Of a stretch of 64,000 nt of DNA, positions 1 through 64,000 are shown one piece after another. Source of the stretch: Roseateles puraquae. Lineage in GTDB: Bacteria; Pseudomonadota; Gammaproteobacteria; Burkholderiales; Burkholderiaceae_C. Every line of letters begins with the position of its first letter. Within the stretch, counting starts at the first letter, position 1. The stretch is taken from positions 620,001 through 684,000 of the forward strand of contig NZ_NISI01000001.1 of the NCBI RefSeq assembly GCF_002205845.1. Reading direction: 5' to 3'. The position numbers and the translations under genes were made by a program. The notes beneath the pieces were generated by a model. The model was not told the DNA's origin and searched no databases. It saw only the letters and a program-made list of their open reading frames with translations.

Positions 1-594
1 GAGCGGGAAGCCATGAAGCTCGGCCAGGCCATGGCAGGCCAGCCCCAGGTCGCCGCCACTGCGAAGGCCATGGAGCGCTTCGCCGACAACCAGGCGGCCC
101 AGGCCAACCGCTACCAGGCCTGGACAGGCCAGAGCCAGACCGGCAGCTATCGCATCGAGGAGAAGGTGCGCATCGTGCATGCCGACCCCATCTGCATGAG
201 CCTGCCGACCGCGCGCTGCACCCGCATCGAGACCCGCGGCGGCGAAGGGCGAATCAAGCTGACCGATGCCAGCACGGGCGCGGTGGAGCTGGATCTCGCC
301 AAGGGCCTGCTGACCATCCACCCGCCAATGTCGCCAGAAGCACTTGCCTACACGGAAACGGTCGTGACGGACGAACCCGAGGGCACGCATTCCGTCCCGA
401 CCCCACGCGGCGCACAGCCCCGGCAGGGCGTATTCCTGAAATCACCCAGCAATGGCACGCTCGTCTCGCCTTCGTTCACGGCGCCCCTCAAGGGCGGCTG
501 GCGCAGTCAGAGTGGGATTCAGACCGTGCCACTCGGCGGCAAGGACGAGGCCAGCGGCACTCTCACCATGAAGTGGCGATTCCAGGTGCAGTAA
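1..594 (+). CDS. Unidentified protein, probably 5'-truncated by the window edge
   Basis: The frame is open from the first base to a TAA at 592-594, so the first in-frame ATG (base 13) may or may not be the true start; no convincing Shine-Dalgarno precedes it. From that ATG the product would be 193 residues. The first about 40 residues are Ala/Gln-rich and probably helical, and the rest is short polar beta-type segments with Gly-rich turns (for example RIETRGGEGRIKLTDAS). No signal peptide or membrane segment is visible in the part present. I do not recognise the family. It is separated by 116 bases from the next gene on the same strand. Confidence 0.55.
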   Translation, partial: EREAMKLGQAMAGQPQVAATAKAMERFADNQAAQANRYQAWTGQSQTGSYRIEEKVRIVHADPICMSLPTARCTRIETRGGEGRIKLTDASTGAVELDLAKGLLTIHPPMSPEALAYTETVVTDEPEGTHSVPTPRGAQPRQGVFLKSPSNGTLVSPSFTAPLKGGWRSQSGIQTVPLGGKDEASGTLTMKWRFQVQ

Positions 595-710
595 CGCCTT
601 GCCTGGGCAGAGCCACGGGCGGACACATCAGGTGACTCGCGCCCGGCCCGGCATTGGCTACGATGCCGCCCGGCCACGGACCCACCCGGCGGCCGCATTG
701 CCGACTGCCC

Positions 711-2117
711 ATGCCCCTGTTCCGTCTCGTTGTCGCCCTGGCCGCCTGCTGCACCGCCCTCGCCCACGCCGCCCAGCCCTACCAGGCCAGCGCGCCGCTG
801 TCGTGGGAGCTGAAGAATGCCCGCTGGTTCGACGGCCGGCAGATTCAGCGCGGCAACCTGTACGTCGAAGACGGCGTCTTCGTGGCGAAGAAGCCGGCCA
901 AGGTCAACCGCAAGATGGACCTGCGCGGGCAGCAGGTGCTGATCAATCCGCTTGCCGAAGCCCACAACCACAACCTCCAGACCGCCTGGGGCTGGGGCCA
1001 ATACGCGGACAAGTACATCGACGAGGGGGTCTTCTACGCGGCCATGCTCTGCGGCGACCCGGCCGGCGTGGCCGAGGTGGGGCCGCTGGCGGCCACGCCG
1101 GCGGCGCCGGACGTCAGCTTCGTCACCGCCTGCATCACCTCGCCAGACGGTTACCCGCTGGCCGCCGTGCTGCCTGAACCCACACCGGCGGCTGCCGCAG
1201 CGCAGTCGCTGATCGTGCTGGTCGACAGCCCCGAGCAGGCACGCGAACAGTGGCCCGCCATCCAGGCGCGCGGCGGGCGCTGGCTGCGGCTGGTGCTGGC
1301 CCACAGCGAGCGGCCTGAGCTGCGCCAGCAGCCCGAGATGTTCGGCCGGCTGGGCCTGCGGCCCGACACCGCCGCCGAACTGACCCGGCTGGCGCATGCC
1401 GATGGCAAGCGGGTCGTCGCCCACGTCGAGACGGCGGCCGACTTCGACGCCGCCCTGGCCGCGGGTGTCGATGCGATCGCCCACCTGCCGGGCTATGCCA
1501 ACACCTTGAACGAGCCAGCCGAGCAGTTTGCAATCAGCGAGACGGCAGCGGCCCAGGCGGCGCGACAGAAGACGGCCGTCATCACCACCACGGCCGCCAC
1601 GGCCCTCTTCAAGCTCGACGACGCCGCGCTCGCCGCGCTGCGCGAGGTTCAACGCGCCAACCTGGCGCGCCTGCAAGCGGCCGGCGTGCCGCTGCTGATG
1701 GGCTCGGATGTCTTCATCGGCACAGCCCGCAACGAGCTGCATGCGCTGGACGATCTCGGCCTGGACCGCGCCACCGTGCTGCGCCTGGCCACGCAAGACA
1801 CGCCGCGCGCGCTGTTCCCCGGCCGGCGCCTGGGCTGCTTCGACCCCGGCTGCGAGGCCAGCTTCCTGCTGCTGGGCGGCGACCCGCTGGCTGACCTGAG
1901 CCAGGTCGACATGCCGCTGCTGCGAGTCAAGCAGGGCCGGCTGCTGACCCGGCTGGCCGACGTGGCCGCCTCCAGCTCCCAGGCCACCGCCTCGACGGCT
2001 GACGCGCCCAAGAAACCTGCGCCCAAGGCCAAGGGCAAGACGAAGGCCAAGTCCACCGGCAAGTCCGCCGCTGCCAGCAGCAAAACCAAGGCGACAGCCA
2101 AGGCCAAGGCCCGCTGA
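711..2117 (+). CDS. Exported amidohydrolase-family metal-dependent hydrolase with Lys/Ala-rich tail
   Basis: Predicted 468 residues. I chose the ATG at 711 over the upstream ATG at 654 because it gives a clean signal peptide (LFRLVVALAACCTALAHA, then QPYQ), implying export. The amidohydrolase (TIM-barrel) signature follows: HNHN with H85 and H87 as the first metal ligands, VVAHVE (H238), IAHLPG (H258) and the GSD motif with D333. The usual bridging lysine is not evident. Substrate cannot be deduced; the fold covers imidazolonepropionase-like and prolidase-like enzymes. The last about 35 residues are almost only Lys, Ala, Pro, Thr and Ser, like a histone-H1-type tail, which is odd on an exported enzyme. 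The next gene starts 13 bases downstream. Confidence 0.85.
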   Translation: MPLFRLVVALAACCTALAHAAQPYQASAPLSWELKNARWFDGRQIQRGNLYVEDGVFVAKKPAKVNRKMDLRGQQVLINPLAEAHNHNLQTAWGWGQYADKYIDEGVFYAAMLCGDPAGVAEVGPLAATPAAPDVSFVTACITSPDGYPLAAVLPEPTPAAAAAQSLIVLVDSPEQAREQWPAIQARGGRWLRLVLAHSERPELRQQPEMFGRLGLRPDTAAELTRLAHADGKRVVAHVETAADFDAALAAGVDAIAHLPGYANTLNEPAEQFAISETAAAQAARQKTAVITTTAATALFKLDDAALAALREVQRANLARLQAAGVPLLMGSDVFIGTARNELHALDDLGLDRATVLRLATQDTPRALFPGRRLGCFDPGCEASFLLLGGDPLADLSQVDMPLLRVKQGRLLTRLADVAASSSQATASTADAPKKPAPKAKGKTKAKSTGKSAAASSKTKATAKAKAR

Positions 2118-2130
2118 GTACAGTCTCGCG

Positions 2131-3354
2131 ATGACCGTGCACCGTTCCACGCCCACCGGGCTGTCCGTCCAGCAGGCGCTGCTGTGTGGCGCCCTGATCG
2201 TCACGATGTCGATGGGCATCCGCCACGGCTTCGGCTTCTGGCTGCAACCCATCATCACCGAGCGGGGCTGGACACGGGAAACCTTCTCCTTCGCCATGGC
2301 GGTGCAGAACCTCGCCTGGGGCGTCGCCGGGCCGCTGGCCGGCATGCTGGCCGACCGCTTCGGGGCCTGGCGGGTGCTCATCGGCGGTGGGCTGGCCTAC
2401 GCCACGGGCCTGGCGCTGATGGCGGTGACCAGCCATCCGTTGAGCTTCACGCTGGGCGCCGGCGTGCTCATCGGCGTGGCGCAGTCGGGGTCGACTTATG
2501 CGGTCATCTACGGCGTGCTGGGCCGCACGGTGTCGGCCGAGAAGCGCTCCTGGGCCTTCGGCGTCGCGGCGGCCGCCGGCTCGTTCGGCCAGTTCGTGAT
2601 GATCCCGGTAGAGACCTGGCTCATCAGCCACCTGGGCTGGCAGGGCGCCCTCTTCCTGCTGGCGGGTGCCGCGCTGCTGATCGTGCCGCTGGCACTCGGC
2701 GTGCGAGAGCGGCATGGCCCGGCCACGAACGCCGGGCACCAGAGCATCGGCCAGGCGCTGCGCGAGGCCTTCGGCTACCGCAGCTTCCAGTTGCTGATGC
2801 TGGGCTACTTCGTCTGTGGCTTCCAGGTCGTCTTCATCGGCGTGCACCTGCCGAGCTACCTGAAGGACCACGGCCTGGGCCTGGGCGTGTCCACCGGCGC
2901 GCTGATGCTGATCGGCCTGTTCAACATCTTCGGCACCTATGCCGCCGGCATGCTGGGCCAGCGCTTCCCGAAGCGCTACCTGCTCTCGGTCATCTATGGC
3001 GCTCGCGCGGTGGCCATCCTCACCTTCATCTCGGTGCCGCTGACGCCGGTGAGCGTGTACGTCTTCGCCGCGGTGATGGGCTTCCTGTGGTTGTCCACCG
3101 TGCCGCCCACCAACGCGGTGGTCGCGCAGATCTTCGGCGCCCAGCATCTGTCGATGCTGGGTGGCTTCGTCTTCCTGAGCCACCAGGTCGGCAGCTTCCT
3201 GGGCGTGTGGCTGGGCGGCAAGCTCTACGACGCCACCGGCAGTTATGACGTGGTCTGGTGGCTGGCGATCGCACTCGGCGTGATGGCCATGCTGGCCAAC
3301 CTCCCGGTGCGCGAAGGCCCCATCCAACGCGCTCCCAGCGCCCGCCCGGCATGA
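2131..3354 (+). CDS. MFS transporter
   Basis: 407-residue inner-membrane protein with about twelve hydrophobic segments in two halves separated by a polar loop near residues 195-215. The loop after the second helix of the first half carries GMLADRFGAWRVLIGGG, the conserved G-x-x-x-D-R-x-G type motif of the major facilitator superfamily. The arrangement resembles the monocarboxylate/oxalate-formate type, but the substrate is unknown. It starts 13 bases after the amidohydrolase gene. Its TGA overlaps the ATG of the next small ORF (ATGA at 3351-3354), so the small ORF and the methyltransferase behind it are probably translationally coupled to it. Confidence 0.85.
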   Translation: MTVHRSTPTGLSVQQALLCGALIVTMSMGIRHGFGFWLQPIITERGWTRETFSFAMAVQNLAWGVAGPLAGMLADRFGAWRVLIGGGLAYATGLALMAVTSHPLSFTLGAGVLIGVAQSGSTYAVIYGVLGRTVSAEKRSWAFGVAAAAGSFGQFVMIPVETWLISHLGWQGALFLLAGAALLIVPLALGVRERHGPATNAGHQSIGQALREAFGYRSFQLLMLGYFVCGFQVVFIGVHLPSYLKDHGLGLGVSTGALMLIGLFNIFGTYAAGMLGQRFPKRYLLSVIYGARAVAILTFISVPLTPVSVYVFAAVMGFLWLSTVPPTNAVVAQIFGAQHLSMLGGFVFLSHQVGSFLGVWLGGKLYDATGSYDVVWWLAIALGVMAMLANLPVREGPIQRAPSARPA

Positions 3355-3476
3355 AGCCCCGGCGCTGGCTGATCCCGCTGGTCGTCGTGGCGGCACTGAC
3401 ACTCACCGCCCTCGCCTACCGACACCCGGCCGTGATGATCCAACTCAGCGAGCAGCTGTGGGCCTGCTTCGGATGA
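3351..3476 (+). CDS. 41-residue single-pass membrane peptide
   Basis: A 41-residue ORF that begins inside the MFS stop codon (ATGA, 3351-3354) and ends inside the start of the methyltransferase (ATGA, 3473-3476). The sequence is MKPRRW, one hydrophobic helix of about 17 residues ([17 protein letters not shown]), then an amphipathic end with one Cys. The positive N-terminus predicts a cytoplasmic N-terminus with the C-terminus outside. Exact coupling on both sides supports real translation. Function is unknown; it could be an accessory peptide of the MFS protein. An alternative in-frame ATG at 3258 would overlap the MFS gene extensively and is less likely. Confidence 0.5.
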
Positions 3477-3994
3477 CACCCGCGCCCACAGCAACTGCGC
3501 CGTCCGCCTGGCTGCAACGCTTCGCGCCTCAGCCCGCAGGCACGGCACTGGACGTGGCCTGCGGCTCCGGGCGCAACCTGACCTGGCTGGTGAACACCGG
3601 CTGGCAAGTCACCGGTGTGGACCGGGACACCGCCGCCACCGCACCGCTGCAGAACCTGGCAAAGATCGTCAACGCCGACATCGAGAACGGCCCCTGGCCG
3701 TTCCAGGACGCGGGCTTCGACCTCGTGGTCGTCTGCAATTACCTGTGGCGCCCGCTGTTCGAGTGCATCCGCAGCGCGGTCAAGCCCGGCGGCTGGCTGA
3801 TCTGGGAAACCTTCGCCAACGGGCAGCAGACCATCGGCCGGCCGTCACGCCCCGACTTCCTGCTGCAACGTGGCGAACTGCTGCGGGTCTGCGGCGACTG
3901 GCGCATCGTGGCTTACGAAGACCTGTTCGAACCCGGCGTCAACCCGCGCTTCGTGCAGCGCGTTGCGGCCGTCCGGCCCGGCGTGCCGGCCTAA
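3473..3994 (+). CDS. Class I SAM-dependent methyltransferase
   Basis: 173 residues, starting at the ATG that overlaps the previous stop codon. Motif I for S-adenosylmethionine binding is [10 protein letters not shown] at residues 26-35, followed by the acidic residue ending strand 2 (VTGVDRD) and a motif-IV-like segment [14 protein letters not shown]. The protein is short and of the TehB/UbiE-like Rossmann type, soluble and cytoplasmic. The substrate cannot be predicted. It is the last gene of the small cluster that begins with the amidohydrolase and ends 29 bases before dapA. Confidence 0.8.
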
Positions 3995-4023
3995 AATCAC
4001 CTGATTCACCTCCGCATCACACC

Positions 4024-4905
4024 ATGAAGCCCATCCTCGGCAGCATCGTCGCCCTCGTCACCCCCATGAACGAGGACGGCAGCATCGACTACCCGGCGCT
4101 GCGTCGCCTGATCGACTGGCATGTCGAGGAAGGCACGGCCTGTGTCGGCGTCGTCGGCACCACGGGCGAATCGCCCACGGTCAGCATGGAAGAGAACCGC
4201 GAAATCATTCGCGTGGCCGTCGAGCATGCCAAGGGCCGGATTCCCATCCTGGCTGGCACCGGCGCCAATTCCACCGCCGAGGCGATCGAGCTCAGCCGCT
4301 ACGCCAAGGAAGTGGGTGCCGATTGCACGCTGTCGGTGGTGCCCTACTACAACAAGCCCTCGCAGGAGGGCATCTACCAGCACTTCAAGGCGATCGCCGA
4401 GGCCGTGGACATCCCCATGATGCTCTACAACGTGCCTGGCCGGACCGTGGCAGACATGGCGCCCGAGACCACCCTGCGCTGCGCCAGCCTGCCCGGCGTG
4501 TTCGGCGTGAAGGAGGCCACCGGCAACATCGAGCGCGCGGCCTACCTGATCAAGCACGCGCCGGCGGGCTTTCACATCTACTCGGGCGATGACGGCACCG
4601 CCGTGGCGCTCATGCTGCTGGGCGGCCATGGCAATGTGAGCGTCACCGCCAACGTCGCCCCGCGCCAGATGGCCGAGATGTGCCGCCTGGCCATCGCCGG
4701 CAACGTCGTCGAGGCCCGCAAGATCCACCTGCAGCTGCTCGGCCTGCACAAGCAACTGTTCTGCGAACCCAGCCCAGCGCCGGCCAAGTGGGCGCTGTCG
4801 CGCCTGGGCCGCTGCGGCGCCGCGCTGCGCCTGCCCATCACGCCGCTGACCTCCGCCGGCCAGGCCAGCGTCGGTCAGGCGATGGTCGAAGCAGGTCTGC
4901 TCTAA
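4024..4905 (+). CDS. dapA: 4-hydroxy-tetrahydrodipicolinate synthase
   Basis: 293 residues, the usual DapA length. It condenses pyruvate with L-aspartate-semialdehyde in the first committed step of lysine and diaminopimelate synthesis. Visible landmarks are the pyruvate-binding TTGES (46-50), Y135 in LYNVPGR and the Schiff-base K163 in GVKEATGN. The ATG at 4024 is preferred because the protein aligns from its first residue with the family ([15 protein letters not shown]); the same frame is open upstream but is only an extension over the methyltransferase gene. The following gene is bamC, the same neighbour as in enterobacteria (dapA-nlpB). Confidence 0.97.
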
Positions 4906-4961
4906 TGCGCGGCTGCGCCAGCGCGGTCTGGCGCCTTTGTTCCCCGGAGATTTCCAGCGTG

Positions 4962-6143
4962 ATGTCTGTTTCCTCGCTTCGCCCCACGGCGACCCGTCTG
5001 GCCTGCACGGCCTTCGTCCTGTCGCTCGCCGGCTGCAGCACTTTCGACAGCGTGTTCTCGTCGGACAAGGTCGACTACAAGACCGCCGCCCGCCAGACCC
5101 AGGGCCTGGAAGTCCCGCCGGACCTGACCCAGCTCGCCAAGGACAATCGCGCCCAGGTGCAGGGCGGCTCGATCACCGCCTCCGCCCTGTCGGCCGTGAA
5201 GCCGGCGAATTCCACCAACGCCGCCGGCCTCGTGGCTGGCAGCGTGGCCACCAACGTGGCCGGTGATGTGCGCCTGGAGCGCAGCGGCAGCGAGCGCTGG
5301 CTGCACACGTCGCTCACGCCCGAGCAGCTCTGGCCGCAGATCCGCACCTTCTGGCAGGAGCGCGGCCTGGAGGTCATCAAGGAGCAGCCCGAGATCGGCG
5401 TCATGGAGACCAACTGGGCCGAAAACCGCGCCAAGTTGCCGCAGGACTTCATCCGCTCCACCATCGGCAAGGTGTTCGACGGCCTGTACTCCACCGGCGA
5501 GCGCGACATGTACCGCACCCGCATCGAGCGCGGCGCCAACGGCACCGACATCTTCATCAGCCACCGCGGCATGCAGGAGGTCTACACCTCCCAGAGTCGC
5601 GATTCAACCGCCTGGCAGGCCCGGCCGGCTGACCCCTTCCTCGAAGGCGAGATGCTGTCGCGCCTGATGCTCAAGCTCGGCGGCAAGGAAGACCTGGCCA
5701 AGGCCGTCGCGACCGAGTCCGGCAAGCCTGCGGCAACAACGGCGGCGGCCAACACCATGAAGGTGGGTGGCGACATGCCGCGGCCGGAGCGCCGTGCGCT
5801 GTCCGAAGTGCCTGACAGCCTGACCGTCAATGACGGCTTCGACCGAGCCTGGCGCCGCGTCGGCCTGTCGCTGGATCGCCATGGCTTCACCATCGAAGAC
5901 CGCGACCGTGCCGCCGGCCTGTTCTTCCTGCGCTATGCCGACCCCGAGAAGGCGGGCCAGGACGAACCCAACTTCTTCCAGCGCCTGTTCGGTGCCAAGG
6001 CGTCCGCGCCGGTGCGCTACCGCGTCGCGGTCAAGGCCGACGGCGTGAAGAGCACGGTGCGCATCCTGAACGACGGCGGCCAGCCGGTGACGGATGACAA
6101 CGCCAAGCGCATCCTCAGCCTGCTGATGGATGACCTGAAGTAA
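4962..6143 (+). CDS. bamC: Outer membrane assembly lipoprotein BamC
   Basis: 393 residues with a lipoprotein signal peptide ending in LSLAGC (acylated Cys at position 25). BamC is a component of the BAM complex, which inserts beta-barrel proteins into the outer membrane. A flexible N-terminal segment (VDYKTAARQTQGLEVPPDLT) precedes two helix-grip domains, roughly residues 95-235 and 270-390, the layout of BamC. I chose the ATG at 4962, preceded by GGAGA at 4946-4950; a GTG lies immediately before it at 4959, and another in-frame ATG overlaps the dapA stop at 4905. The dapA-bamC linkage supports the assignment. Confidence 0.92.
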   Translation: MSVSSLRPTATRLACTAFVLSLAGCSTFDSVFSSDKVDYKTAARQTQGLEVPPDLTQLAKDNRAQVQGGSITASALSAVKPANSTNAAGLVAGSVATNVAGDVRLERSGSERWLHTSLTPEQLWPQIRTFWQERGLEVIKEQPEIGVMETNWAENRAKLPQDFIRSTIGKVFDGLYSTGERDMYRTRIERGANGTDIFISHRGMQEVYTSQSRDSTAWQARPADPFLEGEMLSRLMLKLGGKEDLAKAVATESGKPAATTAAANTMKVGGDMPRPERRALSEVPDSLTVNDGFDRAWRRVGLSLDRHGFTIEDRDRAAGLFFLRYADPEKAGQDEPNFFQRLFGAKASAPVRYRVAVKADGVKSTVRILNDGGQPVTDDNAKRILSLLMDDLK

Positions 6144-6162
6144 ACCGACCCGCGCTGCCGTG

Positions 6163-6942
6163 ATGCGGTTCTGCAGCCTCGGCAGCGGCAGCGGCGGCAA
6201 CTCGACCCTCATCGAGGCCAGCCAGGGCATCACGCGCACGCGGCTGCTGGTAGACGCCGGCTTCAGCGTGCGCGAGCTCGTCAAGCGCCTCGCTCGTGCA
6301 GGCTGCGAGCCCGAATCGGTCGACGCGGTGTTCATCACGCACGAGCACGGCGATCACATCGGCTGCGCACTCGCCTTCGCCAGCCGCTACCGCGTACCGC
6401 TGGTCACCAGCCGCGGCACCTGGCGTGCCGTTGGCAAGGACGACTTCGATCCCGGGCTGTTGCGCCTCGTGCGCGACGGGGAGACCCTGGCGCTGGGCGA
6501 TCTCGAAGTGAACCCGTTCGGGGTGCCGCACGATGCCAACGAACCGTTGCAGCTGACCCTGAATGACGGCGCCGCACGCCTGGGCCTGGTCACCGACCTG
6601 GGCAGCGCGCCGGAGAGCGTGTCACGCGCATTGGCGGGCTGCCAGGCGCTGCTGCTGGAATGCAATCACGACGAGATGCTGTTGCGCAGCGGGCCGTATC
6701 ACCCGGCACTCAAGAAGCGCATCCTGGGCAGCCACGGGCATCTGTCGAACACCGCGGCTGCGGAGCTGCTGGCGCGCTGCCTGCACGGCCGGCTGTCGCT
6801 CGTGGCCGCCGCCCACCTCAGCGAGACCAACAACACGCCGGCACTGGCGCTCGCAGCGCTGGCGCCCGTCCTGCAGGGCGGCGGGCCGGAGGTCCGGGTG
6901 GCCGATCCCAAACTCGGGCTGGACTGGTTCGCCGTGGGCTGA
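6163..6942 (+). CDS. MBL-fold metallo-hydrolase
   Basis: 259 residues. The N-terminal strand MRFCSLGSGSGGNSTLIE and the metal-binding HEHGDH (H60, H62, D64, H65) define a metallo-beta-lactamase fold of the YycJ/PhnP-like group, which contains phosphodiesterases and nucleases. Later ligand positions are recognisable in ECNHDE, GSHGHLS and AAHLSETNN. An in-frame GTG lies three bases before the chosen ATG. The gene is 19 bases behind bamC and probably in the same transcript as dapA-bamC. Its C-terminus is compact, so this is not a longer RNase J-type enzyme. The physiological substrate is not predictable. Confidence 0.88.
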   Translation: MRFCSLGSGSGGNSTLIEASQGITRTRLLVDAGFSVRELVKRLARAGCEPESVDAVFITHEHGDHIGCALAFASRYRVPLVTSRGTWRAVGKDDFDPGLLRLVRDGETLALGDLEVNPFGVPHDANEPLQLTLNDGAARLGLVTDLGSAPESVSRALAGCQALLLECNHDEMLLRSGPYHPALKKRILGSHGHLSNTAAAELLARCLHGRLSLVAAAHLSETNNTPALALAALAPVLQGGGPEVRVADPKLGLDWFAVG

Positions 6943-7007
6943 TTCCGTCGGCGGACACGGCGCGCAAAGATTTGTAATCCAGGCGGGCGACGTTGGGGAA
7001 ACGTCGC

Positions 7008-7050
7008 AAAAAAGAAAAAAGCCGCCGCTGCTTTCGCAGCGACGGCTTTT
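7008..7050. terminator. Strong bidirectional intrinsic terminator
   Basis: An 11-bp stem with one mismatch (7021-7031 with 7036-7046, loop TTTC) is flanked on the left by a nearly pure A tract (7008-7020) and on the right by T4 (7047-7050). Read on the minus strand, the hairpin is followed by a long U tract and lies just behind the stop codon of the small lipoprotein gene. Read on the plus strand it follows the MBL-fold hydrolase gene, with a weaker U4 tail. Confidence 0.9.
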
Positions 7051-7068
7051 CTCGTGGGGACGAAGTGA

Positions 7069-7272
7069 TTACTTCGAGGCAGCCGAAGCGCCAGCGTCGA
7101 CAGCCGAAGCGCCGGCGTCCACAGCGCTGGCAGCAGCCGAAGCAGCTTCCGAAGCGGCCGGGGCGGGAGCGGCGACGGGGGCCGGGGCCTCAACCTTGGG
7201 TTCTTCCTTCTTGCTGCAAGCGGTCAGAGCAGCAGCAGCCAGCAGGGAAGCCAACAGGATCGACTTATTCAT
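7069..7272 (-). CDS. Small Ala-rich lipoprotein
   Basis: 67 residues when started at the ATG at 7272; an upstream in-frame start at 7284 would add four residues. The signal peptide MNKSILLASLLAAAALTAC ends in a lipobox with acylated Cys19. The mature part begins SKKEEPKVEAP and is otherwise Ala/Pro/Ser/Glu with the heptapeptide VDAGASA in tandem (a 21-bp DNA repeat). It looks like an unstructured surface or periplasm-facing tether; function is unknown. The gene stands alone between its own likely promoter and a strong terminator, which suggests substantial expression. Confidence 0.8.
   Translation of the reverse strand: MNKSILLASLLAAAALTACSKKEEPKVEAPAPVAAPAPAASEAASAAASAVDAGASAVDAGASAASK
7080..7121. 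repeat. Two tandem 21-bp units in the small lipoprotein gene
   Basis: Positions 7080-7100 and 7101-7121 are two copies of a 21-bp unit that differ at two positions. On the minus strand each encodes one VDAGASA-type heptapeptide, and a degenerate third copy follows. Copy number of such units may vary between strains by replication slippage without breaking the frame. Confidence 0.75.
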
Positions 7273-7408
7273 ACTTGTCCTCAAACGTTGATACGACGGT
7301 GCACACCATAATTTTGGGGTCGTGCGCCAGTGCGTTTTTCACACCGACTGCCGACCCCGACAGAACAAGACGCGGAAAACCTCGAGCGCTTCCCTCGCCT
7401 AGCCAACA

Positions 7409-7414
7409 ATTATA
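7409..7414 (-). promoter_or_regulatory. Candidate -10 element for the small lipoprotein gene
   Basis: A perfect TATAAT on the minus strand lies in an AT-richer patch of the 164-base gap upstream of the lipoprotein start (7272). No good -35 box stands at 16-18 bp; the closest TTGTGA is about 22 bp upstream. The implied leader is about 130 bases. This is a sequence-pattern call only. Confidence 0.4.
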
Positions 7415-7436
7415 GGGGTTTGCGCGACAGCTTCGG

Positions 7437-7931
7437 TCACAACCCCAAAGTCGTGGGCGCAAATGATTCGCTCGAACGTTGTGCAACGGCATCAAACCAT
7501 TCAAGCCCGCGCAGCCGCTGGGCGGCTTCCAGGCTGATCTCGCCCCGCCAAAGATGCCGGTCGAACAGGCGCAGCGTCACCGTGGACTCGGCACAGACAG
7601 CCATCAGCAAGCTTTCCGGCGCGCCTTCAAGCCGCAACTCCGGCTCCACCGCCCGGGCCGTTATGCAGTGGGCGAAGTCACGCCGCCAGCGCACGAACCG
7701 CGGATGGCGGCGGGCGATGTCCTCGTACTGCACGGCCAGCAGATGCAATTGGCGCCCGGCACGCGCCCAACTGGTGAGCGACGCCAGCGCCTGCGCGTCC
7801 GACAAGGGCCAGTCGACAAAGCTGTCATCCCAGGCATGCACCTCGCGGCAGCCCTGTGCCGAGATCCAGCCCAGCATCTCGACCATCAGCCGCTGGAACT
7901 CGGCCCGGCCCGAAAAGGTCTGGGCCTTCAT
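7437..7931 (-). CDS. Uncharacterised protein coupled to roxA
   Basis: 164 residues, starting at the ATG that overlaps the roxA stop (ATGA on the minus strand at 7931-7928). It is rich in Trp, Arg and Leu and contains segments such as VEMLGWISAQGCREVHAWD and QYEDIARRHPRFVRWRRDF. The predicted protein is soluble with mixed alpha/beta character, with no signal peptide and no recognised catalytic motif. Tight coupling suggests a role linked to the oxygenase or simply shared expression. I do not recognise a characterised family. Confidence 0.65.
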   Translation of the reverse strand: MKAQTFSGRAEFQRLMVEMLGWISAQGCREVHAWDDSFVDWPLSDAQALASLTSWARAGRQLHLLAVQYEDIARRHPRFVRWRRDFAHCITARAVEPELRLEGAPESLLMAVCAESTVTLRLFDRHLWRGEISLEAAQRLRGLEWFDAVAQRSSESFAPTTLGL

Positions 7932-9043
7932 GGCTGCCACGGCTGCACCCAGCCGTCCTCGGTCCACTGGTCGAGCAGTTCGCGTGCGCCTGGGGACAGC
8001 CGTTCGACCTCACGCGGCGTCAGCTGACGCGCATCCGCGAGGCGACGCATCAGCGTGGCATCCCGGCCCGCCGCACGAAAGCTCTCGCCGTTCAGGAACA
8101 CATGCGCGTCGTCATAGAGCATGCGGCTGCGGCGGTCGAGCATGGCACCCAGTCCCGAGGGCAGTGGGTCGCTGACCTCGAACCACACCGTCGGCTTCGG
8201 CTCTGTCAGGGCCTCGCCGAGCGCACGCTCCAGCGCCTTGGGCCGCTGCACCGCGGCCTCAACCGCACGCCGCGCAAACGCCAGCAGATCGGCCGGCACA
8301 CGCGCAGGCTCCGTGGTCGCGGGCTGGCGCGGGTCAGCGTAGAGCTTGCCGGCACTGTCGACGTCGTCCAGCAGACGGGGCAGCAACTCAGCGGCGAGGC
8401 CCTCGGCGCTGGAAGCGCGAAAGCCCACCGAGGCCGTGAAGCAACCCGGGCCGACGGCGATGCCGTCGTGCGCCCAGCCGGGCGGCAGGTAGAGCATGTC
8501 GCCCGCCTCCAGCACGAAGTCTTGCTCGGGCTTGAAGTTCGCGATGATCTTCAGCGGCACGTCATCGCGCAGCACCGCATCCTTCTGCGCGCCGATGCGC
8601 CAGCGCCGACGGCCGCCGAGCTGGATCAGGAAAACGTCGTAGGAATCGAAGTGCGGCCCCACGCCACCGCCATCGCTGGCGATCGACAGCATCAAGTCGT
8701 CCAGCCGCGCATCTGGCGCGAAGCGAAACAGGTCCAGCAACGCCCGTGCCTGAGGCAGATGCTGGTCCAGCCCCTGCACCAGCAGGGTCCAACCGGGCTT
8801 GCTCATCGCAGGCAGGCGGGCGATGGGGCCGTGCTTGAGCTTCCAGTCGCCGCCGAAGGCCGTCACCAATCGGGACTCGACGTCGTCTCGCGACGCCAGC
8901 GCCGCCAGCTCCTTGAGCGAGGCCGGCGGCGTGGCGCCACGGAAGGCCTGGCGCACCAGCAGCGGCTTCTTCTGCCAGTGCTTGCGCATGAATTGCGCCG
9001 GGCTCAGGCCGGCGAGCATGGGGGTCGGGAGGTCGATCTGCAT
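7928..9043 (-). CDS. roxA: Ribosomal protein L16 arginine hydroxylase (JmjC/cupin)
   Basis: 371 residues, close to E. coli YcfD/RoxA. The family uses Fe(II), 2-oxoglutarate and O2 to hydroxylate an arginine of ribosomal protein L16. The iron-binding facial triad is visible as H131 and D133 (in PHFDSYDVFL) and H192 (PPGWAHDGIA), nearly the same numbering as in E. coli. The N-terminus QFMRKHWQKKPLLVRQAF is typical. The ATG at 9043 matches the family start; the frame upstream overlaps the divergent isomerase gene and is noise. Only 31 bases separate the two divergent start codons. Confidence 0.92.
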   Translation of the reverse strand: MQIDLPTPMLAGLSPAQFMRKHWQKKPLLVRQAFRGATPPASLKELAALASRDDVESRLVTAFGGDWKLKHGPIARLPAMSKPGWTLLVQGLDQHLPQARALLDLFRFAPDARLDDLMLSIASDGGGVGPHFDSYDVFLIQLGGRRRWRIGAQKDAVLRDDVPLKIIANFKPEQDFVLEAGDMLYLPPGWAHDGIAVGPGCFTASVGFRASSAEGLAAELLPRLLDDVDSAGKLYADPRQPATTEPARVPADLLAFARRAVEAAVQRPKALERALGEALTEPKPTVWFEVSDPLPSGLGAMLDRRSRMLYDDAHVFLNGESFRAAGRDATLMRRLADARQLTPREVERLSPGARELLDQWTEDGWVQPWQP

Positions 9044-9074
9044 GCGGGCATTGTGCCGATGCGAAAATGCCGCC

Positions 9075-9596
9075 ATGCAAGTGACCCGCCCCTGTGTCGT
9101 CTCCCTGCGTTGGAGACTGGAAGATGCCCAAGGCCAGCTCATCGATGAGCTGGCCGAATCGATGGAGTTCCTGGTGGGGGGTGACGACCTGTTCGCCAAG
9201 GTCGAGACCGCCCTGGAAGGCCAGGAAGCCGGCTTCGAGACGGACATCGCCCTGCAGCCTGAAGAGGCCTTCGGCGACTACGACTCCAACCTCGTCTGCT
9301 TCGAGGCCCGCGCCCTGTTCCCGAAGGACGTGGAGCCGGGCATGCAGTTCGAGGGCCTGCCCGAAGGCGCCGCCACCGAAGGCATGCCCGCGGAGGCGGT
9401 GTACACCGTGACCGAGGTCTACCCCGAGCATGTGGTGCTCGATGGCAACCACCCGCTGGCCGGCATCGGCCTGCGCATGCACCTCACGCTGTTGGATGTG
9501 CGCGCGGCGACCGAAGAGGAAGTGCAGGCGGGGTCGGTCGGTGAGCCCATCTTCATGGTCCAGACCGGCGCACCACCGGACGAACCGATTCACTGA
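9075..9596 (+). CDS. FKBP-type peptidyl-prolyl isomerase, SlyD-like
   Basis: 173 residues. The N-terminal part has the FKBP strands and the interrupting chaperone-type insert arrangement of SlyD: LIDELAESMEFLVGGDDLFAKVETALEG, then LQPEEAFGDYD, then the insert and GNHPLAGIGLRMHLTLLDVR. The activity is cis-trans isomerisation of prolyl bonds with holdase function in the cytoplasm. The His/Cys-rich metal-binding tail of E. coli SlyD is absent; the C-terminus is short and Pro-rich. It is followed by an intrinsic terminator at 9604 and is divergent from roxA. Confidence 0.88.
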   Translation: MQVTRPCVVSLRWRLEDAQGQLIDELAESMEFLVGGDDLFAKVETALEGQEAGFETDIALQPEEAFGDYDSNLVCFEARALFPKDVEPGMQFEGLPEGAATEGMPAEAVYTVTEVYPEHVVLDGNHPLAGIGLRMHLTLLDVRAATEEEVQAGSVGEPIFMVQTGAPPDEPIH

Positions 9597-9603
9597 CACC
9601 CCA

Positions 9604-9626
9604 GGGCGCCGATGGCGCCCTTTTTT
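9604..9626 (+). terminator. Intrinsic terminator of the SlyD-like gene
   Basis: A perfect 7-bp stem (9604-9610 with 9614-9620, loop GAT) is followed by T6 (9621-9626). It lies seven bases after the TGA of the isomerase gene, and its T tract touches the dut stop codon on the opposite strand, so the convergent genes are packed without spare sequence. Confidence 0.9.
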
Positions 9627-10075
9627 CAAGCCTTGCCGGTCGACCCGAAGCCGCCCGCGCCGCGGTCTGACGCTTCGAAGCTGTCGACACGGCGGAACGT
9701 GGCCTGCACCACCGGCACGACGACGAGCTGCGCGATGCGCTCGAAGGGCTGGATGGTGAAGGCCGTCTGGCCGCGGTTCCAGCAGCTCACCATGAGCTGG
9801 CCCTGGTAGTCGCTGTCGATCAGGCCGACCAGGTTGCCCAGCACGATGCCGTGCTTGTGGCCCAGGCCGGAGCGGGGCAGGATGATGGCGGCAAGTCCCG
9901 GGTCACCGATATGGATGGCCAGGCCGGTGGGGATCAGCGTCGTCTGGCTCGGCTCGAGCGTGATGGCGGCGTCCAGGCAGGCGCGCAGGTCCAGGCCGGC
10001 GCTGCCGGGCGTGGCGTAGGCAGGGATCTGCTCGGCCATGCGGGGGTCGAGCACTTGCAGGTCGATGGGGGTCAT
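9626..10075 (-). CDS. dut: dUTP diphosphatase
   Basis: 149 residues, the normal length of trimeric dUTPase, which hydrolyses dUTP to dUMP and diphosphate. All five family motifs are present: [15 protein letters not shown], the uracil-binding [20 protein letters not shown], and the C-terminal Gly-rich arm [10 protein letters not shown]. The start codon overlaps the coaBC stop (ATGA on the minus strand). It is the last gene of the long minus-strand series that begins with the nucleoside importer. Confidence 0.97.
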
Positions 10076-11289
10076 CCGAGTCTTCTGGAAAGTTCTGCGA
10101 TCAGCGCGCGGGCGAGGCTGAGCTTGTCGGCCGTGCCGCCGCCTTCGGGCAGTTCGCGCTGGCCCTGCTCGTCGATGAGCAGCAGTGCGTTGTCGTCTCG
10201 GCCGAAGGTGGCCGGGCCCAGGTTGGCGACGATGAGCGGGATGCCCTTGCGGCGGCGCTTGGCGTCGGCATGCTCGGCGAGCTTCTCGCTCTCGGCCGCG
10301 AAGCCCACGCAGTAGGGAGGCGACGGCAGGCGCGCGACCTCGGCCAGGATGTCGGGGTTCTCGGTCATCGCGATGGTGGGCGCGGTCGCGCCGCCTTCGG
10401 CCTTCTTGAGCTTGTGCTCATGCACCTCGACGGGCCGCCAGTCCGCCACGGCGGCCGTGGCGATGAAGGCATGCTGCCCGGGTGCCTGGCGCAGCACGGC
10501 GTCGTGCATCTCACGCGCGGTCTGCACGTCGATGCGGCGCACATGGCGCGGCGTGGACAGGTGCACCGGGCCGGCCACCAGCGTGACGATGGCGCCCGCC
10601 TCGGCCGCTGCACGCGCGATGGCGAAGCCCATCTTGCCGCTGCTGTGGTTGGTGATGCCGCGCACCGGGTCGATAGGCTCAAAGGTGGGGCCCGCAGTCA
10701 CCAGCACATTGCGGCCGCGCAGGGGCTTGGGCGCGAGGCGGCCTTCGATCTCGTCGAAGATCTCCTGGGCTTCCAGCATGCGGCCGTCGCCCGTCTCGCC
10801 GCAGGCCTGGTCACCGCTGGCGGGGCCGATGAGATGCGCGCCGTCGGCCTTGGCCTGCACCACGTTGCGCTGCGTGGCCGGATGCGCCCACATCTCGCGG
10901 TTCATCGCCGGCACGATGAAAAGCGGGCATTCGCCGATGCGGCGGGCCAGCGCGGTCAGGCTGATGAGGTCGTCCGCCCTGCCCTGCGCCAGGGCCGCGA
11001 TGGCGTCGGCACTCGCCGGCGCCACCACCATCGCATCCGCCTCCCGGCTGAGATTGATGTGGGCCATGTTGTTGCCCGGGCGCGTGTCCCACTGCGAGGT
11101 GTAGACCGGCCGGCCCGACAACGCCTGCATCGTGACCGCAGTGATGAACTGCTCGGCCGCCTCGGTCATCATGACCTGCACGCTCGCGCCTGCCTTCACC
11201 AGCAGCCGCGTCAATTCGGCGATCTTGTAGCCGGCGATGCCGCCGGTCATTGCGAGCAGGAGGTGCTTGCCGTGCAGTGGACTTGTCAT
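10072..11289 (-). CDS. coaBC: Bifunctional phosphopantothenoylcysteine decarboxylase/synthetase
   Basis: 405 residues, two steps of coenzyme A synthesis. The N-terminal flavoprotein domain (CoaC) shows GGIAGYK, the catalytic-His region [11 protein letters not shown], the PAMNREMW substrate motif (about 128-134) and the active-site Cys163 in [10 protein letters not shown]. The C-terminal CoaB domain begins near residue 192 with [18 protein letters not shown] and continues to the end. I use the ATG at 11289, which begins at [17 protein letters not shown]; the frame is open further upstream but non-homologous. The coaBC-dut pairing is common in proteobacteria. Confidence 0.96.
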
Positions 11290-11302
11290 GGGCTTGTTAG
11301 GA

Positions 11303-12016
11303 CTAACGCTTCCTGAACACCAGGTCCCAGACCCCGTGGCCGAGACGCAGCCCACGAGCCTCGAACTTGGTCAGGGGCCGGTAGGCGGGCTTGTCAGCAT
11401 AACCGGTTGCCGCGGCCGCGGTATTCAGGAGGGCCGGCTCGGCGCTCAGCACCTCGAGCATCTGCTCGGCATAAGGCTGCCAGTCGGTCGCGCAGTGCAG
11501 GTAGCCGCCCGGGGCGATGTGCTTCACAAGCTGCGCCACGAACGCGGGCTGGATGAGCCGGCGCTTGTTGTGGCGCTTCTTGTGCCAGGGGTCGGGGAAG
11601 AAGATGTGAACGCCTGCGAGCACGCCCTCGCCCACCATGTCGCGCAGCACCTCGACCGCGTCGTGCTGGACGATGCGAATGTTGCCCAGTTGCTTCTCGT
11701 CGATGAGCTTGAGCAGCGCGCCCACGCCGGGCTCGTGCACCTCGCAGCCGATGAAGTCATGGTCGGGCAGCGTGGCCGCGATCTCGGCGGTCGCGCCGCC
11801 CATGCCGAAGCCGATCTCCAGCACCACAGGCGCCGTGCGGCCGAAGGTAGCGGCGAGGTCGAGCTTCTCGGCCTTGTAGGGCAACACGAACTTCGGGCCC
11901 AGCTCCGCCAGAGCCTTTATCTGGCCGGTGCCCATGCGGCCGGCGCGGGTGACGAAGCTCTTGATGGCCCGGCGCGGTGGCTGGCCGGGCTGCTGGCCGT
12001 CTTGGTCGTCGCTCAT
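11303..12016 (-). CDS. trmB: tRNA (guanine-N7-)-methyltransferase
   Basis: 237 residues. TrmB methylates G46 in the variable loop of tRNA. The SAM-binding motif is [15 protein letters not shown], and the family-specific [15 protein letters not shown] follows the region of motif IV, then the C-terminal [19 protein letters not shown]. The N-terminal [14 protein letters not shown] is also characteristic. The start codon shares one base with the deoA stop (TGATG on the minus strand), linking a tRNA-modification enzyme to the nucleoside-degradation genes. It ends 13 bases before the coaBC start. Confidence 0.96.
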
Positions 12017-13329
12017 CAGCCCACCTCGGCCATGACCATCGGCGCCGCGGCCAAGTCGGCGTCGCCCAGCGTGCAGGCGGCCAGGTACGAGACCACCGCA
12101 CGATCGGCCGCAGCCTCGTCGGCGGCGTGCACCAGGGCCAGCGGCTCACCGGCGGCGAAGCGGGTGCCGACCGGCTGCACGGACGAGAAGCCGACGCGCA
12201 TGTCGATGGCGTCACCCGCCTTGCGCCGGCCACCGCCCAGCTCGACGATCAGCACGCCGAGATCGCGCGTGGCCATGGCTTGCAGCACCCCGGCACGCGG
12301 TGCGGGCACGGGCTTCACGACCGGCGCAGCAGCGAGGTACTGGGCCGGCTTGTCGAGCAGGTCGGCCGGGCCGCCGAGGGCGGAAACCATCTGCGCGAAC
12401 TTCTCGGCCGCGGCGCCGCTGTCCAGCGCGGCTTGCAGCTTCACACGCGCGGCGGCGGTGTCGGATGCCAGGTTGCCCAGCACCAGCATCTCGGCGCACA
12501 GCGCCAGCGTCACCTCGTGCAGGCGGGCCTCACGCGGGCCGTCACCCTTGAGGTAGCGCACCGTCTCCCAGATCTCCAGCGCGTTGCCGACGTCGGTGCC
12601 CAGGATCTGGTTCATGTCGGTGATGAGCGCCCTGGTACGCAGGCCGGCACCACCGGCGACGGCCACGATGCTCTCGGCCAGTTCGCGCGCGAACTCGGGC
12701 GTGGCGGCAAAGGCGCCGTTGCCGCACTTGATGTCCATGGCCAGGCCTTCCAGGCCGGCGGCGAGCTTCTTGGACAGGATGCTGGCGGTAATGAGCGGCA
12801 CGCTCTCGACCGTGGCCGTCACGTCGCGCGTGGCGTAGAAGCGCTTGTCGGCCGGGGCCAGGTCGGCCGTCTGGCCAATGATGGCGCAACCCAAGGAACG
12901 CACGAGCTGGTCGAACTTGGCCGGGTCGGGCGTCGTCGAATAGCCCGGGATGGCTTCGAGCTTGTCGACCGTGCCGCCGGTGTGGCCGAGGCCGCGGCCC
13001 GCGATCATCGGCACGTAGCCGCCACAGGCCGCCACCATGGGCGCGAGCATGAGGCTGACCTTGTCGCCCACGCCGCCGCTGCTGTGCTTGTCGAGGATGG
13101 GACCCGGCATGTCGGGCCAGCGCATCACGCGGCCGGAGTTCATCATGGCGCGGGTCAGCAGCACGGCCTCGTCACGGCCCATGCCCCGCAGGAACACGGC
13201 CATGCCGAGCGCAGCCACCTGGCCTTCGCTCCAGGAGTTGTCCACGAGGCCGCGGACGAAGTGGTTGATCTGCGCTTCGTTGAGCGCCTGGCCGTCGCGC
13301 TTGGCGCGGATGATTTCTTGGGCGAGCAT
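12016..13329 (-). CDS. deoA: Thymidine phosphorylase
   Basis: 437 residues, matching E. coli DeoA in length. It cleaves thymidine and deoxyuridine with phosphate, giving the base and 2-deoxyribose 1-phosphate. The thymidine/pyrimidine-nucleoside phosphorylase signature is visible around [18 protein letters not shown], with the substrate-loop segment [16 protein letters not shown]. It starts [13 protein letters not shown], typical of the family. It lies 12 bases behind deoC and overlaps trmB by one base. Confidence 0.97.
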
Positions 13330-13341
13330 GGTCGTGAAGGA

Positions 13342-14106
13342 TCAGTAGGCGGCGTTCGAGGCGGTGGAGGCAGCGCCACCGAGCACGGCTTCGATGTCGG
13401 TCAGCAGGCCACTGGCGCCGAAGCGCAGGCGCTGCGGGTTCAGCGCCTGGGCACCCAGCGCCGCGTCGGCTTGGGCGATATAGCCCGCGGCGTCGGCCAC
13501 CGAGCGCACGCCACCCGAGGCCTTGAAGCCGGCGGACGGCAGACCGCTGGCCTGGATCTCCTTGAGCATCACGGCGGCGGCCGCGGGGGTGGCGCCGGTC
13601 GGGGTCTTGCCGGTGCTGGTCTTCACGAAATCTGCACCGGCCGCCAGCGCCAGGCGCGTGGCCTGGGCGATGAGTTCAGGCGTTTGCAACTCACCCGACT
13701 CGATGATGACCTTGAGCGTCAGCGGGCGGCTGGCAAAGCGCACTTCGGACAGGAACTCGGCGACCTCGGTCGACTGCCCGGCCATGAGTGCGCGGTAGGG
13801 CAGCACCACGTCGACCTCGTCACCCCCAGCCTGCGCGATGGTGGCCACATCGGCCAGCGCGCGAGCCTGGTCCAGCGCCCCGTCGGGGAAGTTCGCGACC
13901 GCGGCAACCTTGATGCCGGCAGGCAGGGCAGCTCGCGCCTGGGCGACGAAACGCGGCCAGACGCACACGGCAGCCACCGGGCCGTGGGCGGTTTGAGCAC
14001 GGCGGCACAGCGCGTCGATGTCGGCGGCGGTGTCGCCGTCGTTCAGGCTGGTCAGGTCCAGGCAGGCCAGCGCGGTCCGCGCGGCAGCCTTGAGGTCGGT
14101 GGTCAC
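13342..14106 (-). CDS. deoC: Deoxyribose-phosphate aldolase
   Basis: 254 residues. DeoC splits 2-deoxyribose 5-phosphate into glyceraldehyde 3-phosphate and acetaldehyde, the last step of deoxynucleoside catabolism. The Schiff-base lysine is K167 in FVKTSTGK, the same number as in E. coli, and K195 in AGFKASGGV is the second active-site lysine; D99 in EVDVVLP fits the third residue. A phosphopentomutase (deoB), needed to convert the 1-phosphate to the 5-phosphate, is not in this cluster. The start overlaps the purine nucleoside phosphorylase stop (ATGA). Confidence 0.95.
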   Translation of the reverse strand: MTTDLKAAARTALACLDLTSLNDGDTAADIDALCRRAQTAHGPVAAVCVWPRFVAQARAALPAGIKVAAVANFPDGALDQARALADVATIAQAGGDEVDVVLPYRALMAGQSTEVAEFLSEVRFASRPLTLKVIIESGELQTPELIAQATRLALAAGADFVKTSTGKTPTGATPAAAAVMLKEIQASGLPSAGFKASGGVRSVADAAGYIAQADAALGAQALNPQRLRFGASGLLTDIEAVLGGAASTASNAAY

Positions 14107-14939
14107 AGCGCCACGTCCTTGAGGCTGGCCACCAGCGCGGCCAGGAAGCCAGCGGCGCGCTCGCCCGACATCTGCGCCTGCTTGAGGGTCAGGTCGTGCG
14201 TCAACGCCTCGGCCGAGAGGCCGGCGGCCATGTTGGTCATGAGTGCGATGCCCATGACCTTCAGGCCGGCGTGGCGGGCCAGGATGGTCTCGGGCACGGT
14301 GCTCATGCCGACGGCGTCGGCGCCCCAGGCAGCGAACATGCGGATCTCTGCGGCAGTCTCGAACTGCGGGCCCAGGGCCCAGCAGTACACGCCTTCGCCC
14401 AGCATCAGGTTCTCGCGCTTGGCCAGCGCCAGCGCGTGCTTGCGCAGGTCGGCGTCGTAGGCGTTGACCATGTCGACGAAGCGATGGCTGCCCTGCTCGC
14501 CTACCAGCGGGCTGCGCTGTGGCGCATTGATGTGGTCGGCGATCAGCATCAGGCTGCCGGGCGGCATGTGGCCGCGCAGGGAGCCGGAAGCGTTGGTTTG
14601 CAGCAGCAGCTTCACGCCCCAGGTCTTGAGCGTGCGCAGCGCGCCGGCCATGCCGGTGCAGTCGCCGGTTTCGTAGGTGTGCGCACGGCCGCGCAGGAAG
14701 ATGACACGCTGGCCGCCGATGTGGCCAACGACGACCTCGTTGACGTGCCCCTCGACCTTGGGCTGCGGAAACGCCGGCAGCTCGGTGTAGGGCAGGCTTT
14801 GCGGCTCCTGCACATGGCTCACGGCGCCGGCCCAGCCGGAACCGAGCACCACGGCCACTTCAGGCGCATTGCCGAACAGGGATTGCAGCTTGTCGACGCT
14901 CGCGGGGATCGCGACGTCGAGCTTCTTGTTGTCGATCAT
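14103..14939 (-). CDS. Purine nucleoside phosphorylase (trimeric, PNP/XapA type)
   Basis: 278 residues. It phosphorolyses purine (deoxy)nucleosides to the base and (deoxy)ribose 1-phosphate. Key segments are the phosphate-binding VVLGSGWAGAV, GHVNEVVVGHIGGQ with the catalytic His, RGRAHTYETGD, LLLQTNASGSL, the purine-site GPQFETAAEIRMF and GMSTVPETILARHAGL. This is the trimeric PNP-II family (PunA/XapA), not the hexameric DeoD family. The gene sits between cdd and deoC, so purine nucleosides imported by the upstream ABC system can be processed directly. Confidence 0.94.
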   Translation of the reverse strand: MIDNKKLDVAIPASVDKLQSLFGNAPEVAVVLGSGWAGAVSHVQEPQSLPYTELPAFPQPKVEGHVNEVVVGHIGGQRVIFLRGRAHTYETGDCTGMAGALRTLKTWGVKLLLQTNASGSLRGHMPPGSLMLIADHINAPQRSPLVGEQGSHRFVDMVNAYDADLRKHALALAKRENLMLGEGVYCWALGPQFETAAEIRMFAAWGADAVGMSTVPETILARHAGLKVMGIALMTNMAAGLSAEALTHDLTLKQAQMSGERAAGFLAALVASLKDVAL

Positions 14940-14947
14940 GAGGTACC

Positions 14948-15364
14948 TCAGAACTTGAGATGGTCCGGCCCGAAGCTGAGGGGCAGGAGTTCGGCCAGGG
15001 TCCAGCGCTGGCGGATGCCACCTGGATCACCGGCAATGATGACGAGTTCCTCGGGAACCGAGAACTCGCGCAGCTTCTGGCGGCAGCCGCCGCAGGGGGT
15101 GATGATGTCGGGGCCCGGCCCCGTGACCAGGGCCGCCACGGCGCGCTTGCCGCCGGCCATGATCATGGCCGTCAGGGCGGAAGGCTCGGCGCACCAGCCC
15201 TGCGGGAAGGAGGCGTTCTCCATGTTGGCGCCAACATGGATGCGGCCCTGCTCGTCGAGGATGGCGACACCGACGCGGTACTTGGAATACGGCGCATGGG
15301 CCAGGTCGCGCGCACGCAGCGATTCGGCCAGCAGGCGGTCGAGCAGCTCCTGACTCAGCTCCAC
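14948..15364 (-). CDS. cdd: Cytidine deaminase
   Basis: 138 residues, the small homotetrameric type that converts cytidine and deoxycytidine to uridine and deoxyuridine. Zinc and catalytic residues are C58 and E60 (WCAEPSA) with C91 and C94 (PCGGCRQ); FPVGAAL-type substrate residues appear as YRVGVAIL. No ATG is available near the family start. I chose GTG at 15364 because AAGGAG stands seven bases upstream, overlapping the permease stop region. The longer frame would run through the permease gene. Confidence 0.94.
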   Translation of the reverse strand: MELSQELLDRLLAESLRARDLAHAPYSKYRVGVAILDEQGRIHVGANMENASFPQGWCAEPSALTAMIMAGGKRAVAALVTGPGPDIITPCGGCRQKLREFSVPEELVIIAGDPGGIRQRWTLAELLPLSFGPDHLKF

Positions 15365-15365
15365 T

Positions 15366-16331
15366 TCAGCGCTCCTTGACGTAGGGGCGGCCGAGCGCCT
15401 TCGGGGCGATGGCCGAGCCGATGAAGCCGGCCAGCAGCACAACCGTCAGGATGTAGGGCAGCGCCTGGATGAGCTGCACCGGCACCTCTCCGACGCCTGG
15501 CAGCTGCACGCCTTGCAGCCGGATGGCCACGGCATCCAGGAAACCGAACAGCAGGCAGGCCGCCATCGTGGGCAGTGGCTTCCACTTGCCAAAAATCATG
15601 GCGGCCAGCGCGATGAAGCCGCGACCGGCGGTCATGTTGGGCGAGAAGGAAGCGTTCTGCGCCAGGGTCAGGTAGGAGCCCGCCAAGCCGCAGAGCACGC
15701 CATTCATCAACAGCGCCTGGTAGCGCAGGCCCTGCACCGACATGCCGGCCGCCTCCACCATGGCCGGGTTCTCACCCACCGCGCGCAGGCGCAGGCCCGG
15801 GCGGGTGCGCTCCAGGAAGAACCACACCGCCGCGACCATCAGGAAGGCCACGTAGACGAGCACGTTGTGGCTCAGCAGGCCATGGCCGAACACCGAGGCG
15901 AACCATTGGCCGGCCTGCGGCTCGGCAAAGGCCGGCGCCATGGCGGTCAGGCGCACTTCGGGCGCGATGGGCGGCGTCTGCCCGCCCTGCTGGAACCACG
16001 CAATGCCCAGCACCACGGTCAAGCCAGCCGCAATCATGTTGAGCGCGACGCCCGACACGACCTGGTCGCCACGGTTCGTCACGCAGGCATAGCCATGCAC
16101 CAGCGAAGCACAGCAGGCCACGGCCATGGCCGCGAGCAGACCGAGGCCCGTGGAGTGCGTGACGGACGCGGTCGCCGCGGCGGCGAAGGCGGCGAAGAGC
16201 ATCTTGCCTTCCAGCCCCAGGTCGACCACGCCGGCCCGCTCGGACAGCACGCCGGCCATGGCGCACAGCAGCAGCGGCGCGCTGACGCGCAGCGTGGATG
16301 CCAGCACCGAGGCGATCAGCACCTCATCCAT
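15366..16331 (-). CDS. Nucleoside ABC transporter permease, second subunit (NupQ/YufQ-like)
   Basis: 321 residues with about eight to nine hydrophobic segments, inner membrane. It begins MDEVLIASVLASTLRVSAPLL and carries SERAGVVDLGLEGKML and TAGRGFIALAAMIFGKWKP, both typical of the second permease of BMP-type nucleoside importers (branched-chain amino-acid/ribose permease superfamily). The ATG overlaps the stop of the first permease (TGATG on the minus strand), and the stop is one base from the cdd GTG. It forms the membrane channel with the preceding gene product. Confidence 0.92.
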   Translation of the reverse strand: MDEVLIASVLASTLRVSAPLLLCAMAGVLSERAGVVDLGLEGKMLFAAFAAAATASVTHSTGLGLLAAMAVACCASLVHGYACVTNRGDQVVSGVALNMIAAGLTVVLGIAWFQQGGQTPPIAPEVRLTAMAPAFAEPQAGQWFASVFGHGLLSHNVLVYVAFLMVAAVWFFLERTRPGLRLRAVGENPAMVEAAGMSVQGLRYQALLMNGVLCGLAGSYLTLAQNASFSPNMTAGRGFIALAAMIFGKWKPLPTMAACLLFGFLDAVAIRLQGVQLPGVGEVPVQLIQALPYILTVVLLAGFIGSAIAPKALGRPYVKER

Positions 16332-17434
16332 CAGCGGCCTCCTTTCAGTGCGGCGTAAACGCGGGCGAACAGCGGCGCACTGACGGTGGCCATGGCGCCG
16401 GAGAACAACACGATCAGGCCCTGCGCGGTCACCACCATTTCGCGGCTGAAGCCCTGCAGCTCGAACGACACCTCGACACCGCCCTGGTAGAGCACGCCGA
16501 AGAGCAGCGAGGCCAGCACGATGCCGATGGGATGGTTGCGACCCATCAGGGACACCGCGATGCCGGTGAAGCCCGCGCCGGCGACGAAGTCCAGCGTGAG
16601 CTTGCCCTGCACGCCAGAGATTTCGTTGATGCCGACCATGCCCGCCAGCGCCCCGGAGATGGCCATGGCCAGCAGCACCTGGGCGCGCGGGCGGATGCCG
16701 GCGTAGTGGGCGGCACGCGGCGCGCTGCCCACCGCACGCACCGCATAGCCGGCCGCACTCTTCCACAGGAACCAACCCACGAAGACGCAGGCCACCAGCG
16801 CGATGAGCAGGCTGAGGTTCAGCGGTGAGGACGGCAGTTCGACACCGAAGTAGGCCGCGATCTGGTGCAGGGCCGGCATGCGCGCCGCCTGGGCAAACTC
16901 GGCGGATTCGACCGACATGCTGTCAGCCGGGCGCAGCCAGTTCACCAGCAGGTAGCCATTGAGGCCCGCCGCCAGGAAGTTGAACATGATCGTCGTGATG
17001 ACGATGTGGCTGCCGCGCCAGGCCTGCAGGTAGGCCGGCACCGCGGCCCACAGCATGCCGAACAGCGCCGCAGCCACCACCAGCAGCGGCAGCAGCACGA
17101 CCGCCGGCAGCTTGGCGCCCAACCACAGCGCCGTCAGCGCGACGCCAATGCCGCCCAACGTCGCCTGGCCCTCGCCGCCGATGTTGAACAGGCCTGCGTG
17201 GATGGCCACCGCCACGGCCAGCCCGGTGAAGATGAAGGTGGTGGCGTAGTACAGCGAATAGCCCAGGCCGCGCACGCTGCCGAGTGCGCCGTTGAGCAGC
17301 ACGGTCAGCGCCTGCCAGGGGCTGTGGCCGATGACCATGACCACGAGACCCGCCACCAGCAGCGCGATGGCGAGGTTCCACAGCGGCAGCAGGCCAATGT
17401 CGATCCAGCGGGGAAGTTGCAGAGGTTGGCTCAT
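16331..17434 (-). CDS. Nucleoside ABC transporter permease, first subunit (NupP/YufP-like)
   Basis: 367 residues, about nine to ten membrane helices. The N-terminal cytoplasmic tail MSQPLQLPRWIDIG is followed by the family pattern TTFIFTGLAVAVAIHAGLFN and GGEGQATLGGIGVAL, and later GFTGIAVSLMGRNHPIGI, typical of BMP-type permeases. It pairs with the NupQ-like protein and is energised by the upstream ATPase. Its start overlaps the ATPase stop (ATGA), its stop overlaps the next permease start. Confidence 0.92.
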   Translation of the reverse strand: MSQPLQLPRWIDIGLLPLWNLAIALLVAGLVVMVIGHSPWQALTVLLNGALGSVRGLGYSLYYATTFIFTGLAVAVAIHAGLFNIGGEGQATLGGIGVALTALWLGAKLPAVVLLPLLVVAAALFGMLWAAVPAYLQAWRGSHIVITTIMFNFLAAGLNGYLLVNWLRPADSMSVESAEFAQAARMPALHQIAAYFGVELPSSPLNLSLLIALVACVFVGWFLWKSAAGYAVRAVGSAPRAAHYAGIRPRAQVLLAMAISGALAGMVGINEISGVQGKLTLDFVAGAGFTGIAVSLMGRNHPIGIVLASLLFGVLYQGGVEVSFELQGFSREMVVTAQGLIVLFSGAMATVSAPLFARVYAALKGGR

Positions 17435-18969
17435 GCCGCGACTCGTTCTTCTTGTGCGGCCATCAGCAGGCCCAGGCGCCGCTCATCGCATTGGTCGATG
17501 GACAGCTCGCCCGTGATGCGCCCGGCGTTCATGACGACGACCCGGTCGGCCAGGGCCAGGATCTCGTCGAGTTCACTGCTGACCAGCAGCACCGCGCAGC
17601 CCGCGTCGCGCAGCGCACGCAACTGGTTGTGGATGAATTCGATGGCACCGATATCGACACCGCGCGTGGGCTGGCCCACCAGCAGCACGGTCGGCTGCTC
17701 GCCGATCTCACGCGCCAGGATGAGCTTTTGCTGGTTGCCGCCGGAAAACTTGCTGGAGCCGAGGTTCTCGTCGCGCGGGCGTACGTCGAAGCGTTCCTGC
17801 ATCTCGCGCGTGGCGGCCTTCATGGCGGCGTGGTTCATGGCCGCGCCCTTGAGGTATTTCGGCAGGCCGTGGTAGCCCAGCACGGCCGACTCCCAGGCCG
17901 GGAAGCTCATCACCAGGCCGACGGCGTGGCGGTCTTCCGGGACATGGGCCAGCCGCAGCGGGCGGGCCTGTGCCGTGTCCAGCCAAGCGGCCGGCGTGAA
18001 GGTCTGGCCGCCGACTTCGAGGCGGCCAGCCTCGGGGGCGCGCAAGCCGCTGAGCACTTCGAGCAGCTCGCTCTGGCCGTTGCCCGACACACCAGCCACG
18101 CCGACGATCTCACCGGCCTTCAGCGTCAGGCTCACATCGCGCAGCGCCGGCACGCCGTTGGCATGCTTCAAGGCCAGGCCGCTGGCCTGCAGGCGCACCG
18201 CACCGGCGTTGATTTCCAGGCCCTCCGGCCGGCCCAGCGTCACCTTGCGGCCCACCATGGATTCGGCCAATGCGGCCTCGCTCCATTGCGAGATGTGGCG
18301 CGTCTCGACCACCTGGCCGGCGCGCATCACGGTGACGGCGCCGCACAGGCTCATCACCTCGCGCAGCTTGTGCGTGATCAGGATCAGCGTCGTGCCGAGT
18401 TCCTGCAGGCGGCGCAGCGTCACGAAGAGCTGGTCGGTCTCCTGCGGCGTCAGCACCGCCGTGGGTTCGTCCAGGATGAGGATCTTGGCGCCGCGGTACA
18501 GGGCCTTCAGGATCTCCAGCCGCTGCAACTCGCCCACCGGCAAGTCAGCCACGACGGCGTCGAGCTGCACATGCAGGCCGGTTTCGGCCATCAGGGCTTC
18601 GAGCTTGGCGCGCACCTTGGCCTTGGACGGCGTCAGGAAGAAGCCGCCCTCGGCACCGAGCATGATGTTCTCAAGGCAGGTCAGCGTGTCGACCAGCATG
18701 AAATGCTGGTGGACCATGCCGATGCCCAGCTGGATGGCCTGCTGGGAGTTGGCGATTTGCACCGGCTGGCCGTGCACCTCGATGGACCCGCTGTCGGCAT
18801 GGTAGTAGCCGTACAGGATGGCCATCAGGGTGCTCTTGCCGGCGCCGTTCTCGCCGACCAGGCCGTGCACGCTGCCAGCCGCGATGTCGAAGGACACCTC
18901 GCGGTTGGCCTGCACGGCGCCGAAGCGCTTGGAGATCGCCTGCAGGCGGACAGCAACTGACGCGCTCAC
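17431..18969 (-). CDS. Nucleoside ABC transporter ATPase with two nucleotide-binding domains (NupO/YufO-like)
   Basis: 512 residues when started at the GTG at 18969 (VSASVAVRLQAISKRFG); a TTG at 19032 would add 21 non-homologous residues. Domain 1 (about 7-240) has Walker A GENGAGKS and Walker B LILDEP. Domain 2 (about 258-505) has the degenerate Walker A GVSGNGQSE, the signature FSGGNQQK and GQPTRGVDIG in place of a normal Walker B, as is usual for sugar/nucleoside-type tandem ATPases. It is separated from the binding-protein gene by 170 bases containing two hairpins and is coupled by overlap to the first permease. Confidence 0.92.
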   Translation of the reverse strand: MSASVAVRLQAISKRFGAVQANREVSFDIAAGSVHGLVGENGAGKSTLMAILYGYYHADSGSIEVHGQPVQIANSQQAIQLGIGMVHQHFMLVDTLTCLENIMLGAEGGFFLTPSKAKVRAKLEALMAETGLHVQLDAVVADLPVGELQRLEILKALYRGAKILILDEPTAVLTPQETDQLFVTLRRLQELGTTLILITHKLREVMSLCGAVTVMRAGQVVETRHISQWSEAALAESMVGRKVTLGRPEGLEINAGAVRLQASGLALKHANGVPALRDVSLTLKAGEIVGVAGVSGNGQSELLEVLSGLRAPEAGRLEVGGQTFTPAAWLDTAQARPLRLAHVPEDRHAVGLVMSFPAWESAVLGYHGLPKYLKGAAMNHAAMKAATREMQERFDVRPRDENLGSSKFSGGNQQKLILAREIGEQPTVLLVGQPTRGVDIGAIEFIHNQLRALRDAGCAVLLVSSELDEILALADRVVVMNAGRITGELSIDQCDERRLGLLMAAQEERVAA

Positions 18970-19049
18970 GTTGAGGCTCAGAAGCTGTGAAGGGACTCCG
19001 CGCGGCCGAGCAGACCGTCGCAGCGTCGCCAATCAAGGCGCAAAGCGCA

Positions 19050-19100
19050 GCCGCAGCGCGTGCTGCGGCGAGCATTTGCAACGCAGAGTGGCGGCGTTGC
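19050..19100. promoter_or_regulatory. Two hairpins between binding-protein gene and ATPase gene
   Basis: A perfect 8-bp stem (19050-19057 with 19062-19069, loop GCGT) is followed by a second 7-bp stem (19078-19084 with 19094-19100, 9-base loop). Neither has a T/A tract in either direction, so they are poor intrinsic terminators. They sit in the only sizeable gap of the importer operon, where 3'-end stabilisation or partial attenuation could set the binding protein above the membrane subunits. Confidence 0.45.
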
Positions 19101-19139
19101 GGCGGGATGAGCGGGCGTGTGGAGTTCGTTCACAGCTTC

Positions 19140-20114
19140 TCAGTACTTGCAGGCGTTGTCGGCCATGTAGTCGGCCACCTTCACCTTGCCGGCGATGATG
19201 TCCGCCTTGACGGCGTCAACCTTGGTCTTGAGGGCGGGGGTGAGCAGCTTGGCGTTGTGCTCGTCGGCCGCGTAGTCGACGCCGCCTTCCTTCAGGCCCA
19301 GTACCTGCACGCCGGGCTTCCAACCCTTGAGCACGTTGTAGACGGCCACGTCCACGCGCTTGACCATGGAGGTCAGCATGGTGCCGGGCTGCAGGTGGTT
19401 CTGGTTGCTGTCGACGCCGATGGCCAGCTTGCCGGCGTCCTTGGCCGCCTGGTAGACGCCCACGCCGGTGCCACCGGCCGCGGCGAAGACGACGTCCGAG
19501 CCCTTGGCAAACTGCGCCTTGGCCAGCTCACCGCCACGGGTGGGGTCGTTCCACGCGGTGGACGTGGTGCCGGTCATGTTGGAGAAGATCTCGATCTTCG
19601 GGTTGGTCGCCTTGGCGCCCTGCTCGTAGCCGCACTGGAACTTGCGGATCAGCGGAATGTCCATCCCGCCCACGAAGCCGACCTTGCCGGTCTTGCTGGC
19701 CAGGGCCGCCATGGCGCCCACGAGGTAGCTGCCTTCCTGCTCCTTGAAGAGCACCGACTGCACGTTCGGCAGATCGACCTTGGCGTCGATGATCGCGAAC
19801 TGGGTCTTGGGGAAGTCCTTGGCCACCTGCTGCAGCGCGGACGCCTGGGCAAAACCGATGCTGATGATGGGGCTGGCACCCCGCTCGGCCATGCGGCGGA
19901 TGGCCTGCACGCGCTGGGTGTCGTTGCTGATCTCGAACTCGAGATAGGTCTTGCCGGATTCCTTCTTCCACTGCTCGGCCCCCTGGTAGCCGGCCTGATT
20001 GAAGGATTTGTCGAACTTGCCGCCCATGTCGAAGATGACCGCGGGCTGCTGGGCTTGCGCTGCGCCGCTGACGAGGGCCAGGGCCAGGGAGAGTCGAGTC
20101 AGGGTGGAGGTCAT
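19140..20114 (-). CDS. Periplasmic nucleoside-binding protein, BMP family
   Basis: 324 residues. It begins with a signal peptide (MTSTLTRLSLALALVSGAAQA, then QQP) without a lipobox Cys, so it is predicted to be a soluble periplasmic receptor, unlike the BMP lipoproteins of Gram-positives and spirochaetes. The BMP fold is recognisable in VIFDMGGKFDKSFNQAGYQG, GFVGGMDIPLIRKFQCGYEQ, DVVFAAAGGTGVGVYQAA and GVDSNQNHL. The ATG at 20114 gives this signal peptide; the track upstream is non-homologous. It heads the importer/catabolic operon. Confidence 0.93.
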   Translation of the reverse strand: MTSTLTRLSLALALVSGAAQAQQPAVIFDMGGKFDKSFNQAGYQGAEQWKKESGKTYLEFEISNDTQRVQAIRRMAERGASPIISIGFAQASALQQVAKDFPKTQFAIIDAKVDLPNVQSVLFKEQEGSYLVGAMAALASKTGKVGFVGGMDIPLIRKFQCGYEQGAKATNPKIEIFSNMTGTTSTAWNDPTRGGELAKAQFAKGSDVVFAAAGGTGVGVYQAAKDAGKLAIGVDSNQNHLQPGTMLTSMVKRVDVAVYNVLKGWKPGVQVLGLKEGGVDYAADEHNAKLLTPALKTKVDAVKADIIAGKVKVADYMADNACKY

Positions 20115-20195
20115 GGGGCGGGTGGAAGTGGTCGGGCGAAAGGGGCGCATTGTAGAAAACATCCCTCAAGTCTTACTGGATAGGAAAATACCGAT

Positions 20196-21545
20196 TCACC
20201 CCGGCCGGGTCAGCCGCAGCTTGCGGTGGGCGGCCCGGGCATGGGGCAACCACCCCAGTGTCGCCCATCGGCGCCACATCAGCAGGCCGCGGATCCATTC
20301 ATCGGCGGCGTAGGCGATCCAGACCCCCACCAGGCCCCAGCCCAGGTGCACCCCCAGGAACCAGCTGCCGCCCGCCAGCACCACGGCCATGGACGCGGCG
20401 CCGGCCAGCACCGGGTAGCGGGCGTCGCCGGTGGCGCGCAGCGCGTTGATCACCACCAGGTTGAAGGTTCGCCCCGGCTCCAGAACAACCGTCCACCACA
20501 GCAGCGTGCAACCCAGGGCGATGATCTCGGGGTCGGACGTGAACTGGGCCAGCAGCCAGGGCCCGGAGAGGGCGAAGCTGCCCGCCACCAGGAAGGCCAC
20601 CACGAAGCCCAGCGCCAGCGACTTGCGCACCAGCTTGTGGGCTGCATGCAACTCTCCCGCGCCGATCATGTGGCCCACCAGGATCTCCACCGCAAACCCG
20701 ATGGCCAGGCTGAACATCAGGATGACGTGCAGGAACTGCATCGTGTAGGCATGGGTCGCCAGGGCATGCGCGCCGAGCTGCGCCACGGCTGCGAGGCTCG
20801 TCATGAAGGCGGCGCGCCAGGCGATGTTCTCGGCCGCGCCAGGGATGCCGATGTGCAGCACGGTCGCCAGCGGCGCACGCACCAGCCGCCACCAGTCGGC
20901 CGCACGCAGCCGCAGGTCCAGCCGGGCCCGCCACAGCGTGATGTGCATGGCCAGGCCCATGCTGCGGCCGGCAATGCACGCCAGCGCGTAGCCGACCAGG
21001 CCCAGGTGCGGCATGGCCAGCAGGGCCACGGTCAGCGTGACGACCTGGATGACCACCACCACGAACAACGCCTCGCGGCTGCGCAGGTGGGCGCGCATGA
21101 CGCTGGACATGTTGGCGTTCCAGGCGTCCAGCAGCAGGGCCGGCGCCAGGGTCTGCAGCAGGGTGCGGGCCAGCGGGGCGACCTCCGCCGGGGTGTTCAC
21201 CAGCGCGAGCATGGGCCCGGCAGCCAGCAAAGCGGCGGCGGCACCGCCCAAGCCCAGCCAGGTGCTGGCCCCCACCACGGCGCGGGCGACGGCGTCGGCC
21301 TGGTCGCGCCGGCCGGCGCCGAGCGCTTGCGTGACCGCGACGCTGACCCCGGCGCCGATGACCCGGAACAGCACGAAGAGCGCGGCGAACACCTGGTTGG
21401 CGATGCCGAAGGCCGCGCCGCTGTTGTCTGACAGCCGGGCTGCCAGGCCCGTCCCGATGACGCCGATGCCGATACCCAGCAACAGCTCCAGGAGCAGCGG
21501 CCAGGTGAGAGGAAAGAGGCGGGGGCGAGCAGGCGCGGCGCTCAT
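20196..21545 (-). CDS. MATE-family multidrug/metabolite exporter
   Basis: 449 residues with about twelve membrane helices in two six-helix halves. Segments such as [37 protein letters not shown] are characteristic of the MatE (NorM-like) fold, which exports organic cations and drugs using Na+ or H+ gradients. The ATG at 21545 is preferred because it starts just before the first helix; the upstream extension is polar and overlaps the acnA promoter. The gene is divergent from acnA with 77 bases between starts. It ends 81 bases before the BMP gene start. Confidence 0.88.
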
Positions 21546-21622
21546 GGCCGAGTCCTGTGGACGGGATTCACAAATTTCACGGCAAGCTCGCCACAATGGC
21601 CCGAGATCGTAAAGGAGTAACC

Positions 21623-24337
21623 ATGCCGAAACCCGTTGCCGACCACGCCTTTGCCCACACCCAGGACGAGTTCCAGACCGCTTCCGGGAAATCCGGCCGC
21701 TTCTTCTCGTTGCCACGGCTTGCCCAGAGCCACCCCAACGTGGCCCGGCTGCCGGTGTCGCTGCGCATCGTGCTGGAGAGCGTGCTGCGCAACTGCGACG
21801 GCAAGAAGGTGACGCCGGAGCACGTGGCCCAGCTCGCCGGCTGGCAGCCCACGGCGCCCCGGGTGGATGAGATCCCCTTCGTCGTGGCGCGCGTGGTGCT
21901 GCAGGACTTCACCGGCGTGCCGCTGCTGGCCGACCTGGCCGCCATGCGCAATGTGGCGGCCAGCCTGGGCAAGAACCCCAAGTCCATCGAGCCGCTGGTG
22001 CCGGTGGACCTGGTGGTGGACCACAGCGTGATGATCGACCACTACGGCACCAAGAAGTCGCTGGACCTCAACATGAAGCTGGAGTTCGAGCGCAACCGCG
22101 AGCGCTACGAGTTCATGAAGTGGGGCATGCAGGCCTTCGACACCTTCGGCGTCGTGCCGCCGGGCTTCGGCATCGTGCACCAGGTCAACCTCGAATACCT
22201 CGCCCGCGGCGTGCACAAGGGCCCGGGCAAGGTCTACTACCCCGACAGCCTGGTGGGCACCGACAGCCACACCACCATGATCAACGGCATCGGCGTGGTC
22301 GGCTGGGGCGTGGGCGGCATTGAGGCCGAGGCCGGCATGCTGGGTCAGCCGGTGTATTTCCTGACGCCTGACGTGGTGGGCTTCGAGCTCACCGGGCAAC
22401 TGCGCGAAGGCGTGACCGCCACCGACCTGGTGCTCACCGTCACCGAGATGCTGCGCAAGCACAAGGTGGTGGGCAAGTTCGTGGAGTTCTTCGGCGAAGG
22501 CACCGCCAGCCTGGCCCTGCCCGACCGCGCCACGATTGCCAACATGGCGCCGGAGTACGGCGCCACGATGGGCTTCTTCCCGGTCGACGAGAAGACGGTC
22601 GACTACTTCCGCGGCACCGGCCGCAGCAAGGCCGAAATCGAGGCCTTCGAGGCCTACTGGCGCGCCCAGGGCCTGTTCGGCATCCCGAAGCGCGGCGACA
22701 TCGACTACACCTCGGTCGTGACACTCGACCTGGGCACCGTGGCCCCGAGCCTGGCCGGCCCCAAGCGCCCGCAGGACCGCATCGAGATCGGCAAGCTCTC
22801 GTCCAGCTTTGCCGAGCTCTTCAGCCAGCCCACGGCCGCCAACGGCTTCAACCAGCCGGCCGAGAAGCTGGCGCAGACGTTCAAAACCGACGCCGGTCTG
22901 CCGGTGCGCAACGGCGACGTGCTGATCGCGGCCATCACGTCCTGCACCAACACCTCCAACCCCGGCGTCCTGCTGGCGGCCGGCCTGCTGGCCAAGAAGG
23001 CGGTGGAGGCGGGCCTCACGGTGCAGCCGCACATCAAGACCTCGCTGGCGCCGGGCTCGCGCATCGTCACGGAGTATCTGCAGAAGGCCGGCCTGCTGCC
23101 CTACCTGGAGAAGCTCGGCTTCAACGTCGCGGCCTATGGCTGCACGACCTGCATCGGCAACGCCGGCGACCTCACGCCCGAGCTGAACAAGGTCATCCAG
23201 GACAACGACCTGGTCTGCGCGGCCGTGCTGTCAGGCAACCGCAACTTCGAGGCACGCATCCACCCCAACCTGAAGGCCAACTTCCTGGCCAGCCCGCCAC
23301 TGGTGGTGGCCTACGCCATCGCTGGCACCGTCACCAAGGACTTGATGACCGAACCCGTGGGCATCGGCAAGAAGGGCCGCGCGGTCTACCTGGGCGACAT
23401 CTGGCCGAGCAGCGACGAGATCCATGCGCTGATGAAGCACGCCATGGACGCCAAGGCCCTCAAGGCCAACTACGACCAGGTCAGCCGCAAGCCCGGCAAG
23501 CTCTGGGATGCCATCAAGGGCGTGAAGGGCCAGGTCTACACCTGGCCCAAGAGCACCTACATCGCCCAGCCGCCCTTCTTCGAGGGCTTCACGATGGCGC
23601 CGCCGGCCCTCGTGGCCGGCGTCAAGGGCGCCAAGATCATGGCGCTGTTCGGCGACTCCATCACCACCGACCACATCAGCCCCGCCGGCTCCTTCAAGGA
23701 GAGCACGCCGGCCGGCAAGTTCCTGGTAGAGCACGGCGTCGCCAAGGTCGACTTCAACTCCTATGGCGCGCGGCGCGGCAACCACGACGTGATGGTGCGC
23801 GGCACCTTCGCCAACGTGCGCGTGAAGAACCTGATGCTGCCCGCCCTGCCCGACGGCTCGCGTGAGGAGGGCGGCTACACGCTGAAGGACGGCGCCAAGA
23901 CCACCATCTACGACGCCGCCCAGGCCTACATCGCCGAGGGCACGCCGACCGTGGTGTTCGCCGGTGAGGAATACGGCACCGGGTCCAGCCGCGACTGGGC
24001 GGCCAAGGGCACGCAGCTGCTCGGCATCAAGGCGGTGGTGGCCAAGAGCTTCGAGCGCATCCACCGCAGCAACCTCATCGGCATGGGCGTGCTGCCCCTG
24101 CAGTTCAAGCCCGGCACCAGCTGGGAGAGCCTGGGCCTGACGGGCAGCGAGACCATCGACATCACGTTGGCCGACGACATCAAGCCCCAGGGCGACGCCG
24201 CCATGACCATCACGCGCGCCGACGGCAGCACGCAGACCGTGGTGCTCACGCTGCGCATCGACACCGCCATCGAGGTCGACTACTACCGCCACGGCGGCAT
24301 CCTGCCCTTCGTGCTGCGGCAATTGCTGGCGGCCTGA
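21623..24337 (+). CDS. acnA: Aconitate hydratase A
   Basis: 904 residues, the AcnA/IRP1 length. It isomerises citrate and isocitrate in the TCA cycle, using a [4Fe-4S] cluster. Cluster ligands are C441 ([10 protein letters not shown]), C507 and C510 ([10 protein letters not shown]). The C-terminal swivel domain carries [12 protein letters not shown] and [15 protein letters not shown]. The ATG at 21623 is preceded by AAAGGAG about six bases upstream, which fixes the start against the longer frame. AcnA-type enzymes can also bind mRNA when the cluster is lost. It appears to be a single-gene unit. Confidence 0.98.
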
Positions 24338-24384
24338 CCACCCAGGGCCTCACTAAGCTGTTTCCGGGGACAGGACAGTCCTCG

Positions 24385-24405
24385 GACGGCCGGGGCCCGG
24401 CCGTC
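24385..24405. terminator. Long perfect inverted repeat downstream of acnA
   Basis: A 10-bp perfect inverted repeat (24385-24394 with 24396-24405) with only one base at the centre, almost entirely G+C, lies 47 bases after the acnA stop. No T tract follows, so it may be a Rho-assisted stop or an mRNA 3'-end barrier rather than a classical terminator. It also sits 57 bases before the metalloprotease start. Confidence 0.5.
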
Positions 24406-24462
24406 ACCAGAATGCGGCGCTTCTTCAACCCGCGCCCCGATCGGGGCCGACAAGGAGCCCGC

Positions 24463-25557
24463 ATGACAACCTGGTTCAAGTTGACCGCCGCCGCCTTCGC
24501 CGTTGCCGCCTCCGGCGCCAGCCATGCCGCCAGTGGCGAATGCCTGGATGTGCGCCTGACCAGCGCCGGCCCCATCGTCACCGGCGACGTGGACGTGCAT
24601 GTGGACGTGGCCGTGACCAACCTCTGCCGCACCGCTGTGCAGGTGCTGCGCTGGCAGCTGCCCAGCGACAAGATGAGCGGCGCCCTCTTCCGCGTGACGC
24701 GTGACGATGCGCCGGTGCGCTACACCGGCCCGGTCATCAAGCGGGCCGCTCCCACGGCCAAGGACTATGTCGAGATCGCCGCGGGCGCGACGCTGAACTA
24801 CCGCGTCGAGCTGACGGGCGCCTACGACTTCAGCAAGAACGGCCGCTACGCCATCGAGTTCCAGAGCGACCGGGGCACGCACGGTTCGGGCGCGCAGTCG
24901 ATGCGCAGCCCGACCGCCATGTACCTGTGGGCCCAGGGCCGCAACGAGAAGCTCGGCGCGGCGGACGCCGTCGCCGAGACCCAGGCCTTGAACGCCATGG
25001 CCACCGCTGCCGCAAGCCCCAACGTGACGGCTGCCGCAGCCAGCATCTCCTACACCGGCGCCTGCACCAGCAGCCAGAAGTCCACCCTCGCCTCGGCGGT
25101 GACGGCCGCCACCAACTACGCGGTGAACTCGGCGTCCTATCTCAGCGGCACGCCGTCGGCCACGCCGCGCTACACCAGCTGGTTCGGCGCCTATACGCTG
25201 GCGCGCTGGAACACGGCCAAGGACCACTTCGTGAAGGCCCGCAACGCCTTCCAGAGCGCCGCCCTGACGCTGGACTGCAGCTGCACCGACAGCGGCACCT
25301 ATGCCTACGTCTACCCGACGCAGCCCTACAAGATCTACGTGTGCGGCGCCTTCTGGAACGCGCCGATGACCGGCACCGACAGCAAGGGCGGCACGCTGGT
25401 GCACGAGATGATGCACTTCAACGTCATCGCGAGCACCGATGACTGGGCCTACGGCCAAAGCGCCGCATTGAGCCTGGCCAAGTCCAACCCGACCAAGGCG
25501 CTGGACAACTCCGACAACCACGAGTACTTCGCGGAGAACAACCCGGTCAAGAACTGA
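24463..25557 (+). CDS. Secreted M35-family (aspzincin) metalloendopeptidase
   Basis: 364 residues with signal peptide MTTWFKLTAAAFAVAASGASHA. Residues about 24-145 form a beta-rich N-terminal domain (CLDVRLTSAGPI... to YAIEFQSD), which in M35 enzymes is the propeptide. The catalytic domain (about 185-364) has HEMMH with H314, E315 and H318, and the aspzincin motif STDDWAYG (324-331) whose second Asp, D327, is the third zinc ligand. Related enzymes are deuterolysins and the peptidyl-Lys endopeptidases. Four Cys in the catalytic domain probably form disulfides. The start is fixed by AAGGAG ten bases upstream. The next gene encodes a relative of the N-terminal domain alone. Confidence 0.92.
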   Translation: MTTWFKLTAAAFAVAASGASHAASGECLDVRLTSAGPIVTGDVDVHVDVAVTNLCRTAVQVLRWQLPSDKMSGALFRVTRDDAPVRYTGPVIKRAAPTAKDYVEIAAGATLNYRVELTGAYDFSKNGRYAIEFQSDRGTHGSGAQSMRSPTAMYLWAQGRNEKLGAADAVAETQALNAMATAAASPNVTAAAASISYTGACTSSQKSTLASAVTAATNYAVNSASYLSGTPSATPRYTSWFGAYTLARWNTAKDHFVKARNAFQSAALTLDCSCTDSGTYAYVYPTQPYKIYVCGAFWNAPMTGTDSKGGTLVHEMMHFNVIASTDDWAYGQSAALSLAKSNPTKALDNSDNHEYFAENNPVKN

Positions 25558-25609
25558 CGCGGCCACGAGGCGCCGATCGCAGACGCCCAGGCTGGGCTAG
25601 GCTTGCGTC

Positions 25610-26110
25610 ATGTCCTTCGCTACTGGCATCAGCCGCCGCTGCCTCGCCGCGGCCCTGCTGGCTGCCTGCACCTCCGCCATGGCCGCTCCCGCGCCGCTGT
25701 CCTGCCGCTTCGAGGCCGCCGCGTCGGGCGGCCAGGTGCAGCTCACGTTCACGCTGCGCAACACCGGCACGACAGAGGTGCAGTTGCTGCGCTGGGGCAG
25801 CCCCTTCGAAGGCGCCTGGTTCGCCCCCTTCGTTACCGTCCACGGCGCCGGGGGCGCGCTGCCTTTCCAGGGGGCACTGCGCAAGCGCGGCGACCCGTCG
25901 GCGCAGGATTACCTGCGGCTGCGGGCCGGCGAGGAACGCCAGGCTGCCTTGACGCTTGACGACGCCTACGCCCTGCCGCCCCAAGGCGCCTTGACCCTCA
26001 AGGCCGCCTGGCGCTGGCATGACGTCATCACCGCTGGCAACGCGCCCCGCCCCCGCTCGGCGCACCAGGGGCAGGAGCAAGCCTGCGGCGAGGTGCTGCT
26101 GAAGCGCTGA
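25610..26110 (+). CDS. Secreted stand-alone homologue of the M35 protease N-terminal domain
   Basis: 166 residues with a signal peptide (MSFATGISRRCLAAALLAACTSAMAA). The mature part parallels the N-terminal domain of the preceding protease: both share N-x-x-x-T-x-V-Q-x-L-R-W, then F-x-V-T, K-R-x-x-P-x-A-x-D-Y, A-G, and A-Y near the end of the domain, in the same order and spacing. No catalytic domain follows. It is on the same strand, 52 bases downstream. Because M35 propeptides keep the enzyme inactive or help it fold, this protein may inhibit or chaperone the protease; that role is inferred. A Cys pair (positions near 32 and 161) could close a disulfide. Confidence 0.75.
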   Translation: MSFATGISRRCLAAALLAACTSAMAAPAPLSCRFEAAASGGQVQLTFTLRNTGTTEVQLLRWGSPFEGAWFAPFVTVHGAGGALPFQGALRKRGDPSAQDYLRLRAGEERQAALTLDDAYALPPQGALTLKAAWRWHDVITAGNAPRPRSAHQGQEQACGEVLLKR

Positions 26111-26168
26111 CGAAGGTCACAGGGCCCCGCAGGCGCTACCCTGCGCGCCCGGCTCCTGACCTTCCCCC

Positions 26169-27284
26169 ATGACACGCCTTCCCGGCCTCGACCTCCTGCG
26201 CAGCATCGCCATCGTCTGGGTGATGTGTTTTCACACCTTCCTGATCGGGGGCCTCGGGCCTGATTGGGCATGGCTCACGCGCTTCGGCTGGGCGGGCGTG
26301 GACATCTTCTTCGTGCTCAGTGGCTTCCTGATCGGCTCGCAACTGCTGCAGGGCCTGCAGCGCGGCGAGTCGCTGTCGCTGCGTGACTTCTACTGGCGCC
26401 GGGCCTGGCGCATCCTGCCGGCCTTCGGGGTGACGCTGGCGGTGTACCTCGCCTTCCCGCTGCTCCGCGAAGAGCCCAACATCGAGGCCTGGTGGCAGTT
26501 CGCCAGCTTCACGCTCAACCTGCTGATCGACTACGGGCAGAACCAGGCCTTCTCGCATGCCTGGTCGCTGTGTGTCGAAGAGCACTTCTACCTCGTGTTC
26601 CCGCTGCTGGCGGTCTGGATGGCCCGCCGCCCGAGCGCGCCGCGCTTCATCGGCCTGTGCGCGCTGCTCGTGCTCGGCGGCATCGCGCTGCGCACCGGCG
26701 TCTGGCTGCACAACGACGCCCTCCAGCCCCAGCGTCCCTGGTTCATCGAAGACATCTACTACCCCACCTGGATGCGGCTGGACGGCCTGCTGATGGGCGT
26801 GGTGCTGGCCGTCGTGCGGGTCTACCGGCCGGGCCGATGGGCGCAGTTGCAGGCGCGGCCCAACGTGCTCGCGGCGGCAGGGTTGGCGCTGGCGGGCCTG
26901 GCGCTGCTGCTGTTTCGCAACCGCACCGGCCTGGCTGCCAATGCGGTGGGCTGGCCGGTGCTGTCCGCGGGTTTTGCGCTGCTGGTACTGGCGGCCTCGT
27001 CGCGCGAGGGGCTTCTGGGGCGCTGGGCGCTGCCAGGCGCAAGCTGGCTGGCGGCCATCTCCTATTCGCTCTACCTGAGCCACAAGCTCGCCATGCATGC
27101 GGTGAACACCTGGCTGGCGCCGGCTCTGCCGCTGCAGGGCATGGCCCTCTTTCCGGTGTATGCCGCGGTCATCCTGGCGGTCGGCGCTGCGCTGCACTAC
27201 CTCGTCGAGCGCCCTGGGCTGATGCTGCGCGACCGTCTGGGGCGCCGCCCCGCCGCGACGCACATCGCGCCCGGCGCCGCCTGA
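26169..27284 (+). CDS. Acyltransferase family 3 (OafA/YrhL-like) membrane protein
   Basis: 371 residues, about ten membrane helices, inner membrane. The family signature starts RLPGLDLLRSIAIVWVMCFHTF with the essential helix-1 region His, followed by GWAGVDIFFVLSGFLIG, YWRRAWRILPAF and HAWSLCVEEHFYLVFPL. Such proteins move acetyl or other acyl groups onto extracytoplasmic sugars (O-antigen, peptidoglycan, exopolysaccharide). No SGNH domain is attached. The target here cannot be told from neighbours, since the polysaccharide cluster lies 20 kb away. It converges with the M28 peptidase gene, 15 bases apart. Confidence 0.9.
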   Translation: MTRLPGLDLLRSIAIVWVMCFHTFLIGGLGPDWAWLTRFGWAGVDIFFVLSGFLIGSQLLQGLQRGESLSLRDFYWRRAWRILPAFGVTLAVYLAFPLLREEPNIEAWWQFASFTLNLLIDYGQNQAFSHAWSLCVEEHFYLVFPLLAVWMARRPSAPRFIGLCALLVLGGIALRTGVWLHNDALQPQRPWFIEDIYYPTWMRLDGLLMGVVLAVVRVYRPGRWAQLQARPNVLAAAGLALAGLALLLFRNRTGLAANAVGWPVLSAGFALLVLAASSREGLLGRWALPGASWLAAISYSLYLSHKLAMHAVNTWLAPALPLQGMALFPVYAAVILAVGAALHYLVERPGLMLRDRLGRRPAATHIAPGAA

Positions 27285-27299
27285 TGGCGGCAACAGCCT

Positions 27300-28544
27300 T
27301 CAGGGCTTGATCGACAGCCCCACCAGCTGGCTCACCGCCGCCAGCGTGGTCTGCGCAGCGTTCAGGCCGAGCAGGAAATCCTTGTCGGAGTAGCTGGAGA
27401 ACAGATCGGTGGGCTGGTGCCAGTGCGGGTTCCAGCCCGCGCCGATCTGCATGCCGCGCTCGTTCTCGCGTACCGAGACCGCCGGCGCCAAGTCCATGAA
27501 CGGCGTGGAATCGGTGTTGGTCATGCGGTTGCCGACGGCAGCGGGGTAGTCGGTCGCGTACTTCTCGTTGGCCGCACGCAGGGCCCAGGCCAGGCGGGCC
27601 GAGGCGTCGGCGAACTTGGAATTGACCTGGAACTCGATGTTGACGTCGGCCTCGGCGCGCTGCTCCTTGGGCGCGACATACACCGGCTGGCCGCGCGCAT
27701 CGAGCACCGGCTTGCCGTTGGCATCGAGCTTGGGTTGCGGCATGCCGTGGTCGAACAGCAGCATGTCGTGCTGGATGATGCCCAGCCAGCGCGGCTCGGG
27801 GTAGCGACCCGAGCCGGGCGGTGATTCGATGCCCTGCAGGTCCTTGCGCTGGGCGACGTAGGCGTAGGCGCCATTGAGCCCGGTCTCCTCGTTGTTCCAG
27901 AGGATGAAGCGGACGGATCGCTCGGTGCTCACCCCCGGCTGGCTGAAGAGGCGCGCCAGCTCCATGACCAGCGCCGTGCCCGAGCCATCGTCATTGGCCG
28001 CCTCGCCAAAGCCGATGCCGTCCATGTGGGCCGACACGATGATCATTTCATCCGGCCGGTTGCTGCCGACCTTGGTGCAGTAGACGCTCTCACGCGGGCC
28101 GGTGCCCAGCGGCGTGGGCTCGGCATTGAGCGCGCGCAGCTTTTCGTCGGGCTGGGCCAGGGGGTCGGTGTTCACGCCGATGGCGGCACGGTTGCCGAAC
28201 AGCGTGCCGCCGCCCTGGGCTGCCGGGCCGCCCGCACGCCGGGGCTGCAACTGCACCGGGTTGCGGCGCGCGGGCTCGGTGAACTCGTAGCGCAGGCGTT
28301 CGATGTTGGTGCAGCCGTACTGCTGCAGCTGCGCCTCTATCCAGTCCAGCGCCGCCCGGTTGCGCGCGGTGCCCTGGCGCCGGTCACCGAAGCGCGTCAG
28401 GCCCTGGATGGTGGCCTTGTAGCGCTCCAGGCTCAGCTGGTCGACCAGCTTGGCCACTGGGTCGGCTTGCGCCGGCGGCTGGGCCTGCACGGTGGCGGCC
28501 ACCGTGACGAAGACGAGAGCGGCAAGGCGGGACTTGAGGACCAT
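27300..28544 (-). CDS. Secreted M28-family zinc peptidase
   Basis: 414 residues with signal peptide MVLKSRLAALVFVTVAATVQAQ. The M28 (aminopeptidase Y-like) metal ligands and catalytic residues are recognisable in order: SAHMDGIGFG (His and Asp), ANDDGSGTALVMELA (bridging Asp), WNNEETGLNGAY (catalytic Glu and metal Glu), NTDSTPFMDLAP (Asp) and HWHQPTDLFS (final His). It probably removes N-terminal residues from peptides in the periplasm or outside. The start at 28544 is chosen for the signal peptide; an in-frame ATG at 28574 would add ten residues. It is divergent from the next small gene. Confidence 0.92.
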   Translation of the reverse strand: MVLKSRLAALVFVTVAATVQAQPPAQADPVAKLVDQLSLERYKATIQGLTRFGDRRQGTARNRAALDWIEAQLQQYGCTNIERLRYEFTEPARRNPVQLQPRRAGGPAAQGGGTLFGNRAAIGVNTDPLAQPDEKLRALNAEPTPLGTGPRESVYCTKVGSNRPDEMIIVSAHMDGIGFGEAANDDGSGTALVMELARLFSQPGVSTERSVRFILWNNEETGLNGAYAYVAQRKDLQGIESPPGSGRYPEPRWLGIIQHDMLLFDHGMPQPKLDANGKPVLDARGQPVYVAPKEQRAEADVNIEFQVNSKFADASARLAWALRAANEKYATDYPAAVGNRMTNTDSTPFMDLAPAVSVRENERGMQIGAGWNPHWHQPTDLFSSYSDKDFLLGLNAAQTTLAAVSQLVGLSIKP

Positions 28545-28696
28545 GGCGAGTCGGATGAGCAACGGGTGGCCCATCGTAAGCGCCAAGGAATTCACAGCCC
28601 TCCCGCAGCACCGCGACCCGGATGCGAACTCGCAACAGGCGATGCAGCCAGGCTTTCCTATCATCCGCCGCGCCCCACACCACGAGGGCGGCACCG

Positions 28697-29071
28697 ATGC
28701 CATACAAGATCGATTGGGAACGCGCCGGCGTCTACCGGCACTACTACGGCGACGTGAGCGTGGCCGAGCGGCGCGCTTCGCTCGTGGCGATCAGCGCCGA
28801 CCACCGCTTCGACGACCTGCGCTACGCCCTCACCAACTACCTCGACGTGCAGGCCTACGAAACAACCCCGGCGACGACGGCCGAGATCGCCGCCCTGCAC
28901 ATCGGGCCGATGTTCACCAACCCGCAGCTGATGATCGTGGCCGTGGCCCAGCGGCCCGACATCCTCGCGGCCATTGCCGACTTCCAGCGCCTGGGCTTCA
29001 TCAAGGCGCCCTATCGCGTCTTCCCGACGATGCCCGAAGCCCGCAGCTGGATCGACGGACAGCTGGCCTGA
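28697..29071 (+). CDS. Conserved-looking small cytoplasmic protein
   Basis: 124 residues with no signal peptide or membrane segment. The pattern of alternating strands and helices (MPYKIDWERAGVYRHYYGDVS, then FDDLRYALTNYLDVQ, LMIVAVAQRPDILAAIADFQ, FPTMPEARSWIDGQ) resembles a STAS/SpoIIAA-like alpha/beta fold, but this is an impression from layout only. No catalytic motif was seen. An in-frame ATG at 28622 exists; the one at 28697 fits the conserved-looking start better. It converges with the next gene on the minus strand. Confidence 0.6.
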   Translation: MPYKIDWERAGVYRHYYGDVSVAERRASLVAISADHRFDDLRYALTNYLDVQAYETTPATTAEIAALHIGPMFTNPQLMIVAVAQRPDILAAIADFQRLGFIKAPYRVFPTMPEARSWIDGQLA

Positions 29072-29099
29072 GACACAAGAGGCTTGGCCTGCGTCGGTG

Positions 29100-29636
29100 T
29101 CACGGACAGCGCACCACCGCGCCAACCGTCGTGCACAAGCCTCGCGGGCCCACGAGCTGGTTCGGGCCCACACGCGTCAAGGTCGAGCCGTCGCTGGCCA
29201 GGCAGCTCGCGCCAATGCAGTGGTTCACCGTGAGCGGCGGGTCGAAGCGCGGTGACGGCACCGTCACCACGGGCACCGGGTTTTGCGGGGGGCGCTGCAC
29301 CGGGCGCGAGGCGGTCGACGGCGGCGTCAAGCCTTGGAGGGTGTGCTGGCTGGGAGGCGGCGAGCGAGTCAAGCCGCCGAGGCAGGCATCCGCCACGCGC
29401 TGACGCAAGGGCAGCAGCCGGGCCTCCACCGCGCGGCGCCGCGCGTCATCGTGGCCTGGCTGGCTGGCCGCGGCGGCCGAGGCCATGAGCGCGTCCTCCG
29501 CGGCCCCCAAGGCCTGCAAGGCGACGTGGCAGTTGTTCGACGCCGGCAGATCCTGCGCCGCGCAAACGGCGCCGGCCAGCAGGCCGACGGCGAACAGCCC
29601 AGCAGCTGTGAAGTGACGAGTCAGGCGCTTCATCAT
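29100..29636 (-). CDS. Secreted Pro-rich protein with conserved-looking C-terminal Cys segment
   Basis: 178 residues. The signal peptide is MKRLTRHFTAAGLFAVGLLAGAVCA (a second Met stands just before it). The mature protein has a helical part with two Cys (SNNCHVAL and VADACLGG), then a Pro-rich linker (residues about 90-130), then NHCIGASCLASDGSTLTRVGPN and GPRGLCTTVGAVVRCP. Six mature Cys suggest disulfides, and the C-terminal block looks like a small secreted domain. Function is unknown. It is not obviously in an operon; the chemoreceptor gene begins to the right on the same strand and ends 77 bases before it. Confidence 0.6.
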   Translation of the reverse strand: MMKRLTRHFTAAGLFAVGLLAGAVCAAQDLPASNNCHVALQALGAAEDALMASAAAASQPGHDDARRRAVEARLLPLRQRVADACLGGLTRSPPPSQHTLQGLTPPSTASRPVQRPPQNPVPVVTVPSPRFDPPLTVNHCIGASCLASDGSTLTRVGPNQLVGPRGLCTTVGAVVRCP

Positions 29637-29713
29637 GCGCCGATGTTGCGCCCGAGGTTCAAGCCAAGGCGCCAGACGCGGCCAAGCCCGACCGTCAGAC
29701 AGGGCCTTGCGCT

Positions 29714-31276
29714 TCAGTGCGACAGCTTGAAGACCCCCACGGCCCGCACCAGCTCCACCGCCTGCTGCTTGAGGCTGGAAGCGGCCGCGGCCATCTCCTC
29801 CACCAGCGCGGCGTTCTGCTGTGTGGCCTGGTCCATGCTGGACACCGCGCCGCCGACCTGGCCGACGCCCTCGCTCTGCTCTGCGCTCGCCGTGCTGATC
29901 TCGCCCATGATGCTCGTCACGCAGGCAATGCTGTCGACGACCTGGCGCATGGTCTCCCCCGCCTGCCCAACCTGGGCGACGCCGGCCTCGACCCGCGCGG
30001 TGCTGTCGGCGATGAGCGCCTTGATCTCGCGCGCTGCCTCGGCGCTGCGCAGGGCGAGAGCCCGCACCTCGCCAGCCACCACGGCAAACCCTCGCCCCTC
30101 CTCACCGGCGCGAGCCGCCTCGACGGCCGCGTTCAGCGCAAGGATGTTGGTCTGGAACGCGATGCCGTCGATCACGCCGGTGATGTCGGCAATGCGGTCG
30201 CTGGCCTCGCGGATACCACGCATCGTGTCCACCGCCTGGCCCACGATCTCACCGCCCTCACGCGCCACGCGGGTGGCCGATTCGGCCAGGCGATTGGCCT
30301 GGCTGGCGTTGTCCGCGTTCTGGCGCACGGTCACGCCGAGCTGCTCCATCGACGACGCCGTCTGCTGCAGGGCGCTGGCCTGGTGCTCGGTGCGCGACGA
30401 CAGGTGGTGATTGCCCTGTGCGATCTCGGCGCTGGCAAGCGACAGGCTGTCCGCTCCTTGACGCACGCTGGCCACCAGTCCGCGCAGGCTGCCCTGCATA
30501 TGGTCGATGGCATTCAGCAGCTGGCCGAATTCATCGCGGCCGCCCGTCGGAATCGACTGATCCAGCTGCCCCTCGGCCACCGCACTGATGAGACCGACCG
30601 CCTGCCCCAGCGGCCGCACGACACCCCGCGTGATGACCACGGCCGCCGACAGTGCCAACAGCACCGCCAGCAGGCAGCACGACCCCAGCAGCAGCAGTTG
30701 CTGCGTCTGCTCGGCGTTCATGTCGGCCACGCCCTGGGCTGACGTGTCGGCCGAGTACTGGATGTAGCTGTCCGTGGCCTGCACCAGAGCCGCCAGCAAC
30801 GGGCGGCAGCGCTCGTTCATGCGGTTGATGGCTGCATCCCTGTCGCCGGTCAGCGCGATGCTGACGATGTTCTCGGCCACCGGACCGTATTGCTGCTCAA
30901 CCCGGGCGATGGCCTCGACCAGCTCGCGGGCACGCGCCGGCACCCCCGCCTGGGCTGACAGCGACTGCAGCTGCGCCAGCGAGTTGCGCACATCCTCCAC
31001 CGCGGCCATCACGGCGGTCTTCTCCGCGGCAATGTCGTCAGGCCGCATGACCAGCACGAGATTGCGAGCAGCGATTGCCCGGCGGTCCACAGCCAGCCGC
31101 ACCTGATTGGCCGCTGCGGCCCGCGCCTGCGCGCCTTCGACATGGCTGCGGAAGCGCTCGCCATCGTCATGGATGGTGCGCAATGCCGCCGCCGACAGCA
31201 ACAGGATGAGCGCGATCAACAGACCGAAGGCGCCAGTGAGCTTGGCCTTCACCGAAAGGTTCTTCCAGAACGACAT
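29714..31276 (-). CDS. Methyl-accepting chemotaxis protein
   Basis: 520 residues. Membrane helix 1 ([19 protein letters not shown]), a periplasmic four-helix-bundle sensor domain (about 35-190), helix 2 ([20 protein letters not shown]), a HAMP domain, and a long coiled-coil signalling domain. The hairpin tip contains the typical [20 protein letters not shown] and [20 protein letters not shown]. The C-terminus ends VRAVGVFKL without the pentapeptide that recruits CheR in Tar/Tsr. It relays ligand binding to CheA/CheW. The ATG at 31276 is chosen as the start directly before helix 1. No che genes are nearby. Confidence 0.95.
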
Positions 31277-31418
31277 GTCACCACTCCCGCAATACAGGGT
31301 CAACGATGGGTGACGTGATCTTCGAATCACTGGCGCAAGGCGGGCAGCCGTGGACGCCTGAGGTCGCTGCGCAGGGATTCCCGGTCTTGCTGTAGGGAAA
31401 CGACCTACAACCGCGACC

Positions 31419-32120
31419 TCAGATCTTGAGCCGGTAGCCGACGCCTGCCTCGGTCACCAGCCACTGGGGGCGGTTGGGATCGGCTTCGATCTTCTTGCGT
31501 AAATTGGCCATGTGCACGCGGACATAGTGCACATCTTCGGCATGGCCTGGGCCCCAGACAGCCTTCAGCAGATGCTGGTGCGTGAGCACCCGGCCCGGCG
31601 CGTTGGCGAGCTCCTGGAGCAGCCGGTACTCGATGGGCGTGAGGTGCAGCTCCTCGCCGGCCCGGGTGACGGTGCGCAGCGCCCGGTCGACGGCCACGTC
31701 GCCGAAGCGCAGCACCGGGTCGGCGTCGGCCACGCCAGGGCGGCGCCGCAACTGCACGCGCACGCGGGCCAGCAGCTCGGCCACGCCGAAGGGCTTGACG
31801 AGGTAGTCATCGGCCCCAGCGTCCAGGGCCTGCACCTTGCGCTCCTCGCCCTCGCGGGCCGAGAGCACCAGGATGGACGCCTGCGACCAGCCGCGAAACT
31901 CGCGGATGAAGTCCAGCCCGTCGCCGTCCGGCAGCCCCAAGTCCAGCACCACCAGCTCAGGCCGCCGTGTGGCCGCGTCGATCAGCCCGCGCTGCAGGCT
32001 CACGGCCTCGAACACCTCCAGCCCTTCGCTTTGCAGCGCCATGCGCACGAAGCGGCGGATCTCCGGCTCGTCCTCGATCATCAGCACGCGCGGCGCGGTA
32101 CTCAAGGCAGGCTCCTGCAA
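31419..32120 (-). CDS. kdpE: Response regulator KdpE
   Basis: 233 residues. The receiver domain has the acidic pocket E16-D17, phospho-acceptor D60 (VVLDLGLP) and K109 (YLVKPFG). The OmpR/PhoB-type winged-helix DNA-binding domain occupies about 135-230, with [14 protein letters not shown] and [15 protein letters not shown]. It activates kdp transcription when phosphorylated by KdpD. It follows kdpD after a 69-base gap and is the last gene of the kdp locus. Confidence 0.93.
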
Positions 32121-32189
32121 GCCTGCGCGGCGGTGATCGTCTTCTTTTGTGGAGCCTTGTTCATCAGTCGATGCAGCGGGAACGTCGGG

Positions 32190-34877
32190 TCAAGCGGGCG
32201 GCTGCCCCAGTGGCAGGGCGACCCGTACGCAGGCGCCGCCCTGGGGTCGATTGTGGGCGCTGATCTGGCCGCCGTGCGCCTCCACGATGGCCTTGCAGAT
32301 GGCCAAGCCCAGGCCGACGCCCGGCGTGGCGCTCTCGCGGTCGCCCCGCTCGAACTTGTCGAACAACTGCGCCTCCCGGCCCGGCGGAAAGCCCGGCCCC
32401 TGGTCGGTCACGTCGATCTCGATCTGCCGGCCGGCGGTGCGTGCCTCGATGGCCACGGGGCCGGGGGCGTACTTGGCCGCGTTCTCCAGCAGGTTCACGA
32501 GCACCCGCTCCATCAGCACGGCGTCGAGTTCCACCAGCGGCAGGTCAGCCGGCAGGGTCACCGCCAGGTCGCGCCCGGCCAGGGTTTCGTCCAAATGCGC
32601 CAGCGCGCTGCCCACCACCTCCTGCAGCGGGAGCCACTGGCGGTTGAGCTGCACCGCGCCGGACTGCAGGCGCGCCATGTCGAGCAGGTTGGCCACCAGC
32701 GCACTCATGCGCAGCGACGACCGCCGCATGGCCTCGGCCACCTCAGCCTGCTGGGGCTGCAGCGGTGTGAGGCGCAAGGCGTCGGCCAACCCGACCAAGG
32801 CCGCCAGCGGCGTGCGCAGATCGTGGGAGATGGCCGTCAGCAGCGAGTTGCGCAGGCGCTCGCCCTCGATCTGCAGCGTGCTCTGCTGCGCGACCTCGAT
32901 GTAGTGGATGCGCTCCAGCGAGATGGCCAGCAGCGCCGCGCAGGTGTCCAGCAGCTCGCGCTGCTCGGGCGACCAGCGCGCACCGCGCCCCTGCACCGCC
33001 AGCACCCCGCGCAGGCGCATGGGCGCGGCCAGCGGCAGCATCAGGCAGGCGCTGGCCGGCAGGGTGTCCGTGCCCTGCCCGGCAGCCTGACCGTGGTCAA
33101 AGGCCCACTGGGCCACACCCAGGTCGGGCATCACGCTGGCGCCCGGCAGCACCGCCAGCACCTCGCGGCCGGGTGAAGCGCTCGCCGCCGGTGTGAGCGG
33201 CGGCACCAGCACCGCCGCGGCCACGCCGAACTCGGCGCGCAGGAAGCGCGTGGCGATCTCGGCCACCTGCTCGGCCACCAGCGCCGCCCCCAGGTCGCGA
33301 GACATGGCATACAGGCCGCGCACCCGCCGCTCGCGCTCCTGCGCCGCCCGGGCCTGGGCCTTCAGGCCCGCGGCCAGCTGGCCGATCACCAGGCCCACGA
33401 GCAGCAGCACCGCGAACGTCACCAGGTACTGCGCATCGCCCACTGCAAAAGACCAGCGCGGCTCGACGAAGGCGAAATCGAAGGCCGCCACGCCCAGCAG
33501 CGCCGCCAGCGCCGCCGGCGCCCGGCCGAACCACAGCGCCACGCCCACCACGTTCAGGAGGTAGAGCATCGCGATGTTGGTGGGCGCAATGAAGCGCAGC
33601 AAGCCGAGCGACACGGCGGTGGTCAACGTCACGCCGGCCAGCGCGGCGCCGTAGCCGCGCACGGCCTGCGGGGCCAACAGCCGGCTCACCGGCGGCTCGC
33701 CACCGGCCAGCGGCGGTGCCGCCTCGCGCAGGTTGGTCGGCAGCGCCACCTGCAGCACATCCATGTCTTCGGCCAGGCGGTTCAGGGCCTCGGCCAGCGA
33801 CGGGCGGCCGGGCCAGCGCCAGGCCCGCTCGCGCCGCCCCACCACCAGCCGCACCAGGTTGTGCTCGCGCGCGTAGCCCACCAGCGCCGGGCCCACCTCC
33901 GGCGCCGACAGCACCGCCGTGCGCGCACCGAGTGACTGCGCCAGCTCCAGCGTGCGCTGCACGCGCTGCCGTGCACCGTCGCCGGGGGAGCGTGCCGTCT
34001 CCACATGCACTGCATGCCAGTCCAGCCCCAGCTGCTGGGCCAGCCGTGCAGCGCTGCGCACGACCTTGTCGCCATTGCTGCCCGGCCCGACGCAGGCGAG
34101 CAGGGACTCACGGTTGGGCCACACCGAGCCCGCGCTGTGCTCGCGGCGCCAGGCCTGCATCTGGTCGTCCACCCGGTCGGCCGTGCGGCGCAACGCCAGC
34201 TCGCGCAGCGCCAGCAGATTGCCCTTGCGGAAGAAGTGCTGCGCCGCCCGCTCGGCCTGGCCGGGCAGGTAGACCTTGCCCTCGCGCAGCCGCTGCAGCA
34301 ACTCGTCGGGCGGCAGGTCCACCACGACGACCTCGTCGGCGGCATCGAACACCCGGTCGGGCACGGTCTCCCAGACGCGCACGCCCGTGATGCCACCCAC
34401 CACGTCGTTGAGGCTTTCCAGATGCTGGACGTTCAGCGTCGTCCACACCTCCAGGCCCGCCTCGCGCAGCTCTTCGGCGTCCTGCCAGCGCTTGGCATGG
34501 CGGCAGCCCGGCGCGTTGCTGTGGGCCAGCTCGTCCAGCAGCAGCACGCCGCGTGGGTTCTCGCGGCCCCAGGCCAGTGCGGCATCGAGATCGAACTCGC
34601 GCAGCACCTGGCCGCGGTAAGGCAGCTCCTTCAGCGGCAGCCGCGGCAGGTCGCGTGCGACGCCCTCGGTGTCGGTGCGCCCATGGGTCTCGACCACGCC
34701 GATGCGCACCGCCCGCCCCTCCCGGCGTGCAGCCTGGGCGGCCACCAGCATGGCAAAGGTCTTGCCGACGCCGGCATTGGCGCCGAAGAAGATCTTGAGC
34801 CGCCCGCGGCGGGCAGCTTCGTCCTCGCGCTGCACCTGGGCGAGCAGCGCATCGGGGTCGGGGCGTTGGTCGCTCAA
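32190..34877 (-). CDS. kdpD: Potassium/turgor sensor histidine kinase KdpD
   Basis: 895 residues. The N-terminal KdpD domain has Walker A GANAGVGKT (about 32-40), followed by a universal-stress-like domain, four membrane helices (around residues 400-500), a GAF-like domain, the HisKA dimerisation helix with H685 in SHDLRTPL and an ATPase domain with N and G boxes near the C-terminus. No ATG is available at the family start (SDQRPDPDALLAQ). I chose the TTG at 34877, which overlaps the corA stop; a GTG six bases upstream is the alternative. Translation coupled to corA is therefore likely. Confidence 0.9.
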   Translation of the reverse strand: MSDQRPDPDALLAQVQREDEAARRGRLKIFFGANAGVGKTFAMLVAAQAARREGRAVRIGVVETHGRTDTEGVARDLPRLPLKELPYRGQVLREFDLDAALAWGRENPRGVLLLDELAHSNAPGCRHAKRWQDAEELREAGLEVWTTLNVQHLESLNDVVGGITGVRVWETVPDRVFDAADEVVVVDLPPDELLQRLREGKVYLPGQAERAAQHFFRKGNLLALRELALRRTADRVDDQMQAWRREHSAGSVWPNRESLLACVGPGSNGDKVVRSAARLAQQLGLDWHAVHVETARSPGDGARQRVQRTLELAQSLGARTAVLSAPEVGPALVGYAREHNLVRLVVGRRERAWRWPGRPSLAEALNRLAEDMDVLQVALPTNLREAAPPLAGGEPPVSRLLAPQAVRGYGAALAGVTLTTAVSLGLLRFIAPTNIAMLYLLNVVGVALWFGRAPAALAALLGVAAFDFAFVEPRWSFAVGDAQYLVTFAVLLLVGLVIGQLAAGLKAQARAAQERERRVRGLYAMSRDLGAALVAEQVAEIATRFLRAEFGVAAAVLVPPLTPAASASPGREVLAVLPGASVMPDLGVAQWAFDHGQAAGQGTDTLPASACLMLPLAAPMRLRGVLAVQGRGARWSPEQRELLDTCAALLAISLERIHYIEVAQQSTLQIEGERLRNSLLTAISHDLRTPLAALVGLADALRLTPLQPQQAEVAEAMRRSSLRMSALVANLLDMARLQSGAVQLNRQWLPLQEVVGSALAHLDETLAGRDLAVTLPADLPLVELDAVLMERVLVNLLENAAKYAPGPVAIEARTAGRQIEIDVTDQGPGFPPGREAQLFDKFERGDRESATPGVGLGLAICKAIVEAHGGQISAHNRPQGGACVRVALPLGQPPA

Positions 34878-35851
34878 AGCCACTTCAGGCGCCTGAAGCG
34901 CCAGTACAGCGCGCCACTGACGAGCGCGATCACGGCCAGGGCCATCGGATAGCCCCAGGCCCACTTCAGCTCGGGCATGCCTTCAAAGTTCATGCCCCAG
35001 ATGCCGGCCAGCGCCGTCGACGCCGCGAAGATGGCGGCCCACGCGGCCAGGCGCTTGGTGACGAGGGACTCGTCGATGGTCACGAGGGTCAGGTTGACCT
35101 GGGTGGCAGCGATGATGGTTTCGCGCGCTGCGTCGAGGCTGGCCTGGATGCGCAGCAGGTGGTCGTACACATCGCGAAAGTAGTCTTGCATGGCCTTGCA
35201 GACCACCGGCACGCGGCCACCATGCAGCTTGGCCGACACCTCCAGCAGGGGCGTCACCGCATGGCGCAGCGTGGCCAGGCGCTGCTTCAGCCCGAACAGC
35301 TGCTGCACCACCGCCTGCCGGTCCTGGCGCGGCTGGAACATCGTGGATTCCAGCTTCTCCAGCTCGGCCTCGATGGCATCCATATGGGGGAAGTAGCGGT
35401 CCACCACGGCATCCATCAGCGCATAGAACACGAAACCCGGCCCCTGGCGCAGCAGCTCGGGCTCGCGCTCCGCCCGCCCGCGCACCCCGAGAAAGCCCTG
35501 GGCGCTGCGGTGCCGCACCGACACGACGAAACGCGGCCCGACGAAGACGTGCACCTCGCCCACCTCCAGCTCGCCCTCCCCTTCAGGGCCGGCTTCGATG
35601 AGGTGCATGGCGGCGAACAGCATGTCGCCGTACTCCTCCAACTTGGGCCGCTGATGCCCCTTGCGGGCGTCTTCCACCGCCAGCGCGGGCAGATTGAGCT
35701 CGCGTTCGAGGCGGCCGAGTTCGTCATCGGTCGGGTCCTTCAGCGCAATCCAGACGAAGCCGCTCTGGCTCTGCAGAGCTTCGGACAGGCCGTCTAGCCC
35801 CGGCTCGGCCACGATGCGGCCGTCGTCATACAAGGCGCTGTTGATCAGCAT
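34874..35851 (-). CDS. CorA-type divalent-cation channel inside the kdp operon
   Basis: 325 residues. A long cytoplasmic domain is followed by two C-terminal membrane helices; the pore signature GMN is present in GIWGMNFEGMPE between them. CorA-family proteins conduct Mg2+, Co2+ or, in the ZntB branch, Zn2+. The ATG at 35851 (MLINSALYDDGRI) is preferred to an upstream in-frame start that would overlap kdpC. It lies 16 bases behind kdpC and overlaps the kdpD start, so it is expected to be co-expressed with potassium uptake. CorA genes are not part of the classical kdpFABCDE set. Confidence 0.9.
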   Translation of the reverse strand: MLINSALYDDGRIVAEPGLDGLSEALQSQSGFVWIALKDPTDDELGRLERELNLPALAVEDARKGHQRPKLEEYGDMLFAAMHLIEAGPEGEGELEVGEVHVFVGPRFVVSVRHRSAQGFLGVRGRAEREPELLRQGPGFVFYALMDAVVDRYFPHMDAIEAELEKLESTMFQPRQDRQAVVQQLFGLKQRLATLRHAVTPLLEVSAKLHGGRVPVVCKAMQDYFRDVYDHLLRIQASLDAARETIIAATQVNLTLVTIDESLVTKRLAAWAAIFAASTALAGIWGMNFEGMPELKWAWGYPMALAVIALVSGALYWRFRRLKWL

Positions 35852-35867
35852 GGAGTCGCGCAGGGAG

Positions 35868-36458
35868 TCATCGGGCGGCCATCGTCGCACGGTCCAGCGC
35901 GAGGTTGAGTTTCAGCACGTTGACGCGCGGCTCGCCGAGGAAGCCCAGCCAGCGCCCCTCGGTCTGCGCCTCCACCAGCGCCTGCACCTGGGCGACCGGC
36001 AACTGCCGAACCCGGGCCACGCGGGCCAGCTGGTAGTCAGCTGCGGCACGGCTGATGTGCGGGTCCAGGCCGCTGGCGGAGGTGGTGACCAGGTCCACCG
36101 GCACCGGGGCCGTGTTGCCCGGGTCCGCCGCACGCAGCGCCTCGACGCGCGCCTTGACAGCGTCCACCAGGGCCGGGGCCGTCGGGGCGAGGTTGGAGCC
36201 CGACGAGTTGCCGGCGTTGTAGGCCATCGGCGAGGTCGCAGACGGCCGCGACCAGAAGTGCCCCGGGTCACTGAAGCCCTGGCCGATCAGCGCCGACCCG
36301 ACCGCCTTGCCGTTCTGCAGGATCAGGCTGCCGTTGGCCGCGTCCGGAAAGGCCGCTTGCGCCACGCCGGTCACCACCAGCGGGTAGGCCAGCCCGGTGA
36401 GCAGGCTGAAGAGCAGGAACAGCGTGAGCGCCGGGCGGAACAAGGCATCGTTCTTCAT
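35868..36458 (-). CDS. kdpC: K+-transporting ATPase subunit KdpC
   Basis: 196 residues with one N-terminal membrane helix ([20 protein letters not shown]) and a periplasmic domain carrying the family landmarks [42 protein letters not shown] and [18 protein letters not shown]. KdpC stabilises the KdpFABC complex and increases ATP affinity. It is separated from kdpB by the torF-type gene; the gap from that gene is only 10 bases, so the operon is still continuous. Confidence 0.96.
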
Positions 36459-36468
36459 GGGGGGCTCC

Positions 36469-37203
36469 TTAGAAGGTCTTCTTCAGGCCGACGACAAAGG
36501 TCGTCTTGCCCAGGAACTTGCCGTTGGCCGGGCTGGCGTAGAAGGTCTTGTCGGCATCGGTGCCGATCACCGAACCGCTCAGCACAAGACCGGAGAAGTC
36601 CTTGGACAGGGTCAGCGCGTAATCGGTGTAGGACGCAACGGCCAGGTGCTTGACGGTCTGGTGACCCACATGCGGCGCCAGCATCAGGCCGTCGCCGAGG
36701 TCAAAGCTCGCCGTCACGTCGAGGTAGCCGGAGTTCTTGCTGTCGACATTGCCGAACAGGTTGGTCGTGCTGTGCGAGTACTTCGCCGTGACGGGCCCGA
36801 AGGTCAAGGCCCCATAGACCTCGAAGGTGTTGGCGTTGGCAAAGCCCGGCACGTTCTTCAGGTTGTTGCTGGGGTACAGGTAGTACAGGCCACCGACGTC
36901 CAGGGTCAGACCCTTGGAGATCTCGGTCTTGTAGCCCCCGTACAGGTCGATCTCGACCTGGGCATCACCGCCGGGAATGTCCTTGATCCACTTGATGGTG
37001 GAAGCCCAGGTGCCGACGTAGAAGCCACTCGGGTCGGCATAGTCGATGCCGCCTTGCAGGGCCGGCTTCAGGCGGGTCTGCGAGATGCCCCGGTAGCGGT
37101 AGTCACTGACGGCACCGAGGTTGAACGACAGCGGCGACGCCACCTCGTCGGCGAAAGCCGGCAGGGCCAGGGTCAGCGCGAGAACGGAGAGAAGGGATTT
37201 CAT
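36469..37203 (-). CDS. TorF-family putative outer-membrane porin between kdpB and kdpC
   Basis: 244 residues. Signal peptide [18 protein letters not shown], then a mature beta-strand-rich protein beginning [20 protein letters not shown], the signature of the TorF/gcw_chp family of predicted outer-membrane barrels. It ends KKTF with a terminal Phe, as outer-membrane barrels do. The ATG at 37203 gives the signal peptide; a TTG at 37224 overlapping the kdpB stop is possible but less likely. Gaps are 17 bases from kdpB and 10 bases to kdpC. Members are often beside glnK-amtB in related bacteria; here the family member is embedded in kdp. Confidence 0.9.
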
Positions 37204-37220
37204 GGAAGCTTTCAGAAGAT

Positions 37221-39269
37221 TCAAGCCAGGCCCAGGGCGACCAGGATCAGGTCGATGGCCTTGATGCCGATGAAGGGCACGATCACGCCCCCCAGGCCGT
37301 ACACCAGGAGATTGCGGCGCAGCAGGGCCGCTGCGCCGATGGCGCGGTACTTGACGCCCTTGAGCGCCAGCGGAATGAGCACGACGATGATGAGCGCGTT
37401 GAAGATGACAGCGCTCAGGATGGCCGAGCTGGGGCTGGCCAGGCGCATGACGTTCAGCGCACCGAGTTGCGGGTAGGTCGACACAAAGGCCGCCGGCAAC
37501 ACCGCGAAGTACTTGGCCAGATCGTTGGCGATGCTGAAGGTCGTCAGCGAGCCGCGCGTCATCAGCATCTGCTTGCCGGTCTCGACCACCTCGATCAGTT
37601 TGGTCGGGTTGCTGTCGAGGTCGACCATGTTGCCGGCCTCCTTGGCGGCCTGGGTGCCGGTGTTCATGGCCACGGCCACGTCGGCCTGCGCGAGCGCGGG
37701 GGCGTCGTTGGTGCCGTCGCCGGTCATGGCCACGAGCCGGCCCTGGGCCTGGTGCTCGCGGATGAGGGCCAGCTTGGCCTCAGGCGTGGCCTCTGCGAGA
37801 AAGTCGTCCACACCGGCCTCAGCGGCGATGGCGGCGGCAGTGAGGCGGTTGTCGCCCGTCACCATGACCGTCTTGATGCCCATGCGCCGCATCTGTGCGA
37901 AACGTTCCTTGATGCCCGGCTTGACGATGTCCTTGAGTTCCACGACGCCGAGCACCTGCACCCCGTCGGCCACCACCAGCGGCGTGCTGCCGCGGCGCGA
38001 CGCCTCGTCGACGACGGTCTGCACGCCAGCCGGCCAGCGGCCGTTGAGCGCCTCCACATGCGACCGCACGGCGCTACCGGCTCCCTTGCGAATGGACCGG
38101 CCGGGCAGGTCCACACCGCTCATGCGGGTCTGCGCGGTGAATGGCACGAAGTCGCCGCGTTCGGCGGGTTTGGCGGCGCCGAACTTGCGGTCGGCCAGCG
38201 CCACGATGCTGCGGCCCTCGGGGGTCTCGTCAGCCAGCGAGGCCAGGCGCGCCGCCTCGGCCAGCTGCACTTCGCTGACACCGTCCAGCGGCCAGAAGGC
38301 ATCGGCCTGGCGGTTGCCCAGCGTGATGGTGCCGGTCTTGTCGAGCAGCAGCACATCGACGTCGCCCGCCGCCTCCACCGCGCGGCCCGAGGTGGCGATG
38401 ACATTGGCCTGCAGCATGCGGCTCATGCCCGCCACACCCACCGCCGACAGCAGGCCGGCGATCGTCGTCGGGATGAGGCACACCAGCAGGGCCACCAGCA
38501 CCACCAGGCTCACGGGCTCACCCGCGCCGGCCACGGCCACGCTGAACTGCGAGAACGGCAGCAGCGTGGCGCACACGCCCAAGAACACGAGGGTCAAGGC
38601 CACCAACAGGATGGTCAGCGCGATCTCGTTGGGCGTCTTCTTGCGCTTGGCGTTCTCGACCATCGCGATCATGCGGTCGACAAAGGTCTCGCCGGGGTTG
38701 ACCGCCACGCGGGCGATGACCCAGTCCGACAGCACGCGGGTGCCGCCGGTCAGCGCCGAGAAGTCGCCCCCGCTCTCGCGGATGACGGGTGCCGACTCAC
38801 CGGTGATGGCGCTTTCGTCGACCGACGCGACGCCGTCGATGACCTCGGCGTCGGCCGGCACCACGTCACCCGCCTCGATCAGCACCACCTCACCCTTGCG
38901 CAGGGTGCTGGCTTCGCGCGGATGCCAGGCGAGCTGATCACGCGGCGTGCCTGGCTGCCAGCCCTCGGCGACCTTGGCCCAGGTTTCCTTCTTCAAGCCG
39001 CGCAACGAGGCGGCTTGCGCCTTGCTGCGGCCCTCGGCCAGGGCCTCGGCGAAGTTGGCGAACAGCACCGTGAACCACAGCCACACGGTGACGGCGATGA
39101 CAAAGCCGGTGGGCTGCGCGACAGCGAGTGCCGTGGTCAGCAGGCTGCCCAGGTAGACGACCGCCATGACCGGGTTGCGCCACTGCACCCGCGGGTCCAG
39201 CTTGATGAAGGCCTCGACCAGGGCGCGACGGGTCAGCGCCGGGTCGAACAAGGAGAAGCCGGCACTCAT
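37221..39269 (-). CDS. kdpB: K+-transporting ATPase catalytic subunit KdpB
   Basis: 682 residues, the usual length. P-type ATPase that drives potassium uptake. The phosphorylated aspartate is D310 in DKTGT, with the hinge motif [20 protein letters not shown] and [20 protein letters not shown], and the actuator motif TGES. The start at 39269 ([17 protein letters not shown]) overlaps the kdpA stop (ATGA on the minus strand). The longer upstream frame is non-homologous and lies within kdpA. Confidence 0.97.
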
Positions 39270-41062
39270 TGCACGCTCCACAGGATGAGATGCTCGACGA
39301 CCGGCCCCAGGGCCAGCGCCGGCACGTAGTTCAGAAGACCGACCAGCAGCACGCTGCCGATCAGCAGCACGACGAAGAGAGGCCCGTGCGTCGGCAGCGT
39401 GCCCTCGCCCGGGGCCAGGCGCTTCTTGGCCGCGAGCGACCCGGCCATGGCCAGCACCGGCACGATGACGCCGAAGCGGCCGATCCACATCACCAGTGCC
39501 AGCAGCAGGTTGTAGAACGGCGTGTTGGCCGAGAGGCCCGCGAAGGCGCTGCCGTTGTTGTTGCCGGCCGAAGACAGCGCATACAACACCTCGCTGAAGC
39601 CATGGGCGCCCGGCGCGGCAATGCCCGCCTTGCCGGGTTCCAGCACCACGGCGACCGCCGTGCCCACCAGCACGGCCAGGGGCGTGAGCAGGATGGCGAG
39701 TGACACCATCTTCATCTCGAACGCCTCGATCTTCTTGCCGAAGTACTCGGGCGTGCGGCCGATCATCAGCCCCGCGACGAACACCGCCAGGATGGCAAAC
39801 ACCAGCATGCCGTACAGGCCTGCGCCCACGCCGCCGAAGACGACTTCGCCGAGCTGCATCAGCACCATCGGGACGGCGCCGCCCAGCGGCGTGAAGCTGT
39901 CGTGCATCGCGTTCACCGCGCCACAACTGGCGGCCGTGGTGATGACCGCGAAGAGCGACGAGGCATTGATGCCGAAACGTGCCTCCTTGCCCTCCATGTT
40001 GCCGCCCGGCTGGGTGGCGCTGGCGGTGGCGTCGACGCCGAGCGGCGCCAGGCGCGGGTTGCCCGCCTGCTCGGCGCCGGTGGCGATGACGACGGCCACC
40101 ACGAAGAGCACGGTCATCGCGCCGAGCAGCGCCCAGCCCTGGCGCATGTCACCCACCTGCCGGCCCAGCACGAAGCACAGCGCTGCCGGGATCAGGAAGA
40201 TCGACAGCATCTGCAGCGCGTTGGTGGCCGGGGTCGGGTTCTCAAACGGATGCGCCGAGTTGGCATTGAAGAAGCCGCCGCCATTGGTGCCCAGCATCTT
40301 GATGGCAAGCTGCGACGCCACGGGACCGACCGCGATCGACTGGGTCTGGCCTGATTTGTCGTCCATCACGGGCTGCCCATCCGCGCCCTTGAGCGGCTGG
40401 CCGTCGGCGCCCAGGCGCGGCTCCTGCCAATGCTGGACCTCGACGGTCGTCACGTCCTGATAGGGCTTGAAGGTCTGCACCACGCCCATCCCCGCCAGCA
40501 CCACGGCAAACACCAGCGACAGCGGCAGCAGCACCCACAGCGTGGCGCGCGTCAGGTCCGCCCAGACATTGCCGATGGCCTGGGTGGTGTGGCGCGCAAA
40601 GCCCCGCACGAAGGCCACCACCACCGCAATGCCGGTGGCCGCGGACAGGAAGTTCTGCACGGTGAGCGCCAGCATCTGCGTGAGATAACTCATCGTCGTC
40701 TCACCGCCGTAGCCCTGCCAGTTGGTGTTGGTGACGAAACTCACCGCGGTGTTGAAGGCCGAGTCGGGCGACACTGCGCCCAGGCCCTGCGGGTTCAGCG
40801 GCAGCAGGTGCTGCAGGCGCTGCAGGGCATAGACCGCCAACACGCCCAGCGCGTTGAACAGCAGCAGGCCGAGGGTGTAGCGCAGCCAGCCCTGTTCAGC
40901 GTCGGCGCGCACGCCGGCCAGGCGCAGCAGCCCGCCCTCGACACGCGCCAGGCTGGCGATGCGGCCTTCCATGACGGCATGGATCCAGCGCGCCAGCGGC
41001 CACGCCAGGGCCAGCAGCACGACAAGGAAGCCACCCAGCTGCATCCAGGCAGAGGCACTCAT
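39266..41062 (-). CDS. kdpA: K+-transporting ATPase ion-binding subunit KdpA
   Basis: 598 residues with about ten membrane helices, related to the K+-channel-like SKT superfamily. Selectivity-filter regions are visible around [16 protein letters not shown] and [20 protein letters not shown], both conserved in KdpA. It takes K+ from the periplasm for transport driven by KdpB. Start and stop both overlap neighbours (kdpF upstream, kdpB downstream) through ATGA junctions. Confidence 0.97.
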
Positions 41063-41151
41063 GACAAGTCCTCCGGGAACAGCAGCGCCCAGAACAGATA
41101 GACCACGAGCACGATGACGAGCCCCGTGGCGGCGAGTTCGAAGCCGGTCAT
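41059..41151 (-). CDS. kdpF: K+-transporting ATPase small subunit KdpF
   Basis: 30 residues read directly from the sequence ([20 protein letters not shown], then [10 protein letters not shown]), similar in length to the 29-residue E. coli KdpF. A single membrane helix ends with the characteristic ALLFPE/KPE-type C-terminus. KdpF is a stabilising peptide in the KdpFABC complex. Its ATG overlaps the stop of the small upstream ORF, and its stop overlaps the kdpA ATG, so the three frames are translationally coupled. Confidence 0.9.
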
Positions 41152-41324
41152 GACTTCCTCCCCGCGGAGCTGTCAGCCCCCACGGCTGGCTGTGAGCCAG
41201 CCTGCCCCCCGAGGGGGTTCAGCGGCCTTGGGGCGGCCCGGCGCCCGCTGACTTGGCAGCCCCAGGCCGCCAGCCCGGTCAACAGCGCGAGTGCCGCGCC
41301 CAGACCCAGAAAAACGATGTCCAT
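41148..41324 (-). CDS. 58-residue membrane peptide heading the kdp operon
   Basis: ATG at 41324 with SD GGAGGT at 41333-41328; the stop overlaps the kdpF ATG (ATGA). The sequence begins [20 protein letters not shown], a single hydrophobic helix, then WGCQVSGRR and a Pro/Gly/Ser-rich tail of about 30 residues. That tail is encoded by a GC-rich repeat-like element (41176-41262), so only the N-terminal helix may be the original peptide. It could be an accessory peptide of the pump or a leader that sets kdp translation. No direct evidence of expression. Confidence 0.6.
41176..41262. repeat. REP-like palindromic GC element inside the kdp leader ORF
   Basis: Two adjacent inverted repeats: a perfect 8-bp stem at 41184-41191/41195-41202 (GGCTGGCT, loop GTG) and a C5/G5 stem at 41205-41209/41213-41217, followed by CAGCGGCCTTGGGGCGGCCC. 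Elements with a CCCCCCGAGGGGG core and a trailing GGGGCGGCCCGGC are common as dispersed repeats in Burkholderiales. A related sequence lies at 50404-50462 in this window. Confidence 0.55.
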
Positions 41325-41327
41325 GAC

Positions 41328-41347
41328 ACCTCCATTGCGATGGAGGT
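41328..41347 (-). promoter_or_regulatory. Perfect hairpin that sequesters the Shine-Dalgarno of the kdp leader ORF
   Basis: On the minus strand the sequence is ACCTCCAT, loop CGCA, ATGGAGGT, then GTC and the ATG at 41324. The 3' arm contains the Shine-Dalgarno GGAGGT, which is fully paired with its perfect anti-SD ACCTCC in the 5' arm. In RNA this 8-bp stem would hide the ribosome binding site of the first ORF of the kdp locus. No U tract follows, so it is not a ribE terminator. DNA-level operator function is an alternative. Confidence 0.6.
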
Positions 41348-41409
41348 CATTCTGGAAATCGGGCCGTCAATCCGCCGACAAGATCGCGGCGGGCGGCATC
41401 AAGAAAGTA

Positions 41410-42114
41410 TCAAGACTTCGGCAGCGCGATCTGCGTCAGCTCGATGCCGCGCTCCTTGGCGAAGGCTTCCAGCACCGGCAGCAGGGCCCCGAGCTTTTCG
41501 TCCAGCGCATCCCGCACGGTATCGACGACGACCTGCGTGCTGCGCTCGATCTCGATGTGCACCGCGTCGCCCACGGTCTTGTCGCCGAAGGTGGTCATGC
41601 GCAGGGTTTCGGGAATGAGCCAGACCTCGAACCAGCCCGAGCCGTCCCGCTCACGCTGGGCCTCGGCCACGGTCAGGCTGCAGCCGTTGACACCGATGTA
41701 GCCCTTGGCGAACACATAGCGCATCCAGGGCGCGGGCAGCGCAAAGCGGATGACATGGTTGTTGTCGGGCCGGCGGATCTCGGCGATGCGCGCTGACACG
41801 TCCACATGGCCCGACAGCGGATGACCGCCGATCTCGACGCCCTCCTTCGCGGCGCGCTCCACGTTCAGGCCCGAGCCCTCGCGCAGGCTCCCAAGTGTGG
41901 TGAGCCTGAGGGTCTGGGCCATCACGTCGAAGCTGGCCACGCCGGGCGCCGGACGTTCGGTGACGGTGAGGCAGACGCCATCGCAAGAGACGCTCGCGCC
42001 AATGGCGAGATCCTGGTCAAAGCCTTCCGGGAAGGCCAGATGCAGGGTGTGCAGGCCCTCGCGGGCCTCGATGGACTGAACGCGGGCGACGCCCTGGACG
42101 ATGCCGGTGAACAT
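41410..42114 (-). CDS. ribE: Riboflavin synthase alpha chain
   Basis: 234 residues, somewhat longer than E. coli RibE. It dismutates two 6,7-dimethyl-8-ribityllumazine molecules to riboflavin. The two repeated beta-barrels show MFTGIVQG and the SCDGVCLTV segment in the first half and GHPLSGHVD with NGCSLTVAE in the second. No other riboflavin genes and no FMN-riboswitch-like structure are near. It starts five bases after the amtB terminator and ends 85 bases before the kdp leader ORF, so the two could share transcription. Confidence 0.96.
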   Translation of the reverse strand: MFTGIVQGVARVQSIEAREGLHTLHLAFPEGFDQDLAIGASVSCDGVCLTVTERPAPGVASFDVMAQTLRLTTLGSLREGSGLNVERAAKEGVEIGGHPLSGHVDVSARIAEIRRPDNNHVIRFALPAPWMRYVFAKGYIGVNGCSLTVAEAQRERDGSGWFEVWLIPETLRMTTFGDKTVGDAVHIEIERSTQVVVDTVRDALDEKLGALLPVLEAFAKERGIELTQIALPKS

Positions 42115-42118
42115 GATG

Positions 42119-42140
42119 AAAAAAGGCCCCGGGTGGGGCC
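42119..42140 (-). terminator. Intrinsic terminator downstream of amtB
   Basis: On the minus strand: GGCCCC, four-base loop, GGGGCC, then T6 (bases 42119-42124 are A6 on the plus strand). It lies 22 bases after the amtB stop and immediately before the ribE start codon at 42114, so ribE must be transcribed by read-through or from a promoter overlapping this region. Confidence 0.85.
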
Positions 42141-42162
42141 GATTTGTCGAGTTGCAGGCAGC

Positions 42163-43368
42163 TTACCAGCTGACTTCGCGGTCGGGTGTGGCGCCGATCT
42201 TGTGGATGGACAGGTCGGCGCCCTCGTACTCCTGCTCGGCATCCAGCCGCAGGCCCACCACCTGGCGGATCACGCCATACACGACCAGGCCGCCCGCAAG
42301 CGCCCAGGCCACGCCGCCCAGCGTGCCGATCACCTGCGCGCCCAGGCTCACGCCGCCCAGGCCACCGAGCGCCCGCTGGCCGAAGAGCCCACAGGCAATG
42401 CCGCCCCAGGCACCGCACAGGCCGTGCAGCGGCCACACGCCGAGCACGTCGTCGATCTTCCAGCGGTTCTGCGTGAGGGTGAAGAACTGCACGAACAGCC
42501 AGCCGGCCACGCCGCCGGTGACCAGCGCGCCGAGGGGATGCATGACGTCCGACCCGGCACAGACCGCCACCAGCCCGGCCAACGGCCCGTTGTAGGCAAA
42601 GCCCGGGTCATTGCGCCCCAGCAGCACCGCCACCAGCGTGCCGCCCGCCATGGCCATCAGCGAATTGACCGCCACCAGGCCGGAGAGCTTGTCCAGCGTC
42701 TGTGCGCTCATCACGTTGAACCCGAACCAGCCGACCGTCAGCACCCAGGCGCCCAGGGCCAGAAAAGGGATGCTCGACGGCGGGTGGGCGCTCATCGCGC
42801 CATCCTTGCGGTAGCGGTTGAGCCGGGGCCCCAGCAGCAGAACGGCGGCCAGGCCAATCCAGCCCCCGACCGCGTGCACCACCACGCTGCCGGCGAAGTC
42901 ATGAAACTCAGCCCCGGTCGCCGCCTTGAGCCAGGCCTGGATGCCGAAGGCCTGGTTCCAGGCGATCCCTTCGAAGAGCGGGTAGACGAAGCCGACGATG
43001 ACGCAGGTCGCCGCCAGCTGCGGGCCGAAACGCGCCCGCTCGGCGATGCCGCCCGACACGATGGCGGGAATGGCCGCCGCAAAAGTCAGCAGGAAGAAGA
43101 ACTTGACCAGCTCGTAGCCGTTTTTCTGCGCGAGCTGCTCCGCGCCGACGAAGAAGTGCAAACCGTAGGCCACGCCGTAGCCCACGAGAAAGTAGGCGAG
43201 CGTTGAGACCGCGAAGTCCACCAGGATCTTGACCAGGGCATTGACCTGGTTCTTCTTGCGGACCGTGCCCAGCTCCAGGAAGGCAAAGCCTGCATGCATG
43301 GCCAGCACCATGATGGCGCCCAGCAGGATGAAGAGCGCATCAGCGCCCTGCTTGATCGAGGTCTCCAA
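42163..43368 (-). CDS. amtB: Ammonium transporter, Amt family
   Basis: 401 residues with about eleven membrane helices. Typical landmarks are GAIMVLAMHAGFAFLELGTVR, the pore-lining FHDFAGSVVVHAVGG (first twin His) and WPLHGLCGAWGGI (second twin His region), and ALGAWVLTVGWFGFN. The family usually starts (M)ETSIKQGADALF. No ATG stands there, and I chose TTG at 43368 because GGAG lies six bases upstream; a start at 43410 would add a non-homologous N-terminus. No glnK gene accompanies it, although amtB and glnK are usually paired. Confidence 0.9.
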   Translation of the reverse strand: METSIKQGADALFILLGAIMVLAMHAGFAFLELGTVRKKNQVNALVKILVDFAVSTLAYFLVGYGVAYGLHFFVGAEQLAQKNGYELVKFFFLLTFAAAIPAIVSGGIAERARFGPQLAATCVIVGFVYPLFEGIAWNQAFGIQAWLKAATGAEFHDFAGSVVVHAVGGWIGLAAVLLLGPRLNRYRKDGAMSAHPPSSIPFLALGAWVLTVGWFGFNVMSAQTLDKLSGLVAVNSLMAMAGGTLVAVLLGRNDPGFAYNGPLAGLVAVCAGSDVMHPLGALVTGGVAGWLFVQFFTLTQNRWKIDDVLGVWPLHGLCGAWGGIACGLFGQRALGGLGGVSLGAQVIGTLGGVAWALAGGLVVYGVIRQVVGLRLDAEQEYEGADLSIHKIGATPDREVSW

Positions 43369-43430
43369 CGTTGTCTCCGGCCGCCGGCTCCACACCTGGG
43401 CACCATGCACCAGGCCGAGTCAGCGCGCAC

Positions 43431-43446
43431 CGAAATTGCAATTTCG
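43431..43446. promoter_or_regulatory. 16-bp perfect palindrome upstream of amtB
   Basis: CGAAATTGCAATTTCG is a perfect palindrome in AT-richer sequence, about 63 bases upstream of the amtB start and 60 bases from the stop of the ArsC-like gene. GGTGCA/TGCACC half-sites, as in NtrC-type enhancers, lie nearby (for example near 43406 and 43514), but no clear sigma-54 box was found. A repressor or activator operator is plausible. Confidence 0.45.
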
Positions 43447-43505
43447 ATGCCCGGTTTTAAGGCGGTCGCGATGACGTCACCAGCACCACAAACGGGCCCA
43501 ACAAC

Positions 43506-43868
43506 CTACTTTGGTGCAGACAACGCACTCTTCTCGAACATTTCCGCACCGAAGCCGAGCGTCAGCTGCCCATCCGGCCACTGCACCACCGGCCGCTTGA
43601 TGACGCTGGGCTCGGCCAGCATCAGGGCGATGGCGGAGGCGTCGTCCACCACCGCGGCCTTGACTCCATCGTCGAGCTTGCGCCAGGTCGTACCGGCCCG
43701 GTTGATCAGGCGCTCACGTCCGAAAGCGGCCAGCCAGGCCGGCAGCTGGTCGGCTGGAACGCCCTGCTTCTTGAAGTCGTGGAAGGCGACGTCCAGCCCG
43801 CGGTCAGCCAGCCAGGTGCGGGCCTTCTTGACGGTGTCGCAGTTGGGAATGCCATAGACGGTGATCAT
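43506..43868 (-). CDS. ArsC/Spx-like protein (YffB type)
   Basis: 120 residues with the thioredoxin-like ArsC fold: [16 protein letters not shown] with a single N-terminal Cys (C10), [20 protein letters not shown] and [11 protein letters not shown] with the conserved Arg-Pro. The YffB group is glutathione-dependent-reductase-like rather than a proven arsenate reductase; the second Cys of Spx is absent. Start: ATG at 43868, with a GTG three codons upstream as an alternative. It is divergent from aat with 23 bases between starts. Confidence 0.88.
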
Positions 43869-43891
43869 GGCCGGCACCGTACCATGGCCCC

Positions 43892-44623
43892 ATGATCGAC
43901 TGGCTGGACGACGACTCCCTCGACTTCCCGCCCAGCCACCGCGCGCTGGGGCCCGACACCGACGCGCCCGGCCTGCTGGCGGCCGGCGGCGAACTGGAGC
44001 CGCGGCGACTGGAGGCCGCCTACCGGCGCGGCATCTTCCCGTGGTACAGCCCGGGTCAGCCGGCGCTGTGGTGGGCGCCGGACCCGCGCATGGTGCTCAA
44101 GACGGCCGACTTCAAGCTCGCCCGCTCGCTGCGCAAGACGGTGCAGCGCTTCATCGCCACGCCCGGCTGTGAGATCCGGGTCGACCACGACCGCGCCGCC
44201 GTGCTGAAGGCCTGCGCCGGCGTGCCGCGCGAGGGACAGAACGGCACCTGGATCGTGCCCGAGTTGCAGGCGGCCTACCTCGCCTGGCCCGCCATGCACA
44301 GCATCGAGACCTGGATGGACGGCGAGCTCGTGGGCGGGCTGTACGGCGTCAATCTCGGGCGCATGTTCTATGGCGAGTCGATGTTCATGCGGCGCACCGA
44401 CGCCTCCAAGATCGCCCTGTGCGCCCTGGTCTGCCTGTGCCGGCACTTCGACATCCCGTGGATCGACTGCCAGCAGAACACCCGCCACCTGGCCTCGCTC
44501 GGGGCGGCAGAAGTGCCGCGAAATGCCTTCGAAGCGCACGTGGCCACGCATGTGGATGAAGCGACCCCGGGGCCTTGGACCTATCATCCCGCCCACTGGC
44601 AGCGCCTTTTCGAGCCCACGTGA
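43892..44623 (+). CDS. aat: Leucyl/phenylalanyl-tRNA-protein transferase
   Basis: 243 residues. Aat adds Leu or Phe from aminoacyl-tRNA to proteins with N-terminal Arg or Lys, marking them for ClpS/ClpAP. Family landmarks are [34 protein letters not shown]-type [19 protein letters not shown] and [10 protein letters not shown]. It overlaps the next gene by GTGA (44620-44623). Together they form the conserved N-degron pair of many proteobacteria. Confidence 0.97.
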
Positions 44624-45354
44624 CCCACCCCAAAGAACTGCCCCTCGCGCAGATCCAGTTCTACGCCACGGCCGCTTACCCGTGCAGTTACGTGCCGGGT
44701 CGGTTGGCGCGCTCCCAGGTCGCCACACCCAGCCACCTGATCCACGCCGACGCCTACTCCAACCTCGTGGCGGCCGGCTTCCGGCGCAGCGGCCTGTTCA
44801 CCTACCGCCCCTACTGCGACCAGTGCCGCGCCTGCGTCGCACTGCGACTGCCGGTCGACCGCTTCGAGCCCAGCCGTTCGCAGCGCCGCGCCTGGAAGGC
44901 CCACCGCCACCTGCAAGCCCAGGTCATGCGCCTGAGCTACTCGCCCGAGCATTACGCGCTCTACCTGCGCTACCAGGCCGGCCGCCACAGCGGCGGCGGC
45001 ATGGACCACGACAGCGTCGACCAATACACCCAGTTCCTGCTGCAGTCGCGCATCAATTCGCGCCTGGTGGAGTTCCGCGAGCGCATGCCCGATGGCAGCA
45101 CGCCGCTGCGCATGGTGTCCATCCTCGACATCCTCAGCGACGGCCTGTCGGCGGTCTACACCTTCTACGACCCCGACATCGAGGCCAGCTACGGCACCTA
45201 CGGCGTGCTGTGGCAGGTGGAGCAGGCCAAGGAGCTGAAGCTGCCTCACGTCTACCTCGGCTACTGGATCGAGGAAAGCCCCAAGATGGCCTACAAGAGC
45301 GGCTTCAGGCCGCACCAGGTGCTGCGGGACGGGACCTGGACCGACGTGGCGTGA
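44620..45354 (+). CDS. bpt: Aspartate/glutamate leucyltransferase
   Basis: 244 residues. Bpt transfers Leu to proteins with N-terminal Asp or Glu, the second branch of the bacterial N-degron pathway. It is related to eukaryotic arginyltransferase (Ate1). Landmarks are [34 protein letters not shown] (Cys cluster) and [20 protein letters not shown]. No ATG is available; the GTG at 44620 overlaps the aat stop and aligns with the family start ([16 protein letters not shown]). A 199-base region with no gene follows before the phospholipase-like gene. Confidence 0.95.
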
Positions 45355-45553
45355 CCCCTCGGTGTCGGGCCGGGTTGCTCATCGGCCCGCGCAACCGATT
45401 CGCGACGGCACCAAGGCCTGACTGACCCGTCGGGCACCGCCTCGGCCGCACCTCATCAAGTTTGCGGATGGCTCGTGCCGCTGGCGGCGCGATCAAGATT
45501 GCGCCCGGCTGTGCTGTTAGCCCAGACTGGTTACCTCACTCCGGGGAGGCAAC

Positions 45554-47491
45554 ATGGCCATCTCGCTCACCACCACCGTCACCACAACGCCGCCGCTCAC
45601 GGTCTCGCAGTTCTACACGCCTGCCGGTGCCACGCCCGGCAATGTGGGCCTGTGCCTGTCGGGTGGCGGCACGCGAGCGGCCTGCGCGGCCATGGGGCAA
45701 TTGCGCGGGCTGAGCTACCTGCAGGCCAACGGGGCCAGCCTGCTGTCGCAGGTCAAGGCCTTGTCGACGGTGTCAGGCGGGTCGTGGCTGGGCGTGCCCT
45801 ATATGTACATGCCGGCCAGTGGCTCCGATGACACCACCTATCTCGGCACCTACAACGCCAATCAGGGCGCACTCACCGTGGGCGAACTGGGTTCGCTGCC
45901 GCCCGGCAACGCCGGCAACCCCTTCACGTCGGACACCTTCTCCCTCGTGGCGATCGCTGGCACTGCCTGGCTGCTCTACATCGCGACCAACAAGGTCAAC
46001 CCAGCCGATCCTTTGCCTGCCAACATGCTGTGGCAGACGGTCATGGGGCTGAACATTCTCTCCCCCTACGGCCTGTATGCACCGCGAGAGAACTTCGAGC
46101 CCAACGACCTGTTCTCTGCCACGTCCGAGAGCCTGAACGCCATCCTCACCGCCAATCCCGCACTCAAGACGACGACTGCCCACACCTTCGCCGCCGGCAG
46201 CGGCTTCGCGCAGCGTCCCTTCCATATCTGCAACATGGGCATGATGGTGAGCGTCAAGGGGCTGGACCTGCCGCCCCTGGCGCCGGTCCAGGCGACCGGC
46301 TACGGAAGCGGTGTGGTCGGGTCACCCAGCTTCGGACCTGCGCAGGCACTGGATGCCAACGGCCTGCCCGTGGGCGGCGGCCTGGTGGACTCTTTCGCAC
46401 TGCCTTCCAGCTTCGTCAGTCTGAGTGGCGACACCGCCACCGTGCAGCAAGTCCGCCCCTGGGCGCTCACCGACATCATGGGCACCAGCAGCGCCGCATT
46501 TGCCGACGAGATCTGGACCACGATCGGCTATTGGCAGAAGAACCCACCCGCCTTCAAGGCGTGGCTGGAGAAGGAAAGCCTGGCTCTGCTGAAGTGGATC
46601 GACCACATGCTCTCCGCCGATGCGCAGCGCTTGGCTCGGGACATCCTCGATCATGCGGCGAGCCCCCTGTCAGCATCGGCGCAGGCGCATCCTGCCGTCG
46701 CAGAGGCCTCCTCCTTCCCGGTGGACCTCATCCCGCAGTACCCATCCTGGCCCGTGGGAGGCACCGAAACCAAGTCAGGCAGCAACCCCAACCACTACGC
46801 CGACGGCGGCAGCCTCGACAACAGTGGCCTGTGCAGCCTGCTGTCCTACAGCGATATCGACAGCGCCATCGTCTGCATCAATTCCATGGTGCCCCTTTCC
46901 GCGGCGAGCTGCGGCATCCCGAGCCCGGCGGGCAGCCCGATGGGCTGGGTCGTGGGCAGCCAGGTCTTGGTGGACGACACCATTCCGCCCCTCTTCGGCT
47001 ACCAGCCCTATGACGACAAGGTGGGCTACCAGCCCTACCCCGACACCCAGCCGAACACGGTACCCCAGCAGAACCGCGCCTTCGCACGCAACCAGATCTT
47101 TGCGGCCAGCGACTTTGCCCCCTTTCTGAGGGCGCTCTGGGCCGCAGCGGGCAGCAAGAACCCCGCAAGCGGGCCGGCCGTCCTGTCGCAATCGCTGCAG
47201 GTGAAGGCCAACAGCTGGTTTGGCGTCCCGGCGCGGCGCGCGCCCATGACCATCGTGTGGGTCTACCTCAACTACGCCACCGACTGGGCGGCCCAATTCG
47301 ATGGCAACGCCGCCGTGCAACAACTCGTCACCAGCGAACTGGCCAACAGCCGCTTCCCCAACTACAGCACGTTCGACACGCAACTCACCGCCACCCAGAT
47401 CAACCTGATGGCCCACCTGACGTCATGGTGTGTCGTGACGGCGGAGCAGGAGACTCAGGTGTTCTCCAGCCTCTTCAAGTCCCCGGCGTGA
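45554..47491 (+). CDS. Phospholipase of the cytosolic-PLA2/patatin superfamily
   Basis: 645 residues. The oxyanion motif LCLSGGGTRA is at residues 34-42; the nucleophile elbow is TVSGGSWLG with S74; the catalytic Asp is D417 in YADGGSLDNSG. The spacing (over 340 residues between Ser and Asp) and the S-G-G-S-W elbow resemble eukaryotic cPLA2/lysophospholipase-type enzymes rather than compact bacterial patatins. No N-terminal signal peptide or lipobox is visible. Start: ATG at 45554 with GGGGAGG nine bases upstream. The gene is isolated, so substrate and destination are open. Confidence 0.8.
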   Translation: MAISLTTTVTTTPPLTVSQFYTPAGATPGNVGLCLSGGGTRAACAAMGQLRGLSYLQANGASLLSQVKALSTVSGGSWLGVPYMYMPASGSDDTTYLGTYNANQGALTVGELGSLPPGNAGNPFTSDTFSLVAIAGTAWLLYIATNKVNPADPLPANMLWQTVMGLNILSPYGLYAPRENFEPNDLFSATSESLNAILTANPALKTTTAHTFAAGSGFAQRPFHICNMGMMVSVKGLDLPPLAPVQATGYGSGVVGSPSFGPAQALDANGLPVGGGLVDSFALPSSFVSLSGDTATVQQVRPWALTDIMGTSSAAFADEIWTTIGYWQKNPPAFKAWLEKESLALLKWIDHMLSADAQRLARDILDHAASPLSASAQAHPAVAEASSFPVDLIPQYPSWPVGGTETKSGSNPNHYADGGSLDNSGLCSLLSYSDIDSAIVCINSMVPLSAASCGIPSPAGSPMGWVVGSQVLVDDTIPPLFGYQPYDDKVGYQPYPDTQPNTVPQQNRAFARNQIFAASDFAPFLRALWAAAGSKNPASGPAVLSQSLQVKANSWFGVPARRAPMTIVWVYLNYATDWAAQFDGNAAVQQLVTSELANSRFPNYSTFDTQLTATQINLMAHLTSWCVVTAEQETQVFSSLFKSPA

Positions 47492-47516
47492 TACGGCCGC
47501 GAAGGGCGAAGCGCAG

Positions 47517-48773
47517 TCAGACCAACACTTCCACGCAGGCCGGGTGGCCCAGGAACCCCTCCGGGCTGGCGCTGCGACCATAGGCCCCGCTCTGGAAGAT
47601 GACCGCCAGGTCGCCCACCTCGCCGCGCGGCATGTCCATGCGGTCGGCCAGCAGGTCCAGCGGCGTGCATAGCGGGCCGACGACGCTGGCGGCTTCGACA
47701 GCGGTCTCGGTGCGGCCCTGGGGTTGGATGGTCGCCGGGTAGTTCTTGCGCAGCACCTGGCCGAAGTTGCCCGAGGCCGACAGGTGGTGGTGCAGGCCGC
47801 CATCGGCCACCAGGAAGACCTGGCCGCGCGAGACCTTGCGGTCGACGATGCGCGTCACGTAGACACCCGCCTCACCGACGAAGTAACGCCCCAGCTCGAT
47901 GACGAGCTTGGCCTGCGGCAGTTCGGCCCGCGCGCGGGCCTGCAGCGCGGCGAGGTTGTCGCCGATGGGGGGGAGATCCAGGCGCGCCTCACCCGGGAAA
48001 TACGGAATGCCGAAGCCACCGCCCAGGTTCAGGAACTTGACCGGTGACGGCGCGGCCTCGGCCAGGCGCAGGGCCAGTTCAAAGCTCTTCTGCTGCGCCT
48101 CGCAGATGGCCTCGGCCTTGAGGTTCTGCGAGCCGGCGAAGAGGTGAAAGCCTTCGAAGGCGACACCGTCGCCCGCCAGCTGGCCGACCTGGGCCAGCAC
48201 GTCGGGCACGGTCTCGGCGTCGATGCCGAACTGCTTGGGGCCACCGCTCATGCGCATGCCCGAGCCCTTGAGCTCGAAGTCGGGATTCACGCGCAGGGCG
48301 ACGCGGGCCGGCAGACCCAGGCGCTGCGAGGCGGCCGCGAGCACCTTCAGCTCGCGGGCCGATTCCACGTTGACCAGCACGCCCGCCGCCACCGCCTGGC
48401 CCAGCTCGATATCGCGCTTGCCGGGGCCGGCGAAGCTGATTTCGTGCGGGTCGGCGCCGGCATTCAGTGCCACCTGCAGCTCGCCCGCCGAGGCCACGTC
48501 GATGCCATCCACCAGCCCGGCCATCAGCCCCACCACGGCCGGCATGGGGTTGGCCTTCATCGCGTAATGCAGCTCGATGCCCTGCGGCAGCGCGGCGCGC
48601 AACTCGGCGACGCGGGCTTTCAGCAGGCCGCGGTCGTAGGCGTAAAACGGCGTCTGCCCCACGCGCTCGGCCAGCACCGACAGGCGCTGCCCGCCCACCA
48701 GCAACTCGCCGTTGTCGGCGACAGGGAACTGCGACATGGCCACATGGGCCGGCGGACGTTTGGCTTCGGTCAT
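47517..48773 (-). CDS. PLP-dependent decarboxylase, exosortase-A-associated type
   Basis: 418 residues, fold III (alanine racemase-like) decarboxylase related to LysA. PLP lysine K73 in HYAMKANPMP; phosphate-binding NLGGGFGIPYF; substrate-site VVGPLCTPLD and SGAYGRSAS. In Burkholderiales and Nitrosomonas-like bacteria this LysA-like enzyme sits beside an acyl-CoA ligase in exosortase-A polysaccharide loci, as here. Biosynthetic diaminopimelate decarboxylase is less likely from this context. It overlaps the ligase stop (ATGA on the minus strand). It converges with the phospholipase gene. Confidence 0.88.
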   Translation of the reverse strand: MTEAKRPPAHVAMSQFPVADNGELLVGGQRLSVLAERVGQTPFYAYDRGLLKARVAELRAALPQGIELHYAMKANPMPAVVGLMAGLVDGIDVASAGELQVALNAGADPHEISFAGPGKRDIELGQAVAAGVLVNVESARELKVLAAASQRLGLPARVALRVNPDFELKGSGMRMSGGPKQFGIDAETVPDVLAQVGQLAGDGVAFEGFHLFAGSQNLKAEAICEAQQKSFELALRLAEAAPSPVKFLNLGGGFGIPYFPGEARLDLPPIGDNLAALQARARAELPQAKLVIELGRYFVGEAGVYVTRIVDRKVSRGQVFLVADGGLHHHLSASGNFGQVLRKNYPATIQPQGRTETAVEAASVVGPLCTPLDLLADRMDMPRGEVGDLAVIFQSGAYGRSASPEGFLGHPACVEVLV

Positions 48774-50359
48774 GAGCTGTGGCGAGCGACCCAGTCCGTG
48801 GACAGGGTCTTGCGGTCAATCTTGCCGTTGGGGTTGCGCGGCAACGGGCCGCGCTGGGCCTCCACGCCGTGCGGCACCATGTAGGCGGGCATGCGGGCCT
48901 TGCAGGCGGTGGCCAGTGCGGCGATGTCCAGCTCGGCCACGCCCTCAGGCGGCGTGGCGATGACCTGGATGGCCTGGCCCAGCGTGTCGTGATCGACCCC
49001 GAAGGCCACGCATTCACCCACCAGGCCGGTGGCGTAGAGCACTTCCTCGACCTCGGTGGGGCTGACGCGGTAGCCCGAGGTCTTCATCATCTCGTCACGG
49101 CGGCCGACGAAGTACAGGAAGCCCTCGGCATCGCGGCGCACGGTGTCACCCGAAAACACCGCGAACTCCGGCAGCTGCAGGCCGCCCTCGCGGCCGCCGA
49201 CGCCGGCCGGCAGCGGCTTGTAGCGCTCGGCGGTCTTCTCGGCGTCGTTCCAGTAGCCCAGGCCCACCAGCGCGCCGCGGTGCACCAGCTCGCCCGGCTC
49301 GTCGGGGGCGCATTCGCTGCCGTCCTCGCGCAGCACGAGGATCTCGGCGTTCGGGATGGCGCGGCCGATGGAGTCGGGCCGGCGGTCCACCTCCTCGGGC
49401 GGCAGGTAGGTCGAGCGGAAGGCTTCGGTCAGGCCGTACATCAGGAAGGGCTTGGCCGAGGGCGCCTTGGCGCGCAGCAGGTCGAGCGTGGCGCGGGGCA
49501 TGCGGCCGCCGGTGTTGGCGAAGTAGCGCAGGTGCTGGTCGATGGCGGCGGGCCATTCGAGCTGGGTGAGCTGGATGTACAGCGGCGGCACGGCGGTCAG
49601 GCCCGTGACCTTCTCGCGCTCCATCGCCTTGAGCACGTCCTTGGGCAGCAGGTAGTTCAGCAGTACCACGCGCGCACCGCTGTGGAAGGCCGTGGTCAGC
49701 TGACTGAAGCCGGCGTCGAAGGACAGCGGCAGTGCCGCCAGCAGGGTGTCGCTGGCACGGTTTTCAAGGTAGCTGGCCACGCTCTTGCCGCCGGCCACCA
49801 TGTTGCGGTGGGACAGCACCACACCCTTGGGCCGGCCGGTGGAGCCCGACGTGTACAGGATGGCGGTCATGTCGGTGTCGATGACGCGGTGCCCCGCGCG
49901 CTTGGGCGCAGCCAGCAGCGCGGCCCAGTCGTGCACTGGCACGGGCGCAGCGCCGGTGCCGCTGGTCAGCACGACGTGCTTGACCGACGGGCATTGCGCC
50001 AGCACCTCGCCCAGCTGGGCCAGCCGCTCGGGCGACGTGACGAGCACCCGCACCTCGCAGTCACGCAGGATGAAGCCCACCTGCTCCGGCTTGAGCAGCG
50101 GGTTCAGCGGCACGAAGACGCCACCGGCAGCCGGCGCACCGAAGCTCGCCACCACCGTCTCGAAGCGCTTTTCAAGATAGATGGCCACCCGCTGGCCACG
50201 CGCCAGGCCCAGCGCCATCAGGCCGCTGGCAAAGCCGCGAACGGCAGCGTCAAGCTCACCGTAACTCAGCGTTGCCGTGCCGTAGGTCAGGGCCGGTGCG
50301 TCGGGCGTGCGCTCGGCGGCAACGGCCACCAACTCGTTCAGCAAGGTCGATTCGGGCAT
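48770..50359 (-). CDS. Acyl-CoA ligase (AMP-forming), exosortase-A-associated type
   Basis: 529 residues, ANL superfamily. The P-loop-like motif is ILYTSGSTGRPKG; later motifs are MYGLTEAFRSTYLPPEE and the hinge GRRDEMMKTSGYRVSPTEVE, and the catalytic lysine region NPNGKIDRKTL. It probably loads an acyl or amino-acyl group for the acyl carrier protein encoded divergently. The start is the ATG at 50359 (MPESTLLNELVAVAAERTPD); the upstream extension is non-homologous. Divergent spacing to the acp gene is 136 bases and includes a GC-rich palindromic element. Confidence 0.9.
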   Translation of the reverse strand: MPESTLLNELVAVAAERTPDAPALTYGTATLSYGELDAAVRGFASGLMALGLARGQRVAIYLEKRFETVVASFGAPAAGGVFVPLNPLLKPEQVGFILRDCEVRVLVTSPERLAQLGEVLAQCPSVKHVVLTSGTGAAPVPVHDWAALLAAPKRAGHRVIDTDMTAILYTSGSTGRPKGVVLSHRNMVAGGKSVASYLENRASDTLLAALPLSFDAGFSQLTTAFHSGARVVLLNYLLPKDVLKAMEREKVTGLTAVPPLYIQLTQLEWPAAIDQHLRYFANTGGRMPRATLDLLRAKAPSAKPFLMYGLTEAFRSTYLPPEEVDRRPDSIGRAIPNAEILVLREDGSECAPDEPGELVHRGALVGLGYWNDAEKTAERYKPLPAGVGGREGGLQLPEFAVFSGDTVRRDAEGFLYFVGRRDEMMKTSGYRVSPTEVEEVLYATGLVGECVAFGVDHDTLGQAIQVIATPPEGVAELDIAALATACKARMPAYMVPHGVEAQRGPLPRNPNGKIDRKTLSTDWVARHSS

Positions 50360-50403
50360 GAAGCTCTGGCGTGAGACAGGGAGCAAACAGTGAAAAAAGT
50401 ATC

Positions 50404-50462
50404 TCACGCGCCCCCGGGCCGAGGGGTGCCCGCCCCCCGGGGCCGAGGGGGCGCGCCGCTAA
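50404..50462. repeat. GC-rich palindromic element between ligase and acp genes
   Basis: Runs of C and G form overlapping inverted repeats (GCGCCCCCGGGCCGAGGGGT, then GCCCCCCGGGGCCGAGGGGG). The GCCCCCC...GAGGGGG core resembles the element at 41205-41217. It fills most of the divergent promoter gap upstream of the acyl-CoA ligase start and the acyl carrier protein start. Confidence 0.5.
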
Positions 50463-50495
50463 ACTGAGCGGCTGCTTTTTCGGACGCCTGACCCC

Positions 50496-50750
50496 ATGGA
50501 CCAAGCCCAGGTTCTCAGCCACGTGCTGAGGCTTCTCGACGACGTGCTGAGCCTGAACGGCCGCGCCCAGACCTTCACCCGCGACACGGCCCTGCTTGGC
50601 GCCCTGCCCGAGCTGGACTCCATGGCCGTGGTGAGCTTGATCACTGCGCTCGAAGAGCAGCTCGGCCTGGTGGTGGACGACGACGACATCGATGGCGACA
50701 CCTTCGCCACGGTGGGCTCGCTGGCCGACTTCGTCGCCGCGCGGCTCTGA
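50496..50750 (+). CDS. Acyl carrier protein
   Basis: 84 residues with the phosphopantetheine attachment motif ELDSMAVVSL (S42). Acidic segment VVDDDDIDGDTFATVGSLADF matches the helix III region of ACPs. It is adjacent to the acyl-CoA ligase and a FemAB-like acyltransferase gene, so it is likely a dedicated carrier for a modified acyl or amino acid used in the polysaccharide pathway, not the fatty-acid ACP. It is the first gene of a plus-strand unit. Confidence 0.92.
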   Translation: MDQAQVLSHVLRLLDDVLSLNGRAQTFTRDTALLGALPELDSMAVVSLITALEEQLGLVVDDDDIDGDTFATVGSLADFVAARL

Positions 50751-50785
50751 CCCCGCCCTCTCCACCCCAAGCCCCCGGGTATCGA

Positions 50786-51970
50786 GTGGCTCCCGTTCAA
50801 CCTCCGCTGCGCGCCGTGCCGCGCAACCCGGTGCCCGGCCCGCACAACGTCCAGGCCGACGCCGAACCGGCACGCCTGCACTGCCTGCTCGATGAACCGG
50901 ACATGCAGTTCACGACCAGCGGCCGCGCGGCCATCCTGCTCGGGCTGGAGGCGCTGGGCCTAGCGCCGACCGACCGGGTGCTCGTGCCGAGCTATCACTG
51001 CCCGACGATGGTGTCGCCCGCGCTCGCCCTGGGCCTGCCGGTGGGCTTCTACCCGATCGACGCCAGCGGCCGCCCGTCGCTCGAATGGCTGGAGCAGCAC
51101 GCACCGGCCGACACCCGCGTGCTGTGCGCGGCGCACTACTTCGGATTGCCGCTGGACCTTCGCCCCGTCAAGGCCTGGTGCGAGGCGCGCGGGGTGCTGA
51201 TGCTCGAAGACTGTGCGCATGCGATGTTCGGCCAGGGCCCGGGCGGCCCGGTCGGCGCGCTGGGTGACGTGGTCATCGCGAGCCTGCCGAAGTTCTTTGC
51301 TGTGCAGGAGGGCGGGCTGCTGCGACTGCGCGCGCCCCAGCACAGCGCGCCCCCCCTTCGCCCGGCCGGCGCGGTGGCGGAGCTCAAGGCCTGGTTCGAC
51401 ACGCTGGAGATCAGCGCCAGCCACGGTCGCCTGGGCGGCTGGGGCCTCTGGGCCCGTCCGCTGCTGGCCGCCAAGCGCGCCGTGCGCCGCGCGCCCGCGC
51501 CGGCAGCCGTGGCTGCAGCAGCGCCCGAAGCCTTCGACCCGAGCGGCAACTACGCCCGCATCGACATGGCCCTGAGCCACCGGGCGCCGTGCCGCATCAC
51601 CCTCGACACCGCCACGCGCTCGGCACGGGGCCGTGTGACCGCCCAGCGGCGCCGCCACTACCAGGCCATGGTGGCCGCCGTGAACGGCCGCCGCGGGGTG
51701 CATCCGCTGTTCCCTGAACTGCCCGCGCAGGCCGCGCCTTACGTGATGCCCCTGTGGGTTGACCAGCCCGACCCGGCCTACCGCAGCCTGCGCGAGCGCG
51801 GCGTGCCCGTGTCGCGCTGGGACTGGCTCTGGCCGGGCGTGCCCGACATGGCCGGCGACCAGGGCAAGACCTGGTCCCACCACGTCCTGCAGGTGCACTG
51901 CCACCAGGACATGACGGACGAAGACCGAGACTGGGTGATCGGCAGCGTGCTGGCCCTGTGTGAGCGTTGA
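50786..51970 (+). CDS. DegT/DnrJ-type PLP-dependent aminotransferase-like protein
   Basis: 394 residues. Fold-type I PLP features are TTSGRAAILLGLEALGL (cofactor loop), VPSYHCPTM, MLEDCAHAMFG with D142 (ring-nitrogen contact) and SLPKFFAVQEGG with the presumed Schiff-base K169. DegT-like enzymes aminate nucleotide sugars at C3 or C4, but this member also has an unusual Ala/Arg-rich insertion near 235-265. GTG start at 50786; no convincing SD. It lies 35 bases after acp. Confidence 0.78.
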   Translation: MAPVQPPLRAVPRNPVPGPHNVQADAEPARLHCLLDEPDMQFTTSGRAAILLGLEALGLAPTDRVLVPSYHCPTMVSPALALGLPVGFYPIDASGRPSLEWLEQHAPADTRVLCAAHYFGLPLDLRPVKAWCEARGVLMLEDCAHAMFGQGPGGPVGALGDVVIASLPKFFAVQEGGLLRLRAPQHSAPPLRPAGAVAELKAWFDTLEISASHGRLGGWGLWARPLLAAKRAVRRAPAPAAVAAAAPEAFDPSGNYARIDMALSHRAPCRITLDTATRSARGRVTAQRRRHYQAMVAAVNGRRGVHPLFPELPAQAAPYVMPLWVDQPDPAYRSLRERGVPVSRWDWLWPGVPDMAGDQGKTWSHHVLQVHCHQDMTDEDRDWVIGSVLALCER

Positions 51971-51984
51971 CCTGGAAGCTAGCC

Positions 51985-53013
51985 ATGAACATCGAATGGA
52001 AGATCGTCCCGGCGCGTGAGCTCGCATCGCTGGCCGCGTCGTGGGATGCCCTGCAGGCCCGGCTGCTGCCGCATGCCTTCTTGCGCACGCATTTCCTGCT
52101 GCCGTTGCTTGAACAGTTCGGCACCGGCCAGGAGTTGCTGGTCTACAGCGAGGGCGCCGACGGCTGGACCGTGGCCTTGCTGGTGCAGCCCATCGGGCAA
52201 GGCCGCTGGAACACCTTCCAGCCATCGCAACTGCCCCTGGGCCCCGCGCTCCTGCCCGACGGCAACACCGAGGCCTTGTTGCAATCGCTGCTGCGCCGCC
52301 TGCCGGGGCTGGCGTTGTCGCTGGGCCTGACCCAGCAGGACACGCTCTTCTGCAAGGTCACCGCCGACACGCCCACCTTGCGCCGCCAGCACTACATCGA
52401 CACCGCGTGGGTCGACATCGAGACGGACTTCGACACCTACTGGGAAGCCCGCGGCAAGAACCTGCGCCAGAACAGCCGCAAGCAACTGAAGAAGGTCGAG
52501 GGCACCGGCGTCACGCCGCGCCTGGACGTGATCGAGGCGGCAGACGAGGTCGCGACTGCGCTCGCCCAGTATGGCGAGCTCGAAACCAGCGGCTGGAAGG
52601 CGGAGCTGGGCACCGCCATCTCGATGGAGGGCGCGCAGGGCCGCTTCTATCAGCGGGCCCTGGAGGGCGCGGCCCGTGCCGGGCAGATGCGCATCTACCG
52701 CTACTGGTTCGGCGAGGAGGTCGTCGCCATGGACTTGTGCGTGCACCAGGGCGACTGTCTGGTCATCCTGAAGACGGCCTACCAGCAGGCCCACCATGCG
52801 GTGTCGCCCTCCACGCTGATGCGGGTCGACGAGTTCCGCGCGCTGTTCGCTGAAGGGCGCTTCAAGCGCATCGAGTTCTATGGGCGCGTCATGGAGTGGC
52901 ATACCCGCTGGACCGAGGCCTCGCGCCCCCTGGTGCACCTGACCGCATTCCGCTGGGGCTGGCTCAAGGCCCTGCAGGACTGGCGCGCAAGACGCGCCCC
53001 CGCCACGGCATGA
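51985..53013 (+). CDS. FemAB/CelD-like GNAT N-acyltransferase
   Basis: 342 residues. Two GNAT-like halves; the C-terminal one has FDTYWEARGKNLRQNSRKQL, then GQMRIYRYWFGEEVVAMDLC and LRVDEFRAL-type LMRVDEFRALFAEG, typical of CelD/BcsL acetyl- or aminoacyl-transferases found in polysaccharide loci. The ATG at 51985 is chosen; a slightly longer frame starts at 51967. It probably acylates a sugar amine or carries an amino-acyl group from the ACP. The stop overlaps the next ATG. Confidence 0.82.
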   Translation: MNIEWKIVPARELASLAASWDALQARLLPHAFLRTHFLLPLLEQFGTGQELLVYSEGADGWTVALLVQPIGQGRWNTFQPSQLPLGPALLPDGNTEALLQSLLRRLPGLALSLGLTQQDTLFCKVTADTPTLRRQHYIDTAWVDIETDFDTYWEARGKNLRQNSRKQLKKVEGTGVTPRLDVIEAADEVATALAQYGELETSGWKAELGTAISMEGAQGRFYQRALEGAARAGQMRIYRYWFGEEVVAMDLCVHQGDCLVILKTAYQQAHHAVSPSTLMRVDEFRALFAEGRFKRIEFYGRVMEWHTRWTEASRPLVHLTAFRWGWLKALQDWRARRAPATA

Positions 53014-53807
53014 AGCGCGCGCCCGAGGTCTTCTTCCTGCCGGCGGGCAGTGAGCAGCGCCTGTGCCTGTTCCACGCACCGGCCGGCACGCCGCGCAGTT
53101 GCGTGCTCTACCTGCACCCCTTCGCCGAGGAGATGAACAAGTCGCGCCGCATGGCCGCACTCGCCTGCCGGGCGCTGGCCGACGCGGGTCACGCGGTGCT
53201 GCAGATCGACCTGCGCGGCTGCGGCGATTCGTCGGCGGACTTCGGCGATGCCACGTGGCCGGACTGGCAGGCCGATGTGCAGCTCGCGCTGCGCTGGCTG
53301 GACAGCCGCCACCCGGGCATGCCGTTGTGGCTCTGGGGGTTGCGCGCCGGCGCGCTGCTGGCCGCGGGCGACTGGGGGCGGCCGGTCAATTTTCTGCTGT
53401 GGCAGCCCATGCCCAGCGGCAAGCTCGCACTGCAGCAGTTCCTGCGGCTGAAGCTCGCCGCGGAGATGGCAGGCGGCGGCGGCAAGGGGCTGATGGAGCA
53501 GATGAAGGCCCAGTTGGCCGCCGGCGAAGCCGTCGAGGTGGCGGGCTACCGGGTTCACCCGGCGCTGGCCTCGGGGCTGGAGGCCGCACGCCTCACACCA
53601 GCCGGCCCTGCGGGCCGCGTGGCCTGGATCGAAGTCTCGGCCCAAGCGGGCGACACCCTCAAGCCAGCGAGCCTGCAAGCCCTGCAGGCCTGGCAGGAAG
53701 CCGGCTGGACCGTGAGCAGCCAGGTCGTTGAAGGGCCGAGCTTCTGGGCCACGACCGAGATCGAGTTGGCCCCGGCCCTGATTTCCGCCACCGTGGAGGC
53801 CCTGTGA
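53010..53807 (+). CDS. Exosortase-A-associated alpha/beta hydrolase 2
   Basis: 265 residues, alpha/beta-hydrolase fold, cytoplasmic. Oxyanion-side motif YLHPFAEEMNKSRRMAA and DLRGCGDSSADF are typical of the exosortase-associated hydrolase-2 family. The nucleophile-elbow position reads GLRAG: the usual Ser is replaced by Arg, so a normal esterase mechanism is doubtful. Starts at the ATG that overlaps the acyltransferase stop (ATGA); overlaps hydrolase 1 as TGATG. Confidence 0.85.
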   Translation: MKRAPEVFFLPAGSEQRLCLFHAPAGTPRSCVLYLHPFAEEMNKSRRMAALACRALADAGHAVLQIDLRGCGDSSADFGDATWPDWQADVQLALRWLDSRHPGMPLWLWGLRAGALLAAGDWGRPVNFLLWQPMPSGKLALQQFLRLKLAAEMAGGGGKGLMEQMKAQLAAGEAVEVAGYRVHPALASGLEAARLTPAGPAGRVAWIEVSAQAGDTLKPASLQALQAWQEAGWTVSSQVVEGPSFWATTEIELAPALISATVEAL

Positions 53808-54652
53808 TGGAACGGGTGCTCGGCTTCGACTGCGAAGGCGCCGCGCTGGTGGGCATCCTCGCCGAGCCCCCGGCTGTGGCCGCCAGCATGGCCGACCTGG
53901 GTGTGCTCGTCATCGTCGGCGGCCCCCAGTACCGCGCCGGCAGCCACCGGCAGTTCACCCTGCTGGCGCGGCATCTGGCCGCGCATGGCTACCCCACGCT
54001 GCGCTTCGACTACCGCGGCATGGGCGACAGCGACGGCGAGACGCGCGATTTTCTCGGCGTCGACGCCGACATCGCGGCCGCCATCCAGGCGCTGCAATCG
54101 GCCCGCCCCGAGGTCAAGCGCGTCGTGCTGTGGGGGCTGTGCGACGCCGCATCGGCTGCCCTGCTCTACCTCGATGCCACGCACGACCCTCGCGTGGCCG
54201 GCGTGGCGCTGGCCAACCCGTGGGTGCGCTCGGCCGAAAGCCTGGCCAAGGCCCACGTCAAGCACTACTACTGGCGCCGGCTGAGAGAGAAGTCCTTCTG
54301 GCTCAAGCTGCTGCGGGGCGGTGTGGGCCTGCGGGCACTGGGCGGCCTGGCCCGCAACCTCCAGCTCGCGCGCCCGGGCGCCCAGGCCGCTGATGCGCGC
54401 AGCTTCCAGGAGCGCATGGCCGCCGGGCTGCGCAGCTTCGAGGGCCCGACGCTGCTGGTGCTCAGTGGCGATGACTACACTGCCCGCGAGTTTGCGGAGT
54501 ACAGCCGGTCCTCGCCGGCGTGGCAGGGCCTGCTTCAGACACCGTCGCTGGAACTGCACGAGATGCCCGGCGCTGACCACACGTTCTCGAATTCTTCCGA
54601 CCTGCAGGCACTCAACGCGCGGTGCCTGCGCTGGCTGCAATCCCGATGCTGA
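53807..54652 (+). CDS. Exosortase-A-associated alpha/beta hydrolase 1
   Basis: 281 residues, alpha/beta-hydrolase fold. The N-terminus MERVLGFDCEGAALVGILAEP and GGPQYRAGSHRQFTLLARHLA are typical, with DYRGMGDSDG. The nucleophile elbow is GLCDAAS, with Cys instead of Ser. The acid and His are likely around SGDDYTAREF and GADHTFSN. The ATG at 53807 overlaps the hydrolase-2 stop; a GTG stands three bases upstream. The pair of hydrolases next to acp and ligase is diagnostic of exosortase-A-type loci. Confidence 0.87.
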   Translation: MERVLGFDCEGAALVGILAEPPAVAASMADLGVLVIVGGPQYRAGSHRQFTLLARHLAAHGYPTLRFDYRGMGDSDGETRDFLGVDADIAAAIQALQSARPEVKRVVLWGLCDAASAALLYLDATHDPRVAGVALANPWVRSAESLAKAHVKHYYWRRLREKSFWLKLLRGGVGLRALGGLARNLQLARPGAQAADARSFQERMAAGLRSFEGPTLLVLSGDDYTAREFAEYSRSSPAWQGLLQTPSLELHEMPGADHTFSNSSDLQALNARCLRWLQSRC

Positions 54653-54665
54653 AGGCAGACACCCC

Positions 54666-55418
54666 ATGAGCCTGCACCTCTTCTTCCCGATGCGTCGCGC
54701 CGCGATCGCCTGGGCCTGCGCCCTGCTGCCGCTGGCGGCCACCGCCCAGATGAACAACCGGGCGCCGTCACCCGAGGGCTGCGGAGATACGCACAACCTC
54801 TACGGGCCCTTCGACTACCGGACGGCTGCCGCATCGACGCGCTACATCGTGGAGTTTGCACACTTCACCAAGGGGGTCGAGACCCTGACCAAGGGCGCCA
54901 CCGGTCCTTTCGGCGGCGACATCGGCTACACGCTGGCGGTTTTTCCCAACCATGCCCGGGCCATCTTGACGCTGGAGCGCTTGGTCGAGCGCATGAAGAA
55001 GGATCCGCCCGAAGGCGCCGACATGACCCTCGAGTGCTACTACGCCCGGGGCATGAACTTCGCGCCCGACGACCATGTCTTCCGCATGCTGTACGTGAGC
55101 TTCCTGATCCGCAAGCAGCGGCTGGACGAAGCACAACGCTTCCTGGCCTACGTGGTCGAGCGAGCCACCGACAACCCGCTCACGCAGTTCAATGCGGGCA
55201 TGCTGTACTTCGACATGAAGGACTACGACAAGGCGCTCGTCCAAGCCCATCGCGCGATGGCCATGGGCATGACGCGGGTGGAGTTGCGCAATCAGCTGAC
55301 GGCCGTCGGGCGCTGGAAGGACCCGGAGCCGGAGGCCCCGGCTTCAGCGGCTTCTGCCGCCTCCGCGCCGGCAGCTGCCGCGTCAGCGCCGGCCTCGGAC
55401 GTCCAACCTCCCCGATAA
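54666..55418 (+). CDS. Exported TPR-like protein of the polysaccharide cluster
   Basis: 250 residues. Signal peptide MSLHLFFPMRRAAIAWACAL plus LPLAATAQ. The mature part is about 190 residues, with helical repeats: NHARAILTLERLVERMKK, MLYVSFLIRKQRLDEAQRFL and FNAGMLYFDMKDYDKALVQA, consistent with one to three TPR-like units. It ends with an Ala/Ser/Pro tail. It probably scaffolds protein contacts in the periplasm. It sits between hydrolase 1 and a glycosyltransferase. Function is not established. Confidence 0.7.
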   Translation: MSLHLFFPMRRAAIAWACALLPLAATAQMNNRAPSPEGCGDTHNLYGPFDYRTAAASTRYIVEFAHFTKGVETLTKGATGPFGGDIGYTLAVFPNHARAILTLERLVERMKKDPPEGADMTLECYYARGMNFAPDDHVFRMLYVSFLIRKQRLDEAQRFLAYVVERATDNPLTQFNAGMLYFDMKDYDKALVQAHRAMAMGMTRVELRNQLTAVGRWKDPEPEAPASAASAASAPAAAASAPASDVQPPR

Positions 55419-55428
55419 CGCCCCGTCC

Positions 55429-56343
55429 ATGCCTCGCGTCAACATCGTCATCCCCGCTTTCAACGCCCAGGACTTCATTGCCGAGACGGTCAGGTCCGCG
55501 CTGGCGCAGACGATGGGCGACCTGCAGGTCACCGTCATCAACGACGGTTCGAGCGACGCCACGGCCGAGCGCGCGGCCTGCGACGACCCGCGGCTGAAGG
55601 TCATCTCGCAAGAGAACCGCGGCATGTCGAAGTCCCGCAACCGCGGCATGGGCGAGGTCGACTCGGAGTTCGTCGCCCTGCTGGATGCCGACGACCTCTG
55701 GCACCCGGAGAAGCTGCGCCTGCAGCTGGAGGCGCTGCGCCAGCGGCCCGACCACGACTTCTGCTACACCGCCTTCGACGTCTGGCATGGCGAACCCCGT
55801 CCGGCCTACTTCGCCGAGCCCCGCGCGGGCCAGGTGGACGAATCGCTGTCGGGCTGGATCTACCCGCACCTCATCCTGGACAACTACGCCCTGCCCTCCT
55901 CCGTCGTGTGGCGGCGCAGCGCCTGGGAGCGCCTGGGCGGCTTTCTGACCGACGACCAGAAGACCGACGACTGGGAGTACCTGGTGCGCGCCAGCACTCA
56001 GCACCGGTTCGTGCGGCTTGCCGAATCCTTCGTGCTGTACCGCCAGCATGCGGTCTCGCTGTCGAGGCGCATCCCCCCCGTCAACAGCCACGAGCTGATG
56101 CGCAGCCGGCTGCTGCAGCGCTTCGGCATGAGCATGCCGCCGGGGCACGATGTCGACGCGCGGGCCTTGCAGATGTTCCAGCACCGGGGCTGGTGCAACT
56201 TCGCCGATTCGCACGTGGCCAAGGGCGACCTGGGGGTGGGGCTGAAGGCCTTCGCCCGGCTGCTGGCGACCAGCCCCTACCGCGGGCAGACGCTGACCAA
56301 GCTCGGCAAGTCGCTGTTCCGGCGCGTCGTGCCGCGCGACTGA
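55429..56343 (+). CDS. Family 2 glycosyltransferase
   Basis: 304 residues, GT-A fold. N-terminal NIVIPAFNAQDFIAETVRS, nucleotide-sugar contacts VINDGSSDATAERA and the metal-binding D86-x-D88 in LLDADDLW. Later QKTDDWEYLVRAS supplies the catalytic-base region. It transfers a sugar from a nucleotide or polyprenyl donor in the cytoplasm. It starts 10 bases behind the TPR-like gene and converges with the next glycosyltransferase gene. Confidence 0.93.
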   Translation: MPRVNIVIPAFNAQDFIAETVRSALAQTMGDLQVTVINDGSSDATAERAACDDPRLKVISQENRGMSKSRNRGMGEVDSEFVALLDADDLWHPEKLRLQLEALRQRPDHDFCYTAFDVWHGEPRPAYFAEPRAGQVDESLSGWIYPHLILDNYALPSSVVWRRSAWERLGGFLTDDQKTDDWEYLVRASTQHRFVRLAESFVLYRQHAVSLSRRIPPVNSHELMRSRLLQRFGMSMPPGHDVDARALQMFQHRGWCNFADSHVAKGDLGVGLKAFARLLATSPYRGQTLTKLGKSLFRRVVPRD

Positions 56344-56364
56344 GCCCCCCAACCGGTGAGGGCG

Positions 56365-57480
56365 TCAACGGCGCCGTGAGCGCGCCAGCACCTCGCGGTA
56401 GACCTCCAGGTGCTTCTCGACACTGCGGCGCCAGGAGAAGCCCCGCGCCCAGCGCATGCCCGCGGCGGCGCGTTCCGCCCGCACCGCGGCGGGCATCGCC
56501 AGGATGGCCTGCAGCGAAGACAGCCAGCCGTCGAAATCCTGCGGCTCGTTCGTCCAGGCCAGTGGGCCGACCAGGTCCACGAGGCTGCTGACCGGGCTGA
56601 AGAGCACCGGCGTGCCGGCGGCCTGGGCCTCCACGGCCGGAAAGCCGAAACCCTCATACAGCGTCGGATAGATCGCGGCCTGGGCACCCCGATACAGGCT
56701 CACCAGCTCACCATCCTCCAGGAAGGGCGCGATGTGCACGCGCGCACGCAGTTCAGGCGGGATGCGGTCCAGCGGCGCCGTGCCGGCGCCAAAGCCACAG
56801 CCGACGAGGTGCAGGTCTTCGCGTCCGCTGCGCGCCAGCAGTTCCACCGCCCAGTCGAATCGCTTGCGCGCCTGGGCGCCGCCCAGATAAAGCAGGTAAG
56901 GGGCGCCGCCCAGCGCCTGCAGCAGGCTGTCGGGCAAGGGCCCACGCTCGTCGCTGAAGAAGTCGTCGGCGATGCCATGCGAGATGACCGTCAGGCGATC
57001 GGCCAGGAACGGCCATCGGGCCACGATGTCGCGGCGGGACGATTCGCTGATGGTGATGACGTGGGCACAGCGCCGCAAGGCAAGTCGCTGGACATCGTGC
57101 ATGTAGACGTGCTGCACGCCGTGGGTTTCGTCGGACCACGGCACCGTGTCATGGATGGTGACGATCGTGGGGATGGGCTGCCAGACCGGTGCGGTGTTCT
57201 CGCCGCAATGCAGGATTTGCGCGCCGGACTGGCGCAGCTTCAGCGGCAGGCCGATCTGCTCCCACAGATGGAAGCGATCCCCCCGGAACTCGAACAGCTC
57301 GGCCCGGCCGAGCAGCGGCTCGGGCACCCGGAAGGGCAAGGCGGGGTCATGCGCGTAAGCCGTCCAGCGGACCTCGTCGGCTGGGGTCACGTTGCGCAGG
57401 ATCTCCTGCACATAGCGTCCCGTGCCCCGCAAATGCCGCACGTTCAACGTGCGGGCGACCATGGCGACATGCAGATTCAT
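56365..57480 (-). CDS. Family 4 glycosyltransferase
   Basis: 371 residues, GT-B fold. The N-terminal domain begins MNLHVAMVARTLNVRHLRGTGRYV. The C-terminal donor domain has YLLYLGGAQARKRFDWAVEL and the E-x7-E motif region YPTLYEGFGFPAVEAQAAGTPV. Probably uses GDP- or UDP-sugars. It is the last of a three-gene minus-strand unit (epimerase, GMC oxidoreductase, glycosyltransferase), 13 bases behind the oxidoreductase. The ATG at 57480 aligns with the family start. Confidence 0.93.
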   Translation of the reverse strand: MNLHVAMVARTLNVRHLRGTGRYVQEILRNVTPADEVRWTAYAHDPALPFRVPEPLLGRAELFEFRGDRFHLWEQIGLPLKLRQSGAQILHCGENTAPVWQPIPTIVTIHDTVPWSDETHGVQHVYMHDVQRLALRRCAHVITISESSRRDIVARWPFLADRLTVISHGIADDFFSDERGPLPDSLLQALGGAPYLLYLGGAQARKRFDWAVELLARSGREDLHLVGCGFGAGTAPLDRIPPELRARVHIAPFLEDGELVSLYRGAQAAIYPTLYEGFGFPAVEAQAAGTPVLFSPVSSLVDLVGPLAWTNEPQDFDGWLSSLQAILAMPAAVRAERAAAGMRWARGFSWRRSVEKHLEVYREVLARSRRR

Positions 57481-57493
57481 GACTGGACGTGGA

Positions 57494-58912
57494 TCAAGGG
57501 CTGGGCACGCGCTGGCCGCCCAGGTGGGCAGCCAGGCGCAGCGCCAGCGCGGCGATGGTGAGGCCGGTATTGGCAATGCCGCTGGCCGGGATCAGCGAGC
57601 CGTCGCAGACATACAGGTTGGCCACCCCGTGCACGCGCGCCTGCGGGTCGCAGACACCGGCGTCCGGGCTGCCTGACAGGCGGGCCGTGCCCGAGTGGTG
57701 CGCGGCAGAGCGCAGGTCGGCCTGCCAGCCCGAGAACACGCGTGAGGCGCGGGTGACGGGCGCCAGCCACGCCAGCACGTCACGTACCGCCGCCTCCATC
57801 TGCTCACGGAAGGCAGGCGTCAGGTGCCAGCGACGCACCCCGACCTCACCCGCCCCGTCGTCGCGCGGACGGCTCCACACCGAGGGTTCAGCCGCGGTGG
57901 GCATCTGCGCGCACAGCAACAGCGTGTAGTGCCGCGTGGGCAGGTGAATGCCGAACTTGAAGGACAGGATGTCGAGGATGTCGTCCCAATGGCGCAGCAA
58001 CCGCGCATAGTGCGCCGGGTTCCAGGGGTTGCGGCGAAGCTCGTTCAACACGCTGCCGACCTGCTCACGCCGGCTGGCGCGGTAGTAGTTGGCGGCCGGG
58101 CGCAGCTGGAACGACATGTGCAGGCCGTCGCGCTTCACGACGAGCGGCAGGCGCAGGTTGCCATCGGTCCCGGGCACCCGGTAGTTCCACAGCCGGTACA
58201 GCGGCACCGTGACCTCGACCTCGCCGACGAAGCCCATCGGGTGGTCTTCGTAGTGGGCGCCGGCGTGATCCAGCCCGGGCAGGGGCAGGCGAGCGCGCAG
58301 CTTCTGCAGCAGCACCGGCGACGCCAGCCCGCCCGCGCACAGCACGAACACATCTCCCTCGACGCGCTCGCGTGATCCGCCCTCCTCCACCAGCAGACCG
58401 GCGATGCGCCCGTCGGGCCCGACGTCGAAGTCCACCACGTTGCCCGGCACCACCGTCACGCGCCCTTGCAAGCCCAAGGTCGTCCAGAGGTTGCGCGGCC
58501 AGCGCGGGTAATACAGGCCCTGCATCAGGCCGGGCGGCAGGCCCAGCTCGCGGTAGCGTTGCTTCAGCTGCTCGATGGCCTCGCGCACCCGCGCCAACTC
58601 GACGCCGGACAGCAGCGAAAACGCCTGCGCGTAGTAGGGGTCCAGCTCGGCCTTGGGCCAGGGCCAGTGGGCGGAGAAGATCTCCTCATCAATCTCGATG
58701 AGGCCGTTGTGCCACAGCTGGGTCGACCCACCCAGCCCCGCGCCGAAGTGGGGTTGCGTGACGGCGGGCAGCCCCACGTCCTCCACGGGGAAGCGCGGGT
58801 CTTCCACCGCCGCGCCCCGCTCGATGAGGACGACCTCATGCGTGGCGAGCAGCGCGTGCGCCAGCACGCAGCCGCCGAGCCCGGCGCCGACGACGACCGC
58901 GCGCGGTTTCAT
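57494..58912 (-). CDS. GMC-type FAD-dependent oxidoreductase in the polysaccharide cluster
   Basis: 472 residues. FAD-binding Rossmann motif VVVGAGLGGCVLAHALL near the N-terminus; FAD-loop GAGLGGSTQLWHNG; C-terminal active-site region HHSGTARLSGSPDAG and NLYVCDGSLIPASGIANTGL. GMC enzymes oxidise alcohols, including sugar hydroxyls. Partnership with the neighbouring epimerase suggests oxidation/epimerisation of a lipid-linked or nucleotide-linked sugar; this is inferred. The start overlaps the epimerase stop (ATGA). Confidence 0.88.
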   Translation of the reverse strand: MKPRAVVVGAGLGGCVLAHALLATHEVVLIERGAAVEDPRFPVEDVGLPAVTQPHFGAGLGGSTQLWHNGLIEIDEEIFSAHWPWPKAELDPYYAQAFSLLSGVELARVREAIEQLKQRYRELGLPPGLMQGLYYPRWPRNLWTTLGLQGRVTVVPGNVVDFDVGPDGRIAGLLVEEGGSRERVEGDVFVLCAGGLASPVLLQKLRARLPLPGLDHAGAHYEDHPMGFVGEVEVTVPLYRLWNYRVPGTDGNLRLPLVVKRDGLHMSFQLRPAANYYRASRREQVGSVLNELRRNPWNPAHYARLLRHWDDILDILSFKFGIHLPTRHYTLLLCAQMPTAAEPSVWSRPRDDGAGEVGVRRWHLTPAFREQMEAAVRDVLAWLAPVTRASRVFSGWQADLRSAAHHSGTARLSGSPDAGVCDPQARVHGVANLYVCDGSLIPASGIANTGLTIAALALRLAAHLGGQRVPSP

Positions 58913-59952
58913 CGGGGGCCGTGTTGCGCGGGCTGGCCCAGCCACACGCGGCTGCGGGCGACGCCTTCTTCGAAATCAACGCGGGGCGCCCAGTCCAGCA
59001 ACCGCCGCGCCTTCTGGTTGGAGAAGGCGATCGGGAAGGTCTCGCGCATCACCCGCCCGAGCGGTGGCCAGGGCGCGACAGGGGGTTGCCAGCCTGCCAG
59101 GCGCTTGAGCTTGCGCCAGACCCGCGTCGGCACGCCGCCCATGGGCTCCGGCGGATGCTCGGCCCAATACCGCTTGGCCTCATCGGCCGACCGTTCCACG
59201 AACCGCGGCGGCGGCGACGCCAGGGCCGCAAAGGTGCGGATGAACTCGCCCCAGGTGATGGCCTGATCGGCGGTGATGAACATCGCTTCGCCGAGCGCGT
59301 CGGCGCTGCGCTGCGCCGCCTGGATGGCATCGCAGACGTCATCGACGAAAACCGCATTGCAGACCCCGCGGCCACCGTCGAACAGCGTCACCTCGCCGCT
59401 GCGGGCCTGCGCCAGCACCTGACGCTCGAAATGCCCGCCCAGGCCGTACACGACCGTGGGGCGAAGGATGACCACCGGCAGGTCGCCCCGCGCATGGGCC
59501 GACTGCACGATTTCTTCCTGCTCGGCCTTGGAGTCGGAGTAAGGCTCGCCATAGCGGCCGATCCGCGCCGTGGCCTCGTGTGCAGCCTCCGGCCCGGGTG
59601 CCGGCCCGTGGACGGACATCGTGCTGACGTGCACAAAGCGCTTCACCCCGTGGCGGGCGGCCGCCTCCACCAGATGCCGCGTCGCCTGCGGCCCACGATC
59701 ACCGTGCGCCAGGTGGATGACCTGCTCACACCCTTGCACAGCCGCGTCGAGCGAGCGCGGGTCCAGCAGGTCACCGACCACGGCCGCACCGCCGCCGGCC
59801 TTCACGGCATCCGCCGCAGCCGGGCTGCGAACCAGTGCGACATGCGGTTCGGCGAGCCCCTGCTCGGCGAGTCGCTCGCGCAAGCGGCCGCCGATGTAAC
59901 CCGTGGCCCCGGTGATCAGGCAGCGACCCGGGCGTGGCTCGATAGGACTCAT
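58909..59952 (-). CDS. NAD-dependent epimerase/dehydratase (extended SDR)
   Basis: 347 residues. The dinucleotide motif is ITGATGYIGG (14-22), catalytic YSDSK with Y138 and K142, and the segment HVSTMSVHG with S110/T111. The C-terminal part (RYWAEHPPEPMG to the end) resembles sugar-nucleotide epimerases and 3-beta-HSD-like proteins. Reaction uncertain. The ATG at 59952 follows family length. It is divergent from the glycosyltransferase gene at 60247, with 294 bases between starts in which I see no gene or clear structure. Confidence 0.88.
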   Translation of the reverse strand: MSPIEPRPGRCLITGATGYIGGRLRERLAEQGLAEPHVALVRSPAAADAVKAGGGAAVVGDLLDPRSLDAAVQGCEQVIHLAHGDRGPQATRHLVEAAARHGVKRFVHVSTMSVHGPAPGPEAAHEATARIGRYGEPYSDSKAEQEEIVQSAHARGDLPVVILRPTVVYGLGGHFERQVLAQARSGEVTLFDGGRGVCNAVFVDDVCDAIQAAQRSADALGEAMFITADQAITWGEFIRTFAALASPPPRFVERSADEAKRYWAEHPPEPMGGVPTRVWRKLKRLAGWQPPVAPWPPLGRVMRETFPIAFSNQKARRLLDWAPRVDFEEGVARSRVWLGQPAQHGPR

Positions 59953-60246
59953 ACGGAAACGTCGAGACTGGACGGTGAAGGGGGAGAAGACAGCCGGCTG
60001 ACCCGCCTGGCGAGACGCTGCCACGCACCGCGGGAACCGCGAACAACGACGCAGCCGCGTGTTGAGGCCATGATAAGGGACACCCATGTCACACCACGCC
60101 TGTGCAGACAGCCCAAGTGCGGGGTGTGCGGGGCACGGCGGCAGGTAGGCCGCGTTCTACACTGCGCCGCGCAAGCGCCATCCCGCCTCCTGGTCACGCC
60201 CGGGGCCGTCTTCCGGCTTCAACGGCGCCGGCCCCCGACTCCGTCC

Positions 60247-61221
60247 ATGTCCGCTCACCTCGCCGTCATCATCTGCACCTGGAACCGCATCGACGTGCTG
60301 GTGGACACGCTGGCCAGCCTGGCGCAGGTGACGCCGCCGGCAGCGCCGGTGGACGTGCTGGTGGTGGACAACAACTCGTCTGATGGCACCTCGGCGCGCG
60401 TGCGCGACTTGGCTGCGGGTTGGCCGCTGGGGCGGCTGCATGCGTTGTTCGAGCCTCGCCAGGGCAAGCAGTTCGCACTGAACACCGGCATTGCGCGAGC
60501 GCGCGAATTGGGCTGCACGGTGCTGGCCTTCACCGACGACGACATCCTCTTCCCGGCCGACTGGCTGCAGCGGATCGAGGCCGTCTTCTCCAACCCCACG
60601 GTTGCCCTCGCGGGCGGGCGCACCGAACTGCAATGGCCGGCCGCAGGCCGCCCGGCGTGGTTTCACGACGGCATGGCCGCCATCGTCGGCGGCGTGGACC
60701 TCGGACCGCAGCGCCTGCTGCCGCCACCGGCCAACTACTCGCCGGCGGGCGCCAATCTCGTGGCCCGCATCGACCTGTTTGACCGCGTCGGCCCGTTCTC
60801 GGAGGCCCACTTCCGGCACATGGACTACGAGTTCGGCCAACGCTGCCTTCAGCGTGGCGAAGCGGTGGCCTACGAGCCCTCGCTGGTGGTCACGGCCCCG
60901 ATCGAGCCGGCCATGCTGACCCGTCGGTACTTCCGGCGCTGGTCGCTGAAGGCCGGCATCTCGCCCTGGCAGGACATGGCGCCCGACGTGCGTCATCTCG
61001 CCTGGGTGCCCCTGTGGCTGTACCGCCAGATGGTTCAGGATGCGCTGGCCTGGTTGCTCGCGCCGCTGCGGCGTGAAGCTGCAGCCGACCGCTTCTATCG
61101 CGAGCTGCGCCTGTGGCGCGCCTGGGGCACCGTGGCGAGCCGCTGGATCTCGCGACTGCGCCCGGGCGCCTACCCGGCCTGGGTCGAGGCGCGATCGCAG
61201 AAACGCAAGAACGTGTACTGA
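60247..61221 (+). CDS. Family 2 glycosyltransferase
   Basis: 324 residues. GT-A fold with LAVIICTWNRIDVLVDTLAS, VDNNSSDGTSARV and the metal motif FTDDD (D97-D99). The acceptor-binding half has AGANLVARIDLFDRVGPFSE and HMDYEFGQR with the catalytic-base region. A positively charged C-terminal segment probably contacts the membrane. The ATG at 60247 aligns with the family start; the frame remains open far upstream on this strand but that part is antisense to the epimerase gene. Nine bases separate it from the flippase. Confidence 0.92.
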   Translation: MSAHLAVIICTWNRIDVLVDTLASLAQVTPPAAPVDVLVVDNNSSDGTSARVRDLAAGWPLGRLHALFEPRQGKQFALNTGIARARELGCTVLAFTDDDILFPADWLQRIEAVFSNPTVALAGGRTELQWPAAGRPAWFHDGMAAIVGGVDLGPQRLLPPPANYSPAGANLVARIDLFDRVGPFSEAHFRHMDYEFGQRCLQRGEAVAYEPSLVVTAPIEPAMLTRRYFRRWSLKAGISPWQDMAPDVRHLAWVPLWLYRQMVQDALAWLLAPLRREAAADRFYRELRLWRAWGTVASRWISRLRPGAYPAWVEARSQKRKNVY

Positions 61222-61230
61222 GGACGCGGC

Positions 61231-62691
61231 ATGAGCACAGTGCGCCGGTCTCTCGGCTTTGCCTTCCTGGAGCGCTACCTGCTGATCGGCCTGCAGTTGG
61301 TGTCGTTTACGCTGCTGGCACGCCTGCTCACGCCGCACGAGATCGGCCTGTATTCGGTCTCCATGGCGCTGATCAGCATGGCCCAGGTGGTGCGCGACTT
61401 CGGCCTGGCCAACTACCTCATCCAGAAGAAAGACCTGGGCCGCGAGGACGTAGGCAGCGCCTTGGGCCTGTCCATCCTGCTAGGTGCGGGCCTGTTCCTG
61501 CTGATCAATCTGGCGGCACCGTGGATCGCGGAGTTCTACCGCGAGCCCAGCCTCGTCAACATCATCCGCATCATCTCGATCAACTTCCTGATCCTGCCGT
61601 TCAACTCGATCTCCATCGCCCTGCTGCGCCGTGACATGCGCTTCGATGCGCTGATGCGCATCAACGTGTGCGCGGCCGTCGCCAGTTGCTTTACAACGCT
61701 GGGGGCGGCGTGGGCCGGCGCCGGCTCGGTCAGCCTCGCGATGGGCGAGATCACGAGCAGCCTGACCATGGCCGTGGGCGTGAGCCTGGCGGGCGCGTGG
61801 GGCCGCTTGCCGAGGCCGCAGCTGCAGCGGTGGCGGCAGATCGTCGGCTTCGGTGGGCCGGTGACGGCGGCCAATGTGGTGACGTCCATCTCCATGGACA
61901 TGAATGACCTCGCGGTCGGCAAGATCCTGGACTTCAGCCAGGTGGCAATTGCCAGCCGCGCACAAGGCCTGATGAACCTCTTCGCGCGCGACGTGATGGG
62001 GACCATCCGCGCGGTGGCCTACCCGGCCTTCTCGCGGGCCCATCGCGAGGGCGACGCGCTGGAGCAGCGTCACCTGCAGAGCCTGGCAGCCGTGAGTGCG
62101 GTGGCGTGGCCTTTCTATGGCTTCGTCGGCCTGTTCGCGCTGGAAGTGCTGCGGCTGATGTTCGGCACGCAGTGGGATGCCTCCGCGTCCCTCGTGCCCA
62201 TCTATTGCGCGGCCGGCGCCGTCAGCGTCATCAACAGCCTGGTGCCCACCGTCATGCTGGCCGCGGGGCATGCCAAGCTCGTGGCGATGGCAGACCTGAT
62301 CATCCAGCCGGTGAAGGCGGTCGCCCTGGTCGCTGTGTTGTGGTGGTGGCGTGAGCTGCAGCCGCTTGCGTTCGCTTTCCTCGCGATGGCCATCATTGCC
62401 GTTCCCTACTTCTATGGCTTCAAGCAGCGCTGCCTGCCCACCGACTACCGCACGCTGGCCCGGGAGTTGGGCCGCAGCGCCCTGCTGGCCTTGCTCAGCC
62501 TGGCGCCCAGCGCCCTCGTCGTGCAGGCCCTGCGTGAGCCGGGGCAAGCGCTGCCGCTGCCCGGCATGCTGGGCTGCGCAGCCTTGACCTGCGTGATGTG
62601 GCTGGTGGGGCTGCGCCTCTTGAATCACCCGCTCTATCCGGAGCTGATCGGCTTTCTTCGTCGGCGTCGCGCGCCGAGCACGCCCGCATGA
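61231..62691 (+). CDS. Wzx-type polysaccharide flippase (MOP superfamily)
   Basis: 486 residues with about fourteen membrane helices. FAFLERYLLIGLQLVSFTLLARLLTPHEIGLYSV at the N-terminus and RDFGLANYLIQ are typical of the lipopolysaccharide/exopolysaccharide exporter family that flips lipid-linked repeat units across the inner membrane. GAGG-type SD (GAGGAC) precedes the ATG. The stop overlaps the next glycosyltransferase ATG (ATGA). Presence of a flippase implies Wzy-dependent assembly; no polymerase lies inside the window. Confidence 0.92.
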   Translation: MSTVRRSLGFAFLERYLLIGLQLVSFTLLARLLTPHEIGLYSVSMALISMAQVVRDFGLANYLIQKKDLGREDVGSALGLSILLGAGLFLLINLAAPWIAEFYREPSLVNIIRIISINFLILPFNSISIALLRRDMRFDALMRINVCAAVASCFTTLGAAWAGAGSVSLAMGEITSSLTMAVGVSLAGAWGRLPRPQLQRWRQIVGFGGPVTAANVVTSISMDMNDLAVGKILDFSQVAIASRAQGLMNLFARDVMGTIRAVAYPAFSRAHREGDALEQRHLQSLAAVSAVAWPFYGFVGLFALEVLRLMFGTQWDASASLVPIYCAAGAVSVINSLVPTVMLAAGHAKLVAMADLIIQPVKAVALVAVLWWWRELQPLAFAFLAMAIIAVPYFYGFKQRCLPTDYRTLARELGRSALLALLSLAPSALVVQALREPGQALPLPGMLGCAALTCVMWLVGLRLLNHPLYPELIGFLRRRRAPSTPA

Positions 62692-63635
62692 ACGTCTTCG
62701 TCGTCATCGTCACCTTCAACGGCGCCGCGTGGATCCGCGGCGCCCTGCAGTCGCTGCGGGACAGCGTGCACCCGTGCACGGCCGTGGTGATCGACAACGC
62801 CTCCAGCGATGACACGGTCGAGATCATCCGGCGCGAGTTCCCTGAAACCGTGCTGCGCGAGGCGGGCGGTAATCTGGGTTTCGGCCGCGGCAACAACCTG
62901 GGCATCGCCCACGCCTTGCAGCACGGCGCTGACGCGATCTTCCTGCTCAACCAGGACGCCTACGTCACCCCGCAGGCCATCGGCTTGATGGTGGATTTTC
63001 TGGAATGCGGGGCTGGCCACGAGATCGTGTCCCCCCTGCACTGCAGCCCCGACCTGACCCGCGTCGATCCGCAAACCCAGCAGGGTTATCTGCAGCGCTA
63101 CGCTGCCGCGTATCTCTCCGATGCCTGCCTCGGCCAGGTCAAACCGCACTACACCATCCGCGGCATCAACGCGGCCGCCTGGATGATGCGCGCCGACGTG
63201 TTCCGCCGGGTCGGCGGCTTCGACCCGCTCTATTTCATGTATGGCGAGGACGACGACCTGATCGAACGATTCGCGCACCATGGCATCCGCACCGCCCTGC
63301 TGCCGCAGGCGCGCATCGTGCATCTGCGGGCCAAGGCGCCGCGGCCCGCGCAGACGTGGTGGCAAACCACCCGCGCGCGCAGCGAACGGTATCGCTCAGG
63401 CCTGCTGGTCGACTTGAAGCAACCTCGCGCCCGGTTGCCCGGCCGCCTGGCGCGCCTGGTGGCTGACGGCGTCATCCGCCCATTTGCCAATCTGCTGAGC
63501 TCCCATGACGTGCAAGCGTTGGTGGCCCATCTGTGGGCAACCGCGCGCGTGCTGACGGAGCTGCCGAGAATCCAGCGCCACGCTCGCCTGTGCGCCACCC
63601 CGGGCCCGCACTTCCTGGATTCACCATCGCCATGA
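62688..63635 (+). CDS. Family 2 glycosyltransferase, rhamnosyltransferase-like
   Basis: 315 residues. FVVIVTFNGAAWIRGALQS, DNASSDDTVEII, GNLGFGRGNNLG and the metal-site LLNQDAYV (N88-Q89-D90), then FYMYGEDDDL-type YFMYGEDDDLIER. The N-Q-D triad and GNxGF-GxGNN pattern match rhamnosyltransferase-like GT2 enzymes. The C-terminus is basic and Arg-rich. It starts inside the flippase stop and its stop overlaps the next gene start (ATGA). Confidence 0.93.
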   Translation: MNVFVVIVTFNGAAWIRGALQSLRDSVHPCTAVVIDNASSDDTVEIIRREFPETVLREAGGNLGFGRGNNLGIAHALQHGADAIFLLNQDAYVTPQAIGLMVDFLECGAGHEIVSPLHCSPDLTRVDPQTQQGYLQRYAAAYLSDACLGQVKPHYTIRGINAAAWMMRADVFRRVGGFDPLYFMYGEDDDLIERFAHHGIRTALLPQARIVHLRAKAPRPAQTWWQTTRARSERYRSGLLVDLKQPRARLPGRLARLVADGVIRPFANLLSSHDVQALVAHLWATARVLTELPRIQRHARLCATPGPHFLDSPSP

Positions 63636-64000
63636 GGCAGGCGCCGGACGGCCCGCTGAGTGGCGCTGCTCGGCGCCCGGGGCTGCCGCGCGGACCCGCA
63701 GAACGAGGCCATCCCGCGCCGACGCAAAGCGACACCGCCACGGTTCAGGCGTACGCCCATGTCCGCGACCTGCCTGCCGACGCCCTGGCGTTGCTCGCCG
63801 AGGCGGAGTCACAGCATGTCGAGTTCGGCGCTGACTGGTACGCGAACCTGATCGACACGGTGCAAGCGCAAGCCCCTCGCTCGGCGGAGGTGCGCCTGCA
63901 TGTGCTGCGGCAGGACGGCCAGGTCAAGGCCGTGCTGCCGACCGTGCGGCATGCGCGGCGGCTGGGGCCGGAAGTCGCGTCGCTGTCGAACTTCTACTCC
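63632..64000 (+). CDS. FemAB/CelD-like acyltransferase, cut by the window end
   Basis: The ATG at 63632 overlaps the previous stop, and the frame is open to the last base (123 residues visible). After about 35 poorly conserved Arg/Pro-rich residues the sequence resembles the N-terminal half of CelD-type acyltransferases: DTATVQAYAHVRDLPADALAL, FGADWYANLIDTV and SLSNFYS at the window end. It probably acylates sugar amines of the polysaccharide. The product cannot be judged complete here. Confidence 0.65.
   Translation, partial: MRQAPDGPLSGAARRPGLPRGPAERGHPAPTQSDTATVQAYAHVRDLPADALALLAEAESQHVEFGADWYANLIDTVQAQAPRSAEVRLHVLRQDGQVKAVLPTVRHARRLGPEVASLSNFYS

Follow-up and report, generated by a model that had tools for sequence, protein, structure and literature searches.

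The locus lies in a window of 64,000 nucleotides from Roseateles puraquae, the whole stretch of DNA that was analysed, and comprises two adjacent genes, P0001 and P0002. The two open reading frames named in an earlier, sequence-only reading are borne out at the coordinates given there; they share one strand and are 52 bp apart. Its assignment of a signal peptide to each product agrees with the signal-peptide-like N termini that are recognized by eye on both. The features of the locus are as follows.

24463-25557, + strand: P0001, a secreted AsaP1-type M35 metalloendopeptidase (aspzincin, lysine-specific type) of 364 aa, from PF14521, AsaP1 and Foldseek
24541-24942, + strand: N-terminal, Ig-like prodomain of P0001, about residues 27-160, from the prodomain profile and the model strands E28-33 to E153-158
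24739-24744, + strand: K93-R94 of the P0001 prodomain, a proposed P1'-mimic Lys and the adjoining invariant Arg, from prodomain conservation
25402-25416, + strand: HEMMH zinc and catalytic motif (H314-E315-H318), followed by D327 and Y330, from invariant alignment columns
25522-25524, + strand: E354, the probable equivalent of G. frondosa PKM Glu157, which sets the P1' lysine, from the structural match of residues 196-364 to 1g12 residues 1-167
25558-25609, + strand: intergenic gap of 52 bp, covered by the promoter and terminator scan
25610-26110, + strand: P0002, a free-standing prodomain homologue of 166 aa and proposed protease inhibitor, from homology and fold
25658-25669, + strand: lipobox-like L17-A18-A19-C20 in the P0002 signal region, from a pattern match
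25703-25705, + strand: Cys32 of P0002, possibly disulphide-bonded to Cys159 (26084-26086), from the alignment
25883-25888, + strand: K92-R93 loop of P0002, equivalent to K93-R94 of P0001, from alignments

Between positions 24250 and 26250 no promoter-like or terminator-like site is found, which is weak evidence because shuffled sequences average 0.1 and 0.9. Around the pair, the window encodes an aconitase, an acyltransferase and a peptidase of family M28. This second peptidase (27300-28703, - strand; PF04389, E 9.9e-25) lies about 1.2 kb downstream, with the acyltransferase in between. The window genes do not have the layout of a T6SS effector-immunity pair: no spike or tip gene adjoins them, and the N terminus of P0001 is signal-like.

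The protease and its free-standing prodomain homologue

P0001 matches PF14521 with E 4.5e-44 and 150.8 bits, against a curated cut-off of 30, and thus belongs to family M35. Residues 9-364 match AsaP1 (2x3a, E 3.6e-87), and the catalytic domain is matched throughout by G. frondosa PKM (1g12) in the sequence search and superimposed on the same structure by Foldseek with a TMt of 0.95. All residues of the AsaP1/PKM type are present, namely the HExxH motif, the Asp and Tyr of the D..Y motif and the Glu of the S1' pocket. P0001 is therefore typed as an AsaP1/PKM-type aspzincin and is predicted to cleave before lysine. Lysine-specific M35 enzymes cut before Lys, and the E157D exchange in GfMEP, the G. 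frondosa enzyme, allows Arg at P1' as well, according to PMC11985622. In the AlphaFold proenzyme model of P0001, the domain arrangement differs from that of the AsaP1 crystals by about 17 Å over the whole chain, so the model is uninformative on a docking of the K-R loop into the active site. An M35 protein 98% identical to P0001 is encoded on a MAG contig labelled Methylotenera (JAIPCJ010000012.1), a label that is probably wrong.

The colinear pattern that had been noticed between the two proteins corresponds to an alignment of P0001 residues 44-127 with P0002 residues 42-126, at 31% identity over 86 columns (BLASTP E 9e-8 as a single comparison). The statement that P0002 has no catalytic domain also holds: it receives no Pfam or NCBIfam assignment, its matches lying far below the curated cut-offs. 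In its own genome, the only other match to P0002 below 0.001 is the P0001 prodomain (E 4.9e-5). In the PDB it matches residues 10-124 of the AsaP1 propeptide (2x3a, E 9.6e-9; 2x3b alike), with no entry other than AsaP1 below E 0.8. A prodomain profile, built from sequences that included P0002 and its relatives, scores P0002 at 169 bits and the P0001 prodomain at 178. Comparison of structure models, a check set out beforehand, confirms that P0002 has the Ig-like fold of the AsaP1 propeptide. The similarity between P0002 and the prodomain exceeds chance, and by homology and fold P0002 is a member of the AsaP1-type prodomain family.

The P0002 model also gives middling matches to many unrelated Ig-like folds, which are widespread adhesive modules. 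Both points would suit an accessory domain that binds a substrate or surface and shares only its ancestry with the prodomain, having no regulatory role. The linkage and fusion to M35 genes, the conserved K-R loop and the co-variation with the active site argue against such a domain and make it very improbable. Equivalents of Cys32 and Cys159 are both found in most Burkholderiaceae free copies of the alignment, and the two residues may pair in P0002. In the signal region, the lipobox-like motif is followed by AMA|AP, which reads as a signal-peptidase-I-like site; with both present, P0002 may be either a lipoprotein or soluble.

Second prodomains at other M35 loci

In the window genus, P0002-like genes occur in 8 of 20 genomes, and M35 genes in exactly those 8. 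An even draw of family f1 yields M35 in 16 of 399 genomes, 3 of them from the window genus; among the other 13, a free copy adjoins the M35 gene in 8 (G040, G076, G167, G214, G218, G250, G275, G377) and is absent in 4 (G047, G094, G172, G253), and G353 is a fragment. In the class draw, PF14521 is found in 15 of 369 genomes. Twelve, including the window's, hold the prodomain-plus-catalytic type, with a second prodomain nearby or fused in 9 (window included), absent in 2 (G425, G777) and cut off by a contig end in 1; G764 is counted via its catalytic domain, since a contig end precedes its prodomain. The phylum draw gives M35 in 20 of 378 genomes, and of its 6 further prodomain-bearing genomes, 2 have a copy, at L142 and, on the other strand, at L143, and 4 have none. 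The families of G762 (M35 in 13 of 21 genomes) and G668 (25 of 48) were picked for their M35-rich first members, so the pooled counts are not a random sample.

A search for other M35 loci with a solitary prodomain gene, proposed with the sequence-only reading, finds a separate copy within 3.5 kb of 55 of the 82 prodomain-bearing M35 genes. Of the remainder, 4 are fused, 16 have no copy and 7 are too close to a contig edge. The counts of 55 and 16 (previously 56 and 15) follow the correction of L111. There, an N run interrupts a second M35, and one half of it mimics a free copy, an assembly artefact that is not counted. The second M35 of L207, split over two frames, is kept among the 82. L074, L112 and L207 each have one copy for two M35 genes. 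As to position, most f1 and f146 loci have the copy downstream of the protease, most f144 loci upstream of it; L076 and L077, whose domain envelopes slightly overlap, are of the downstream kind. P0002, a separate gene without a catalytic domain beside a protease, has the layout of stand-alone propeptide-like inhibitors.

For 12 of the 16 copy-less M35 genes, a whole-genome profile search shows no free copy elsewhere (the second match in G425 being the L111 half), and for the other 4 (L104, L219, L222, L223) the genome has a copy beside another M35. The free copy is therefore dispensable. This bears on a role of P0002 as a steric chaperone or foldase in trans, aiding the folding of the protease or its passage through the outer membrane. 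Prodomains often assist folding, membrane-anchored lipase foldases provide an analogy for a chaperone acting in trans, and the lipobox-like anchors of many second copies would suit a periplasmic foldase equally. However, P0001 already has a prodomain of its own, the dispensability just described speaks against a required folding aid, and the pattern in which the prodomain Lys follows the S1' Glu would be left unexplained; a foldase is thus considered unlikely.

Several candidate loci do not bear inspection. L152 resembles a split zymogen, with a prodomain-less M35 and a separate prodomain, but its two frames overlap and look like a single gene with an interrupted frame. The weak copy of L071 has no K-R, with no M35 found in its 12-kb stretch, and L081 is a fragment. 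At the thresholds used, no prodomain-like neighbour is found beside the prodomain-less M35 genes of L117-L119, L145-L151, L153, L154, L156, L237, L239 and L240. Three of these, short genes from three genomes outside the window's class (L145 7168-7905, L146 7285-8094, L147 5434-6270), have the same two genes upstream, which by eye encode an alanyl-tRNA-editing-like and a large secreted protein.

P0002 as a recent partial duplication of the adjacent gene is rejected: in a prodomain tree computed by a quick method, with rows L081, L071, L152, L155 and the L111 half omitted, 16 Burkholderiaceae free copies group apart from the prodomains of their neighbours (SH-aLRT 97). The labels of free and own prodomains require at least 5 changes on this tree, which thus decides neither for nor against a single origin.

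In L107, L114 and L254 (one genus) and in L109 and L211 (another), the second prodomain forms the C terminus of one stop-free frame with M35. The segment after the protease is hydrophobic with basic residues, mostly preceded by a Gly-rich stretch, and leads into a lipobox-like signal and the second prodomain. This architecture is read from three loci at length and from parts of L211 and L254; L254, the single new locus from two additional genome searches, is used for domain order only. The sorting-signal-like tail may be of the GlyGly-CTERM kind; NCBIfam returns just one match on the tails, a MYXO-CTERM match below the cut-off in the unfused L212. PPC domains are weakly supported, with E 0.0077 in L107, below the cut-off, and 9e-7 in the unfused L213.

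Outside f1, a loose lipobox pattern, a lipobox-like Cys preceded by a hydrophobic stretch, marks 34 of 44 second copies, or 34 of 40 once L111, L152, the truncated L226 and L155, a T6SS protein, are set aside. Within f1 it marks 6 of 18 (6 of 16 without L071 and L081), where the L079 match is a mature Cys. Among the proteases' own prodomains, it is present in 4 of 61 outside f1 and 3 of 21 inside. The strict pattern is found in 14 of 44 second copies outside f1 and in 1 of 18 in f1, the window's P0002, and in own prodomains in 2 of 61 and 1 of 21, respectively. These counts would fit a protector held at the membrane of the producer.

A distant form of the pairing appears at T6SS loci. At L155, one gene matches E. 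coli genes annotated as T6SS VgrG at the DNA level. Next come an M35 without a signal peptide (PF14521, E 6.6e-9) and a secreted protein whose prodomain-like domain scores 31 bits by profile; a PDB search with this protein gives no match. The E. coli loci L157 and L158 are annotated in the same order, as Hcp, VgrG, M35 and hypothetical protein. Applied directly to the small proteins of L157 and L158, the prodomain profile gives no significant match, and their connection to the family is by way of L155: the L157 protein matches that of L155 (BLASTP E 2e-7), and in hhalign the two together reach probability 91 (E 9.6e-7), with L157 alone at probability 8 (E 0.0042). From the layout, we infer that the small proteins of L155, L157 and L158 are immunity proteins. 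None contains K-R, so these homologues would block the protease differently. Signal-less M35 genes also lie beside PAAR-like proteins, identified by eye, in L149 (about 5458-7630) and L153 (about 4552-6982); their small neighbours differ, and protectors of more than one kind may thus accompany M35 T6SS effectors. In published work, an E. coli T6SS M35 effector is toxic and inhibited by its own immunity protein (PMC10673891), and the VgrG2bC-ter/PA0261 pair has predicted lipoprotein homologues in Enterobacteriaceae (PMC6899460).

The K-R loop and the S1' glutamate

Across M35 prodomains, the Arg of K-R is found in 81 of 81 and the Lys in 74 of 81. In the first 41 proteins, the prodomain Lys and the S1' Glu (E354 in P0001) are both present in 38 and both lost in 3. 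With the prediction fixed beforehand, 41 further frames gave 35 with both, 4 with neither and 2 flagged as 'non-E with K'. One of the two, L207/3873, is the split frame; it is omitted, its catalytic half having E. The pooled set (n=81) contains 73 with both, 7 with neither, 1 with Lys without Glu and 0 with Glu without Lys (Fisher test, 2.3e-9). The sole exception among the proteases' own prodomains, L200 3-1970 (- strand), has Gln at the Glu position and keeps the Lys.

The Lys column leads the 21 other prodomain columns tested by far, the runner-up being at 1.7e-3. On the catalytic side, E358 ties with E354, and G310 (8e-7), G304 and S307 (2e-5) and others also associate with the Lys, so the Glu-less enzymes form a generally diverged group. 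On the tree, Glu and Lys change 3 times each, and there are 3 independent pairs, a number with which the sign test cannot reach significance, nor does it.

The second copies were counted by hand, leaving out L226, truncated at a contig end, along with the artefacts L081, L071, L152, L155 and the L111 half. Where a copy has one or more Glu-type M35 partners, the Lys is present in 52 of 52 (in L112 and L207 next to a further partner of non-Glu type); where the partner is of non-Glu type only, 3 of 4 have lost it (Q, R, R), and L236 retains K. L115, L235 and L238 may be one lineage.

The same co-variation would be accounted for equally well if the K-R loop were an autoprocessing or decoy cleavage site with Lys at P1' and P0002 a sacrificial substrate, not a lasting inhibitor, and cleavage before Lys is what lysine-specific M35 enzymes are described to perform (PMC11985622). 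Yet the K-R loop is modelled at high confidence (block means 96-97), and the Arg that follows is invariant although a P1' Lys alone would suffice; a cleavage site is accordingly given little weight, somewhat less than a foldase.

Proposed function and relation to known systems

Homology and the Ig-like fold, M35 linkage and fusions, K-R conservation and the co-variation of Lys with the S1' Glu together point to P0002 as a diverged, free-standing M35 prodomain paralogue, acting in trans as an inhibitor of the adjacent protease and protecting the producer, with a probability of about two in three. Weighing against this reading are the phylogenetically thin co-variation, the exceptions L200 and L236, the M35 genes that do without a copy, the deviating domain arrangement of the proenzyme model, the T6SS homologues without K-R and the modest count of strict lipobox matches. 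The earlier suggestion of a dedicated inhibitor, chaperone or self-protection factor is supported to this extent. Once exported, the Ig-like domain would present the K-R loop, and its Lys would enter the S1' lysine pocket of the protease as a substrate mimic. P0002 would thereby block, inside the envelope, protease that is already without its own prodomain, and the lipoprotein-like copies of many other bacteria would hold this protection at the membrane.

Somewhat short of even odds, and so put forward tentatively, is a broader reading in which a single interchangeable family supplies zymogen prodomains, free protectors that are secreted or membrane-anchored, the C-terminal halves of polyproteins and, in more diverged form, T6SS immunity proteins. 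In the polyproteins, the protease and protector halves would be separated first by a membrane segment resembling a sorting signal and next by a lipobox.

No earlier description of a free-standing M35 prodomain was found among the papers listed by searches of open-access literature, as judged by titles and the beginnings of abstracts. Some M35 proteases are reported as virulence factors or T6SS toxins (PMC12924839, PMC10673891). If the inhibitor reading is true, the family would be a natural protein inhibitor of M35 proteases with a directly testable mechanism, a Lys plug in the S1' pocket, and would exemplify the conversion of a zymogen prodomain into a stand-alone protector. It would also put a name to the so far unnamed small protein encoded beside many M35 genes of the sampled proteobacteria.

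The protease is homologous over its full length to AsaP1 of Aeromonas (2x3a/2x3b/2x3c), and P0002 has the fold and K-R loop of the AsaP1 propeptide. In AsaP1, whose propeptide is said to inhibit intramolecularly, the prodomain is part of the precursor, whereas the window adds a free gene product. The intracellular proteinase inhibitor of B. subtilis (3isy) is 11% identical to P0002 with no sequence-family match, is intracellular and acts on other proteases. In the SpeB/Spi system of streptococci, the inhibitor gene adjoins that of the protease and its product resembles the propeptide; SpeB, however, is a cysteine protease and Spi is cytosolic, unlike the window pair.

The VgrG2bC-ter/PA0261 and E. 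coli M35 T6SS pairs likewise combine an M35-type protease with a neighbouring periplasmic or lipoprotein protector (PMC6899460, PMC10673891), and the presumed protector of L155 is a distant prodomain homologue. P0001 differs in having a signal peptide, its own prodomain and no VgrG neighbour, and the T6SS protectors differ in being without K-R. The subtilisin propeptide-like inhibitors (MEROPS I9 mimics, SUB1-ProM) are also small propeptide mimics, and SUB1-ProM, encoded beside subtilisin-like genes, is a potent inhibitor (PMC6993865). The protease class, that of serine proteases, and the fold are unrelated, the organism is a eukaryotic parasite, and inhibition is demonstrated there and predicted for P0002. 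A stand-alone propeptide-like inhibitor beside its protease is a kind already known from subtilisins (PMC6993865).
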